Positions 1 through 64,000 of a stretch of DNA of 64,000 bases are shown one piece after another. The notes beneath the pieces are model-generated. The model saw only the letters and a list, made by a program, of their open reading frames with translations. It searched no databases and had not been told where the DNA came from. The translations under genes were made by a program, and so were the position numbers. Within the stretch, counting starts at the first letter, position 1, and the number at the start of each line of letters is the position of its first letter. This stretch comes from an uncultured Kangiella sp. (lineage in GTDB: Bacteria; Pseudomonadota; Gammaproteobacteria; Enterobacterales; Kangiellaceae). The stretch is taken from positions 124,001-188,000 of the forward strand of contig CANNDL010000006.1 of the NCBI GenBank assembly GCA_947503435.1, read 5' to 3'.

Positions 1-160
1 TACGGTTAATCTAGAAGGCGAAGAAACCGTTTTTCACGGTAGAGGCCGTCATGATCCTTGTGTATTACCAAGAGCGGTTCCGATTGTAGAAGCTATGGCA
101 GCATTAGTTCTATGTGATCACTTTTTAAGGTTTAGAGCTTATAAGGAGCTTTTTACTTAA
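1..160 (+). CDS. aroC: Chorismate synthase, C-terminal end (partial, 5' end outside window)
   Basis: Frame 2 reads [52 protein letters not shown], the typical chorismate synthase C-terminus ([18 protein letters not shown]). It is absent from the ORF track because its start lies outside the window. Confidence 0.93.
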
Positions 161-564
161 TCCTGAAATATTATTCCTTCACCCGTTTCTTGCGCCACTA
201 ATGCGTAAATATCTATATATGGTAATTTTAAGTATTGCTCATTACCGGAGAACTTTGCATATACAAGTATATGATCTTCTTTCCACTTAAATAAGGCTAA
301 AGCTATAGGGGATATATCTAGAACTAATCTTCCATCGCACAGGTGCTCATCATCAATTTCAATATCTAAATTGTGTTTAAAGCTTATTAAGTACGCTTTA
401 TGTCCCTTATCAATAATGTTTTTATATTCGGGTTGGAAATCTAACAACCTATTACTATGTGGCTTGCCTGACATTACTTGATTGTAAATAATATTATTCT
501 TTCTTCTTATCCAAAAAAATAAAGAGCCTAGTATTAATATAATAAATGGGATAAGTTTTTCCAT
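157..564 (-). CDS. Membrane-anchored SspB-like (ClpXP specificity-enhancing factor-like) protein
   Basis: N-terminal TM segment ([16 protein letters not shown]). The C-terminal [57 protein letters not shown] resembles the SspB core (DGQIVLNIAPRAVGNL...ARFGG...VPLAAVLAIYARENGAGTMFEPE). Confidence 0.55.
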
Positions 565-566
565 TA

Positions 567-968
567 TTATTCAATACCTTTAGCTTTCTTTGCCTCTGCA
601 TTAGTTCTAATGCCTTGAGACAAGGCATATTGCTTGATATAGCTCATGGAAGTTAAGAAATAGATAACCGATAGAACACTTATGCTGACAGACCAGAAGA
701 GTTTGTTTGGTTCGATTATGTAATAGAAAGCGTAGAAGAAGGGAAGAAGGATAATGAACCCTGTCCAACCGTAAGTGTAGGTCTTCCCCTTAAACATTCC
801 AGGTAGCGCAATGGTAAGTGGTAGCCACCAGATAACTAAGGAAATAGCTTTAATGGCGATATGTTCGTGATTTAACCAGATAAAAATCGGCAAGGCGATA
901 ACGATGGCTACGTAGCAAGTTACGGCGATTAGGCGTGCTCTTAAGGCTTTTTTTAGATGTATATTCAT
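567..968 (-). CDS. DUF2069 family integral membrane protein
   Basis: 133 aa, four hydrophobic segments, located next to wrbA/yihY as is usual for DUF2069 proteins. Confidence 0.7.
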   Translation of the reverse strand: MNIHLKKALRARLIAVTCYVAIVIALPIFIWLNHEHIAIKAISLVIWWLPLTIALPGMFKGKTYTYGWTGFIILLPFFYAFYYIIEPNKLFWSVSISVLSVIYFLTSMSYIKQYALSQGIRTNAEAKKAKGIE

Positions 969-975
969 AGTTGTA

Positions 976-1942
<967 letters not shown>

Positions 1943-2019
1943 GACTTTTGCAGTTGTCCTATGATTTAATAGTTGTACTATTATATGTATTAAAATAATT
2001 AAGGCTATTTTAGGCGTAA

Positions 2020-3225
2020 ATGAGCATGGAAAAAAGGTGGCAATGGCTAAAAGCTTTCACAAAGTTTGTATTTAGTCAGTTTGGCAAGAAGAAAGGCAGT
2101 GCAATGGCTTCGGAGTTGACGTTGAACAATATGTTGGCGTTAGTACCTTTGATGACAGTGGCTGTGAGTTTAATGGCTATCTTTCCGGCCTTTGAAGGGG
2201 TTAATAACCAGGTTCAAGAGCTTATCTTTAAGAATTTACTGCCAGAAAAAGGATTAGCAGTGAAAGAGTATTTGGATGAGTATGTTTCGAAGTCTAAGAA
2301 TTTATCGGCAATTGGCTTTGTTTTTTTGTTTATAACAGCGCTGTTATTGATGCGCTCAATAGATAAATCGATCAATACCATCTGGGAAACCACCAATAAA
2401 CGCCAAGGCATTCATAAATGGCTGGCTTATTGGGCTATGTTGACTATGGCACCAATTTTAATCGCTGCCAGTTTAGTTGCTTCATCATCTTTTGCTGCTT
2501 TGCCAGTATTCGATAAGATTAGTGGCGTACTAAGCATAGGATTGCCTTTTATATTAATCGTTCTAGCTTTTGCTGCTTTATATGTAATAACTCCCAATAC
2601 TCGAGTAACTTTTAGTAAAGCGCTGATAGCTTCCTTTATTACGGCAATTTTATTCGAAATAGCCAAATATGGCTTTGCCATTTTCGTGACGAAATTCTCT
2701 ACTTATGAAGTGATTTACGGAGCTATTACTGCTATACCGCTATTCTTCTTATGGGTTTTCTTATCTTGGTTGATTCTCTTATTAGGCGCGGTAATTTGTT
2801 ATGCCTTACATCGATTTGATGCCAGTTACAAAAAATCACAAGATCCCTTTGTGTCTACTTTGCAGATAGCTCAGTTTTTTGCAGAGGCACAAGATGCAGA
2901 ATCTAAAGTTAATTTAGATCTATTAAAAAAGCAGTTTCCAATGATGCATGAGCAGACTATTTTGAATTTAGTGGACCAATTAATTAAACTTAACTTTGTC
3001 GCAAAACTAGAAGATGAAGATTATTGTTTAACGATAAACGGTAAAGAAATGACCATAGCTGATTTATATCGCCGTGGTGAGTGGCGTTTACCCAATAGTC
3101 AAGATACGGCCAATAATGATGACTTTTTGGTGCAAAAGGTTGAAGCTGCGAATTTGCATTTAGATCGTGAGCTAAGCATCCCAATACTAAAGCAAAAGCC
3201 TAAAAGCGAGCCCCAAAAACGCTAA
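2020..3225 (+). CDS. YihY/BrkB-family inner membrane protein
   Basis: Polytopic; SELTLNNMLALVPLMTVAVSLMAIFPAF and FLWVFLSWLILLLGAVICYALHRF motifs of the YihY family. Confidence 0.9.
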   Translation: MSMEKRWQWLKAFTKFVFSQFGKKKGSAMASELTLNNMLALVPLMTVAVSLMAIFPAFEGVNNQVQELIFKNLLPEKGLAVKEYLDEYVSKSKNLSAIGFVFLFITALLLMRSIDKSINTIWETTNKRQGIHKWLAYWAMLTMAPILIAASLVASSSFAALPVFDKISGVLSIGLPFILIVLAFAALYVITPNTRVTFSKALIASFITAILFEIAKYGFAIFVTKFSTYEVIYGAITAIPLFFLWVFLSWLILLLGAVICYALHRFDASYKKSQDPFVSTLQIAQFFAEAQDAESKVNLDLLKKQFPMMHEQTILNLVDQLIKLNFVAKLEDEDYCLTINGKEMTIADLYRRGEWRLPNSQDTANNDDFLVQKVEAANLHLDRELSIPILKQKPKSEPQKR

Positions 3226-4774
3226 CCTTAGCATTGGTTTCAATTAAATGGGTAAGGGTCAGTTCACGCAATTGTTCTTGCATTTTAACTTGTATGACTT
3301 TGTGGCCGCCAATTAAATTTTTAGCGGTTAGCAGAATAGGGCTTGATTGATCGAATGGACGGACTAATAAAACTTGATGGGAGATCGTTCTTCCTTGGCG
3401 GTTAGTCGTCAAATATTCAACAAACTCCATATTGCCATGAATGTATTCGAGACCAATGCTGGTACCATTTCTAGATCCAGTTTGTAACCAGCGAGCAATG
3501 GCCAATTGCCATTGTTTTTGACGTTTGTTATTGATATGTCTTTTCAGAATCACTAAGTTGCCGATCCGTAAATCATCAGTTTGCTTATTTTGATTTTGTA
3601 GACAAATACCGCCTTCACTATGATTGACTGCTAGCCAATTAAATGGTGCTTTATAATCATTTCCAATTAATTGGTTTAATTTATTGCCCGAATCGATAAT
3701 GTTTTCATCGGATGATTCGTAACTCAGTGCCTTTTTAATCGCACTTAAGCCCCAGACCGTATCGACTTGGGTCATTTGCGGGTACCTACTGTGCTCACGA
3801 TCTTTATAAGTATCACAGTACTCATAAATCCTGTTTAACAGCTTGATGGCATTTGAAGGTTCAATGCCATCATAGAATCCTGACGAGGGTAGGCGATGAT
3901 CTGTTTCATATTTATGAATCTGTGATTCGATATTTTTAAGTAAAGAATTAGTTAATAATAATCTAATTTGTTTTTCATCATCGTATTCGCTGTCGTCTTG
4001 TGCAATGTGTGGTTTGTTACTATCGGTGAGATCAATAACAAAACAACGAGTACTGCTGAATTGATTTAAATTTTTTGTAATTTCAGCGAGCTTGGACCAA
4101 TGCGCTAGATATTTAAATAAATGCCAATGCTGGTTGTCTTCAATGTGATACGGATCGATAACTGACATTAAACAATTTCGTACATAACTTTGACGAATAG
4201 TTTGGCAAGGCTCTAAAGGATTGCCTTCTTCTTTTGTCAAAACTTTGTCTAGCAGGCCAGATTTTTCAGCATACTCATACAAAGAATGCAGCTCACGCCA
4301 TATATAACTGGGAATAGGCTCATAAAGCTGATATTGCTCTATTAGCATTAAACCTAAGTAATGTTGGGCTAGGTTTATGGCTTCTGCTAAACGCGATTTT
4401 CGCATTAAAAACTTTTGCTCGGTCAACTCATCAATCAAGCGCTTATATCCAAAAGCCATTTCTGTCGAAAGTTTGTGTAGAGCTTTGTATTGACCTTTAT
4501 TAACGAAAGCTTTGTGTCTATCATGCTGTTCGCGCATATGGCGACTTAAAGTTAAGTAGCCCTCATTGAGTAGGCTAAGATTCTTTTCGCGATGGGAAAG
4601 TTTTTGTGGGCAACGATTTAAAGTAGAAATAACCCGCGTTAACTCATTAAGAGTATTATCGGTTTCAACATATGCTAACTGATTTAGCCAATCCTCAATT
4701 TCCTTCGGCTCAGTTTCCGTAATAAACTCTTGCCCACTCTGAAAAGAGGGGAAAGTTAACTTCAAAGAATCCAT
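3200..4774 (-). CDS. Putative PilZ-like (c-di-GMP effector-like) protein, paralogue of 22432..23991
   Basis: Shares N-terminal (SGQEFITETEP, LNRCPQKLS), central (PSYIWRELHSLYEYAE) and C-terminal (VNHSEGGICLQ, WQLAIARW) motifs with the second copy. Contains REHSRYP (RxxxR) and NHSEGG (NxSxxG). Confidence 0.55.
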   Translation of the reverse strand: MDSLKLTFPSFQSGQEFITETEPKEIEDWLNQLAYVETDNTLNELTRVISTLNRCPQKLSHREKNLSLLNEGYLTLSRHMREQHDRHKAFVNKGQYKALHKLSTEMAFGYKRLIDELTEQKFLMRKSRLAEAINLAQHYLGLMLIEQYQLYEPIPSYIWRELHSLYEYAEKSGLLDKVLTKEEGNPLEPCQTIRQSYVRNCLMSVIDPYHIEDNQHWHLFKYLAHWSKLAEITKNLNQFSSTRCFVIDLTDSNKPHIAQDDSEYDDEKQIRLLLTNSLLKNIESQIHKYETDHRLPSSGFYDGIEPSNAIKLLNRIYEYCDTYKDREHSRYPQMTQVDTVWGLSAIKKALSYESSDENIIDSGNKLNQLIGNDYKAPFNWLAVNHSEGGICLQNQNKQTDDLRIGNLVILKRHINNKRQKQWQLAIARWLQTGSRNGTSIGLEYIHGNMEFVEYLTTNRQGRTISHQVLLVRPFDQSSPILLTAKNLIGGHKVIQVKMQEQLRELTLTHLIETNAKVSVFGARF

Positions 4775-4918
4775 TTATCGTCTCATAATTAATATCATTT
4801 GCTTCTAGGCTTTATTTTTCTTTCTTAGATGAAACCTGAATTGCTATAATAATGCCCTATAAACTTTGATATTTCCACTATTTGGCTGAGCTATTGGCCA
4901 TAAACTCATGATTTTTAT

Positions 4919-5395
4919 ATGTTTATTAAAAGTACTTTAAGTCGCTTTGCACTAATTTTCAGCCTAATTATATCGGTAGCAGCATGCCAACAATCAAATC
5001 AGTTCACTTTACTAAATGGTGATACTAAGTCCATTGAAGATTACCAAGGGCAATGGTTGCTGGTAAATTATTGGGCGGAGTGGTGCCCACCTTGTTTAAA
5101 GGAAATTCCAGAATTGAATGCTTTAGCTAAAGATGGAATACAGGTATTGGCAGTTAGCTATGACAAGCTTAGCAATCAAGAATTAGAGAAGTTAAGGCAA
5201 AAATATCAAATCAATTACCCCATTATCGCTACTAGTCCAATGCCGTACTTGCCAATGGAGCGGCCAACGGGGCTGCCTGCTAACTATTTGTTTACGCCCA
5301 GCGGGCAAATGATCGGGCCATTATTAGGTACTCAAACTCGTGAGTCTTTTCTAGAAATTATCGAAAAGATTGAGAGCTCTAAAAACTCTGACTAA
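4919..5395 (+). CDS. TlpA-family thioredoxin-like lipoprotein
   Basis: Lipobox VAAC; WAEWCPPCLKEIPELN thioredoxin active site. Confidence 0.88.
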   Translation: MFIKSTLSRFALIFSLIISVAACQQSNQFTLLNGDTKSIEDYQGQWLLVNYWAEWCPPCLKEIPELNALAKDGIQVLAVSYDKLSNQELEKLRQKYQINYPIIATSPMPYLPMERPTGLPANYLFTPSGQMIGPLLGTQTRESFLEIIEKIESSKNSD

Positions 5396-6849
5396 CCGCG
5401 ACGCTTTTGATTGGAAAGTAATTCGCGGATTTTTTGTCTGACATGTTCCAATCGAGCTTGAATTCGTGTTTGTGCGTAGGGATCTTCAGAAAAGTGTCCT
5501 AAAGCTATCTCAAAATGCTTCTTCGCAGTTTTATATTGTCCTACCAACTCCATGTACTGGCCAGTAGTTTCGTGCATCTCAGGGATATGGTCAGACTCTT
5601 GTTGAGCTTTTGCTAATGCAAACAAATAGCTTGGATTGGTTTTGTTTAAATCAGCATAGCGTAATAATAAAGTTTCTGCTATCTCAGGTTTTTTAATAGC
5701 CATATAAGCATGGGAAGTAGCAAGTACCAGCTTGGTATTACCAGGGTTTGAACTTAACTGCTGCTCTAAAAGAGGAATAGCTTTAAGACTAGAATTGTTA
5801 GCTAAATGAGCTTCGGACAAGCTATAGAGCAGTATATGATTTTCTGGTAAGTCTCGGTAAAGTTTATCCAATATACTAATTGCGCTGCGATTTTGACCAC
5901 GAGCTTTGAGTAGTTCAGAGTATTGATATTGTTCGGCTAAGCTCATTTGATTGCTATTTGACTTGCTAGCAAGTTTTCTAAAGTGTTTGTCATCACGTCG
6001 TTTTTCAAGGCTCTCTATTCTCGCTTTAATTAAACGGTAATCGATAGAACTTTGGTGATTAACTTTGGGATACAAACCCGCTCGACGTCTAGCGTCACTT
6101 TTTCGGTTTTTAGAAAGAGGGTGAGTTAGTAAAATCTCAGGTGGTTTTTGGATAAACCGAGTTTGTTGCGCCAAGGTTTCAAAGAAATCAGCCGCGGCTC
6201 TTACGTCATAACCAGCGCCAGATAACATAGCTATACCTATACGATCCGCTTCTTTTTCATTTTCTCGAGTATGAGAAATAATAGACTGCTGAACTGCTCC
6301 TTGAGTTGCGGCTAAGGCTCCAAGTCCAGCTTCTGCGTCCTGGGTCGCGATTAAAATTGCGCCAATAGAGGCAAGTATCGACGGTAGTGATAACTGATTT
6401 TGTTTTTCTAAACGGCGAGCTAAGTGCCTTTGGGTGACGTGAGCCACTTCATGGCCTAGAACTGATGCTAATTCGCTCTCAGAACCTGAAGCGCTAATTA
6501 AACCTGAGTGAATACCGATATATCCACCTGGCAGAGCAAAGGCGTTGATGTTGGGATCTTCTATAACGAAAAAACGAAAGCTGCGGCCTAAGGCATCGGG
6601 ATTTGCAGCGACCAACTGGTAGCCTATTTGTTGAATGTAATCATTAATTAAGGGATCGGTCATCAAATAGCTACTTCGTTGAATTTGAGACATAATTTGA
6701 TCGCCAATCTGTTGCTCTTTGGCAACAGATAAAGTCGCGCCAGCAGCTTCACCCAGTTTAGGTAAATCATTTTTAGTATCAGCGGCCAACAAACCCAAGC
6801 TAATGAACAAAGTGCCGCTTAAGCCTATTTTAATGATTGATTTCAACAT
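5392..6849 (-). CDS. bepA: Periplasmic M48 metalloprotease with TPR region, BepA/YfgC family
   Basis: GHEVAHVTQRH zinc-binding motif, NAFALPGGYIGIHSGL, C-terminal TPR-like repeats; divergent from perM. Confidence 0.88.
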   Translation of the reverse strand: MLKSIIKIGLSGTLFISLGLLAADTKNDLPKLGEAAGATLSVAKEQQIGDQIMSQIQRSSYLMTDPLINDYIQQIGYQLVAANPDALGRSFRFFVIEDPNINAFALPGGYIGIHSGLISASGSESELASVLGHEVAHVTQRHLARRLEKQNQLSLPSILASIGAILIATQDAEAGLGALAATQGAVQQSIISHTRENEKEADRIGIAMLSGAGYDVRAAADFFETLAQQTRFIQKPPEILLTHPLSKNRKSDARRRAGLYPKVNHQSSIDYRLIKARIESLEKRRDDKHFRKLASKSNSNQMSLAEQYQYSELLKARGQNRSAISILDKLYRDLPENHILLYSLSEAHLANNSSLKAIPLLEQQLSSNPGNTKLVLATSHAYMAIKKPEIAETLLLRYADLNKTNPSYLFALAKAQQESDHIPEMHETTGQYMELVGQYKTAKKHFEIALGHFSEDPYAQTRIQARLEHVRQKIRELLSNQKRRG

Positions 6850-7048
6850 ACAGATAATTGGATGTAATAAAGCATAAATAGTTACTCTATATGATGGTGA
6901 TGTATACTTAAAAGTTCAAATAGTCTTTTGTATAAATGTTGTAAATTTCGATATTTAAACAAATGTTTCCATGAATTGTTATTTTTTGCTATCAATCTGA
7001 GTCTGCTTATCACTATAATCGAAACGATAAAAATTATTTATATTATTT

Positions 7049-8128
7049 ATGACTTCAATATTCACACGCTGGTTCAAACGTAATTTTTCAAGCCCTGCAA
7101 CGATAGTTCTTTCGATGTTGCTGCTACTAGGTTTTGTTTTCATTCTGACACTGGGCGAAATACTTGCGCCTATTTTATGGGCTCTTGTCATAGCTTATCT
7201 ATTGGAATGGGTGGTCAGTGCTGTTGAAAAGCGTGGCGTTAAGCGTTTATGGGCAGTCATTGGTGTTTTTGTTGGATTTATAACGCTAACGCTGTTAATT
7301 GTGTTGGGCTTAGTTCCATTAATTTGGAAGCAGGGAACCTTGCTCGTTGCTGAACTTCCTAGTATTGGTGCTAAAGCAAAACAGGCAATACTGGAGCTAC
7401 CTGAGAAATATCCAAACATGGTGTCTCTGGAGCAGGTCAATGACATTCTTACCAATGTAGGAACTGAGCTTGGTGCTCTAGGTCAAAGCTTACTTTCTGC
7501 TTCAGTTTCTTCTTTAGTTGGTGTGGCTAGCTTACTGATTTATATAGTATTAGTTCCATTATTAGTGTTTTTCTTTCTGAAGGATAGAAATATCCTTTTA
7601 AGCTGGTTAGGGCAATGGTTACCACAAGAAAGACAGCTAGCCGAGTCGGTATGGAGCGAAGTTAATCGCCAAATTGGTAACTATATTCGCGGTAAAGTGA
7701 TGGAAATTATTATTGTGGGCCTAGTTTCTTACATCACTTTCGCCATTATGGGCTTGAATTACGCGCTATTATTGGGCGTATTAGTGGGATTCTCGGTATT
7801 GATTCCCTACGTCGGCGCGGCATTAGTAACAATTCCTGTTTTATTAATTGGATTCTTTCAATGGGGGTTTAGCCAGCCGTTTTATATTTTGACCATTGCC
7901 TATTTTATTATACAAATCTTAGATGGGAACGTTTTAGTGCCATTGCTGTTCTCTGAAGCGGTAAGTCTTCATCCTGTGGCAATTATTGGCGCGATTCTCT
8001 TATTCGGCGGTTTATGGGGCTTTTGGGGTGTGTTTTTTGCTATACCACTAGCGATTTTGGTTAATGCTGTACTTGATGCTGTTAAAGAACATAAGCTAGG
8101 GCAGGAAGACGAAGCTGTAAAAGAATAA
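7049..8128 (+). CDS. perM: AI-2E family transporter / PerM permease
   Basis: Polytopic; GEILAPILWALVIAYLLEWVV, VPLLVFFFLKD, GFSVLIPYVGAALVTIPV motifs; adjacent to bepA as in other gammaproteobacteria. Confidence 0.88.
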   Translation: MTSIFTRWFKRNFSSPATIVLSMLLLLGFVFILTLGEILAPILWALVIAYLLEWVVSAVEKRGVKRLWAVIGVFVGFITLTLLIVLGLVPLIWKQGTLLVAELPSIGAKAKQAILELPEKYPNMVSLEQVNDILTNVGTELGALGQSLLSASVSSLVGVASLLIYIVLVPLLVFFFLKDRNILLSWLGQWLPQERQLAESVWSEVNRQIGNYIRGKVMEIIIVGLVSYITFAIMGLNYALLLGVLVGFSVLIPYVGAALVTIPVLLIGFFQWGFSQPFYILTIAYFIIQILDGNVLVPLLFSEAVSLHPVAIIGAILLFGGLWGFWGVFFAIPLAILVNAVLDAVKEHKLGQEDEAVKE

Positions 8129-8137
8129 TATAGGAAA

Positions 8138-8171
8138 TTAGGATGACTAGGATTATCCCAAGTCATCCTAA
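8138..8171. terminator. Inverted repeat between convergent perM and phoH-like genes (possible bidirectional terminator)
   Basis: TTAGGATGACT ... AGTCATCCTAA, 11-bp perfect arms; no strong T-tract. Confidence 0.45.
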
Positions 8172-8181
8172 TTGAAACCGA

Positions 8182-9606
8182 TTAAAGAATATCTGAAGCA
8201 TAGTCCGCTAATCTTGAGCGCTCACCACGTTTCAAGGTGATATGACCTGCGTGTCCCCAGTTTTTAAAGCGATCTACTACATAGGTTATGCCCGAGGTGG
8301 TTTCAGCTAAATAAGGGGTGTCTATCTGCGCAACATTACCCATGCAAACGACTTTAGTGCCAGGACCTGCACGCGTAATCAAAGTTTTCATTTGTTTGGA
8401 AGTTAGGTTTTGCGCTTCATCAATAATAATAAGCTTATTTAAGAAAGTTCTACCACGCATAAAGTTCAAAGAACGAACTTTGATCCATTTACGCAATAAA
8501 TCGTGAGTGGCTGCCGCTCCCCATTCGTCATTATCTGTTGGTGCTAATACTTCTAAATTATCCATCAGGGCGCCCATCCAAGGAGTCATTTTTTCCTCTT
8601 CAGTGCCCGGTAAAAATCCTATGTCTTCGCCGACAGAAACAGTTACGCGAGTAACAATAATTTCCTTATAACGCTTCAATTCAATAGCTTGTTCAAGCGC
8701 TGCGGCTAAGGCTAGTAAGGTTTTACCCGTGCCTGCTGGCCCTTGTAGCGTTACGAAGTCGATTTCAGGATCCATCAATAAATTTAAAGCATAGCTTTGT
8801 TCGCGGTTCCTGGCGGTTATTCCCCAGATATTATGACTGTCGGTTCTATAGTCGGTTAGAAGTTCAATTAAAGCAGTAGGGCTGCCATCGTCATCATTTT
8901 CAATACTACGAACTATCGCTTCAAAATGATCTGCTTCCTGGTACAGGCATTGATTAATAAACCAATCTTGGACTAATGGACCCTTAATCTTGTAATAGGT
9001 ATGGCCGTCTTCTTTCCAAGAGTCCATGTCACGACTGTGCGTATCCCAAAAATCCTCAGGTAATTCATAGTATCCCGTATGAAGTTGCTCAACATCATCA
9101 AGTACTTTGTCATTAAAATAATCTTCTGCATTTACCCCGACAATATTGGCTTTAATTCTTAAATTAATGTCTTTAGAAACTAAAATAATCGTTTTTTCAG
9201 GTTCATTTTCTTGCAGTGCTAGGGCAACGTTTAGGATAGTGTTATCGGCTTTGGAGCTTGGCAAAGAGTCGGGTAGCCGATCCATATGCTCTTTAATTTG
9301 AAAGTATATTTTGCCGTGTTTCGTGACATCACCAATTTGTGGTAAAACGCCAATGTGGATTCCGTTGACCATGGGGTCTTCGCCTTCGTCAGCAGATGAC
9401 ATTAGATCGTCCATATAACGGGAAACTTGTCTTACGTTGCGTGCGACTTCGGAAAGGCCTTTCTTACCGGCGTCCAGTTCTTCAAGGACAACCATTGGGA
9501 TGAGAATATCATGCTCTTCAAAGCGGAATAGAGCGGTGGGGTCATGCATCAAAACGTTGGTGTCTAGTACAAATAGTCTTTTACCATCGATTTTTTTTCT
9601 TACCAT
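8182..9606 (-). CDS. PhoH family ATPase with N-terminal PIN domain
   Basis: FVLDTNVLMHDPTALFRF (PIN) and QGPAGTGKTLLALAAALEQ / IIIDEAQNLTSKQMKTLITR (PhoH). Confidence 0.93.
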   Translation of the reverse strand: MVRKKIDGKRLFVLDTNVLMHDPTALFRFEEHDILIPMVVLEELDAGKKGLSEVARNVRQVSRYMDDLMSSADEGEDPMVNGIHIGVLPQIGDVTKHGKIYFQIKEHMDRLPDSLPSSKADNTILNVALALQENEPEKTIILVSKDINLRIKANIVGVNAEDYFNDKVLDDVEQLHTGYYELPEDFWDTHSRDMDSWKEDGHTYYKIKGPLVQDWFINQCLYQEADHFEAIVRSIENDDDGSPTALIELLTDYRTDSHNIWGITARNREQSYALNLLMDPEIDFVTLQGPAGTGKTLLALAAALEQAIELKRYKEIIVTRVTVSVGEDIGFLPGTEEEKMTPWMGALMDNLEVLAPTDNDEWGAAATHDLLRKWIKVRSLNFMRGRTFLNKLIIIDEAQNLTSKQMKTLITRAGPGTKVVCMGNVAQIDTPYLAETTSGITYVVDRFKNWGHAGHITLKRGERSRLADYASDIL

Positions 9607-9643
9607 TCTTATTCCTCTTTGAAGCGTAAGTTAGTAGGTGTTT

Positions 9644-10114
9644 TTAAAGGTCCTCAACAGCTTTAAGTACCTCGTCTGCGTGTCCTTTGACTTTTACTTT
9701 CCGCCACTCTTGACGTAATTTACCTGAAGCATCAATTAAAAAAGTACTGCGTTCGATGCCCATGTATTCTCGGCCATAAAGCTTTTTTAATTTAATCACT
9801 TCATAGGCATTGCACATGGTTTCATCTGGGTCCGATAAAAGTTCGAAAGGGAATTCATGTTTCTTTTTAAAATTTTCGTGTACTCGTACAGAATCTCGAG
9901 AAACCCCAAGAATATCTGTATTAAGACCTTGAAATTGCTTATAGAGATCACGGAAATTCTGCCCTTCGGTGGTGCAACCTGGGGTATTGTCTTTAGGATA
10001 AAAATAGATAACTAAGTTTTTGCCATTGAAATCTTTGAGTGAAAGCGTCTGCTCGCCGGTGGCTGCGTTAGAGAAATTGGGCGCTTTCTTATTGAGGTCT
10101 ATTTTTGTGGTCAC
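9644..10114 (-). CDS. bcp: Thioredoxin-dependent thiol peroxidase (peroxiredoxin Bcp)
   Basis: YFYPKDNTPGCTTEGQNFRDLY; FELLSDPDETMCNAYEV. Confidence 0.94.
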   Translation of the reverse strand: MTTKIDLNKKAPNFSNAATGEQTLSLKDFNGKNLVIYFYPKDNTPGCTTEGQNFRDLYKQFQGLNTDILGVSRDSVRVHENFKKKHEFPFELLSDPDETMCNAYEVIKLKKLYGREYMGIERSTFLIDASGKLRQEWRKVKVKGHADEVLKAVEDL

Positions 10115-10351
10115 TATTTAGTCTATATCTAATTATAGAGAATAAAAGCCTTTAAGCTATTCGCTGTTTAAAAATCAAGCATTTCTATAAGATGCTTTTG
10201 ATTTAACTGTACGTTAGAAAAAATTAGATCGCAAGTATTAAATTATAGACTCGGATGGCTGTAAATAAGTGCTTATTTTTGCTTGTTTTTAGCGGTGGTC
10301 ATGGCTACCATATCGAGCTAATTACGCCGTTTTACGAATTTAGAACTTACC

Positions 10352-11239
10352 ATGAAGCTTTCCGGAAGTATTGTTGCTATCGTCACTCCTATGCGAAACT
10401 CTGATTGCTCTGTTGATTTAGAGCGACTCGGAGCTTTATGCGAGTGGCATATCGATCAAGGAACTACTGGAATAGTGGTAATGGGTACTACCGGCGAGTC
10501 GGCAACGGTATCCGAAGAAAAATATTTGGCAGCAATTGAAGCCACGGTTAAAAAAGTTGCTGGGCGCGTTCCAGTGATAGCAGGAACTGGTGCTATTTCA
10601 ACAGATAAAACTATTATATTGACTAATAAAGCTGCGGAATTGGGAGTAGATGCTGCCTTAGTGGTCACTCCTTATTACTGTAAGCCAAGCCAAAAAGGTT
10701 TAGTTCAGCACTTTAATGCGGTAGCTGATAACAGTAGAGTGCCAGTTATTCTCTATAATGTGCCTGGCCGGACCGCTTGTGATTTACTACCTGAAACTGT
10801 TGCGCAGCTGGCGGAACATCATAATATTATAGGGATTAAAGAAGCTACTGGCGATGTTTCAAGAGTTAAGGAACTTATTGCCAAGTGCGGGACTCCAATT
10901 CAGTTATTAAGTGGTGATGACGCTACAGCCAGAGAATTTATTGAGCAAGGCGGTCATGGTGTTATTTCGGTTACGGCCAATGTTGCACCAGCTTTAATGA
11001 GTGAAATGTGCCAATTGGCGTTGGATGGCAATTCAAAGCAGGCTGAGATAGTCGATCAAAAACTAGCTGGCTTACACCAGAATTTGTTTTTAGAAGCGAA
11101 TCCAATTCCGGTTAAGTGGGCTATGTTTGCTATGGGTCAGATAGAAAGTGCTATTCAATTACCATTAACAAGTTTAGATAAAGAATTTCAACCTGCTATT
11201 TTAAAAGCATTGGAAAAAGCAAATGTTAAAATACAATAA
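10352..11239 (+). CDS. dapA: 4-hydroxy-tetrahydrodipicolinate synthase
   Basis: GTTGESATVSEEK, TPYYCKPSQKGL, LYNVPGRTACD, IGIKEATGD, LLSGDDATAREF. Confidence 0.96.
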   Translation: MKLSGSIVAIVTPMRNSDCSVDLERLGALCEWHIDQGTTGIVVMGTTGESATVSEEKYLAAIEATVKKVAGRVPVIAGTGAISTDKTIILTNKAAELGVDAALVVTPYYCKPSQKGLVQHFNAVADNSRVPVILYNVPGRTACDLLPETVAQLAEHHNIIGIKEATGDVSRVKELIAKCGTPIQLLSGDDATAREFIEQGGHGVISVTANVAPALMSEMCQLALDGNSKQAEIVDQKLAGLHQNLFLEANPIPVKWAMFAMGQIESAIQLPLTSLDKEFQPAILKALEKANVKIQ

Positions 11240-12308
11240 ACAAAAATTATTACTTATATTAGCTGCTACAGGCAGTTTATCTCTTTCGGGTTGCAGTTGG
11301 TTTTCTGCCAATGATGGCAGTGAAGATATAGATGACTCTTATTTAAAAAGTCGTCAAGCCACTCAATTGCAAATACCAGCAGATGTTTCTGAAATTAAGC
11401 AAGAAGATAATTATCAAATTCCAGAAGGCGCTGTCATCGTTAATCGTGATCCTAAAGGTAAGCTTTTAGGTCTTGAGCCTCCACAACTATTATTAACTAG
11501 TGGTGATGGTGTGCGCGAAGATACCGAAGCAAAACATCCAACGGTTTGGTTGCGTGGGCAATCAGGACGGTTAGTTGAGTATTTTGATGGTTTTGTTGCT
11601 GCCCATAATATTCAGGTAGAAAATAAAGACAGCAAAAGTTTAAACACTTCTTGGTTAAGTGATGATGATGAAGGTCTAGGCGAAGGATTGGGTTCATATA
11701 ATATTGATAACCAGCGCCATAAATTTCAACTGGCTATGATAGCAGATAGCGGTAACGAGTTTGGTATCCAAGCAACTCATACTGCAAGTGAGCAAGAGAT
11801 AGAAGGGCAGTGGGTTGAAGTGCAAACATCCGATCGGGTGGCTAAACAATTTTTAAATCAATTTATTGGATATTATGACGGCGTTAGAGATGGCGAGGCG
11901 CGCGCTAGAATTCTGGCGGAAGGGGTTATTGACACTCGTTTAGGTACCAACTCACAAGGTCACATCGCAATGGTTTCTGAGCGTGACATGCAATCGATTT
12001 GGCAGCAAACTCCTGCGGTTTTAAACTTCTTGAATTTACCAATTGTAGATAGAGATCAGTCGCAAAATACTTTTTACTTTAAAGTTGAAGAGGCTTCTGG
12101 TTTTTTTGCATCCATCTTTAGTGATAATAAAGAAGCGAAAGTTAAATTAGAACCAGGAAATTATCGTTTGCAGTTGGAAGCGCTATCTCAGGGTGGTACC
12201 AGCATCAGCTTTACTGATGAAGATGGAATTCGTTTATCGCCAACTTTAGTAGGGCAGATATACCCCAATTTTAAAGCTGCATACAGAAGTCGTGAAGCTC
12301 AACAATAA
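11223..12308 (+). CDS. bamC: Outer membrane protein assembly factor BamC (lipoprotein)
   Basis: Lipobox LSLSGC, position directly after dapA (17-nt overlap), BamC-like LEPPQLLLTSGDGVRED segment. Confidence 0.85.
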   Translation: MLKYNKQKLLLILAATGSLSLSGCSWFSANDGSEDIDDSYLKSRQATQLQIPADVSEIKQEDNYQIPEGAVIVNRDPKGKLLGLEPPQLLLTSGDGVREDTEAKHPTVWLRGQSGRLVEYFDGFVAAHNIQVENKDSKSLNTSWLSDDDEGLGEGLGSYNIDNQRHKFQLAMIADSGNEFGIQATHTASEQEIEGQWVEVQTSDRVAKQFLNQFIGYYDGVRDGEARARILAEGVIDTRLGTNSQGHIAMVSERDMQSIWQQTPAVLNFLNLPIVDRDQSQNTFYFKVEEASGFFASIFSDNKEAKVKLEPGNYRLQLEALSQGGTSISFTDEDGIRLSPTLVGQIYPNFKAAYRSREAQQ

Positions 12309-12318
12309 TTAAATTTGA

Positions 12319-12345
12319 AAAGCCGCTAAAAGCGGCTTTATTTAT
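12319..12345 (+). terminator. Intrinsic-terminator-like hairpin between bamC and the MBL hydrolase
   Basis: AAAGCCGCTAAAAGCGGCTTTATTT; the T-rich tail runs into the predicted ATG at 12344. Confidence 0.75.
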
Positions 12346-13132
12346 GGCTATATCTACTTCCTCTCATTTATTTAAAGTTGCTTCTTTGGGTTCTGGCTCT
12401 AAAGGCAATGCAACATTGATTTCTGCTGGATCTACCAATATCTTAATTGATTGCGGCTTTACGGTTAAAGAAACCTTAAAGCGGTTTGAATTACTGGAAT
12501 TTGACTCTGCTAACTTGAATGCAATATTGGTGACTCACGAGCATCAAGATCACATTAAAGGAGCAGGTGCTTTAAGTCGTCGACTTAAAATACCTGTATA
12601 TGCTACCCAAGGTACTTATTTAAGTGGGAAACTAGGAGAATGCAAGCTCTATCAGAGGGTGAGTCCTTTTGATTATTTGCAATTGAATGACCTTTCAATT
12701 GAATCTTTTTCAGTACCTCATGATGCAAGAGAGCCTTGCCAGTTTGTTATTGAGTACCAAGCTAAACGACTAGGGGTTGTTAGCGATTTAGGTTCAATTA
12801 CTTTACCTATTGTAGAAAAAATGCAAAGTTGCCATGCCTTATTGTTAGAAATGAATCACGATTATGAAATGCTCATGGCTGGCCCCTATCCATACTCTTT
12901 AAAACAGAGAGTAGGAGGTTCTTTGGGCCATTTAAATAATCAGCAGTCAATAGAGCTATTACAAAAGTTGAACTATGATAAGTTAGAGTTCGTAGTGGCG
13001 ACTCATTTAAGCGAGCAAAATAACTGCCCTGAATTGGTTACAAAGCTACTTGAAAATAACTTAGGTAATAATAACGTTAGATACGAGGTTGCATGCCAGC
13101 AAAAAGGCATAAGCTGGTTAACTATAAATTAA
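12344..13132 (+). CDS. MBL-fold metallo-hydrolase
   Basis: LGSGSKGNATLI, VTHEHQDHIKGAGALSRR metal-binding motif, SDLGSI, ATHLSEQNNCPEL. Confidence 0.88.
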   Translation: MAISTSSHLFKVASLGSGSKGNATLISAGSTNILIDCGFTVKETLKRFELLEFDSANLNAILVTHEHQDHIKGAGALSRRLKIPVYATQGTYLSGKLGECKLYQRVSPFDYLQLNDLSIESFSVPHDAREPCQFVIEYQAKRLGVVSDLGSITLPIVEKMQSCHALLLEMNHDYEMLMAGPYPYSLKQRVGGSLGHLNNQQSIELLQKLNYDKLEFVVATHLSEQNNCPELVTKLLENNLGNNNVRYEVACQQKGISWLTIN

Positions 13133-14445
13133 GCTTCAATTGTTATCGGTAACCGAAGAGAAAAATCTGCTCCACCCAGCGTCTCGCTATCCCTTACTTC
13201 GATAGCTCCCTTGTGACGATCGGCAATTCCCCTAACTATTGCGAGCCCAAGTCCGGCACCTCCTGAATCTCTGCTTCGGCTATGATCAAGTCGGGTAAAT
13301 GGTTCAAAAATACGCTCTCGTTTGCCCGGAGGCACTCCGCTACCATCATCTTCAACGTTGATCACAAGAGTATTGCCATCTTTTTTAGCGGTTATAGCTA
13401 CTTTTGAGAAGCTAAATTTTGCAGCGTTTCTAATCAGATTTAAAATAGCTCTTTCGATTAACTTTTGGTCTTGTAAACATTCGATTCCAGAATCAGGCAT
13501 TATCTGCACGTTAAAAGTTTTCTTTGAATATAAAGGTGAAACTTTTTTCACGGCAGCCTCGATTAAGTGAATAATATTAAATTTATCGAGGCTAAGAGCT
13601 TGCTGACCATCTTTCAAGCGAGAATAGTCGAGGACTTCTTTTACTAAAGAATCCAGCTCTTCGAGCGAATCTTCTATGTCGGTTTTTAGTTGTTCCGAGC
13701 GTGTTTGGTCTTGCTCACTTGTAAGTAAGTCAATGGCAAAAGTGATTCTGGCCATTGGACCTCTAAACTCGTGAGCGACCGCATGCATCAAATCGCGTTG
13801 GCTCCGCAGATTATGTTTATGTTCTGCTTGTAGCTGATGAATTTTTTCGACTAACTCAGGAGTATTTTCGGTGACATTTCGAATCACATCATTTTTCTTC
13901 TCTATATACATACTTGAAGAAACATAATTAATGGCTTGATGGGCAGGCTGCAATCGCGAGCGTAAATAGTTATAAGCTCCCCATAAACTAACGCCATTAA
14001 ACAAAATTAAGAGAATTATGTAAGCAATTCCATCTCTGGCATTGACCGCATCATAAGCTTCAGAGTAAGGACCAAGCACTAAGTAACTTTGTTCGTTGAG
14101 TTTCAAGATTCCAATCGGCCCATCTTCATTTTCCACATAAACCTTATATCTTTCTTTAGAAAGTTCGTCTTGAATCTCAGTGGATAGCTCTAATTCAGAT
14201 GGCCTTTTTTGTTTGATATCTTGATTTAAATCGAAGCTTGCTCTATCAACTATAGCTTTAGAGAATCGATATTCATTTGAAGCTAATCGGATATTTAAGT
14301 CGAGTAAATCGCTTCGGACTTCTTGCTGTGCTTTATTATAGTCGAGGTCGGCTGACCAAGGAAAATAAACGTAAAATAGCAAAATGCCAGCGATCGCATT
14401 AACGAGCACTAAAATGGCAGTGAAAATAGCGAGTTGCTTTTTCAT
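13129..14445 (-). CDS. Sensor histidine kinase (RstB-like)
   Basis: Two TM segments, H-box AVAHEFRGPMARI, N-box NLIRNAAKFS, G-boxes DDGSGVPPGKRERIFEPF / GGAGLGLAIV. Confidence 0.9.
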   Translation of the reverse strand: MKKQLAIFTAILVLVNAIAGILLFYVYFPWSADLDYNKAQQEVRSDLLDLNIRLASNEYRFSKAIVDRASFDLNQDIKQKRPSELELSTEIQDELSKERYKVYVENEDGPIGILKLNEQSYLVLGPYSEAYDAVNARDGIAYIILLILFNGVSLWGAYNYLRSRLQPAHQAINYVSSSMYIEKKNDVIRNVTENTPELVEKIHQLQAEHKHNLRSQRDLMHAVAHEFRGPMARITFAIDLLTSEQDQTRSEQLKTDIEDSLEELDSLVKEVLDYSRLKDGQQALSLDKFNIIHLIEAAVKKVSPLYSKKTFNVQIMPDSGIECLQDQKLIERAILNLIRNAAKFSFSKVAITAKKDGNTLVINVEDDGSGVPPGKRERIFEPFTRLDHSRSRDSGGAGLGLAIVRGIADRHKGAIEVRDSETLGGADFSLRLPITIEA

Positions 14446-15131
14446 TGGGCCAGTAAATACCCTTGACCACGAATGGTTTTAATAATGTAGGGAGTTTTTG
14501 GGTCGTCGCCTAATTTTTTTCTTAATCGAGAAATCCGTAAATCAATACTCCGATCAAGGCCATCATATTCGAGCCTGAAAGTTTTTCTATGCAGTTCTTC
14601 GCGGCTGATCACCGCACCAGATTGTTCTGCGAGCAGCCAAAGCAGATTGTATTCGGCAGTTGTTAGGTGAACATTAGTGCCATCTACTCTTACTGAGCGG
14701 CTTTTAGGATCAATAATTACCTTACCGGCTTGAATAATTGAAGAGGCAGTGGGGGAGTTCTCGTACGATTCGAGCCGTCTGAGTAGAGCCCTTAAATGAG
14801 CCAATAGAACTCGCGGCTTTGTGGGCTTAGTTAAGTAGTCGTCGGCACCTGTTTCAAGGCCCACCACTTCATCAATGTCATTATCCATTGCCGTCAGCAT
14901 TAAAATTGGACCTTGATAAAAGTCTCTGACTTGTCGGCAAACCATAAGGCCATCAGCACCTGGAAGCATAATATCAAGAATCATAGCAAGAGGCGGATTA
15001 TTACGCGCATACTCGATGGCGTCGTTACCATTATCTATAATGGTAACGTCGAAATCATTGATTCGAAGGAATTCTGCGGTTAAAGCTGATAATTTATGGT
15101 CATCTTCAACTAATAAAATGGTATTGTTCAT
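14442..15131 (-). CDS. OmpR-family response regulator (RstA-like)
   Basis: Receiver domain (LVEDD, LDIMLPGADG, DDYLTKPTKP) and winged-helix C-terminus (LTTAEYNLLWLL, DLRISRLRKKLGDDP). Confidence 0.92.
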   Translation of the reverse strand: MNNTILLVEDDHKLSALTAEFLRINDFDVTIIDNGNDAIEYARNNPPLAMILDIMLPGADGLMVCRQVRDFYQGPILMLTAMDNDIDEVVGLETGADDYLTKPTKPRVLLAHLRALLRRLESYENSPTASSIIQAGKVIIDPKSRSVRVDGTNVHLTTAEYNLLWLLAEQSGAVISREELHRKTFRLEYDGLDRSIDLRISRLRKKLGDDPKTPYIIKTIRGQGYLLAQ

Positions 15132-15284
15132 GAAAAGTGTTTTTCTATTTGTTATTTAATTCTAAAATTACTAATAAAACAATAAGTTACAGCCATCATA
15201 TATTACTTGCAATTAAAGGTGTAGTCCTTAAAATAGTTTTGTGAATAAGTACTATTTTTCTTAAGAGATATTCCAAAAAATACG

Positions 15285-16538
15285 ATGAATAAAATATTAT
15301 CCTTTAGTTTTACTGTTTTACTATTTTTAGCTTGCCTACCTTCAACATTACATTCAGCAGCCAACATTACTGTTGGAAGCACTAGTTTGCAGTTAAATGG
15401 TATAGCCATACAAAGCGAATTACGCAGCGATTGGTTTATTAATGCCCTGTATCTTTCAGCTAAAAGTACCAATCCTGATGCTATCTTGTCTGATATTAGC
15501 CCTAAACGTATGGAAATGAAAGTTTTAGCGGATAATTTAACCGGTAGACGTCTTAAAAGATTCTGGGTTGAACGAATTCGCAATAACAATGAGCCAAGCT
15601 CAGTATTAGCATTAGCTAAGCAAGTAAGAAACTTTGCTAATGTAATGGGGCAGAATCTAGTAGCCAATGACGTTATTGCTATTGATTTTATTCCTGGCTC
15701 ATCTACTAGAGTAAGCATAAATGGTTCTTTAAGTGCGGAGTTATCTCCTGAATTATTTAATATGATTTTGAAAAGTTGGATTGGAGAGCGTCCGCCTTCA
15801 AATGAATTTAAAGATGCCATTTTAGGCGAGTCGAATTTCGATAGTTTGTTAACTCGTTACCAATCAATCCAACCCTCTGAAGCACGTATTGCTCACTTCG
15901 ATACAAAGCTACAAGAAGAGATCGCAAAGCAACAAAAAGCAGATGAAGAAAAGCGTCTAGCAGAAGAAAGAAAAATTGCTGAAGCAAAGGCCGCAGAAGA
16001 AGCGAAGCTTCGCCAGCAAGAGGTTGCGAACGAAGAAGCAAGGCAAGCTCAATTAGCTGCTCAAGCAAAGGTGCAAGAAGAAGCAAAGCAACAAGAACTT
16101 GAGCGAAAAAGACTTGCTGAAGAGGCTCGTATAGCGGAAGAAGAAGCTTCTAAACCTCCGGTTGTTGAAGTTCCAGCAGGACCTTCTCCAGAAGAAATTG
16201 CACAAATTAAATCTTCTTATACCCGAGCTATTCAAAGGCACTACAGTCCTCATTTCAACTATCCCACTCGTGAACTTATGAAAAGACACGGTAGTTCAGT
16301 ATTCAGTCGCCCTAGAAAAGGACGTACTCACGGTACTGTTAATATTAGTGTTGAAGTTGATCGAGATGGAGATTTAGTGAGCGGTGGTGTAGTTAAAAGC
16401 TCTGGCGAGAAAATTTTAGATGAGGCTGTACAAAAAGCTTTATTCGATGCGGTTCCTTTTCCAGCAATGCCATCTGAACTTGAGGATGAGACGTTTGAAA
16501 CGGTCTTGTCGATTGAGATTCCTGCTCCAACTCGATAA
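15285..16538 (+). CDS. Secreted chalcone-isomerase-like domain / TolA-like coiled coil / TonB C-terminal domain fusion
   Basis: Signal peptide MNKILSFSFTVLLFLACLPSTLHSA. Residues about 30-185 resemble the chalcone isomerase-like family (LNGIAIQSELRSDWFINALYLSAKS...GDxxxIDFIPGSSTRVSINGSL...ILKSWIGERPPSNEFKDAILG). Then an E/K/A-rich stretch, then a TonB-like C-terminus (GTVNISVEVDRDGDLVSGGVVKSSGEKILDEAVQKAL). Confidence 0.7.
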   Translation: MNKILSFSFTVLLFLACLPSTLHSAANITVGSTSLQLNGIAIQSELRSDWFINALYLSAKSTNPDAILSDISPKRMEMKVLADNLTGRRLKRFWVERIRNNNEPSSVLALAKQVRNFANVMGQNLVANDVIAIDFIPGSSTRVSINGSLSAELSPELFNMILKSWIGERPPSNEFKDAILGESNFDSLLTRYQSIQPSEARIAHFDTKLQEEIAKQQKADEEKRLAEERKIAEAKAAEEAKLRQQEVANEEARQAQLAAQAKVQEEAKQQELERKRLAEEARIAEEEASKPPVVEVPAGPSPEEIAQIKSSYTRAIQRHYSPHFNYPTRELMKRHGSSVFSRPRKGRTHGTVNISVEVDRDGDLVSGGVVKSSGEKILDEAVQKALFDAVPFPAMPSELEDETFETVLSIEIPAPTR

Positions 16539-16558
16539 GTTAGCTAATACATTACTTT

Positions 16559-16587
16559 GAGGGGCTCAGTTGTAGCCCCTTTATTTT
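16559..16587 (+). terminator. Rho-independent terminator after the TonB-domain gene
   Basis: GAGGGGCTCAGTTGTAGCCCCTTTATTTT. Confidence 0.8.
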
Positions 16588-16607
16588 AACTAAAAGAATT
16601 TGTAACT

Positions 16608-17717
16608 ATGCATATTAATCAAAACTTTGATAGCGGCAATATCTTAGTCAAAGATATTCAAAATAACTCTGCAACTTTAGCCATTCGAACTGATACCAAT
16701 TCAGAGTTCAAACAATGGTTTCATTTTAAGCTTAACGGTAAAGTCGGCGACTCATATGATTTTGTGGTAGCAAACGCTTCCGAATGTTCTTACGAAAAAG
16801 GGTGGGATAACTATCAAGTGGCTGCCTCTTATGATGGTGATTATTGGTTTCGAATAGATACTCAATATGAAGCAAAACAATTGAAGTTTAAGCATACTCT
16901 AGAACACAATAGTATTTTCTTTGCCTATTTTGCTCCTTATTCTTATCAGCGTCACCAACAATTAATTCATAATGCTCAGCATTCAGCCTTATGCCAGCAT
17001 CTAGTATTAGGTGAGACCGTTCAAGGTAGGACCATAGATTTACTCCAAATTGGAGACGCTAACAAAAAACCTCTTTGGGTCACTGCTCGACAGCATCCAG
17101 GCGAAACGATGGCTGAATGGTGTGCAGAAGGACTAATTGATCAACTATTAGATGATAACAATGCTGTTGCGCGAAAAATGCTTAATGAGTACTGTTTTTA
17201 TATTGTTCCTAATATGAATCCAGATGGTTCAGTAAATGGTAATTTACGTTCGAATTATGCAGGCGCTAATTTGAATCGGGAATGGATGGAGCCAAGTATT
17301 GAAAAGAGCCCAGAAGTTTTTTATGTGAGACAAAAGATGCAAAAAACTGGCGTAGCTGGTTATTTAGATTTGCATGGCGATGAGGGCTTACCTTATATTT
17401 TTGTAGCTGGTTGTGAAGGCAATCCAAGTTTTAATGAAGCGTTGGCTCAACAAGAGGCAAACTTTTCTGAAAACCTGAAGCTTATTAATCCTGATTTTCA
17501 AACGGAGTATGGGTACCCTAAAGACGAGCCAGGAAAAGCTAATTTAACAGTGGCTAGTAATTGGGTTGGAGAAAATTTTAATTGTTTAGCTTTGACCCTA
17601 GAAATGCCATTTAAGGATAATGCAAATATTTCCGATGCGGATACAGGTTGGTCTCCGGAACGTAGTTATATTCTTGGAGGATCTTTATTAACTGCTCTGT
17701 TTCAGACATTAAGTTAG
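16608..17717 (+). CDS. M14 family carboxypeptidase (cytosolic carboxypeptidase-like)
   Basis: TARQHPGETMAEWCAEGL (HxxE), NMNPDGSVNGNLRSNYAGANLNREW, YLDLHGDE, LTLEMPF. Confidence 0.88.
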   Translation: MHINQNFDSGNILVKDIQNNSATLAIRTDTNSEFKQWFHFKLNGKVGDSYDFVVANASECSYEKGWDNYQVAASYDGDYWFRIDTQYEAKQLKFKHTLEHNSIFFAYFAPYSYQRHQQLIHNAQHSALCQHLVLGETVQGRTIDLLQIGDANKKPLWVTARQHPGETMAEWCAEGLIDQLLDDNNAVARKMLNEYCFYIVPNMNPDGSVNGNLRSNYAGANLNREWMEPSIEKSPEVFYVRQKMQKTGVAGYLDLHGDEGLPYIFVAGCEGNPSFNEALAQQEANFSENLKLINPDFQTEYGYPKDEPGKANLTVASNWVGENFNCLALTLEMPFKDNANISDADTGWSPERSYILGGSLLTALFQTLS

Positions 17718-17727
17718 AGAATTTAGT

Positions 17728-19059
17728 ATGAAAAAAATATTAGTTTTAGGTGCTGGGTTTGTCGCCGAACCATTAGTGGAATATTTAAGTCGTCGAACAG
17801 AGAATTCAATAACTATTGCAAGTTACTTATTGCAAGAAGCGCAAGACTTGGCTACAAAATTTACGCGGGTGAAAGCCATTCAGTTAAACGTTTCAAAACA
17901 AGAAGTGGTGGCTGAAGCCTTGGCTAATTTTGATTTGGTAATCAGTTTAGTGCCTGCTCCGTTTCATCCTACGATCGCCAAGGCGGCGATTGAAGCTAAA
18001 GTATCAATGGTTACTGCGAGCTATGAGTCTGATGAGATGCGCGCTTTGGCTTCGGAAATTAAAGCTGCAGGCATAACCATACTAAATGAAATAGGCTTAG
18101 ATCCAGGCATTGATCACTTGAGTGCCATGCAAATCATTGAAGAAACTCAAGCAAAAGGCGATACCATTAATACATTTGTATCTTGGTGCGGTGGTTTACC
18201 AGCGCCAGAATATAATAACAATCCGTTAGGGTATAAATTTTCTTGGGCACCTAAAGGTGTGTTGATGGCGTTACTGAATGAAGCTAAGTATTTACATGAT
18301 AGTGAAGCTATAACTGTCTCGTCAGAAAAATTAATGGACTGGGCAAAACCCTTGAAAATTTCAGAACTTTCATTAGAAGGCTATCCTAATCGCGAGTCTA
18401 TAAGCTATAAAAATGTTTATGGCATAGAAAATGCAGAATCAATTTTACGAGGCACTTTAAGATATCAAGGTTTCAGTGAAATTATTAAAGGTGCATACCA
18501 ACTAGGTTTACTTTCGATGCAAGAGTTGACAGTAAATAGCCAAACATGGCAAGAATTTATTGTTTCAATCAATGAAGCCGCCGATATTGAACAACTTAAA
18601 GCTAACATTAGTCATAATGCTAGTGATGCACTGCAATGGTTGGGTTGCTTCTCTGACAAACTTATTGCTCCCAAAAACACACCGATCGATATATTTTGTG
18701 AATTATTAATAGAAAAACTACAGTACCTAGAAAACGAAACGGATATGGTCGTTCTTCAACATAAATTTGTTGCGAAAAAGGTAAATGGTGAAGAGTATTT
18801 CATTAGTTCAACCTTGAAAGCGCTTGGAGATGTTGATGGATATTCAGCAATGTCGAAGACAGTAGGTTATCCGGCGGCGATAGCCAGTCAAATGATTTTA
18901 GATGGTATTTATGATTTGAAAGGGCTGAGGTTGCCGGTTACTCAAAATATTTATCAGCCTGTTCTAGAGGCGTTAGAGCAAGAAGGTATTATTTGTGAAG
19001 AGCAATATTATAGCTCTGATGACATTGCCAAGAATCAATTTTTGTCAGAATTAAATTAA
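17728..19059 (+). CDS. Saccharopine dehydrogenase/reductase family protein (LYS9-like)
   Basis: KKILVLGAGFVAEPLVEYL Rossmann motif, NEIGLDPGIDHLSAMQII, FVSWCGGLPAPEYNNNPLGYKFSWAPKGVL. Confidence 0.88.
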   Translation: MKKILVLGAGFVAEPLVEYLSRRTENSITIASYLLQEAQDLATKFTRVKAIQLNVSKQEVVAEALANFDLVISLVPAPFHPTIAKAAIEAKVSMVTASYESDEMRALASEIKAAGITILNEIGLDPGIDHLSAMQIIEETQAKGDTINTFVSWCGGLPAPEYNNNPLGYKFSWAPKGVLMALLNEAKYLHDSEAITVSSEKLMDWAKPLKISELSLEGYPNRESISYKNVYGIENAESILRGTLRYQGFSEIIKGAYQLGLLSMQELTVNSQTWQEFIVSINEAADIEQLKANISHNASDALQWLGCFSDKLIAPKNTPIDIFCELLIEKLQYLENETDMVVLQHKFVAKKVNGEEYFISSTLKALGDVDGYSAMSKTVGYPAAIASQMILDGIYDLKGLRLPVTQNIYQPVLEALEQEGIICEEQYYSSDDIAKNQFLSELN

Positions 19060-19073
19060 CTCTAAGCAGTAAC

Positions 19074-21158
19074 TTAATTAAGAAGTTGCTGCTTTAGGAA
19101 GAATCCAACTTTTTCGTTTTTATTAGGGTCATTTGCATCTAACCATAAAATAGGCTGCTCGACTAATTGATGGTTTTGTAGCTTAGCTATAAACTTCAAG
19201 TCATCGGTTTCTGAGCTGACAGAAGAAATTAATACTGAAGGATAAGCTTTCGTTTTAATGTTTGAAAGTGGATCGAGTTGTAATAAGTGATCTACGCTTT
19301 TACTCGATGCATCAAAGCTATAAATACGACTCCAATTCATATCTTCGGTACCATCTTTTAGGTTGCTTGCTTTTGCAATCAAGTCAAAATTACCATCTGA
19401 AAATATTGCAGATTTGATGTCACTTTCTGGATGTAAAATATATTGAGCAAAATTAGCGCTATTTTTCTTGTTCGCGTAAATGGCTAATTTTTCTGGGCTT
19501 GTATAATTTTTATCAAATAGCCAATTTTGAGCGGCTATAAGATCTTCGATAACTTTCCCTCGCTTAGTACCAATACCGGCGTAAAACCAGTTATCACCGT
19601 AAATAGCTCCCCCTCGATTATGGACTATGGCTAGAGAGCCGCCGGCTATAACAAACTGATGTAATACCGGATCGAAATTACTATGAAAAATGGTACCGTC
19701 AGCATCATTAGCCAATAAAATAATAGGACTGTTTCTTGTGACCGGAGATTTTGAGATAAGTGTAACCGGGACTCGACTTCCATCTTGACTGCGAAAGAAG
19801 TGTACTTGGCTGTTGAAATCAGGTTGCACAATACCTAATGCTTTCTGTTCTGTCTTAAGTAATTCATTGAAAGAGCTTTGCGACAGGTTGTTCGAATCCT
19901 CAACTATAATGGTTTGAGTGCTACTTAAGATGTTGCTTCGATTGAGTGAAATATTATTAGTATTTTGCCCTAAGTCGGATAGTCGATTCTGCTTTATAGG
20001 CTCTAAGGTAGCAAAATCCATTACCTCGATTAGCTCGTTGTTTTCACCATTAATAGAAGCGCGAATCACTTTATTTTGTGTGTTTTCTTTGTAAAGGAGT
20101 AGCCATTGATTTTTAACGAGAACAGCGTCAGCCAGTAAGTTTTTGTTTTGCGGAATGACTTCCTTCCAGTGTCTTCGGGAAGGGCGGTTTAAATCTAATG
20201 ATATGATGCGATTTTTTGAGGCCGATAAATTGGTTAGAAAATAAAACTTTTCTTTTGTATTGCCTAAATATTGAAAACGAGCATTAATTTTATCGATTAA
20301 CAGAGTGCTTTGTTCATCATTTTTGTTTGCTTTTACCCAAACTTTAGTACCATCTTTAAAGCCATTGTTTTGACTGATTATTGAATAGTTAAAGTCTGTA
20401 GACAATTGTGCTGACAGTGCTTCCGATGAGCTATTTGCTTCTTCGGTTGATTTGTCACTGACTTGTTCAAAAATAGTGGTATCTTGGGTGGCAGAAGAGA
20501 GTAGGCTCGATAATAATATTTTATTCTGATCAGAGTAAATGAATTGGCTGCTATTAACCCATTGTAAGTTTGTTTTATTTCCCAATAAGGGCAGTGGCTT
20601 GTCTAAAAATGATGAGTTTGCAGTGTCGAATATCCGCCATTGGTATTTATTATTAGATGTTTTAATTAGGCAGCCCATGTATCGTGCGTGATTAGAAATA
20701 CGGAATCCCACAATAGATTCATTTTGATAAAGATTAACTGGGTAGTTGTTATTTTTGTTGCTAAGTGTGTTGTATTGAGAAATGCTCCAAGATACTTGGC
20801 TTTGATTATAAGTTTGGACTATAGAGAAAATATAATAACCAAGCTTTTGCCCCCACATATAATTATTTACTGATTCTTGGTTATTCAAGGTGTTTCTAAA
20901 TTCAGAAAATGCACTTTGTTCAAAGTAGCTTTGAGTTAAATTCGATTGTTCTTGTATCCATTCTGCAACTTGTTGATTTTCTCCATCGCTAAGCCAATGA
21001 TAATTGTCGGATATGCTCACACCATGGAAATCATAGGTGTAGGGTTGTATTGGATTTTTAGGATTAATAATAGGTTGAGGAGTTTCTTGCTTGCTATCGG
21101 AGCAGCTGCTAAGAATACTAATAATGATAATAATTGAATAGAATCTATACTTAATCAT
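19074..21158 (-). CDS. Prolyl-oligopeptidase (S9)-like lipoprotein lacking recognisable catalytic triad
   Basis: Overall S9 layout ([72 protein letters not shown]) but no GGSNGG nucleophile motif. Lipobox ILSSC after the internal Met at 21158, which is a more plausible start than 21197. Confidence 0.75.
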   Translation of the reverse strand: [694 protein letters not shown]

Positions 21159-21300
21159 TGTCTGACGCGAATCATCTGTGTTCATCGATTGTAGCAACTG
21201 TTACTTGCAATGCAAAAATACTTTGATCTTAATTTTATTACTCAAAATAATCCTCAGTTTTCGCTATAATTATATAAATCGCGCTTTATTGAGAATCTAG

Positions 21301-22335
21301 ATGACTCGACACATACCTTTACCTGTAGAAATAGAAATTCCCTTTCCAAAGCCGCCGAAGGTTTTAAGTGAATCTGAGCAACAGTTTCATAAAGATAAAA
21401 TCAAAACATTATTACAACAGCATAATGCCGTATTAATTGCCCATTACTATACCGATCCTGAAATTCAAGCATTAGCAGAAGAAACCGGTGGTTTTGTTGG
21501 CGATTCTCTTGAAATGGCTAAGTTTGGTGCTAATCATTCTGCTGATACATTGATTATTGCAGGTGTTAAGTTTATGGGCGAAACGGCCAAAATATTAGGG
21601 CCTGAGAAAAGAGTGCTGATGCCAACGCTGGAGGCGACATGTTCGCTTGATTTGGGCTGTCCGATCGAGCCTTTTAGTGAATTTTGCGATCAACATCCGG
21701 ATAGAACCGTAGTAGTTTATGCCAACACGTCTGCAGCAGTAAAAGCAAAAGCTGACTGGGTGGTAACTTCTAGTATTGCAGTAGAAGTGATTGAGCATAT
21801 ACAAGATCTAGGTCAAAAGATTATTTGGGGACCAGATAAACACTTGGGTGGTTATATACAAGAAAAAACGGGGGCGGATATGCTGTTATGGCAAGGTGCT
21901 TGTATTGTCCATGATGAGTTTAAGTTCCAAGGACTAGAAAATGCCATGGCTCTATATCCAGAAGCTGCAATTTTGGTTCATCCTGAGTCGCCTAAGAAAG
22001 TAGTAGAATTAGCTGATGTGGTTGGTTCCACATCTCAATTAATCAAAGCAGCTCAATCACTACCTCAAAAGCAAATGATTGTTGCTACCGACAAAGGTAT
22101 ATTTTATAAAATGCAGCAAGCAGCACCGGATAAAGAGCTAATTATAGCTCCTACTGCGGGTGAGGGTGCAACTTGTAAAAGCTGTGCACATTGTCCTTGG
22201 ATGAAAATGAATGCGCTACACTCTTTGTCAAATGTGTTCGATAGAACTGATAATGAAATACTTGTAGAAAATAACTTAGTGAAAGAGGCATTAAAACCTC
22301 TGACAAAAATGGTTAATTTTGTTAATCAGAATTAA
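21301..22335 (+). CDS. nadA: Quinolinate synthase
   Basis: [67 protein letters not shown]. Confidence 0.95.
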
Positions 22336-22431
22336 GCCTTGTAGATTGGCAAAAAAATGTTAATCTTTACAGTGAGTTAGAAGAGTTACTATAAAAGTGA
22401 CCAATGATTTTACTATAGCTGAAAATAAAAT

Positions 22432-23991
22432 ATGGATGACCCTCTGAATTTAAGTTTTCCTGAGCTGTTAGAGGGGCAGGAGTTTTTAACTGAAACGGAT
22501 CCTAACCAGTTAAAGCAACTGCTCGATGATGACGGTTCTAGCGATCTTGAAAAAGAAATTCAGCGATTTACGCAAATTGTATTTGATTTAAATCGTTGCC
22601 CACAGTCACTGGCGGAAAATGAAGCCAATCTGAAGCTTTTACATCAAAAGTATTCTGGCTTAAACGATTCGTTGCGCGATTATTCTTTAGATGCAGTGAA
22701 TAAGTCTAAAAGTACCGATGAGCTGATGCACCAGCTAACCCTTGAAATGAGCTTTGCATTCAAAGCTTATTTAAATCAATTGCTTGAAAATGATAAGTGG
22801 ACGTTTAGATTGACTAAAAAGGCGGCATTTGCTGCTAATTATGCCATTCATTACTTAACGTTACTAAAAACAGAGTACTACTCGCTTGATAAATCCTTAC
22901 CCAGTTACTTATGGCGAGAGTTGAATCAATTATATCTCTATGCGGAATCGAATAAACTACTTAAAACTAAAGTAAAGGATGCAGCCAGTACTAAAATTGC
23001 TGTAAGTAGTCTTATTGTTACTAGTTACGTTAGAGCCTGCTTGCTATCGGCAATAACACCTTATGCTCTTTCTCGTGAGGAATTATGGAATCTATTTCAT
23101 TACTTAGGCGAAAGTTCTAAACGAGTCTCCATTACTGCTGATGCTGAAGTTACTAAAGAAGCTCATTGCTTTAGAGTGGATATGGGGCTGTCGCAAAGAC
23201 CAACACTGATCCGAGAACAATTAGAGCATAAAGACAGTTTTCGCTATATAAACATTGAGGCCTTTACCCATTTCATAAATCAAGAATTAAGTGCCTTTGC
23301 TTCAGGTAATAAGTTACAACTTGAATTTTTGTCATACAGCGACAACTTATTACATGAAAAGCTATTACAAAATATGTACCGATATTCAGTGCAATATATT
23401 TCCCGTGAAAGTGATCGTTATCCTATTGAAGTCGAAGCAAAAGTTGTTTGGGGACTTCCAGAAATCTTAAAGTTGCTGCAAAGTGAAGTTGATATCGCTT
23501 CATACCAGCCAACAAATGAGTTCATAGAGTCTTTTGGTCAAGACCAATTTAAACTCCCTCTGATTTGGCAGACAGTTAATGAAAGTCAGGGCGGCGCCTG
23601 TATCCAAGAGCAGCAGCATCGTAATTTAAAGATATCAGAATCAACCCCGTTGTTGATTTCTAAGCATTTGCCTAATCAGCAAGGGAAGTGGCAGTTAGCT
23701 ATTTCTAGATGGCACAAAGTAGAAGCCAACAGTAATCTACTTGGGATCAGGTATATAAAGGGGGCCATGCAGATCACTAAGATTGCAAATAATGGTGATG
23801 AGCAAATGGTGTGTATTGGTCCTGATAATCGCGGTAAGCATTTTTTACTTGCGCCTAAAGGCTATTTGCAAGGTGCTAAGAATTTAGCTTTAGAAATTTC
23901 AAACGCTAAAATTCTTGCGCACTGCAATGGATTCTTTCCGTGTGCAGGGGCTGATTTAGTGCAAATTGAACTGAGTAAAAAATCCCTATAA
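22432..23991 (+). CDS. Putative PilZ-like (c-di-GMP effector-like) protein, paralogue of 3200..4774
   Basis: EGQEFLTETDP, LNRCPQSLA, PSYLWRELNQLYLYAE, RESDRYP (RxxxR), VNESQGGACIQ (NxSxxG), WQLAISRW. Confidence 0.55.
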   Translation: MDDPLNLSFPELLEGQEFLTETDPNQLKQLLDDDGSSDLEKEIQRFTQIVFDLNRCPQSLAENEANLKLLHQKYSGLNDSLRDYSLDAVNKSKSTDELMHQLTLEMSFAFKAYLNQLLENDKWTFRLTKKAAFAANYAIHYLTLLKTEYYSLDKSLPSYLWRELNQLYLYAESNKLLKTKVKDAASTKIAVSSLIVTSYVRACLLSAITPYALSREELWNLFHYLGESSKRVSITADAEVTKEAHCFRVDMGLSQRPTLIREQLEHKDSFRYINIEAFTHFINQELSAFASGNKLQLEFLSYSDNLLHEKLLQNMYRYSVQYISRESDRYPIEVEAKVVWGLPEILKLLQSEVDIASYQPTNEFIESFGQDQFKLPLIWQTVNESQGGACIQEQQHRNLKISESTPLLISKHLPNQQGKWQLAISRWHKVEANSNLLGIRYIKGAMQITKIANNGDEQMVCIGPDNRGKHFLLAPKGYLQGAKNLALEISNAKILAHCNGFFPCAGADLVQIELSKKSL

Positions 23992-24035
23992 ATTGTTAAT
24001 CAACTCTTTATTATTGCTTCAGATTGTCGGATAAT

Positions 24036-24146
<111 letters not shown>

Positions 24147-24277
24147 TTTAATTCCAAAGTAAATTCTAAAGTTATTTCTGATTTCCTAATAAAACTGTCT
24201 TACGTCGCTTTAATCCTATCAGTGAAGTATGGTAAAGTTTGCCCATCAAAAAATGATTCCAATCCCAGAATAACAAT

Positions 24278-26431
24278 ATGAGCTATCAAGTGCTTGCCCG
24301 TAAGTGGCGGCCAAAGAACTTTGAAGAATTACAAGGCCAAGAGCATGTTAGTCGCGCGTTAATCAACGCCATTGAGACTGAAAGGCTTCATCATGCCTAT
24401 CTTTTCACGGGCACGCGGGGCGTTGGTAAAACCACTATTGCTCGAATTTTATCGAAATGTTTGAATTGTGAAACTAATGGCCTAACCGCTAACCCTTGCG
24501 GAGAATGTAGCTCTTGTGTCGAAATAGATGAGGGGCGATTTGTTGACTTAATCGAAGTGGATGCTGCATCGCGCACTAAAGTTGATGACACACGCGAGTT
24601 GCTTGATAACGTCCAATATAGACCCACTCGAGGTCGTTATAAGGTTTATCTGATTGACGAAGTACATATGCTGTCAAATAGCTCATTTAATGCGCTATTA
24701 AAAACCTTGGAAGAGCCACCAGAGCACGTTGTATTTTTATTAGCGACCACAGACCCGCAAAAACTTCCTGTGACAGTTCTTTCCCGTTGCCTTCAATTCC
24801 ATTTGAAGCATATGGATGAAGAAACAATTAGTCAGCATTTGAATTTCATCCTTTCGCAAGAATCTATTCAGTTTGAATCAATGGCTTTGAGTTTAATTGC
24901 TCAATCTGCCGAAGGTAGTATGCGTGACGCCTTAAGTTTATTGGACCAAGCCATAGCTTTTGGTCAAGGCCAAGTAAACGAAAGTGATATTCGCACTATG
25001 CTAGGTACGATCGATCATCAGTTTATTGAAAAGCTTTTAGAGTCCCTAGAGTTGAAAGATTCTAAAATGGCCATCGAAACTATTTCTGAGATGAGCAATT
25101 ATCCAGTGGACTTTGCGGATGCTCTTAAAGAATTATTAAGTCGAATCCACCAAACCGCAATATTCCAAGCTACTGGAGTGCTGCTAGACTCAGCCGCTAG
25201 TTATGTAGAGAGATTCGCAGAATCAATCAGCACTCAAGATCTGCAAATGTACTATCAATTAGGTTTGCATGCTCGCCGAGACTTAGTGTGGGCCGCAACG
25301 CCTAAGCAAGGCCTAGAGATGGCCTTATTAAGAATGTTGGCCTTTAAAATCGATAATGCAGTCGGTCCAACGGTAAAAAAAAAGCCTGAAATAAAAGAAA
25401 TCCCAACAAAAGGGGCTCCACAAATAGAGCCTGTTGTAGAAACTCAAAAAAAAACAGACGGACATGAGAAAGTTCGTCACCTAAGCGATGAGACCAACAA
25501 GTCGCAAGCAGTATCGTTAACTGAGCAACCTAAGGCTGAACAATTCAGCCATGACTATTCGGATTACCATTGGGGGGAAGAAGCTCCTGAACAAGAATCA
25601 CAAGATGATCCTGAGACAGCTGAAATAGTTAAGTCAAAAGCAAACCAGGTCTCAGCAGCAGAGCCTGATAAGGAAACGACTATAGAAGCAGCTCCTAGCT
25701 CCAATCTTAATCGAGATCCCGTTGCAAGCTTGCACGCTGCATTAGGTCTCACACAAACTACAGAAGCCCTTGAAACCTCATCAAGAAAAGCACCTAAGCA
25801 AAGTGTTCAATCATTTAATAAATCGATAGAAGACGAGTTAGAAGAAACCACGAAAAAACCACAAAGTTTGCAAGCTCCTGAAACCGAAGGGCAGGAAGCG
25901 GATGATGAGATTGAAAGCGACTTTGCGGGTTCTTTAATGAATAACTTATTAAATTCAAACTCAGATACACCCCTACCAGAAATATTAGCCCCCCAAAATG
26001 AAATCCAAAAAATGGAAAAGTTGGAAGTACCATTGTATGACATTGCATCAACGGATGATGAATGGGCTAATTTAGTGGTAAAATTAGGCTTAGTTGGAAC
26101 CTTAGAGCAAATTGTTTATGCCAGTTTGTTAGATTGGATAGCTGAAGACAAAGCAAGCTTGAAAGTTAATCCAAGAATGGACTTAATCTGCACGGATAGT
26201 GCTAAAGCTGGAATTGAAGAAGCTTTAATTAAACATTTTGAACGACGAATTCATTTTGAATGGTCATTTGAAGAAGGTGATAGAGAAACGCCTGCTATGA
26301 TTTTTGAACGGTTAGCCAAAGATAAACACAGAAAGGCTTGTGAAACTCTTATTGCGCACCCATTTAGTCAGGAGTTGATTGAAAACTTTGACGCTCAATT
26401 GAAAACAGATTCGGTTGAGTATTTACATTAA
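24278..26431 (+). CDS. dnaX: DNA polymerase III subunits gamma/tau
   Basis: [43 protein letters not shown], four-cysteine zinc motif, [22 protein letters not shown]. Confidence 0.97.
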
Positions 26432-26454
26432 ATTATTTAAACAGAGGTAACCCC

Positions 26455-26784
26455 ATGTTTGGTAAAGGTGGTTTGGGCGGAATGATGAAGCAGGCCCAAC
26501 AAATGCAAGAAAAAATGCAAAAAGTACAAGAAGAAATCGCAAGTATGGAAGTTGAAGCGGATGCTGGGGCAGGTATGGTCAAAGTGACTATGACTGGTCG
26601 TCATGACATTAAAAGAATTGAAATCGATCCGAGTCTAATGGAAGACGATAAAGAATTGTTGGAAGATCTGATCGCAGCGGCGGTAAATGCGGCGGTTAGA
26701 AAAGTAGAACAAACCTCTCAGGAGCGCATGGCCGAAGTCACTAAGGGTATGAACTTACCACCTGGCATGAATTTGCCTTTCTAG
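26455..26784 (+). CDS. ybaB: YbaB/EbfC family nucleoid-associated protein
   Basis: [29 protein letters not shown]; between dnaX and recR. Confidence 0.95.
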
Positions 26785-26795
26785 GCAATCGTTAG

Positions 26796-27395
26796 ATGCA
26801 GTCTCCTATCATAAAAAAATTGATTGATGCCTTTTGTTGCTTGCCTGGAGTAGGGCCAAAGTCAGCCCAACGAATGGCTTACCATCTTTTAGAGAGGAAT
26901 AGAGAAGCGGCGCTTACTCTTTCGGAAACTATCTCTAAAGCGGTTAATAATGTAAATCATTGCATACGATGCCGAGACTTTACTGAAAATAAGGTTTGTG
27001 GCATATGTTTGTCAGAAAACCGAGATAATTCAATGGTTTGTGTCGTTGAATCCCCGGTTGATGTATATGCGATCGAGGCCACCGCTAGCTTTAAAGGCAA
27101 GTATTTTGTGTTAATGGGTCACTTGTCTCCTTTAGATGGTGTTGGCCCTGAAGATATTGGGCTAGATGAATTAAAGCAATTGGTGGCGGCTGAAAATCCT
27201 ACGGAATTAATTCTTGCTACCAATGCTACAGTAGAAGGTGAAGCTACCGCTCATTTCATTGCAGAAATGTTTAAAAACAAAGAGTTACGTATTTCAAGAC
27301 TAGCATCAGGCGTACCGATCGGTGGTGAGCTAGAGTACCTAGATGGCGGTACTTTGATGCAATCTCTTTCCGATAGGCGCACCTATCAAATATAA
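26796..27395 (+). CDS. recR: Recombination mediator RecR
   Basis: LPGVGPKSAQRMAYHLL, C4 zinc motif CIRC...CGIC, VVESPVDVYAIE, ASGVPIGGELEYLDGGTL. Confidence 0.96.
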   Translation: MQSPIIKKLIDAFCCLPGVGPKSAQRMAYHLLERNREAALTLSETISKAVNNVNHCIRCRDFTENKVCGICLSENRDNSMVCVVESPVDVYAIEATASFKGKYFVLMGHLSPLDGVGPEDIGLDELKQLVAAENPTELILATNATVEGEATAHFIAEMFKNKELRISRLASGVPIGGELEYLDGGTLMQSLSDRRTYQI

Positions 27396-27498
27396 AATTG
27401 TATAAAAATTGGACAGTTTGAGTGGTTTATTCTGTCTACATTTTGTAGAATCCAGATAATTTAAATTTAAATGAGTAAGACTAGGGTAGAGTCACTAT

Positions 27499-29091
27499 AT
27501 GAAAAATGTAAGTAAACTATTGTTTTCAGGTATATCAATTGCTTTTTTAGCCGCCTGTGGTGGTGGCTCAAGCCCGGATACACCAGCACCAACACCTCCT
27601 CCTGTGAGTTCCGGACCGACCTGGACTGCTGGAACTTTCGCGCCAGCAAGTGATTTTGTGGCACGTTGTGAAAATCCTCGCTCTGGAACAGATATTGATG
27701 GCAATCCTTGGCCAGATGCAGCAGGTTCAACTCTAGAAGAAAATTTTTGGTTACGTTCTTGGAGTGATGAAACTTACCTTTGGTACTCTGAAATTGCCGA
27801 TCAAAACCCAGCTGGATTTAGTGATCCTGTGTCTTATTTTAACGTGTTAAAATCTAATGCAGTTACAAACTCGGGTAATCCAAAAGATCAGTTCCACTTT
27901 ACCCAAGATACCGATGATTATCAGCAGCAAGCTTCTACAGGATCTTCAGCAGGTTACGGTTGGAGGCTTCGCTTATTGAGCACTTCGCCACCGCGTAGAG
28001 CAGTTATTGCTTATACTGAACCAAATTCACCAGCAAGTAACGCGAGTGTTACCCGTGGTGCTGAAGTACTTGAAATTGATGGGGTAGATTTAGTCAATGG
28101 CTCTGATGTTAATACACTAAATGCGGGTTTATTCCCCAACGATGGTGAAACTCATGAGTTTGTTATTCAAGATTTAGGTAGCAATACAACCAGAACCATT
28201 AATTTAACCGCAACTACGGTAACTACCGATCCAGTACAAAACGAAAAAGTTTTTGATACGGCAACTGGTAAAGTTGGTTATATGCAGTTTAATACTTTTG
28301 GTACGCGAATTGCTGAGCAAGAACTAATTGATGCATTTGTCGATTTTTCTAATCAAGGCGTACAAGATTTAGTAGTTGATCTTCGTTATAACGGCGGTGG
28401 TTTCTTGTTCATAGCTAGTGAATTAGCTTATATGGTCGCTGGTCCTTCACGAACTAATAATCAAACGTTTGAAACTACCGTATTTAACGACAAAAACCCA
28501 ACTACTAATCCAGTAACGGGTCAAATTCTGCAACCAACGCCTTTTTATAATGGTCCAAGTTCACAAGCAACTGCACCAGGTGGAACTTTACCTGATTTAA
28601 ATTTAAATAGAGTATTTGTGCTTTCGACAGGTTCTACTTGTTCAGCGAGTGAAGCATTTGTTAATGGCCTTCGTGGTATTGACGTTGAAGTTGTACTAAT
28701 TGGTGGTACTACGTGTGGTAAGCCTTATGGCTTCTATCCTACTGACAACTGTGGGACTACATATTTCACCATTCAATTCCGTGGTGAAAATAATAAAGGT
28801 TGGGGCGATTATGCCGATGGTTTTATTCCATCAAGCTCTGACAACGGTGAAGACTTTGTTAATGGATGTACGGTTGCAGATGATTACAATCATTTGTTGG
28901 GTGATCCCGATGAAGCGATGCTAGCGGCCGCTTTAACTTATCAAGCTACGGGCGCATGTCCTGTAACAAAGACTGCGCCAGCAGAGCCAAACCGTTACGA
29001 TTGGACGCAAAATCCTTTGGACTTGCGTAATTCGGAACTATACAAGACTCGAACATTCCACGAGCAGAATCGAATTGATGTGAAATTGTAA
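27499..29091 (+). CDS. S41 family (C-terminal processing) peptidase, lipoprotein
   Basis: Lipobox LAAC followed by GGGSSPDTPAPTPPP linker; PDZ-like region; VVDLRYNGGGFL and STGSTCSASEAFVNGL. Confidence 0.87.
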   Translation: MKNVSKLLFSGISIAFLAACGGGSSPDTPAPTPPPVSSGPTWTAGTFAPASDFVARCENPRSGTDIDGNPWPDAAGSTLEENFWLRSWSDETYLWYSEIADQNPAGFSDPVSYFNVLKSNAVTNSGNPKDQFHFTQDTDDYQQQASTGSSAGYGWRLRLLSTSPPRRAVIAYTEPNSPASNASVTRGAEVLEIDGVDLVNGSDVNTLNAGLFPNDGETHEFVIQDLGSNTTRTINLTATTVTTDPVQNEKVFDTATGKVGYMQFNTFGTRIAEQELIDAFVDFSNQGVQDLVVDLRYNGGGFLFIASELAYMVAGPSRTNNQTFETTVFNDKNPTTNPVTGQILQPTPFYNGPSSQATAPGGTLPDLNLNRVFVLSTGSTCSASEAFVNGLRGIDVEVVLIGGTTCGKPYGFYPTDNCGTTYFTIQFRGENNKGWGDYADGFIPSSSDNGEDFVNGCTVADDYNHLLGDPDEAMLAAALTYQATGACPVTKTAPAEPNRYDWTQNPLDLRNSELYKTRTFHEQNRIDVKL

Positions 29092-29098
29092 GGAAATT

Positions 29099-29128
29099 TA
29101 AAAAAGGAGCTTCGGCTCCTTTTTTTAT
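29099..29128 (+). terminator. Rho-independent terminator after S41 peptidase gene
   Basis: AAAAAAGGAGCTTCGGCTCCTTTTTTT with UUCG loop. Confidence 0.88.
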
Positions 29129-29218
29129 GCAAAGATTTGCTGTAGATGACTTGAAACCAATTCAATAATCCCCAGATAGATTGCAGTTATTTAATCTTAA
29201 TTAAATTGGGGTTCTATT

Positions 29219-31129
29219 ATGTCGGCAACGACTGAAAAACAAACACATTCATTCCAAACTGAAGTAAAACAACTATTGCACTTGATGGTGCATTCTTTAT
29301 ATTCCAATAAAGAAATTTTCTTGCGTGAATTAATCTCTAATGCAGCAGACGCGGCGGATAAGCTAAGATTTAAAGCTTTAGAAAACTCTGAGCTCTATCA
29401 AGGTGATTCTGACCTTAAAATTCGAATTACTACCGATAAAGATGCTAAGACTCTGACTATTTCTGATAATGGCATCGGCATGAATCAAACCGATGTAATT
29501 GAACACTTAGGGACCATCGCAAAATCGGGTACAGCAGATTTTTTGAGCCAGTTAACGGGTGATCAAAAAAAGGATTCTCATCTAATTGGTCAGTTTGGTG
29601 TTGGCTTTTATTCTGCCTTCATTGTGGCGGACAAAGTGACCGTGGTTACTCGCAAAGCAGGTGAACAACCAGACCAAGCTGTTATTTGGGAGTCTGCGGG
29701 AGATGGTGAGTTTACCATTGAAGAAGTTTCTAAAGATAACCGTGGAACCGATATTATTTTGCATTTGAAAGACTCAGAAGAAGAGTTTTTAGAAGATTTT
29801 CGTCTTAAGAACATTATTGGAAAGTACTCTGACCATATTTCTTTGCCAGTAGAAATGTTAAAAGTAGCTGCGCCATCTGAGAATGAAGATGATGCTCCGG
29901 CAGCAAAAGAATTTGAGGCTGTAAATAAAGCGACAGCGCTTTGGACTCGCTCGAAGTCCGATATTTCTGAAGATGAGTACCAAGAGTTTTATAAGCACAT
30001 ATCACATGATTTTCAAGATGCAATCACTTGGTCTCATAATCAAGTAGAAGGCAAGCAAGAATACACCAGTCTACTGTATATTCCGTCAAAAGCGCCTTAT
30101 GACCTTTGGAATCGAGATCGTCAGCGTGGCGTAAAGCTATATGTGCAGCGCGTATTTATCATGGACGATGCGGAGCAATTCTTGCCAATTTACCTACGCT
30201 TCGTTAGAGGTTTATTAGATTCTAATGATTTGCCTTTAAATGTTTCTCGAGAAATCTTGCAGGACTCAGCAACTACGCAATCACTACGAAGTGCAATGGT
30301 AAGCCGTGTACTTAAGATGCTTGAGCAACTTGCTAAAAAAGACAAAGAGAAGTATCAAGAATTTTGGAATGAGTTTGGCCAAGTATTAAAAGAAGGCCCT
30401 GGTGAAGATTTTGCTAATAAAGAGAAAATCGCTAAGTTATTCCGTTTTAGCTCAACTCACTCTGACTCAGATGTACAAAACGTCTCTATTGATGAATACA
30501 TTGAACGGATGAAGCCGGAGCAAGAAAAGATTTATTATATTGCTACAGAAAGCTTCTTAGCGGCTAAGAACAGCCCGCACTTAGAAGTTTTCCGCAAAAA
30601 AGGCGTTGAAGTATTATTGATGTCCGATCGAATTGATGAATGGACCATGTCCCATTTACAAGAGTACTCTGGTAAGCAATTTGTATCGGTGACACAAGGT
30701 GATTTAGATTTAGGCAACCTTGAGGATGCGGAAGATAAAAAAGCACAAGAGAAAGCTTCTGAGGAAAATCAGGGCTTAGTTGAACGTGTTAAATCTGTGC
30801 TCGATGAGCAAGTTAGTGATGTGAAAATTACTATGCGCTTAACGGATACACCTGCTTGTATTGTGGCAGGCGAGGGCGATATGCCACTGCAAATGGTTAA
30901 GATGATGCAAGCTGCCGGTCAGCCAGTGCCAGAAACTAAACCTGTATTTGAAATCAATCCGGAACATGCTTTGATCCAACTGATTGATGGTGAACAGGAT
31001 GAGGCGCAATTTGCTGAGTGGGTGGATGTGTTGTTCAATCAAGCGCAGTTAGCCGAGTCGGGGCAATTAGAAGATCCGGCGAGTTTTGCTAGTAAGCTCA
31101 ATAAGCTATTGTTAAAATTGGCTAAATAG
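29219..31129 (+). CDS. htpG: Molecular chaperone HtpG (Hsp90)
   Basis: [57 protein letters not shown]. Confidence 0.97.
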
Positions 31130-31147
31130 TTAAGTTATAAAGCGAAA

Positions 31148-31184
31148 TAAAACCGCCTATGACCTAAGTCTTGGCGGTTTTTTT
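31148..31184 (+). terminator. Rho-independent terminator after htpG
   Basis: AAAACCGCCTATGACCTAAGTCTTGGCGGTTTTTTTG. Confidence 0.8.
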
Positions 31185-31205
31185 GTAATTATTTTTGGTT
31201 TAATA

Positions 31206-31565
31206 ATGATAAAAATATTTAACAGCAAATTTTTCAAAATCCTTTTTGTGGTGGCTTCCTTGGCCATACTTACAGTTTCGTTAATGCCAGGAAAATCACT
31301 ACCAACTAATATAATTTGGTGGGATAAAGCTGGACACTTTATTGCATATTGTGGATTGGCCGGTATTTGCCGATTAGCTTCCAATAAGCGCGCTGATTGG
31401 CAGTTGATTATAGCGGTTATTCTTTTTTCTTTTCTAATCGAGTTGCTACAACAATTAGTGCCAAATCGTTCTTTTGAATGGTATGACTTATTGGCAAATG
31501 GATTGGGGGCTCTAGCCGGTACTCTTATAGCTAAATACCTTAAGCCTTTGATTATTAAAGGCTGA
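31206..31565 (+). CDS. VanZ-like family protein
   Basis: SLMPGKSLPTNIIWWDKAGHFIAYCGLAGIC ... LIELLQQLVPNRSFEWYDLLANGLGALAG. Confidence 0.8.
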   Translation: MIKIFNSKFFKILFVVASLAILTVSLMPGKSLPTNIIWWDKAGHFIAYCGLAGICRLASNKRADWQLIIAVILFSFLIELLQQLVPNRSFEWYDLLANGLGALAGTLIAKYLKPLIIKG

Positions 31566-31669
31566 AATTTGCGTGCTTAATTCAATATTCGCACTTTGAA
31601 TCTTTTTTTGTAATAATTTGGTTGGAAAAGAATCAAACAAACAATAAAAAAGTGTAAGAAGGCTGCAAT

Positions 31670-32191
31670 TTGAAGTTATTACAACAGGCGGTACTGGATA
31701 ATCGATTATTATTGGTGGAGTTAAATCAATTACTATCAAAAATTCAGCAAAGTAATCCCAAAATATACTCTGAAGCAATGCCATTGCTAAATGGTGTGTG
31801 TCTGGGAGGCCACGTAAGGCATATTATTGAGCACTATCAGATTTTCATTAAAGCTTCTCAAGTGAAAACCACAGTCGATTATGACCATCGTGCACGCTGT
31901 ATGCAATGTCAGTCGTCCATAATAATTGCGCAAACAGCTATAGACGAGATCTTACATGATTGGGATGCGATGCCCAAAGAAGATGGCTCCTTAACGGTTT
32001 CGATGATTACCAACCCGGCGCTCACAGATATGGTTTCGAGTTCCAGTGTCCTGCGTGAATTGCAGTTCCTGCAAAGTCATACCGTTCATCATTTGGCTAT
32101 TATGGGAATTGCATTACGTCAATATGGGTTCGATGTGAATGGCGACATCAGTAAGGCGCCTTCAACGTTACAGTTCGAGCTTAATAATTAG
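31670..32191 (+). CDS. DinB superfamily protein (TTG start)
   Basis: LGGHVRHIIEHYQIF and FLQSHTVHHLAIMGIALRQYG putative metal-binding histidines of the DinB fold. Confidence 0.68.
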   Translation: MKLLQQAVLDNRLLLVELNQLLSKIQQSNPKIYSEAMPLLNGVCLGGHVRHIIEHYQIFIKASQVKTTVDYDHRARCMQCQSSIIIAQTAIDEILHDWDAMPKEDGSLTVSMITNPALTDMVSSSSVLRELQFLQSHTVHHLAIMGIALRQYGFDVNGDISKAPSTLQFELNN

Positions 32192-32199
32192 TATTAAAC

Positions 32200-33234
32200 A
32201 TGACTTTTTATAAGTTCAAATGTTTGGCTAGTGCTCGCTGGCAGCGGCTGATCCGGTGGGAGTTTTGGCCGGTATATCTATTCTATATTCCAATTGTGTT
32301 TTATATTTTATGGTTAGCTGTTAAATATCGTAGTGCAACTCTTTTTAGCATTGCCAACCCCAAGATGGAATACGGCGGTATTTTTGGTGATGATAAATCA
32401 AACACCCTTATTCCTTTGTCTGAAAAATTTCCTCATGCCGTTCCACAAACCTTTTATTTTAAAGAGATAGAACAATCACAAGCGATATTAAAAGATAATA
32501 ACTTTTATCCGGCGGTACTCAAGCCTAACTCCGGTTATCGTGGCACTAACGTCTCTATCGTTAGAAGCGTATCTGAAGCTCAAGATTATTTTAATCAACA
32601 CGATTACCAAGAAACCATTGGGCAAGAGTATATTGAAGGTAAAGAATTTGGGGTTTTTTATATACGAGAGCCTAGTAAAAATCAGGGTTTTATTTACTCT
32701 ATTGTTGAGAAAACCTTTCCTGAGGTTACCGGAAATGGAGTATCTACCTTAGAACAATTAATTTTGAATCATTCACGCGCTACTTTAATGGCGCCAACGT
32801 TTTTAAAGCGCCATCATAAAAGCTTAACAAATGTGCTGGATAATGGTGAGAGACTTAAATTGGTCAATATTGGTAGCCATTGTCGAGGATCGCTATTTTT
32901 AGATGCTAATCATTTAATCAGTAAGAAACTTGAGCAAAAGCTTGATCAATTAACTGGCGCTATACCAGACTTTTATTTTGGACGTTTAGATTTAAGATGC
33001 CCAAGCGCCGAAGCTCTGCAGGCTGGTGAAGATTTGAAGGTCTTGGAAGTTAATGGCGTAACTTCTGAAGCTGCTCATATGTATGATCCTAAGCATTCTC
33101 TCAATTACGCTTATAAGGTGATGTTTAAACAATGGGAATGGGCTTTTAGAATAGGTATGCAAAATCAGCAGAAGGGCAATAAACCAATACCCCTAATCTC
33201 GATTATTAAAAGATGGCTCAACTACAACAAATAG
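32200..33234 (+). CDS. Membrane-anchored ATP-grasp domain protein
   Basis: N-terminal TM (FWPVYLFYIPIVFYILWLAV); AVLKPNSGYRGTNVSIV, IGQEYIEGKEFGVFYIRE, GRLDLRCPS...LKVLEVNGVTSEAAHMYDP. Confidence 0.75.
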   Translation: MTFYKFKCLASARWQRLIRWEFWPVYLFYIPIVFYILWLAVKYRSATLFSIANPKMEYGGIFGDDKSNTLIPLSEKFPHAVPQTFYFKEIEQSQAILKDNNFYPAVLKPNSGYRGTNVSIVRSVSEAQDYFNQHDYQETIGQEYIEGKEFGVFYIREPSKNQGFIYSIVEKTFPEVTGNGVSTLEQLILNHSRATLMAPTFLKRHHKSLTNVLDNGERLKLVNIGSHCRGSLFLDANHLISKKLEQKLDQLTGAIPDFYFGRLDLRCPSAEALQAGEDLKVLEVNGVTSEAAHMYDPKHSLNYAYKVMFKQWEWAFRIGMQNQQKGNKPIPLISIIKRWLNYNK

Positions 33235-33243
33235 GAGCTTATA

Positions 33244-34020
33244 ATGGCAAAAGGTGTTTCTAGTGAAATTCTAGCAAGTGTAAAAGAAATACCCTGTACA
33301 ATTAGTGCCGGGAAATACACTGTTAAATTAGCCGAGACAGCTGAAGAGTTACAGCAAACACAGGAATTGAGAGCGCGCATATTCTTTAAGCATTTAACGG
33401 ATGAGCAACTTAAATCAGCGGAAACTCGAGACTATTATGCTCACCATTTAATTGTGGTCTATCATTCTGATGAGGGCGATAAAGTGGTTGGTACATTGCG
33501 CCTTATTAATAGTGATTACCTTCCTGAATCACAGAAATTTTATTCAGAAGAATATTTTCAATTTAATGAACTATTAAAAGCCAACCAGCATTGTTTGGAA
33601 CTCAGTCGATTTTGTATCGAAGAAAAATTTCGTAAAGGTTCCATATTATTATTGATATGGAAAAGTGCTATGGCTTATATCAATCACGTGAAGGTTGATA
33701 TGATGTTTGGTATTTCCAGCTTCCCGGGGCAAGATCCTAAAGAGCATGCAGATGTACTGAGCTTATTATATCAAGAATATCTGGCCGATAAAAAAGTGAT
33801 GCCAGAGCCTATTCAAGATGCCCATCCTATTAAAGAGCTCATAATTGATGAGGTAGCAAAAGAACGTCAATTACCCACATTGGTTCGAGGTTATTTGAAG
33901 ATGGGAGGTAAGATTAGCGATCATTATTATATAGACCCTGTGTTTAATACTACGTTTGTATTTCTATATGTTGAGTTTGAAACTTTTAAAAGTTACGTGG
34001 AAAAAAGGGGCAAGGGATAA
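33244..34020 (+). CDS. OlsB/GlsB-like GNAT N-acyltransferase (hemolysin-like)
   Basis: ELRARIFF, LELSRFCIEEKFRKGSILLLIWKSAMAYINHVKVDMMFGISSFPGQDPKEHADVLSLLYQEYL, resembling ornithine/glycine-lipid N-acyltransferases. Confidence 0.72.
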   Translation: MAKGVSSEILASVKEIPCTISAGKYTVKLAETAEELQQTQELRARIFFKHLTDEQLKSAETRDYYAHHLIVVYHSDEGDKVVGTLRLINSDYLPESQKFYSEEYFQFNELLKANQHCLELSRFCIEEKFRKGSILLLIWKSAMAYINHVKVDMMFGISSFPGQDPKEHADVLSLLYQEYLADKKVMPEPIQDAHPIKELIIDEVAKERQLPTLVRGYLKMGGKISDHYYIDPVFNTTFVFLYVEFETFKSYVEKRGKG

Positions 34021-34022
34021 TT

Positions 34023-34796
34023 TTGCTGTCTTCTTTTTTTGCCACTATTAAAGCACTCTATCGAATATTTGCATTTCTAATTTGGACTGGTTTTTTGTTA
34101 TTCGTTTTCATTTTTGCTATCCCGCTTGGGCATAGGTTAACCATTGCTCGCTTATGGCATAAGGGATGTTTAAGGATATTTGGTATAAAGTTGAAAGTTA
34201 ATGGAACGGTAAGCCAGCAAAAGCCTATGCTATTAGTTGCGAATCATGTTTCCTATCTGGATATCATTGTATTGGGGTCCTTGGTTAAGGCAACTTTTGT
34301 TTCGAAAGCTGAGGTACGCAAATGGCCATTATTTGGCTGGCTCAGCACTTTACAAAATACGGTTTTTATTAATCGCCGTAGCCGAGAAATCAAAGTACAG
34401 CTCAAAGAATTATCTGAACGGGTGGCTAACCACGAAAACCTGATTATATTCCCCGAGGGCACTTCCACTGATGGCAAGACAATTAAGCCTTTTAAATCCA
34501 GCTTGTTTGCTATATGTGATCTACATGCAGAGCTTAAAGTACAAGCCATTGGTATGAAATACCTTAACAAAAATGGAGGGGAGCTTAATCGAAAGGAAAG
34601 AGACCAATATGCTTTTTATGGGAATTTCCCATTCGGAGCTCACTTTTGGTCAATGCTGAAAGGAAGAGGAATTACCGTTGAAGTTGGATTTGCAGAAGTC
34701 ATAGAGTCTAAAGAATTTAAAAACCGTAAAGAGTTAGCCTTGCTGGCCCATCAAGGTTCAATCAGTTTCTTGGAAGAGCCCTCTGAAATAAGATAG
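34023..34796 (+). CDS. Lysophospholipid acyltransferase, PlsC/OlsA-like
   Basis: VANHVSYLDIIVLG (HX4D), TVFINRRSRE, IIFPEGTSTDG. Confidence 0.87.
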   Translation: MLSSFFATIKALYRIFAFLIWTGFLLFVFIFAIPLGHRLTIARLWHKGCLRIFGIKLKVNGTVSQQKPMLLVANHVSYLDIIVLGSLVKATFVSKAEVRKWPLFGWLSTLQNTVFINRRSREIKVQLKELSERVANHENLIIFPEGTSTDGKTIKPFKSSLFAICDLHAELKVQAIGMKYLNKNGGELNRKERDQYAFYGNFPFGAHFWSMLKGRGITVEVGFAEVIESKEFKNRKELALLAHQGSISFLEEPSEIR

Positions 34797-34890
34797 ATAA
34801 AATGTTTTTTTTACTTGAGCTAGGACGTTATTCCAAGTATCTTTAGCGCCATACAAGCTATTTCTTATTATGTTCGTTTAGGAGCCATAA

Positions 34891-35547
<657 letters not shown>

Positions 35548-35568
35548 TAAAGGCTGTTAACCCGAACT

Positions 35569-36561
35569 ATGTCTAAAAAGCAGGGCGTTCTGTTATGTAA
35601 TCTAGGAACGCCTGATGCGGCTACACCGCAAGCTGTTCGTAAATACCTTTCTCAATTTTTGCATGACAAGCGGGTAGTCTCTATACCTAGAGTCATTTGG
35701 TGCCCAATTTTACATGGGATTATCTTAAGAACACGCCCCCAGAAGGTTGCTAAGCTTTATCAAGCGATTTGGACTGATAATGGCTCTCCTTTGATGGTAT
35801 ACAGTCAGGCGCAACGAAAAGCGCTGCAGGTACGACTGGATAAAGATGCAGAAATATATGATTCTCAATCATATATTCCCGTTGAGCTAGCAATGACTTA
35901 CGGCAACCCATCCATTCCTAAAGCGCTAGCGTCATTAGAAGCCCAGGGCTGTGAGCGTATTATTGTTTTGCCTTTGTACCCTCAATATTCTTCAGCAACT
36001 AATGCTGCAGTGTTTGACCAAATCAATAAGTTCTATAAGACAAAATATTCTGTTCCAGAATTGTCTTATGTTAATGGCTATCATGATCATCCTTTATATA
36101 TCAAAGCTTTATCGAATTCTATTAAAGCTTATTGGCATAAAAATGGTCAGGCAACCAAGCTATTGTTTTCTTATCACGGAGTACCGGAACGCTTCTCTAA
36201 GAATGGCGACCCCTATGAAAAACAATGTCATGAAACGACTCAAGCGGTTGTTAGAGAATTAGGCTTAGACTCCCAACAATACCAAATAGCTTTTCAATCC
36301 AGGTTTGGGAAAGAAGAGTGGATAAAGCCTTATACTGAAGCAACTTTAAAGTCGTGGGGAGAGATCGGCTTAGATTTGGTCCAAGTTATTAGTCCTGCTT
36401 TCGCATCTGATTGTTTGGAAACCCTGGAAGAGTTAGCGATACAAAACAAGCAATCCTTTATTGAAGCCGGTGGCAAGCAATATGATTATATTCCTGCCTT
36501 AAATGATTCTTCTGATCATATTGATTTGCTGTTTGATCTGCTTAAAAGCCAATTAAATTAG
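35569..36561 (+). CDS. hemH: Ferrochelatase
   Basis: GVLLCNLGTPDAATPQAVRKYLSQFLHDKRVV; LLFSYHGVPERF; SPAFASDCLETLEEL. Confidence 0.95.
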   Translation: MSKKQGVLLCNLGTPDAATPQAVRKYLSQFLHDKRVVSIPRVIWCPILHGIILRTRPQKVAKLYQAIWTDNGSPLMVYSQAQRKALQVRLDKDAEIYDSQSYIPVELAMTYGNPSIPKALASLEAQGCERIIVLPLYPQYSSATNAAVFDQINKFYKTKYSVPELSYVNGYHDHPLYIKALSNSIKAYWHKNGQATKLLFSYHGVPERFSKNGDPYEKQCHETTQAVVRELGLDSQQYQIAFQSRFGKEEWIKPYTEATLKSWGEIGLDLVQVISPAFASDCLETLEELAIQNKQSFIEAGGKQYDYIPALNDSSDHIDLLFDLLKSQLN

Positions 36562-38504
36562 TGTCCTCTGATTATTCATTAAAATCCTTGTTTTCAAGCG
36601 AGGGCTTGCTTGCTGAGGCCTTTGAGGGTTTTATTGAGCGTGAAGCCCAAGTTGATATGGCAGAAGCTATTGAGTCGGCGGTTGAGTCTAGCGAAAGTAT
36701 CTGCATCGAAGCAGGAACCGGCACAGGAAAAACCTTTGCGTATTTGGTTCCCGCGCTAATTGCGGCAAAAGAGCAAGAAAAGAAAATCATCATATCAACA
36801 GGCACAAAAAACTTACAAGATCAGTTATATTTCAGAGACTTACCGAGCATTTCTGAAGCGCTTTCGATCCATAAAGAGCGAGCCCTATTAAAGGGACGAA
36901 GCAATTATTTATGCACTTATCGATTAAATCAAAATCTCGATTCTGGTCGTTTTAAAAGCCGCAGTATGGCGGACACCCTTGTAAAAGTGAATCATTGGTC
37001 GAATGTAACTGTGTCGGGTGATTTAACTCAATGCCCGGATTTAAAAGACAATGATCCCTTATGGGGTTACGTCACTTCCACTAATGAAAATTGCTTGGGC
37101 TCAGATTGCCCGGATTATGCCGATTGTTACTTGGTCAAAGCACGTCAGAAGGCCATAGAAGCTGACATAGTCGTAGTGAATCACCATTTATTATTAGCGG
37201 ACATGGTGCTTAAAGAAGATGGTTTTGGCGAGTTGTTGCCGGAAGCGGATATGGTGGTAGCTGATGAAGCACACCAACTAGCAGCTATTGCTCATGGTTT
37301 TTATGGCCATCGATTAACTAGCCGCCAAGTAAATGAACTCTGCAGAGATACTGAAATAGAGGCAATGACTACTGCAAAAGACGACCGACAGCTTTCAGTT
37401 GCGGTCCGGCGGGTAGAAGGGGCTCTTAATGAAATGCGATTAAAACTGGGCGACTCCGGTAAGAAAATCAATTGGTTACAGTTAAAAATTAATGTAAGAG
37501 AAGAACTGTTTACGGAGCTATTACGCGAAGTAAAAGCTCTTAGCAAACGATTAGATCTTAATGCCTCCCGTAGTAAGGGGTTAGATTCTTGTCATCGCCG
37601 CTCGGTTGAAATCCTACAAAGCTTAGTGCTGTTTGATGATAAAGAGTTGAACCAAGAGTCAGTACGCTGGATAGAAACATACCGTACTGGCTTTGCAGTT
37701 GTGGAAACACCTTTAGATGTTTCTGAAGCATTTGAGCAATCACGACTTGATCATGGTGCTGAAACTTGGGTATTTACTTCAGCTACTTTAAGCCAAGCTA
37801 GAAAGTTCGACCATTTTAAAGCACAACTTGGCTTAAACGATGCTAAAGAATTAATGCTAGATAGTCCGTTTGATTATCAGAATCAATCTTTGTTATTTGT
37901 GCCAAGAGGGTTGCCTGATCCAAGAAATTCGCTGTATATCGAAGCTTGGTTTAATCAAATTTTGCCATTAATCGAAGCAAATTCTGGTGGCAGTTTTTTA
38001 TTGTTTACTAGCTATTATGCTTTGAATAAGGTGCGAGACTTAATTGAAGGTCGAGTCGACAAATCGCAACTTTTAGTACAAGGTGAAAGACCAAAAAACG
38101 AGCTTATAGAAGCTTTCAGAGAAAAGGGCGATGCAGTCTTACTAGCGACCTCTAGCTTTTGGGAAGGAGTTGATGTTAAAGGAATGGCTTTAAGTTTAGT
38201 GGTGATTGATAAGCTACCATTCACTGCTCCCGATGAACCGCTGATTGAAGCAAAAGTTCAATCCCTGCGTAAACAAGGAAAGAACCCATTTTATGATTTA
38301 CAAATTCCAGAAGCAATTACTGCTTTGAAACAAGGGGCGGGACGCTTAATTCGCGATCAGCAAGATAAAGGCGTCTTAGTACTATGCGATCCCCGCTTAG
38401 TGGCTAATAATTACGGTAAAGAATTCCTAACCAGTCTTCCGGATATTCCCCGAACTCGTAGTCAAAAATCTGTGATAGAATTTTTGCAAAAGCTAGAGTC
38501 TTAG
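36561..38504 (+). CDS. DinG-family ATP-dependent helicase (YoaA-like), GTG start
   Basis: IEAGTGTGKTFAYLVPAL, VVADEAHQL, Fe-S cysteine cluster region, SFWEGVDVKGMALSLVVIDKLPF, QGAGRLIRDQQDKGVLVLCDPRL. Confidence 0.92.
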   Translation: MSSDYSLKSLFSSEGLLAEAFEGFIEREAQVDMAEAIESAVESSESICIEAGTGTGKTFAYLVPALIAAKEQEKKIIISTGTKNLQDQLYFRDLPSISEALSIHKERALLKGRSNYLCTYRLNQNLDSGRFKSRSMADTLVKVNHWSNVTVSGDLTQCPDLKDNDPLWGYVTSTNENCLGSDCPDYADCYLVKARQKAIEADIVVVNHHLLLADMVLKEDGFGELLPEADMVVADEAHQLAAIAHGFYGHRLTSRQVNELCRDTEIEAMTTAKDDRQLSVAVRRVEGALNEMRLKLGDSGKKINWLQLKINVREELFTELLREVKALSKRLDLNASRSKGLDSCHRRSVEILQSLVLFDDKELNQESVRWIETYRTGFAVVETPLDVSEAFEQSRLDHGAETWVFTSATLSQARKFDHFKAQLGLNDAKELMLDSPFDYQNQSLLFVPRGLPDPRNSLYIEAWFNQILPLIEANSGGSFLLFTSYYALNKVRDLIEGRVDKSQLLVQGERPKNELIEAFREKGDAVLLATSSFWEGVDVKGMALSLVVIDKLPFTAPDEPLIEAKVQSLRKQGKNPFYDLQIPEAITALKQGAGRLIRDQQDKGVLVLCDPRLVANNYGKEFLTSLPDIPRTRSQKSVIEFLQKLES

Positions 38505-38508
38505 AATC

Positions 38509-39213
38509 ATGTCTAAAATCTTAATTATTGATACTTCCACGGAAGCCTGTTCAGTCGCCCTTGAAGTCGAAGACAAGCTTTATGAAGAATACCAAGTAGC
38601 GCCACGCCAACATGGTGAGTTGATTTTACCAATGGTGGATAAAGTATTAAAACAGGCAAGTATTAGATTATCAGATTTAGACTGCATTGGTTATGGCCAA
38701 GGGCCAGGTGCTTTTACCGGCTTGCGGATCTGCGTCTCAATCGTACAGGGCCTAGCATTTGGTGCCAATGTCCCGGTTGTTGGCTGTTCCAGCCTGCAAG
38801 CCATGGCTCAACATGAACTAGATAAAGAGGCTGCTTCTCATGTATTAAGTGCTATAGACGCTAGAATGGGAGAAGTCTATTGGGGGCAATACCAAGCAGA
38901 AAATGGCTTGATGTCATTAGTAGGAGAAGAGCAGGTTATTCATCCAGAAAATGTCACTATAAATGATTCTGGTGCGTCAAACTATCATACAGTGGGCACC
39001 GGCTGGGAAACTTATAGTGATGAGCTCAGTAAAGCCATTGAGGCTAAAGTGCAACTTGAATCAGTGGCGAGCTTTCCAAAAGCAAGCGCTATGCTGCCTT
39101 GGGTAAAGCACCAAGTTGCTAATAATCAAGCTACTGCAGCTGAGTTAGCGCAACCTGTATATCTACGAAATAATGTAGCTAAGAAAAAGGCTGAACAAGG
39201 CAAATCAAATTAA
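38509..39213 (+). CDS. tsaB: tRNA threonylcarbamoyladenosine biosynthesis protein TsaB
   Basis: ILIIDTSTEACSVAL; GYGQGPGAFTGLRICVSIVQGLAFG; AIDARMGEVYWG. Confidence 0.94.
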   Translation: MSKILIIDTSTEACSVALEVEDKLYEEYQVAPRQHGELILPMVDKVLKQASIRLSDLDCIGYGQGPGAFTGLRICVSIVQGLAFGANVPVVGCSSLQAMAQHELDKEAASHVLSAIDARMGEVYWGQYQAENGLMSLVGEEQVIHPENVTINDSGASNYHTVGTGWETYSDELSKAIEAKVQLESVASFPKASAMLPWVKHQVANNQATAAELAQPVYLRNNVAKKKAEQGKSN

Positions 39214-39338
39214 GTCTTTGATTTGTAAAGGGTGTTCAGTTTCAATTCAGCGATATATGGTATAACTAAGCCATAACACGGATGTATTGTTTTACTAAAA
39301 GCTTAGTGGATGGAGCTTAACAATAGAGGAATAGAACA

Positions 39339-40238
39339 TTGAAAATTCGATTTTCTAAATTAAATCAATGGTTTAGCAACAACTTCGCTAAACTATCTGT
39401 AGTGACATTAGGTTCGGTTATACTGGCTGCCTGTTCAACAACCCCCAACTCTGTGGACTTTGAGCAACAGAACACCAGTTTTGTTAGAGTCGCTCAAGCG
39501 CCAGAAGCATTCGTAGGCTCGCAAGTTCGCTGGGGCGGAATTGTGGCTCGAGTAGAAAATTTAGAACAAGATACTCTGGTTGAAATTGTTAATTTGCCTC
39601 TGGATTCTAGAGCCAGACCGGTTGCTAATCAAAATACCAGCGGTCGTTTTATTGCTCGAGTGCAAGGATTTATCGACCCTCTAATTTATAAACAGGGCAA
39701 AGAAATCACGGTTGTTGGAGTTTTAAATGAACCGATGCCGGGTAGAATTGGCCAACATGAAGTGAATTTCCCAGTGGTCGATTCAATTGGTCATCATCTA
39801 TGGGAGCAACGCCAATCGAGAGTACATGTTACGACTTTTAGTACTTGGGATCCCTTCTGGTTTGGTCATGTAGGTTACCGCTGGCGTTCTCCTTATTACG
39901 GTTATTCACGTCATAACTATTGCCCAGTTCACGGAGTGTTTCATCGCCATAGTGTGAGACATCATGTGCGCACTCACGATCGCCACAGTGATACTCAATT
40001 AAACGCTGCGCCAAGCCCAACTCATCGAGTGCAACCGTTGATGGATCAACAGGTTAATGTCCAGGAAGTTGAGCGCACAACTTTACGTGATAAACCTCAG
40101 GTCCAAACGAAGCCATTAGAGATTAAGCGTCCAGAGCCTCCGAAAAGGCCAACGCGTGTTCAGCCTAAGATTCATAAGGTAAAGATCCCAAAACCGACGC
40201 CGCCTAGAGATCCTAGAAGAACAGAAAAACTTAGATAA
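39339..40238 (+). CDS. Slp-family outer membrane lipoprotein with His-rich and Pro/Lys/Arg-rich C-terminal extension
   Basis: Lipobox ILAAC, VRWGGIVARVENLEQDTLVEIVNLPLDSRARP, GRFIARVQGFIDPLIYKQGKEITVVG (Slp). Extension HYCPVHGVFHRHSVRHHVRTHDRH...KRPEPPKRPTRVQPKIHKVKIPKPTPP. TTG start. Confidence 0.85.
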   Translation: MKIRFSKLNQWFSNNFAKLSVVTLGSVILAACSTTPNSVDFEQQNTSFVRVAQAPEAFVGSQVRWGGIVARVENLEQDTLVEIVNLPLDSRARPVANQNTSGRFIARVQGFIDPLIYKQGKEITVVGVLNEPMPGRIGQHEVNFPVVDSIGHHLWEQRQSRVHVTTFSTWDPFWFGHVGYRWRSPYYGYSRHNYCPVHGVFHRHSVRHHVRTHDRHSDTQLNAAPSPTHRVQPLMDQQVNVQEVERTTLRDKPQVQTKPLEIKRPEPPKRPTRVQPKIHKVKIPKPTPPRDPRRTEKLR

Positions 40239-40270
40239 AGAAAAGCCCCTTAAGGGGCTTTTTTATTTTT
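40238..40270 (+). terminator. Bidirectional-capable terminator between slp-like and queH
   Basis: AAAGAAAAGCCCCTTAAGGGGCTTTTTTATTTTT. Confidence 0.85.
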
Positions 40271-40946
40271 GCTCTCTCGGGTCATCTAACCCATAAAACT
40301 TAATGTTTCGTTTAATACGTGGTCTATCATTGGCTTTGCGCCAGCGATTGGTATCTCTTAATGAGTAAACACAACCGCAATACTCTTGCTGGTAAAATTG
40401 TTCACGCTTGGAGATTTCAATCATGCGTTGAGCGCCGCCTTTTTTGCGCCAGTTGAAAGTCCAGTAGTCTACATCTTCATAGGGTTCGGCAGCTCTTAAG
40501 CCACAACCGTTGATTTGCTCCATATCTTTCCAGCGAGAAATTCCAAGGGTGCTTGATATTAGATTAAAACCGTTTTCCTCAGCAAATAAGGCGGTACGTT
40601 CAAATCGCATATCAAAGCAAGTAGTGCAGCGCGCGCCACGCTCAGGCTCATTTTCTTGGCCTTTGACACGCTCAAACCAATTGTCTTTATCGTAGTCGGC
40701 ATCGATAAATTCAATTCCTAGCTTGTCGCAGAAGCGCTTATTTTCATCTTTCCGAATTTCATACTCTTCAATTGGATGAATATTCGGATTGTAGAAGAAG
40801 ATTGTCTGTTCAATACCAGAATGATGAACCGCTTCCATGACTTCTGCTGCACATGGCGCACAACAAGAATGCATTAACACCTTTTCTTCGCCATTAGGCG
40901 TTTCAAGAATTGGGCGTTCGAAATTATCTACTGAATAAGGGTTCAT
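40263..40946 (-). CDS. queH: Epoxyqueuosine reductase QueH
   Basis: [58 protein letters not shown]. Confidence 0.93.
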
Positions 40947-40999
40947 AAAAAATCAACTGGTTAAATTTAGAGCAGTTTGCAGGGCGTGATTTTACTGGT

Positions 41000-42379
41000 C
41001 TAGCTAGGCTCTGGCAAGTCTATCGGTTGGTCTTGAGGTAGCTTCTTAGTTTTTCGGATAAATCGACCTAGCAGTAGAATTGCAGCGACAGTTAAGCCTG
41101 CAATAATGCCAATCCAGAAACCTTGCGCTTTCATATCATGATATTCCGCTAAGTAGTAGCCCAAAGGGAATCCTACTATCCAGTAGGAGAAGGCCATATA
41201 AACCATTGGGATAGTGGTGTCTTTCATACCGCGTAAGGCTCCAGCAGCATTAACCTGCAAGCCATCTGAGAATTGGAAAATAGCGGCCAGGAATATCAAA
41301 CTGGCGGCAATCTCGATAATAGGAACATCATCCGTATAAACGCCTACGATTTGATAGCGCAGGAATAGCATGATACTGACGGATATAATTTGGAAAATAA
41401 TTCCTAAACCAATTCCGCAATAACCCGCGAGGCGCATTTGGCCAAAACGCTTTTGGCCCATCCAATAGCCCACTCGAGCGGTAACGGCTACGGATAAACC
41501 CAGAGGTACCATAAAAGCAACTGCAGCGACGTTCATGGCAATTTGATGAGCGCCAGCTAATTGTTCACCATAGCGAGCGATAAAAATTCCCATACCACCA
41601 AACATGGCTATTTCCATGACCATTCCCAAGGCAATGGGTATTCCAATTTGGAAGTACTCTTTAGTTAATTTAATGCTAGGTAAGTTGAAATGCTTAAAGA
41701 TTTCAAACTTATCGTAAGCCTTATGTCTAAAAGTGAATATGGCTAGGAATAAAAACAGTAAAGTCCAAACGATACTGGTAGCGTAACCAGCACCAACTGC
41801 GCCCATGGCTTCCACACCAAGACCGCCGAAGATAAACCAGTAATTTAAAACCACATTAAAGGGAATGGCCATAAATGAGCAAATCATTACGGCTTTAGTT
41901 GAAAATAAGCCTTCATTGCCTGAGCGCAGAGCCAAAAACAAATAAACAGAGACAGTGCCCCAGCTTAAAGCTTTTAAATATTCACTAGTAGTAGTGACAA
42001 TGGCTTCAGGAATGCCGACTAAATTTAGTAAATGCTCTGAAAGGTTTAGTGCAATAAAACTAAGAATGCCGAATATAATAGCCATGACAAAGCCAAGTTG
42101 AAAAACTCTGCCAATGCGTTTTTCAGCTTTTTCGCCATTTAACTGCGCTACCATTGGATTAATGGCGATCATCATGCCCATAAATAGCGAAAAGATAATC
42201 ATAAACAGGTTAAAGCCTGTGCCAACCGCAGCAAGAGCATTAGCTGAAAAGTTACCAGACATAATGGTATCGCTAACACCAAGCGCCATCTGCGCAAGCT
42301 GTGCTAAGATCGCCGGGATGGCTATTTTAACTAGCTCACTAGTTTCTCGCTTAACTTGATGCGGTTGATACTTGCTCAT
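41000..42379 (-). CDS. MATE family efflux transporter (NorM-like)
   Basis: Twelve hydrophobic segments; ALGVSDTIMSGNFSANALAAVGTGFNLF; GVSLAVTARVG-type motif (LGLSVAVTARVGYWMG). Confidence 0.9.
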   Translation of the reverse strand: MSKYQPHQVKRETSELVKIAIPAILAQLAQMALGVSDTIMSGNFSANALAAVGTGFNLFMIIFSLFMGMMIAINPMVAQLNGEKAEKRIGRVFQLGFVMAIIFGILSFIALNLSEHLLNLVGIPEAIVTTTSEYLKALSWGTVSVYLFLALRSGNEGLFSTKAVMICSFMAIPFNVVLNYWFIFGGLGVEAMGAVGAGYATSIVWTLLFLFLAIFTFRHKAYDKFEIFKHFNLPSIKLTKEYFQIGIPIALGMVMEIAMFGGMGIFIARYGEQLAGAHQIAMNVAAVAFMVPLGLSVAVTARVGYWMGQKRFGQMRLAGYCGIGLGIIFQIISVSIMLFLRYQIVGVYTDDVPIIEIAASLIFLAAIFQFSDGLQVNAAGALRGMKDTTIPMVYMAFSYWIVGFPLGYYLAEYHDMKAQGFWIGIIAGLTVAAILLLGRFIRKTKKLPQDQPIDLPEPS

Positions 42380-42405
42380 TAATGGTTTCTTTATGGTTAT
42401 TATGT

Positions 42406-43560
42406 TTAATCAGTAAACTCGATTGCTGAGGCCATAATTAGACCTGTTAGTAATTCTCGAGTTAAATTTCTATCAGAAGTAAATTGCTTGGCATTTACTA
42501 ACTGGTAACTATTTAGCGTTTCAAGCAAGTCTAAGTCTTGCGCATTGGCAGAAAAATATTCGCCATTGATAAAGACCATCAGCTTATCAGCTTCTTTGAA
42601 AAAGGCGAGGCGGCTAAGAGCATTTAACTTAAAGTGTTTAAAGAAAGCGACTTCCGACAATTCTTCAGCTTCGCAAAGACTAATTTCGCCAAATTGCTCC
42701 TCTAAAAGTTCAGGATATTTAAGTTGAGTAACTTCTTTGCCAATGGCTATTTTTAGCTTTTCATTAAAGGCTGCTTTTTGAATAGATTCTTGTGCCCACT
42801 GGTTAATCTTATCAGGAAGCTGGCCAGGTTGGCTGCTCGTACTTAGAATTCCTTCATCTTGCCATAACTGATTCAAATCACTGGCCGATTCCTCTAAAAG
42901 CTGTTGAGTTATGGCTTCTAAATTCGGTGCTCTAAAGCCTACTGAGTAACAAATAGAATCGCCAATCGACTCGCCCCAGTGCGGTGTATTTGGAGGTATA
43001 TAAAGTAGATCGCCAGCCTCAACTTCAATATCTAGATCTGCATCAAAAGCTGCTATTTGGGAAATTTCAGGATGAGGGGAGTGCTTGACCACCGTTTGAT
43101 CCTTATGTCCAACTCGCCAGCGTCTTTTACCAGCTCCTTGAATTAAAAACACATCATACTGATCAAGATGCGGGCCAACGCCGCCTTTGTCAGTAGCAAA
43201 TGAAACCATCACATCATCTAAGCGCCAGCGAGGCATAAAGTTGCAAGCTTTGATCAGTGATTGCAGGGGTTCATGGAAGTAATCTAAAGACTGTACTAAT
43301 AAAGTCCAGTTTTCTTCTGGTAAGTCTTCATAAATGGATTCGTCTAATGGCCCATGCTCTAAATCCCAATTGCCATCAAACTGACGAATAAGCCGTGATT
43401 CAATTTCTTCTTCTAAAGAAAAGCCTGCTAGCTCTTCAGGTGAAACTAAACCTTGCATAAAGTCATTAGCAAAAGCCCCTCGGATTAGGAGGGGCTTTTT
43501 TTGCCAATAGTCTTTAAAAAAAGTTTCAGCTGAAATATTAGAATTAAAAATATTTGCCAT
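42406..43560 (-). CDS. roxA: Cupin-fold 2-oxoglutarate oxygenase, ribosomal oxygenase RoxA/YcfD family
   Basis: FFKDYWQKKPLLIRGAF, GVGPHLDQYDVFLIQGAGKRRWRVG, DLLYIPPNTPHWGESIGDSICYSVGFRAP. Confidence 0.9.
   Translation of the reverse strand: MANIFNSNISAETFFKDYWQKKPLLIRGAFANDFMQGLVSPEELAGFSLEEEIESRLIRQFDGNWDLEHGPLDESIYEDLPEENWTLLVQSLDYFHEPLQSLIKACNFMPRWRLDDVMVSFATDKGGVGPHLDQYDVFLIQGAGKRRWRVGHKDQTVVKHSPHPEISQIAAFDADLDIEVEAGDLLYIPPNTPHWGESIGDSICYSVGFRAPNLEAITQQLLEESASDLNQLWQDEGILSTSSQPGQLPDKINQWAQESIQKAAFNEKLKIAIGKEVTQLKYPELLEEQFGEISLCEAEELSEVAFFKHFKLNALSRLAFFKEADKLMVFINGEYFSANAQDLDLLETLNSYQLVNAKQFTSDRNLTRELLTGLIMASAIEFTD
43472..43504 (+). terminator. Terminator-like hairpin within the roxA coding region, optimal orientation antisense to roxA
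   Basis: AAAAGCCCCTC-GGATTAG-GAGGGGCTTTTTT: 11-bp perfect stem, 7-nt loop, followed by T-tract on + strand. Confidence 0.6.
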
Positions 43561-43563
43561 TAA

Positions 43564-44976
<1,413 letters not shown>

Positions 44977-45001
44977 TTATTCGCCAATGATGATCACCTA
45001 A

Positions 45002-45030
45002 AATAAAGGCGAGCATTTAGCTCGCCTTAT
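45002..45030 (-). terminator. Rho-independent terminator after the lipoprotein gene
   Basis: Minus strand AAGGCGAGCTAAATGCTCGCCTTTATTT. Confidence 0.75.
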
Positions 45031-45045
45031 TGGAGATTTCTGATC

Positions 45046-45498
45046 TTAAAGGTCTAAAATATCAATGATTTCGCGAGTGTTATGGATAACCCGAACGACT
45101 TTCCCTTCTATTTCTAAAATTTTACTGCCAACAGGGCCGATCGGTAAACGGCGACGTAGCTCATAAGGAATATCGCGGCCGTGCACATAAATATCGCCTG
45201 GAATGACTTCACCTCGCGCCATCTTCTTTTGCCAACCTGGCGGTAATTGCCCAGTTCGCTCGTATTTCTTCTGTAATCCTTTAGGTAGCTTCTTAGCTTT
45301 TTTAGGCTTATTGCGTCCATGATCGGAATAGTACTCACGTATCATGCGCTTTTCATTATCGGTAAATATGCCTGATGAGCCAGAAGGATATTGCTTTTCA
45401 TAACGATCATCGCGATCAGGGTAGCCAAGTGTCTCGCAGCCAGTTACGAATAAAGGCGCAATGATAATAGTTGCCATTAGGATTTTTGATAGTTTCAT
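45046..45498 (-). CDS. Small basic lipoprotein, CigR/RcnB-like
   Basis: Lipobox FVTGC; KLPKGLQKKYERTGQLPPGWQKKMARGEVIPGDIYVHGRDIPYELRRRLP. Confidence 0.55.
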   Translation of the reverse strand: MKLSKILMATIIIAPLFVTGCETLGYPDRDDRYEKQYPSGSSGIFTDNEKRMIREYYSDHGRNKPKKAKKLPKGLQKKYERTGQLPPGWQKKMARGEVIPGDIYVHGRDIPYELRRRLPIGPVGSKILEIEGKVVRVIHNTREIIDILDL

Positions 45499-45632
45499 TT
45501 GTGTTACCTAAATTGTATTTTTCTTACCTGAATATAGCTCATACTCTCATCAATATACAAACCTCCTACCGAGTATTATTTGTACAGCGGCTTTTGTGAT
45601 GTTATATAAAGGTATGATTTTAAGGATAAAAC

Positions 45633-46427
45633 ATGTCATCTATGCTCAGATTCTTTAGTAAAATTCGCAAGTCACTACTTGATGAAGGTAAAGTTGCACG
45701 ATATACCAAATACGCCATTGGGGAAATCTTTTTGGTGGTTGTGGGTATCTTGATTGCTTTGCAGATTAATAATTGGAATGAGGCGCGGAAAGATCGCGTT
45801 CAAGAACAAGAGTTATTATTGCAATTAAAAGGTGAGTATGAGAGTAATCTTGCTGAGCTTGACCAAAAAATCAAGATGCGGAACAAAATCATTGTTTCTG
45901 CTTTTAAATTACTAGAATACCAAGACAATTCAACAAAAAGAGAAGCAAATGATATTTATAAGCACCTTAACCAAATTTCAGTTACTCCTACTTTTGATCC
46001 AATAATTAACGATATTATCAGCTCTGATCGAATTAAATTGCTACAAAATACAGAGCTAAAAAAATTATTAACTCGATGGACTAGTGATGTCACTTATGTA
46101 ACCGAAGAAGAGCAACAATGGGCAAAATATCGTAGCGAACGAATGAGGCCCGATATTATGAAATATACCTCTAGCCGCTCGCGCTTTAATGTATATTTTA
46201 ATAGTAATCTAGTAGAAGACTTCTTTTTGGGTGACGACTTAGAGGTTGAGTTTGATCTTGGTGACTCAAAGCGCAAGCAAGATATTAATGTTGTTTTTGA
46301 GCAATCAAATTTAGAAGACCATGTAGCTATTGCTGCTACTTGGAGTCGATTGATAAATGAGCAATCTAAAATATTAAGAAAGCGTATTCTAGAGATATTA
46401 GATTTGATTGAAAAGGATTTGGAGTAA
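45633..46427 (+). CDS. DUF6090-like membrane protein, tandem copy 1
   Basis: RFFSKIRKSLLDEGKVARYTKYAIGEIFLVVVGILIALQINNWNEARK N-terminus shared with the next two ORFs. Confidence 0.8.
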   Translation: MSSMLRFFSKIRKSLLDEGKVARYTKYAIGEIFLVVVGILIALQINNWNEARKDRVQEQELLLQLKGEYESNLAELDQKIKMRNKIIVSAFKLLEYQDNSTKREANDIYKHLNQISVTPTFDPIINDIISSDRIKLLQNTELKKLLTRWTSDVTYVTEEEQQWAKYRSERMRPDIMKYTSSRSRFNVYFNSNLVEDFFLGDDLEVEFDLGDSKRKQDINVVFEQSNLEDHVAIAATWSRLINEQSKILRKRILEILDLIEKDLE

Positions 46428-46432
46428 ACACT

Positions 46433-47179
46433 ATGTTTAGGTTTTTTAGCAAAATCCGCAAATCCTTGCTCGACGAGGGTAAAGCGGCGAGATATACCAA
46501 ATACGCTATCGGGGAAATTTTTTTGGTGGTGATTGGTATTTTGATTGCTTTGCAGATTAATAATTGGAATGAGCAAAGGGTGTTAGATGCCAGAACTCAA
46601 GATTATTATCTGCAATTATTGGATGATCTGAACAGTGATAAATTAGAAGTAATTAAGATATCCAAGATTTATCAAGCCGAACTCAAACAATACCAAGATT
46701 ATTTAAGTTTATATGACACCAAGGAGTTGGAGCCAAAAGAAGCTTTTGATCATCTTTTTAAATTGCCAATAATAACTCGACCGTTCACTTTTAGTAGCAA
46801 TACTTTTGATACCTTACAAAGTAGTGCTGATATAGTGTTACTGCCTGCTTCTATACGCAATAACCTAGCAAATTTAAAGCGCACTCAAGAGCTGTCTATC
46901 ATTAGGTATGAACAAGTCAATAATGGTAAAAACAGTTTGGTAGAAAAATTAAACCCATATTTAGGTTCTACAACCCTTATTAAACGATTAGAACGGCAGC
47001 CAAGTATGAAGGAGTTTTTTAATATAGAAGGAAATTTTAAAGAATTGATTCTGATTTATGAAGGGATTCATCGTTGGCGAGAAGTTTGGTTTTATGAGTC
47101 AATTGAGTTCCTGAATGCAATATTGAGCCAGATTGATGCGTTAATCATTCAGATAGAAGAGCAAATAGAGCATGATTAG
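46433..47179 (+). CDS. DUF6090-like membrane protein, tandem copy 2
   Basis: RFFSKIRKSLLDEGKAARYTKYAIGEIFLVVIGILIALQINNWNEQR; divergent C-terminal region. Confidence 0.8.
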   Translation: MFRFFSKIRKSLLDEGKAARYTKYAIGEIFLVVIGILIALQINNWNEQRVLDARTQDYYLQLLDDLNSDKLEVIKISKIYQAELKQYQDYLSLYDTKELEPKEAFDHLFKLPIITRPFTFSSNTFDTLQSSADIVLLPASIRNNLANLKRTQELSIIRYEQVNNGKNSLVEKLNPYLGSTTLIKRLERQPSMKEFFNIEGNFKELILIYEGIHRWREVWFYESIEFLNAILSQIDALIIQIEEQIEHD

Positions 47180-47915
47180 ATTCTTTAGCAAAATCCGTAA
47201 ATCCTTACTTGATGAAGGTAAAGCCGCAAGATATACCAAATACGCCATTGGGGAAATCTTTTTGGTGGTTGTGGGTATCTTGATAGCTTTGCAGATTAAT
47301 AATTGGAATGAAGAGCGGAAAGACGGACTGATTGAAGTTTCGTTGATTGAAAAAATTCTTACTGATTTGAACGAAACTCATATATCGCTTGAAGATGATA
47401 TAAATATCAATCAAAGAGCTATAAACTCTAATAATCTAATTACAGAAGCACTTACGAGCAATAAAGATTATGAGGATTCTTTTGATCAGCACTTTGGTAA
47501 TATTCAATACAATGCTCAATTTACTGTAACTTCTAGTGGCTATGAGCAATTAAGGTCAAGCGGATTTGTGACTATTTCAAATAGTGAGGTTAGAGAAGTT
47601 ATTTTAAATGTTTATGATCAATGGTTTGATTTTTTGCAGCGACTTAATGATAAAAATGACATTATCAGTGTTCAGCAATTTAATCCCAAGTATCAACAAT
47701 ATTTTTCCAAATTTTCTGTAAAAAACCTAACTAAAAGTGAATCAGAATTTAAACCTATAAATTATGATAACTTAAAAGGCAATAAAGATTTTTTACATTT
47801 GCTTGCTACTCAAAAGTTTAATAACCAATTTAATATAGAGGTTTTGCGAAATATGAACATACTGATTGAAGAAGCAGCAATTAAGCTTAAGAATGAATTA
47901 GAACGATTGAATTGA
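47172..47915 (+). CDS. DUF6090-like membrane protein, tandem copy 3
   Basis: MIRFFSKIRKSLLDEGKAARYTKYAIGEIFLVVVGILIALQINNWNEERK; start overlaps copy 2 stop (ATGATTAG). Confidence 0.8.
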   Translation: MIRFFSKIRKSLLDEGKAARYTKYAIGEIFLVVVGILIALQINNWNEERKDGLIEVSLIEKILTDLNETHISLEDDININQRAINSNNLITEALTSNKDYEDSFDQHFGNIQYNAQFTVTSSGYEQLRSSGFVTISNSEVREVILNVYDQWFDFLQRLNDKNDIISVQQFNPKYQQYFSKFSVKNLTKSESEFKPINYDNLKGNKDFLHLLATQKFNNQFNIEVLRNMNILIEEAAIKLKNELERLN

Positions 47916-48110
47916 GCTATTTTTAGCTGCCGATTTATTAATCAAACAATGCTTGCCCAGTTTTTCAACACTTCAATTGCTAGTTAAAACCTAATACAAC
48001 AACTTCTATCTTATGCTATAATTTCGCTCTATTTTTGCTTGATTGTTGAGTGTTTTTTATACAGTCAGGCCTTCCGTGATGAGACTAAGAATACAACGAG
48101 GACTTTTAGC

Positions 48111-50726
48111 GTGTTAGAAGCATATCGTAAGCATGTTGCCGAAAGAGCCGAGCAGGGCATTCCTGCATTGCCGTTAAGCGCCGAGCAAGTAAATGGCTTA
48201 ATTGAATTATTGAAAAATCCGCCTGCGGGCGAAGAAGAGTTTTTGGTTGATTTATTGACCAATCGTGTACCGCCGGGTGTAGATGAAGCGGCTTATGTTA
48301 AAGCCGGCTTCTTATCAGCAATCGTTAAAGGTGATACCTCTTCGCCATTGGTATCCAAAGAGCACGCCGTTAAATTGTTAGGTACTATGTTGGGCGGCTA
48401 TAACATCGCAACTTTAGTTGAATTGTTAGATGACTCTGAGCTAGCTGAGTTAGCGGGCGAACAATTAAAGCACACTTTGTTGATGTTTGATGCTTTCCAT
48501 GATGTAGCTGAAAAATCTAAAAATGGTAATGTCGTTGCTGCAGCAGTAGTTCAGTCTTGGGCTGACGCTGAGTGGTTCAAATCTAAAGATTCGTTAGCAG
48601 AGAAAATCTCTTTAACGGTATTCAAAGTTCCTGGCGAAACCAATACAGATGATTTATCTCCTGCGCAAGACGCTTGGTCTCGTCCAGATATCCCATTGCA
48701 CGCTTTAGCTATGCTTAAGAATGCACGTGAAGGCATCGATCCTGATAAGCAGGGCGAAATTGGTCCAATCAAGTTAATTGATGAATTAGAAGCTCGCGGC
48801 TATCCATTAGTTTATGTGGGTGATGTTGTAGGTACGGGTTCATCACGTAAGTCAGCGACTAACTCTGTTTTATGGTACATGGGTGACGATATTCCTCACG
48901 TTCCTAACAAGCGCGATGGCGGTTTCTGTTTCGGTGGAAATATTGCGCCAATCTTCTTTAATACGATGGAAGATGCGGGTGCTTTACCAATCGAAATGGA
49001 CGTTTCTAAAATGAATATGGGCGATTTAGTTCATGTTTATCCTTTTGAAGGCAAAGTAGAAAATGACGCTGGTGAAGTGATTTCTACGTTTGAATTAAAA
49101 ACTGATGTTCTGTTAGACGAAGTTCAAGCGGGTGGTCGTATCCCATTAATCATTGGTCGTGGCTTAACAGCGCGTGCTCGTGAATACTTAGGCATGCCAG
49201 CGGCAGACTTTTTCCGTAAGCCTGATGAAGTAGAAGCTTCCGATAAAGGTTTTACACTTGCTCAAAAAATGGTTGGTCAAGCTTGTGGTGTTGCTGGTGT
49301 TCGTCCGGGTCAATACTGTGAACCAAAAATGACTACTGTTGGCTCGCAAGATACAACAGGCCCTATGACTCGTGATGAGCTTAAAGATTTGGCTTGTTTA
49401 GGTTTCTCTGCCGACTTAGTGATGCAGTCTTTCTGTCACACAGCAGCTTATCCAAAGCCAGTTGATATTGATACGCAACATAACTTGCCTGATTTCATTA
49501 TGAATCGTGGTGGTGTTTCATTGCGTCCAGGTGACGGTATTATTCACTCATGGTTAAATCGTATGTTATTGCCCGATACCGTTGGTACTGGTGGTGACTC
49601 TCATACGCGTTTCCCATTAGGTATTTCTTTCCCTGCAGGTTCTGGTTTAGTAGCTTTCGCTGCGGCAACAGGCGTTATGCCATTGGATATGCCTGAATCA
49701 GTATTGGTTAGGTTTACTGGTGAAATGCAACCAGGTATTACTTTACGTGACTTAGTACATGCTATTCCTTATCAGGCAATTAAAGATGGTTATTTAACCG
49801 TTGAGAAAGCCGGTAAGAAAAATATTTTCTCTGGTCGTATTCTTGAGATTGAAGGTCTAGGTGATTTAACTGCTGAGCAAGCGTTTGAGCTTTCAGATGC
49901 ATCTGCCGAGCGTTCAGCTGCAGGTTGTACCATTGAGATGAGCGAAGCGTCTGTTTCTGAATACTTAAACTCTAACGTTGTTCTATTAAAGTGGATGATG
50001 GCTAATGGCTATGGTGACGAGCGTACAATTGGTCGTCGTGTAGCTAAGATGGAAGAGTGGTTAGCGAACCCAAGCTTGATGAAAGCGGATAAAGATGCTG
50101 AGTATGAAGCAGTAATTGAAATCAATATGAGCGAACTAAAAGAGCCTGTATTATGTGCGCCAAATGATCCAGATGACGCGCGCTTATTATCTGAAGTTCA
50201 GGGCGACAAAATTGATGAAGTATTCATCGGTTCTTGTATGACTAACATCGGTCACTTCCGTGCGGCTTCTAAATTATTAGAAACTGTTGAAGCAGGAACA
50301 CTGCAAACTCGTCTTTGGATTGCGCCACCAACTAAAATGGATGAGCATCAATTGATGGAAGAAGGGCATTACAATATCTTCGGTCGTTCAGGCGCCCGTT
50401 TAGAAATGCCAGGTTGTTCGTTATGTATGGGTAACCAAGCGCGAGTGGCTCCAAAATCAACGGTTGTTTCTACCTCTACACGTAACTTCCCGAACCGTTT
50501 AGGGCAGGGTGCTAATGTTTATTTGGCTTCTGCTGAATTGGCGGCGATTTCTGCTTTATTAGGCAAGTTACCGACTCCAGAAGAGTATTTAGAGTATGCA
50601 ACTAAGATTGACTCTATGGCGGATGAAATCTACGTTTATATGAACTTCCATCAAATGGAAGAATATAAAGAAAAGGCCAATACAGTTACGATTCCTGTTG
50701 AGAATTTAGTAACTGTTGATGCCTAA
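48111..50726 (+). CDS. acnB: Bifunctional aconitate hydratase 2 / 2-methylisocitrate dehydratase
   Basis: [38 protein letters not shown]; Fe-S motif region [14 protein letters not shown] at 48111 is preceded by AACGAGGA and matches known AcnB N-termini better than the 48039 ORF start. Confidence 0.95.
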
Positions 50727-50745
50727 ATTTAGCTTTTAGCTAATT

Positions 50746-50782
50746 AAAGCCCATAGCTTGTAAGAGTTATGGGCTTTTTTAT
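50746..50782 (+). terminator. Rho-independent terminator after acnB
   Basis: AAAGCCCATAGCTTGTAAGAGTTATGGGCTTTTTTATG. Confidence 0.8.
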
Positions 50783-50805
50783 GACTTAATTTCAGGAGAG
50801 GAATA

Positions 50806-51207
50806 ATGGCTTTAGTTTATACCCCCATTTATGCAGGCTTATTGGCCGTTTTGATTATTGTATTATCCGTTAAAGTTGCTTTGACCCGGCGTAGATTGCG
50901 CATTGGAGTGGGTGACAAGGGCGACAGAGAGATGTTGCAAGTGGTAAGGGTTCATGGCAATGCAATAGAATATATTCCTCTTACTTTATTGCTGATGGCA
51001 TTCGCTGAGTTTAATGGAGCTAATATTTATTTTATTAATATCTGTGGCGTAGCGTTATTTGTGGGGCGCATACTTCATGCATACGGCTTAGGTAAAAATA
51101 TTGGGATAACTTTAGGAAGAACTTACGGCACATCACTAACTTGGTTAGTTATACTGGCTTTAGGTGTTTATCTTCTGTTTTCAAGTATCAAAGCAATACT
51201 GGCTTAA
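50806..51207 (+). CDS. MAPEG family membrane protein
   Basis: RVHGNAIEYIPLTLLLMAFAEFNG and FVGRILHAYGL motifs. Confidence 0.87.
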   Translation: MALVYTPIYAGLLAVLIIVLSVKVALTRRRLRIGVGDKGDREMLQVVRVHGNAIEYIPLTLLLMAFAEFNGANIYFINICGVALFVGRILHAYGLGKNIGITLGRTYGTSLTWLVILALGVYLLFSSIKAILA

Positions 51208-53843
51208 GCAGGTGTGTTCTTATCAAGCTGCTCGTTAGAAATAGGGGAGGCTTGATTGGAATATATGTGTAGAATTTCTTTCGCAGTTATTGCTTTGCTA
51301 AAGAAGTAACCTTGAAAATATTTACAGCCGATAGAGTTTAAGTATTCGACGTGGGCTTTTTCTTCAACGCCTTCTGCTAGAACTGAAAGCCCAAGGTCTT
51401 CTGACATATTAACAATGTTTTTTACAATAGCCTGGCTGCCTTTATCTTTTTCGATATCTTTAATGAAAGAGCGATCGATTTTTAATTTATCCAAGGGCAA
51501 TTGGTTAATGTAGCTTAAGGATGAATAACCTGTTCCAAAATCATCAATTGAAAGCTTAACCCCTAGTTTTTTTAAGGAATTAAGTGTCTCTAAGGATTCT
51601 TCAATATCTTGAAACAGCACGGTCTCTGTTATTTCAAACTCAACAAGTGCTGGGTTTATTCCGTACTGTTGTATCAAACTTTTTACTAAAGCCACTAAGT
51701 TTGAATCTTTAATCTGAATGACGGATAAGTTTATGCCTAAGAATGATTTATTAAGAGAAGTGTTCTGCCATTTCTTTAACTGATGGAATGCTTGCTCTAT
51801 GACCCAGTAACCCATCGGAATAATAAGATTATTTTCTTCAGCGGCGGGGACAAAATCACCAGGGTAAATAAGCCCATGCTTTTTATGGTTCCAGCGAATT
51901 AGCGCCTCAAAACCAATCGGATTTAATGAAGATTTGTGGAATTGAGGCTGATAATAAAGCTCAAATTCATTATTGTTAATCGCATTTTTTAATTCATTGC
52001 TGATTAAATGTCTTTGGAAAACTGCAGTTTCCATTTCATTGGTAAAACGAACGGTATTGCTCTTACCGCTCAACTTGGCGTGTCTCATTGCCGTTTCTGC
52101 ACGTGGAATGATATTGATCGAGTTTTTACCATCAAAGGGGTAAATGACTATACCAATGCTGGCAGTTATATAGATTGATGTTCCACCAATTGTGATTGGA
52201 CGATTTATAGTTTCCTGTACCTGCTTTGCTACTTCAAAAGCGGTGTCATTAGCTTCTTTGGGCTTTATAGAAAGCTCATGGAGTTGAATAACAAAAGTAT
52301 CTGAACTTAAGCGGGCAACAGTATCACCCACCTTGATTAAATCGGAAATTCTCTCTGCTAACTTTTTAAGCAGTTTGTCGCCAACTTGCGGACCATGATT
52401 GTGGTTAATAGCTTTAAAATCATCTAAATCAATGAGTAAAACTGCACCGCTGTAACCTTGGCGCACCGATAAAGCTAATGACTGCTTTAAACGATCATTC
52501 AGCAGGATTCTGTTAGGTAATTGAGTCAGCGGATCATGGTACGACATATGCTCAATTTGCTTTTCATATTGTTTAGATGCGGTGACATCTACACCAACAC
52601 CTACAACAGATTGAGTGTCCGTAGAACTGCTAATAAAAGGTACCTTTAATAAATTGAAATAAACTTCATCGCCTTGAGCGTTGAGGGTTTTAAATTCACT
52701 TTTGTTAATACCTTCACCATGTTCAAGGAGAGCTTTATCACCTTCAAACAATGCTACTGAAGCGCCATATGTTTCTAGTAGTCTAGATTTTGGTAATAGA
52801 TCATAATCATCAAGTTTTATTCCGAAAAACTCAGCTGCATATCGATTCATTAAGAATATCTCGCCCTTATCATTGGCTGCGTAGATAAAGTGAGGGATTA
52901 AATCGATGATTTGACGGGTTTGTTCATTTTGACGCTTTAAATTAGCTGTTTGTTTCTTTACTTGCTGTCTTAAAATATAAGCAGCAATTGCGCTGACGAC
53001 CAATAAAGTACTAATGATTAATAGTGCTGTAGTGAGCCATTTTGGTATTTCGCGATCAGAATTATGACTGAACCATTTATCACGGATGGCATAATAAGGT
53101 GAGCTTTTATCTGCGCGCCAAGTTTTGACATAACTATCGATAGTTGCCGCGATATCGCTATTGGTGCCTTTGGGTACGGCAAATAAGGAGTCTTGAGCAT
53201 TATAAATGATTGAGGTGGGGACAACACTAAATCGAGCGATATAGTCATGACCAACCCAGTTGCCTGCTACTACACCATCAACTTTCTTATTTTGTAACAT
53301 ATCAAATGCAGTATTGAAGTCATATACTTCGACGGTTTGGCAGTTAACATCAAATTTATTACATTCATCGATAAAGCCTAAGCCATGTATTTCGTTTCTT
53401 AGGATGGCGACTTTCTTTTCATTAAAATCTAAGATGTTTTGATAGATACTTTTATCATGGGTATAAACTTGGCCCCAGCCAGTGATGAAATTTTCTTTGG
53501 TGTAGTCTAAATATTGGGCCCTTTCTTCATGGTGTGCTATAAAAACTAAAAGATCTAACTCTCTATTTTTGCCCTTATTTAATAAATTAGCCCAGCTATC
53601 TTCTACCCATTCAATATTCCATTTTTCTCTAGCAGCAACTTCTTTAACAAAATCAACCATCAACCCTTGGGGTTCTTGTCCATCATTAAGAATAATTATT
53701 GGGGGGGAGTGGAACAATCCTACTTTGACTGTTTTATTAGGCTTGGAAAAAAGTGTATTGGTTTGGCTCGCAGACAAAGGTAGCGTGGACATTATAATGC
53801 CCAGAAACAATAGAATTGAAATTAGTTGTCTAATAATAGCCAT
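51204..53843 (-). CDS. Transmembrane SBP_bac_3 sensor / PAS / degenerate GGDEF / EAL protein (probable c-di-GMP phosphodiesterase)
   Basis: Periplasmic binding-protein-like segment (VKVGLFHSPPIIILNDGQEPQGLMVDFVKEVA), TM, PAS, GGDEF-like region with LSSDTF in place of GG[DE]EF, EAL domain (FEALIRWNH, IDDFGTGYSSLSY, LAEGVE). Confidence 0.92.
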   Translation of the reverse strand: MAIIRQLISILLFLGIIMSTLPLSASQTNTLFSKPNKTVKVGLFHSPPIIILNDGQEPQGLMVDFVKEVAAREKWNIEWVEDSWANLLNKGKNRELDLLVFIAHHEERAQYLDYTKENFITGWGQVYTHDKSIYQNILDFNEKKVAILRNEIHGLGFIDECNKFDVNCQTVEVYDFNTAFDMLQNKKVDGVVAGNWVGHDYIARFSVVPTSIIYNAQDSLFAVPKGTNSDIAATIDSYVKTWRADKSSPYYAIRDKWFSHNSDREIPKWLTTALLIISTLLVVSAIAAYILRQQVKKQTANLKRQNEQTRQIIDLIPHFIYAANDKGEIFLMNRYAAEFFGIKLDDYDLLPKSRLLETYGASVALFEGDKALLEHGEGINKSEFKTLNAQGDEVYFNLLKVPFISSSTDTQSVVGVGVDVTASKQYEKQIEHMSYHDPLTQLPNRILLNDRLKQSLALSVRQGYSGAVLLIDLDDFKAINHNHGPQVGDKLLKKLAERISDLIKVGDTVARLSSDTFVIQLHELSIKPKEANDTAFEVAKQVQETINRPITIGGTSIYITASIGIVIYPFDGKNSINIIPRAETAMRHAKLSGKSNTVRFTNEMETAVFQRHLISNELKNAINNNEFELYYQPQFHKSSLNPIGFEALIRWNHKKHGLIYPGDFVPAAEENNLIIPMGYWVIEQAFHQLKKWQNTSLNKSFLGINLSVIQIKDSNLVALVKSLIQQYGINPALVEFEITETVLFQDIEESLETLNSLKKLGVKLSIDDFGTGYSSLSYINQLPLDKLKIDRSFIKDIEKDKGSQAIVKNIVNMSEDLGLSVLAEGVEEKAHVEYLNSIGCKYFQGYFFSKAITAKEILHIYSNQASPISNEQLDKNTPA

Positions 53844-53911
53844 ACTACCAGATTACGGGGTTTTATACTTTAACACAAACCCCTAACTTATTGATTTTAT
53901 AATTCATTACA

Positions 53912-53945
53912 ATTAAAAAAGGGGCCTAAAAAGGCCCCTTCCTTG
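53912..53945 (-). terminator. Rho-independent terminator after S46 peptidase gene
   Basis: Minus strand AAGGGGCCTTTTTAGGCCCCTTTTTTAATT. Confidence 0.85.
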
Positions 53946-53958
53946 GAGTAAGTGGATA

Positions 53959-56121
53959 TTATCTGATAATCGTCATTTCATCAATTAAATTATCCGCACC
54001 ATCAACATACTCCATAACCCAAAGCATGTAAGCGCTAGAGACGTGAATGCCTCGTTTAAGCTTAGGATCATAATCCCAATCGCCAATAATAGATTCATAG
54101 TTACCGTCAAACACTAAGCCCACGAATTCCGCATTACCGTTAAGGGTTGAGGAACCTGAGTTACCACCAGTAATGTCAACAGTGGTTAAGTAATTGACTT
54201 GGACGCTATCTAAATCTTTATCATGATACTTGCCATACATTTTCTCTTTGATTAGCTTATTTTGCTTTTCAGGAGAATTAAATGGCTCTTCACCAGTATT
54301 TTTTGCTAACAAGCCTTCTAATGTCGTAAACGGAACTGAGAAGGTACCATCATTCGGAGAATAGCCTTTCACGTTACCAAAAGTAATACGTAGTGTGCTG
54401 TTTGCGTCCGCATAGATAGGTTTGTTTAAATGATCATAATAATCAATCATAGCAGCCATATACTTAGGACGAAGCTGTTGGAATTGTCCAGAAATTTGCT
54501 TTTCTTTTAGCTCACGTTGATAGTTTTCATCATAAGTAGCAACTGCCAATTTTATGAAAGGATCGCTAGAGTTTTTAAAATCATTAACAGACTTTGTCAT
54601 CCAGTTTAAACGAGTTTCTTGGTCAGTTAGCTTAGTATTGGCGAACATGGTGTTAATGGTTTTAGCAAAAGCTGCTTCATCAAAGTTTTCGCCTACGCCC
54701 ATGGCGCTATCAAAGCTTTTTACACGCTGATCCATAGGTAAGGTTGCATACTGACCAACGAAGTACTTATATAGCTCTTTAGCTACATCAGCATCCCAGC
54801 GACGATTAAAACGTTTTAAGCCTTCTTCAAAACGAGTCATGTCTCTTTCTTGATAGCCTGGTTCACGTTCTGCATCTGGCTTTTGCTTTTCTAGAGCTAA
54901 ACGGTACAAACGCGCTGCAGTAGAACTCAATGCGTCACGGCCCATTGCCCATAGTTTCATTTCAGTTTCTTGCTTCTTTTGGTTTTCTTCAATTAACGCA
55001 TTTAAAGCATTAATCGAATCACGATGCTTTTCGCTCATTTCACGATCGGTATCTAACCAATTAGCTAAACTTGATTCCAGCTTGGTTTTACGTTGTAAGA
55101 AATCACCTTTACCGTAGCTTTCGATCATGCTGCCCCAGTTTTTCTCAACATTGTTAAGGCTTGCTAAAGTTGAAGCATATTTAACGCGTGCATCAGAGTC
55201 TTCAGGCGCATTTTTCTCGATTATGTCGATATAGTCGTGAACCAACGTGCGAAAAGTAGGGTAGTACCATTCAAATTGGTTTTGCACTTCAACACTGGTG
55301 CGGTAACGGTTAGTGCTGCCAGGGTAACCAGCAATCATAACAAACTCACCATCTTTAACACCATCAGCATTAACTTTTAAGAAGTGCTTTGGCTTATAAG
55401 GTACGTTATCTTCAGAATACTCAGACGGCTTTCCATCTTTGCTTACGTAGGCACGATAGAATGAGAAGTCACCGGTGTGACGTGGCCACATCCAATTATC
55501 AATATCGCCGCCATATTTACCGATTGCACCTGCAGGAGCATAAACTAAGCGAACATCTTTAATCTCCATCTGCTTGATTAGGAAATATTCTAAGCCACCA
55601 TGGAAGGCGCTTACTCGACAGCGATAACCTTCTTCAGACTCACATTCTGAAATTAAAGCTTTACGGTTGTTTTCAATGGCCTTGTAACGATCAATGCCGC
55701 TTAAAGAAGCTGGTAATTTTCCAATAATGTCTGCAGTGACGTCATTTACGGCTTCAGTAACGTATACACGACTTCCAGGAGCTGCTTTTAATTCTTCTTT
55801 AAAAGATTTTGCTAAGAAACCTTTTTCAATTAAGTTGTCTTCTGCGGTCGAGTTAAATTGAATGCTGCCATAAGTACAGTGATGGTTTGTTGCTACTAAG
55901 CCCTCTGGTGATAAAAATGCAGCAGAACAGCCACCTAAGCTAACAATAGCGCCCATAGGAAAGCTGGTTAAATTGGTTAGCTTATTTGGATTGATTTTTA
56001 ACCCTGCTGCCTTAAGTTCTTTTTTCAAACTAGGCAGTTGGTGTGGTTGCCACATACCTTCATCGGCAGCTAATGGCAGTGCAGCTACTGATAATGCAGC
56101 AGTGATTAGTAGTTTTTTCAT
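53959..56121 (-). CDS. S46 family dipeptidyl-peptidase (DPP7/DPP11 family)
   Basis: Signal peptide; GGCSAAFLSPEGLVATNHHCTYGSIQ (His), GGDIDNWMWPRHTGDFSFYRAY (Asp), TVDITGGNSGSSTLNGNAEFVGLVFDGNYE (Ser). Confidence 0.93.
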   Translation of the reverse strand: MKKLLITAALSVAALPLAADEGMWQPHQLPSLKKELKAAGLKINPNKLTNLTSFPMGAIVSLGGCSAAFLSPEGLVATNHHCTYGSIQFNSTAEDNLIEKGFLAKSFKEELKAAPGSRVYVTEAVNDVTADIIGKLPASLSGIDRYKAIENNRKALISECESEEGYRCRVSAFHGGLEYFLIKQMEIKDVRLVYAPAGAIGKYGGDIDNWMWPRHTGDFSFYRAYVSKDGKPSEYSEDNVPYKPKHFLKVNADGVKDGEFVMIAGYPGSTNRYRTSVEVQNQFEWYYPTFRTLVHDYIDIIEKNAPEDSDARVKYASTLASLNNVEKNWGSMIESYGKGDFLQRKTKLESSLANWLDTDREMSEKHRDSINALNALIEENQKKQETEMKLWAMGRDALSSTAARLYRLALEKQKPDAEREPGYQERDMTRFEEGLKRFNRRWDADVAKELYKYFVGQYATLPMDQRVKSFDSAMGVGENFDEAAFAKTINTMFANTKLTDQETRLNWMTKSVNDFKNSSDPFIKLAVATYDENYQRELKEKQISGQFQQLRPKYMAAMIDYYDHLNKPIYADANSTLRITFGNVKGYSPNDGTFSVPFTTLEGLLAKNTGEEPFNSPEKQNKLIKEKMYGKYHDKDLDSVQVNYLTTVDITGGNSGSSTLNGNAEFVGLVFDGNYESIIGDWDYDPKLKRGIHVSSAYMLWVMEYVDGADNLIDEMTIIR

Positions 56122-56242
56122 AATACTCTCTTTTAAAATGCCCCTAGTAAAACACGCCTACATATTAATCAACTGGCAGTTAATTGGTAGCTTTATTAGA
56201 TGTGAAAGTGTAAGCGATTATTAAAATTATTAATCGAACATA

Positions 56243-56267
56243 AAAAAGCCAGCAATGCTGGCTTTAA
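56243..56267 (-). terminator. Rho-independent terminator after the scoAB-type genes
   Basis: Minus strand AAAGCCAGCATTGCTGGCTTTTTTATG. Confidence 0.82.
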
Positions 56268-56280
56268 TGGGTTATCAGGT

Positions 56281-56937
56281 TTAAACCTGCATTTCTGGAA
56301 TGTCTCCATCTATTACTAAATCAGCTTCGGTTAAAGCTTGAATTTCTTCAACAGAAACGCCGGGAGCGCGCTCTAACAAGTGGAAAGCTCCGTCTTTGAT
56401 TTCCATAAAGGCTAATTCAGTAATCACTCGCTTAATACAGTTTGCACCTGTAAGCGGTAAAGTACATTTCTTAAGGATTTTAGAAACGCCGTGTTTATTT
56501 GCATGCGTCATGGTCACGATAATGTTTTCTGCGCCAGCCACTAAATCCATAGCGCCACCCATGCCTTTTACTAACTTGCCAGGGATCATCCAAGAAGCAA
56601 TCGATCCTTCTTGATCCACTTCAAAAGCTCCCAAAACCGTTAAATCAACATGACCACCGCGGATCATGGCAAAGCTTTCAGCGGATGAAAAATAAGCTGC
56701 ACCTGTAACTGCAGTAACCGTTTGCTTACCAGCGTTGATTAGATCTGGATCTATGGTTTCTTCGGTAGGGAATTCGCCCATTCCTAATAAGCCATTTTCG
56801 GACTGAAGCATAACGTCCATATCTTCAGGAACGTAATTTGCTACTAGAGTAGGGATGCCGATTCCTAAGTTTACGTAGTAACCGTCTTGAATTTCTTGCG
56901 CCACTCGCATGGCGATTTGATCACGTGTTAATGCCAT
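56281..56937 (-). CDS. 3-oxoacid (succinyl) CoA-transferase subunit B
   Basis: MALTRDQIAMRVAQEIQDGYYVNLGIGIPTLVANYVP; SENGLLGMGEFP; GGHVDLTVLGAFEVD. The annotated ORF starts at 57000, but Met at 56937 avoids the long overlap with subunit A. Confidence 0.93.
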   Translation of the reverse strand: MALTRDQIAMRVAQEIQDGYYVNLGIGIPTLVANYVPEDMDVMLQSENGLLGMGEFPTEETIDPDLINAGKQTVTAVTGAAYFSSAESFAMIRGGHVDLTVLGAFEVDQEGSIASWMIPGKLVKGMGGAMDLVAGAENIIVTMTHANKHGVSKILKKCTLPLTGANCIKRVITELAFMEIKDGAFHLLERAPGVSVEEIQALTEADLVIDGDIPEMQV

Positions 56938-56947
56938 TGTGCGCTCC

Positions 56948-57661
56948 TTATGCTTTTTCTGTTGATGGTTTAATAGTTCTTTGTTCGATGCGTTTTTCAA
57001 AACTACCCTTGATCACGCGCTGAACATAAATACCAGGAGTATGGATATAGTTTGGATCCAACTCACCAGCTTCGACAATCTCTTCAACTTCAACAACGGT
57101 AATTTTGCCAGCCGTTGCCATCATTGGGTTAAAGTTCATAGCCGTTTTACGGAAAATCAAATTACCCATAGTGTCTGCTTTCCAAGCCTTAACTAAAGCA
57201 AAGTCCGCAGTTAATGATGGCTCTAACACATAGTTGCGACCATCAATTTCTCGAGTTTCTTTACCGTCTGCTACTTGAGTGCCGTAACCTGTTGCAGTAA
57301 AGAAAGCAGGGATGCCAGCACCACCAGCGCGTATTTTTTCAGCAAGTGTACCCTGCGGAGTAAGGATTACTTCCATCTCGCCAGAAAGCAAAAGCTTTTC
57401 AAATAATTCGTTCTCACCAACGTATGAACCAATCATAGTAGAGATTTGGCGTTTTTCTAACCATTTGCCCAAACCAAAACCATCAACGCCGGCATTGTTT
57501 GAAATAGCTGTAAGGCCCGTAGAACCAAGCTTATTAACTTGCTCAATCAAACCTTCTGGAATACCACAAAGGCCAAAGCCCCCGACCATCACGGTCATAT
57601 TGTCTGTAAAGCCAGCTAAGGCTTCTTCGTAACTTGTTACGACTTTATTAAAACCTGACAT
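56948..57661 (-). CDS. 3-oxoacid (succinyl) CoA-transferase subunit A
   Basis: [67 protein letters not shown]. Confidence 0.93.
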
Positions 57662-57708
57662 TTTCAGTCCTCGTTTAAATCTAAAATATATCGTTTAACT
57701 TATTCTAA

Positions 57709-58644
57709 CTACTTCGAATTCTTTCTTTTGGATAAAATAGCATTAGCAGCATTAGATACTGGCTTTCTTCCAAGTGCATCAGAAATAAATACACCGGCAT
57801 CCACTAGCTTGTCTAAATCAATTCCTGTTTCAATGCCTAAGCCATTGAGCATATACACCACATCTTCGGTTGCTACATTGCCTGTAGCGCCAGGTGCGTA
57901 AGGGCAGCCACCAATACCTGCTACTGATGAATCAATGGTTGATACCCCTAATTCTAAGCATGCATATAAATTGGCTAATGCTTGGCCATAAGTATCATGG
58001 AAGTGGCAGGCTAAATGATTAATAGGCACATGCTTAGCTACTTCTTTAATCATGGCTTGTGCTTTGGCTGGCGTGCCAGTACCAATGGTATCACCTAATG
58101 AAATTTCATAGCAGCCTAAGTCATAAAGATCTTTCGCAACTTCAGCGACTTTTTCTGGCGCTATATCACCTTCAAAAGGGCAGCCTAGTACGCAAGAAAC
58201 ATAGCCTCTAACTAGAACACCATTCTCTTTGGCAGCTTCCATAACGGGCTTAAAACGCTCGATAGATTCTGCTATCGAACAATTTATGTTTTTCTGTGAA
58301 AAGCTTTCTGAAGCTGCGGCGAAAACAGCGACTTCTTTTGCACCGCCTGCTAAAGCGCCTTCAAAGCCTTTTAAGTTTGGCGTTAATACTGGAAACATCA
58401 CTTCATCAGAATCAGGCAGTCCTTTCATGATTTCATGATGATCCGCCATCTGCGGTACCCACTTAGGCGACACGAAAGCTGTGGCTTCTATATGCTTTTC
58501 ACCTGCATTCATCAAACGCTTAATAAGCTCTAATTTAATTTCAGTAGAAACTGGCTGTTTTTCATTTTGCAGACCATCTCTTGGTCCCATCTCAACGATT
58601 TTAACGTGAGAGGGAAGGATAGGCTTTTCTGAAACCATTACCAT
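57709..58644 (-). CDS. liuE: Hydroxymethylglutaryl-CoA lyase
   Basis: [68 protein letters not shown]. Confidence 0.94.
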
Positions 58645-58647
58645 TAA

Positions 58648-60657
58648 TTATTCTCCCGAATCCAGAGATAGTAACTCAGCACCATCTTCCACTAAGTCAC
58701 CAGCTGCATACATAACTTCGGCAACAGTGCCCGCGCTTGGTGAGTTAATGGTGTGTTCCATTTTCATGGCTTCTAAAATCACTAGCGGTTGACCTGCTTC
58801 AACGGTATCACCAGCTTCAACTAATACCTCAATAATAGTGCCCGGCATTGGTGCAGTTAAACGACCACCAGCATCATCAGATTCGCCTGCTTGGCCTTTA
58901 TCTACGATTTCCAACATTTGATAGTTGCCATGTACGAAAACATGTAACTTGCTAGTATCTTCAACCACTTTGGCATTAAAACGACGACCAGCAACGTCTA
59001 AACGTAATTCATCACCAATAAGTTTTGCTGATAGCACTTTTAATTCAGTGGATGGTAATTCAAGTAAATAGCCATCATTTCTGAAATGAACGGTTACCGA
59101 TAGCTCATTAGCAATACCATCAACAAAATCTTTGTAATCTAAAGTATGGTGATTATCGGTATTTAGACGCCAACCTGAAACTTGATTCCATGGAGAATAA
59201 GGATCTTCGCTTTGAGCTGCTGTATCTTGAGCCTTTTGCTCACGCTTTAATATTTGATAAATTGCCGCGGTGACTAAAGTATCGTTATCAGCAGCCTGAT
59301 CATCTAAAATTAAATCGTCTTTGTGTCTCTCAATAAAGTTAGTATCTAAATCCAAATCTTCAAAGGCTTGGTTCGAAGCTAGAGCAGATAAAAATTCTGT
59401 ATTAGTAGTAACACCAACTACTTGGTATTGAGCGAGTGCGCCACGTAAGCGAGCTAGTGCAGAGTTACGATCATGATCCCAAACAATTAGTTTAGCAATC
59501 ATTGGATCATAATGAACAGAAACCGTATCACCTTGACGAACACCGGTATCGATACGTACGTGCTGAGTTTCAGCGGGCGTATCTAAATGCAGTAATGTAC
59601 CAGTTGCAGGTAAGAAGTCTTGGCGTGGATCTTCTGCGTAAATTCTTACTTCAAATGCATGACCATTAATGGAAAGCTCTTCCTGAGTTAATGGCAAGTC
59701 TTGACCAGAAGCTACTTTTAATTGCCACTCAACCAAATCTTGGCCAGTAATGTATTCAGTAACAGGGTGTTCAACCTGAAGGCGCGTGTTCATTTCCATA
59801 AAGTAGAAAGAACCATCTTCATCATATAAAAACTCAACCGTACCAGCGCCAACATAACCAATCGCTTGCGCGGCACGAATCGCAACTTGGCCCATGGTTT
59901 CACGAGTTTCTTCGCTTAAACCGGGAGCAGGGGCTTCTTCAATCACTTTTTGGTGGCGACGTTGAACCGAGCAGTCACGTTCGAATAAATGCACCGCATT
60001 ACCTTGTTTATCAGCGAATACCTGAATTTCTACGTGGCGAGGTTTAGTAATGTATTTTTCAACCAATACTCGGTCATCGCCAAATGAAGCTGCTGACTCA
60101 CGCTTACAAGAGGCCAAGTTAGATTCAAATTCTTCAGACTTCCATACGATACGCATACCTTTACCACCGCCACCTGCGGTAGCTTTGATAATCACAGGGT
60201 AGCCCATCTTGTCTGCTTCTGATTTTAAGAATTGCGAATCTTGGTTTTCGCCATGGTAGCCAGGAACTAAAGGCACCTGAGCTTCTTGCATGATTTCTTT
60301 GGCTGCCGACTTAGAGCCCATTGCAATAATGGCGTTCTCTGGTGGACCAATAAATTCAATGCCATTAGCAAAGCATGATTTAGAAAACTCTGCATTTTCT
60401 GACAAGAAGCCATAACCAGGGTGAATACCTTGAGCGCCAGTTTGTTTAGCAGCTTCAATGATTAAGTCACCTTTTAAGTATGAATCACGGGCTGGGGCAG
60501 GACCTAAATAAACCGCTTCATCTGCCATAGCTACGTGCATAGCATTTTTATCAGCTTCGGAATAAACCGCTACGGTTTTAATGCCGAGCTTCTGAGCTGT
60601 TTTAATCACGCGGCAAGCAATTTCACCACGGTTTGCAATTAATATTTTTGTAAACAT
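58648..60657 (-). CDS. liuD: 3-methylcrotonyl-CoA carboxylase alpha (biotin carboxylase/BCCP) subunit
   Basis: KILIANRGEIACRVIKTAQKLGIKTVAVYSEAD; GGGGKGMRIV; RDCSVQRRHQKVIEEAPAP; C-terminal biotin motif LEAMKMEHTI. Confidence 0.94.
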   Translation of the reverse strand: MFTKILIANRGEIACRVIKTAQKLGIKTVAVYSEADKNAMHVAMADEAVYLGPAPARDSYLKGDLIIEAAKQTGAQGIHPGYGFLSENAEFSKSCFANGIEFIGPPENAIIAMGSKSAAKEIMQEAQVPLVPGYHGENQDSQFLKSEADKMGYPVIIKATAGGGGKGMRIVWKSEEFESNLASCKRESAASFGDDRVLVEKYITKPRHVEIQVFADKQGNAVHLFERDCSVQRRHQKVIEEAPAPGLSEETRETMGQVAIRAAQAIGYVGAGTVEFLYDEDGSFYFMEMNTRLQVEHPVTEYITGQDLVEWQLKVASGQDLPLTQEELSINGHAFEVRIYAEDPRQDFLPATGTLLHLDTPAETQHVRIDTGVRQGDTVSVHYDPMIAKLIVWDHDRNSALARLRGALAQYQVVGVTTNTEFLSALASNQAFEDLDLDTNFIERHKDDLILDDQAADNDTLVTAAIYQILKREQKAQDTAAQSEDPYSPWNQVSGWRLNTDNHHTLDYKDFVDGIANELSVTVHFRNDGYLLELPSTELKVLSAKLIGDELRLDVAGRRFNAKVVEDTSKLHVFVHGNYQMLEIVDKGQAGESDDAGGRLTAPMPGTIIEVLVEAGDTVEAGQPLVILEAMKMEHTINSPSAGTVAEVMYAAGDLVEDGAELLSLDSGE

Positions 60658-60676
60658 TTTTCTTATCTCTCCCTTG

Positions 60677-61501
60677 CTACTGTCCGACTGTCCAGTCAGC
60701 AGGTCTTTTTTCTAAGAATGCGTTTAAACCTTCTTTGCCTTGTTCACTTGCGCGAATATCAGCAATGCGTTTTGCGGTTTCATCCATCAACTCTTGATTA
60801 ATGTCTTTACCTTCAACAGCGCGTATTAAATCTTTAGCTGCAGCTACAGCTTGCGGGCCATTGGAAAGTAGGGTGCTAATCATTGCGTTTGCAGTGCTTT
60901 CTAATTCATCTTCAGCAACCACTTCATGTACTAAGCCAAAGTCTTTAGCTTGATTCGCTTTAAAGCGTTCAGCAGTTAAGAAGTAACGTTGCGCTTGACG
61001 TTCTCCAATGGCTTTAACCACATACGGACTAATCACGGCAGGGATTAAACCAAGTTTAACTTCTGATAAACAAAAGCTTGCCCGTTCAGATGCAACGACC
61101 ATGTCACAGCAAGCTACTAAGCCAACGCCGCCACCAAAAGCAGCGCCTTGAACGACGCAAACCGTCGGTTTGCTCATACTGTAAATGGTGTTCATTAATT
61201 TTGCTAAGGCTTGTGAGTCTTGAAAGTTTTCCTCCCAAGAATAATCAGCCATGCGGCGCATCCAATTTAAATCTGCGCCAGCTGAAAAGCTTTTACCTTC
61301 AGCATTTAGTACCACCACTTCAATATCACTGTTGTTATTCATGGCTTCGAAGGCTGAAGTTAAATCGGCAATTAACTGGTCATCAAAAGCATTGTGAATT
61401 TCGCCGCGAGTTAAAGTGATATAACCAACGCCGCGTCCTTCTGAACCTAATTGTTTTTCGTCGATAGAAATTTTTAAAGCTTCTTGCATTTTATTCTCCA
61501 A
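60677..61501 (-). CDS. liuC: Methylglutaconyl-CoA hydratase (enoyl-CoA hydratase family)
   Basis: ITLTRGEIHNAFDDQLI; GKSFSAGADLNWMRRMADYSWEENFQDS; GAAFGGGVGLVACCDMVVAS; in liu gene order. A start at Met 61489 is also possible. Confidence 0.92.
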   Translation of the reverse strand: MENKMQEALKISIDEKQLGSEGRGVGYITLTRGEIHNAFDDQLIADLTSAFEAMNNNSDIEVVVLNAEGKSFSAGADLNWMRRMADYSWEENFQDSQALAKLMNTIYSMSKPTVCVVQGAAFGGGVGLVACCDMVVASERASFCLSEVKLGLIPAVISPYVVKAIGERQAQRYFLTAERFKANQAKDFGLVHEVVAEDELESTANAMISTLLSNGPQAVAAAKDLIRAVEGKDINQELMDETAKRIADIRASEQGKEGLNAFLEKRPADWTVGQ

Positions 61502-61509
61502 AAATTCTA

Positions 61510-63120
61510 CTACATTCTAAAGACGCCGAACTTGGTTTCTTCGGCTTCAGCGTTCATGGCTGCAGAAAGTGCTAAACCTAAAACGGTTCTAGTATCTGCT
61601 GGATCAATAATGCCATCATCCCATAGACGGGCACTTGAATAGTAAGGGTGACCTTGCTCTTCGTATTGATCTTCTATCGGTTTCTTAAATGCTTTTTCTT
61701 CTTCATCGGACCACATTTTTTCGCCACGACGCTCGAAATTATCACGCTTAATTTGTGCAAGAACGTTTGCCGCTTGCTCACCACCCATTACTGAGATACG
61801 TGAATTAGGCCACATCCATAAGAAGCGTGGAGAGTAGGCGCGACCACACATGCCGTAGTTACCGGCGCCGAAACTACCACCAACGATAATTGTGAATTTT
61901 GGCACACGAGCACAAGCAACAGCCGTTACCATTTTTGCACCGTGCTTTGCTATACCTTCATTTTCGTACTTACGACCAACCATAAAGCCAGTAATGTTTT
62001 GTAAGAAAACTAATGGGATGCCACGCTGTGAACATAGCTCAATAAAGTGAGCGCCTTTCTGCGCCGACTCTGAGAATAAAATACCGTTATTGGCAACGAT
62101 ACCAACAGGATAGCCATGGATACGTGCAAAGCCACAAATTAAAGTGTTGCCGTACATAGCTTTAAATTCATCAAGCTCAGAACCGTCAACAATTCGTGCA
62201 ATAATCTCGCGAATATCGAATGGCTTACGTGGATCTTTGTTTACTACGCCATATAACTCTTCAGAAGGGTAGAGTGGCTCAATAGGCTTTTCGATAGTAA
62301 CGAAAGGCTTCTTCTTGCGGTTTAAATTCTTAACCACTTGGCGCGCTAGTTTTAAAGCGTGCTCATCATTGATTGCATAGTGATCGGTAACACCTGAATT
62401 TTTACAGTGAACGTCGGCACCGCCTAAATCTTCACTGGAAACAATTTCACCAGTTGCCGCTTTTACTAGCGGTGGTCCGCCAAGGAAAATCGTACCTTGT
62501 TCTTTAACGATGATTGATTCGTCAGCCATTGCTGGAACGTAAGCGCCACCTGCAGTACAAGAGCCCATTACTACTGCAATTTGCGGAATGCCTTTGGCTG
62601 ACATATTGGCTTGGTTATAGAAGATGCGGCCAAAGTGTTCCTTGTCTGGGAAAACTTCGTCTTGTTGTGGCAAGTTAGCACCACCAGAATCTACTAAGTA
62701 GATACAAGGCAAATTGTTTTGCTCAGCAATTTCTTGCGCACGTAAATGCTTTTTAATGGTTTCAGGGAAGTAAGTTCCGCCTTTAACCGTAGCGTCATTG
62801 GCAACTATCATGCACTCGATGCCAGATACACGGCCAATACCCGCAATCATGCCAGCCGCAGGAACGCGATTGTCATACATATCCCAAGCTGCCATTTGCG
62901 AAACTTCTAAAAATGGCGAGCCTACGTCTAATAATTTTCTTACACGATCACGCGGTAATAATTTTCCGCGTGATAAATGTTTTTCTTGATATTTTGGGCC
63001 ACCACCTTGAGTGATGTATTCCATCTTGTCGCGTAAGTCATCTACTAACGCACTCATCGCATCAGCGTTTTCTTGAAACACTGCACTACGAGAATTGATT
63101 GAAGATTTAATAACTGGCAT
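61510..63120 (-). CDS. liuB: 3-methylcrotonyl-CoA carboxylase beta (carboxyltransferase) subunit
   Basis: [98 protein letters not shown]. Confidence 0.95.
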
Positions 63121-63164
63121 TGTGTTTTCCTAATATAGGGATCCTATGTAATAGTCCTAATTAT

Positions 63165-64000
63165 TTAGTCATTTGCAATTGCGCGAGCAATTACCATTTT
63201 TTGCACTTCGCTTGTGCCTTCATAAATTTGCGCGATTCGAACATCGCGATAAATTCGCTCAACAGGGAATTCTTTTAAATAGCCATAACCACCTAAAACT
63301 TGAATCGCATCGGAGCAAACTTTTTCTGCAGCTTCTGAAGCAAATAATTTCGCCATGCAAGCTTCTTTTAAACAAGGCAAATTGCTGTCGCGGAGTTGGG
63401 CCGCGTTTAAAACCATATTGCGAGCTGCATCAACTTTAGTGGCCATTTCAGCTAGCTTAAATTGTACTGCTTGATGCTCAAAAATAGGCTTGCCAAAAGA
63501 GGTTCTATCCTTTGAATATTGCAGAGCATATTCGTAAGCAGCGCGGGCCATGCCAACACACTGTGCCGCAATACCAATGCGACCGCCTTCCAAACCAGAA
63601 AGAGCAATTTTATAACCTTGTCCTTCTTCACCAAGTAAATTAGCAGCGGGAATACGACAATCTTCTAATACGATTTGTGCGGTATCTGAAGCGTTTTGCC
63701 CCATTTTGTCTTCGATGTTAGCAACGATATAGCCTGGCGCATCGGTAGGAACGATAAAGGCACTAATGCCTTTTTTGCCTGCACTTGCATCAGTTACTGC
63801 AAATACAATTGCAACATCACCATTTTTACCTGATGTAATAAATTGCTTTACGCCATTTAAAACGTATTCGTCGCCGTCAGGACTCTTGTGAAGAACCGCT
63901 TTAGTTTTTAAATCAGCTGCATCAGATCCTGCATGCGGTTCAGTTAAACAAAAAGCACCCAACATTTGGCCTGAGGCCAATGGAGTTAAAAACTTTTCTT
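63165..64000 (-). CDS. liuA: Isovaleryl-CoA dehydrogenase (partial, 5' end outside window)
   Basis: [54 protein letters not shown]. The reading frame stays open beyond the ORF-track start to the window edge ([16 protein letters not shown]). Confidence 0.93.

Follow-up and report, generated by a model that had tools for sequence, protein, structure and literature searches.

What does a TonB-type domain do at the end of a protein that begins with a chalcone-isomerase (CHI) fold, known from plant flavonoid synthesis? The question is raised by a gene within the 64,000-nucleotide stretch of DNA from a marine Kangiella sp. analysed here (the window), whose product an initial annotation had read as a periplasm-spanning connector. 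This CHI-TonB fusion is a real, conserved domain combination, and we propose, with a probability of roughly 0.4, that the protein is a secreted, soluble, two-headed adaptor or sensor of the periplasm, which is not energised and would bridge an outer-membrane protein and inner-membrane signalling. A literature search, with most subscription journals outside its reach, found no description of the combination.

Domain architecture and conservation

The domain architecture of the fusion is well supported; its function is one that we infer. Firstly, Chalcone_3 and TonB-type families are the only Pfam families over cut-off in the protein. The Chalcone_3 profile (PF16036) matches residues 25-181 (E 4e-26; score 92.5 bits, cut-off 27), and residues 344-406 are matched by TonB_2 (PF13103, E 5.5e-10) and TonB_C (PF03544, E 1.5e-7), both over cut-off, as is the NCBIfam model tonB_Cterm (TIGR01352); the TolA equivalog tolA_full (TIGR02794) stays below its own (22 bits against 59.45). 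Modelled alone, the tail is predicted with a pLDDT of 81 to adopt a helix-helix-strand-strand-helix-strand order, for which the top Foldseek matches are the H. pylori TonB C-terminal domain (6sly, 5lw8) and a TolA C-terminal domain (2x9a), with E values from 2e-4 to 8e-4. The two domains that the initial annotation had named are thus borne out, the CHI-like one by profile search and the TonB-like one by profiles together with AlphaFold and Foldseek. In a full-length AlphaFold2 model built from five close relatives, the CHI part was too poor for use (pLDDT below 70).

Table 1. Features of the CHI-TonB locus, with positions in the window
Feature	Position	Strand	Basis
Membrane histidine kinase with putative N-terminal sensor region, overlapping the regulator gene by 4 bp	13129..14445	-	PF00512, PF02518; same conservation as the regulator
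OmpR-type response regulator, divergent neighbour	14442..15131	-	PF00072, PF00486; adjoins the fusion in 9/9 mapped Kangiella loci
Sigma-70-like promoter of the fusion gene, TTGCAA-16 bp-TAAAAT	15207..15234	+	By inspection; conserved in Kangiella
CHI-TonB fusion gene, ATG start, 417 aa	15285..16538	+	ORF; Pfam; full-length conservation in all 20 congeneric genomes and beyond
Putative Sec-type signal peptide (residues 1-25; probable cleavage by signal peptidase I at HSA/A)	15285..15359	+	Sequence; A-x-A-like ends in relatives
Chalcone_3 (CHI-fold) domain, residues 25-181	15357..15827	+	PF16036 E 4e-26; profile reaches 4doo/4dol
E/K/A-rich stalk, predicted single helix 199-285	15879..16139	+	AlphaFold2 model m49ccd28cfb42; composition; length
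TonB/TolA-type C-terminal domain, residues 302-412 (Pfam core 344-406)	16188..16520	+	PF13103/PF03544/TIGR01352; model; Foldseek
Terminator-like GGGGCT...AGCCCC with T-rich tract	16561..16587	+	Read from sequence, unscored
M14 (cytosolic-carboxypeptidase-like) peptidase, downstream neighbour	16608..17717	+	PF18027, PF00246; also follows the fusion in G020, G076, G094

Secondly, the two domains are joined by a stalk of about 125 residues in the window protein (91-208 residues across the fusions, median 136). AlphaFold2 predicts residues 199-285 as one helix of 87 residues, with a pLDDT of about 70-84 in most blocks, which would measure about 13 nm if fully helical. E, K, A, R and Q make up 65-79% of the stalk in Kangiella and a few other cases, and most of the remaining stalks are Pro/Lys-rich. 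The E/K/A coiled coil put forward earlier therefore stands for the window protein as a predicted helix and falls as a constant feature, as relatives use a Pro/Lys-rich stalk instead. Two conserved ends, with a stalk that switches chemistry at kept length, are as expected of a spacer.

Thirdly, the protein appears to be exported without the membrane anchor of TonB. Its N-terminus resembles a signal peptide, with a hydrophobic core followed by ...HSA/AN (slash, probable cleavage site), and the leaders of relatives end in ...KAAE and ...SAAE. All of the 45 fusions possess a hydrophobic leader except that of locus L133, which is incomplete at its start, and none of the 45 carries an SHLS-like motif; the window protein has no second transmembrane or strongly hydrophobic segment. 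By inspection, the window protein has no proline-flanked D-box of the kind defined after the TonB anchor (PMC10907165); the CHI domain follows the leader immediately and leaves no room for one. The earlier suggestion of a cleavable signal peptide in place of the TonB anchor is hence supported by the sequence. We ruled out a lipoprotein reading of 'LFLAC', because Cys17 of the window protein ('LACLPS') is not kept in relatives.

The annotated absence of exbBD genes nearby also proved correct. No MotA_ExbB profile match was found on the contig of the fusion (C6); the ExbB/TolQ/MotA homologues of the genome lie on C1, C2, C4 and C5, with TonB beside those on C1, and the exbB-tonB locus and six TonB-dependent-receptor plugs are all located away from the fusion contig. 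The broader idea of a TonB fold used without ExbBD coupling holds in that no sign of direct coupling was detected, but such use is not unprecedented, given VreA (discussed below) and further TonB_C domains that this same genome places in proteins without a TonB anchor. Examples are a 123-residue lipoprotein-like protein (L068:4481-4852) and a repeat-rich protein with a signal peptide and an internal TonB_C domain (L067:5292-6620). The genome also encodes what appears by inspection to be an M56/BlaR1-like membrane peptidase, at whose C-terminal end a coiled coil and a TonB_C domain are found (L070:2604-4352).

Every one of the 20 congeneric genomes searched, the window genome among them, encodes the fusion at full length, and so do genomes of the remaining genera of the family and of two further families of the same order (f13 and f14). 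Full-length conservation at 22-79% identity in many genomes excludes chance, and an annotation or assembly artefact is likewise ruled out. Among the matches listed, fusion-length CHI frames in 296 genomes of the order were restricted to the host family, f13 and f14, with the single exception of one long CHI frame in family f6 that lacks a TonB tail. Chalcone_3 occurs in 116 of 369 genomes sampled from the class, never in a long frame with a TonB tail, and the long CHI frames of these other class members were accordingly rejected as further fusions; in nearly all, the CHI domain sits at the C-terminal end and the frame extends upstream of the likely start. In a tree of CHI domains, the fusions group (100/98) with the stand-alone paralogues that neighbour them in this lineage, apart from the rest of the class. 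Two stand-alone proteins branch from within the fusions, consistent with a single fusion event and a single tail loss. Judged from these sequences, the fusion is old and conserved.

Gene neighbourhoods

In the window, the neighbours of the fusion are the histidine kinase/response regulator pair, the M14 peptidase, MBL, bamC and dapA; they include neither an ECF sigma factor with a FecR-like regulator nor an adjacent outer-membrane receptor. The divergent kinase/regulator pair adjoins the fusion, and the M14 peptidase follows it, in the window and in eight other Kangiella genomes. Alignment of 11 intergenic regions revealed conserved CTTGCA.TTAA and CTTA.A.T blocks and no conserved element beyond the sigma-70-like promoter, so that a response-regulator operator at this position was rejected. 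The terminator-like element suggests that the fusion is transcribed as a single gene in the window genome. A 205-residue antisense frame overlaps the start of the fusion gene (15203-15820, minus strand) and was judged to have arisen by chance.

Among relatives, the neighbours vary. In G095 (27 bp), G052 (35 bp), G024 (66 bp) and G076, the gene immediately before the fusion, on the strand of the fusion, encodes a TonB-dependent receptor; these receptors belong to one receptor family, with two families covered. In G021, a single small gene separates the fusion from another TonB-dependent receptor gene upstream. The receptor-paired genomes hold 25-40 receptor plugs each, making it unlikely that the pairing is random, although the f14 cases are orthologous. 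Sensor-type genes are found as well: a HAMP-GGDEF protein is encoded 39 bp upstream of the fusion in G076, and a HAMP-cyclase and a TPR lipoprotein precede it in G095 and G052. In the other genera of Kangiellaceae, most loci have no receptor or kinase, the usual partner being a divergent stand-alone CHI paralogue. The neighbour associations support a role as adaptor or in signalling, though unevenly, with several of them orthologous and not independent.

Some loci merit separate mention. The order HAMP-cyclase, TPR lipoprotein, CHI-TonB is conserved between L078:6003-10158 and L079 (6818 onward). Two tandem fusion genes stand behind one TonB-dependent receptor in G095 (L056:6211-9168), and one relative of the fusion, from G021 (L127:6099-7712, contig C12), combines two TonB-type C-terminal domains; its gene is preceded by those of a TonB-dependent receptor and a thioredoxin-like protein and followed by a porin gene. 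Two 'Unknown' frames of 384 and 929 residues near f14 fusions were judged to be antisense frames in GC-rich DNA, the longer one lying opposite a TonB-dependent receptor. In the window genome (C2), a stand-alone CHI paralogue and a SnoaL-like gene (L064:7836-13864) are next to a photolyase-like gene, with a fatty-acid desaturase/amine oxidase/DUF1365/CMAS/DUF2878 cluster on the other flank, an arrangement that resembles light-stress lipid clusters.

A possible periplasmic adaptor and its alternatives

The domains, the tail fold, the missing anchor motif, the deep conservation and the conserved neighbours are observed. As the fusion has no motor anchor and its genes in relatives stand beside those of receptors and signalling proteins, it probably serves as an unpowered bridge or sensor that spans the envelope; no TonB-ExbBD coupling element was found, and hence it is not expected to energise transport itself. 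Following export and removal of the signal peptide, the TonB/TolA-type tail would dock by strand addition on an outer-membrane protein that offers a TonB-box-like peptide and is most likely a TonB-dependent receptor, while the stalk would hold the CHI head at a distance across the periplasm. The head, presumably non-catalytic and binding a ligand or a partner, would report to, or be read by, an inner-membrane signalling protein, for which the divergently encoded histidine kinase/response regulator is the candidate in Kangiella. The fusion might thereby act as a bridge, a sensor or a reporter of occupancy. Docking partner, signalling role, direction of the signal and ligand are the parts of this proposal that we infer. 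Against it, the window fusion looks monocistronic and has no adjacent receptor, most loci of the other Kangiellaceae genera lack receptor and kinase alike, the fusion promoter shows no evident conserved response-regulator site, and the nearest TonB relative of the fusion by sequence appears to be of the TonB3 type, linked to type IV pili and not to nutrient receptors (PMC5285504).

That relationship could instead indicate a structural connector akin to TolA or TonB3, which would sense no ligand, place its tail on an outer-membrane secretin, porin or Tol component and serve envelope organisation or the assembly of pili or the outer membrane. A profile derived from the fusions scores 50-64 bits against the TonB3-type proteins of relatives (about 300 residues, N-terminal anchor) and 34 bits against the copy of the window genome, which adjoins a YqgE gene, compared with 21-30 bits against the canonical TonBs of that genome; we take these proteins to be TonB3 orthologues from their length, anchor and YqgE neighbour. 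G021 and G037 encode a porin after the fusion, and the coil resembles TolA domain II, with the tolA_full match below cut-off as noted. TonB3, however, is anchored in the membrane by its N-terminus, unlike the fusion, and a purely structural role leaves the pairing with TonB-dependent receptors and signalling proteins unexplained. We consider such a connector rather unlikely, and retain it because P. aeruginosa depends on TonB3 together with PocAB to form pili and to twitch (PMC5285504).

A second alternative is a periplasmic carrier, whose CHI head would bind a hydrophobic molecule while the tail parks at the outer membrane, either receiving cargo from a TonB-dependent receptor or delivering a lipid. 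The receptor-fusion gene pairs of relatives would suit it, as would the occurrence of the stand-alone CHI paralogue of the window genome in a lipid-modification cluster (fatty-acid desaturase, CMAS, DUF1365, amine oxidase), and a search with the CHI profile picks up 4doo (E 2.7e-10) and 4dol, two CHI-fold proteins of plants. We assume that in such plant proteins the Arg of a GxGxR motif and a paired Tyr bind the fatty-acid carboxylate; in the alignment with 4doo, this Arg lies 13 residues before the Tyr that corresponds to F51 of the window protein. 4doo has the Arg, as do 12 of the 17 bacterial Chalcone_3 domains taken from the class, whereas none of the 33 aligned fusions does; in the fusions, the Tyr position is occupied by Y (22), F (10) or A (1); N101, N102, D129, P170 and P171 are invariant in all 33 heads. 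With the Arg absent throughout and Phe replacing Tyr here, the lipid-like ligand initially envisaged for the CHI domain is not supported. Alignments thus favour homology to fatty-acid-binding CHI-fold proteins and not their known ligand chemistry, and we regard the carrier as improbable. Finally, a decoy that occupies TonB boxes, dampens TonB-dependent transport and regulates access of energised TonB would suit a TonB-type tail devoid of motor elements in a genome with receptor plugs and an exbB-tonB locus, but needs neither a conserved CHI head nor a long stalk and is very hard to credit.

If the periplasmic adaptor or sensor that we prefer is real, TonB-type domains also read the outer membrane, instead of only pushing energy there, and the fold of plant flavonoid synthesis gains a bacterial function, in signalling. 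It is conceivable, though doubtful, that the fusions constitute a new class of unpowered trans-envelope signalling adaptor in one bacterial lineage, in which the TonB docking domain would read the occupancy of an outer-membrane receptor and the CHI head would signal to inner-membrane outputs that can stand in for one another (histidine kinase, GGDEF, adenylate/guanylate cyclase).

Relation to known systems

The fusions share the CHI fold and GD, N and W-G motifs with Chalcone_3 proteins and the plant fatty-acid-binding proteins, and differ from them by the missing GxGxR Arg, by R47, N101-N102 and PPS..FK motifs of their own and by the joining of the head to a stalk and a TonB tail. Among the TonB-type proteins compared, the TonB3 (PA0406)/PocAB type has the nearest tail by sequence; unlike the fusion, TonB3 is held by an N-terminal transmembrane anchor and has no CHI domain. 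With TonB energy transducers, the fusion has in common the C-terminal domain fold and a periplasm-spanning linker, whereas the transmembrane anchor, the SHLS-like motif and linked exbBD genes are absent from it. TolA likewise consists of an E/K/A helix followed by an alpha/beta C-terminal domain, but the fusion has no transmembrane anchor, scores below cut-off with TIGR02794, contains a CHI domain and does not conserve the helix among relatives.

The nearest precedent for the bridge mode is VreA (PA0674) of the PUMA3 cell-surface signalling system of P. aeruginosa, a mostly soluble protein modelled as a signalling domain and a TolA/TonB domain (PMC2729926). Like VreA, the fusion has by sequence a signal-peptide-like leader, an N-terminal recognition domain, a linker and a TolA/TonB-type C-terminal domain, with neither a beta-barrel nor an anchor. 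The two differ in that VreA has an STN signalling domain, a 17-residue linker and an ECF sigma factor with its regulator alongside, where the fusion has a CHI-fold domain, its far longer stalk and histidine kinase/response regulator or other sensor genes. No STN domain is among the Pfam families over cut-off in the window protein; in the absence of this domain and of the ECF sigma factor, we do not claim membership of the VreA system. VreA has been proposed to bridge an outer-membrane partner and an inner-membrane regulator, and the same mode is suggested for the fusion, which, if the adaptor reading is true, would be a second, independent case of a VreA-type bridge.
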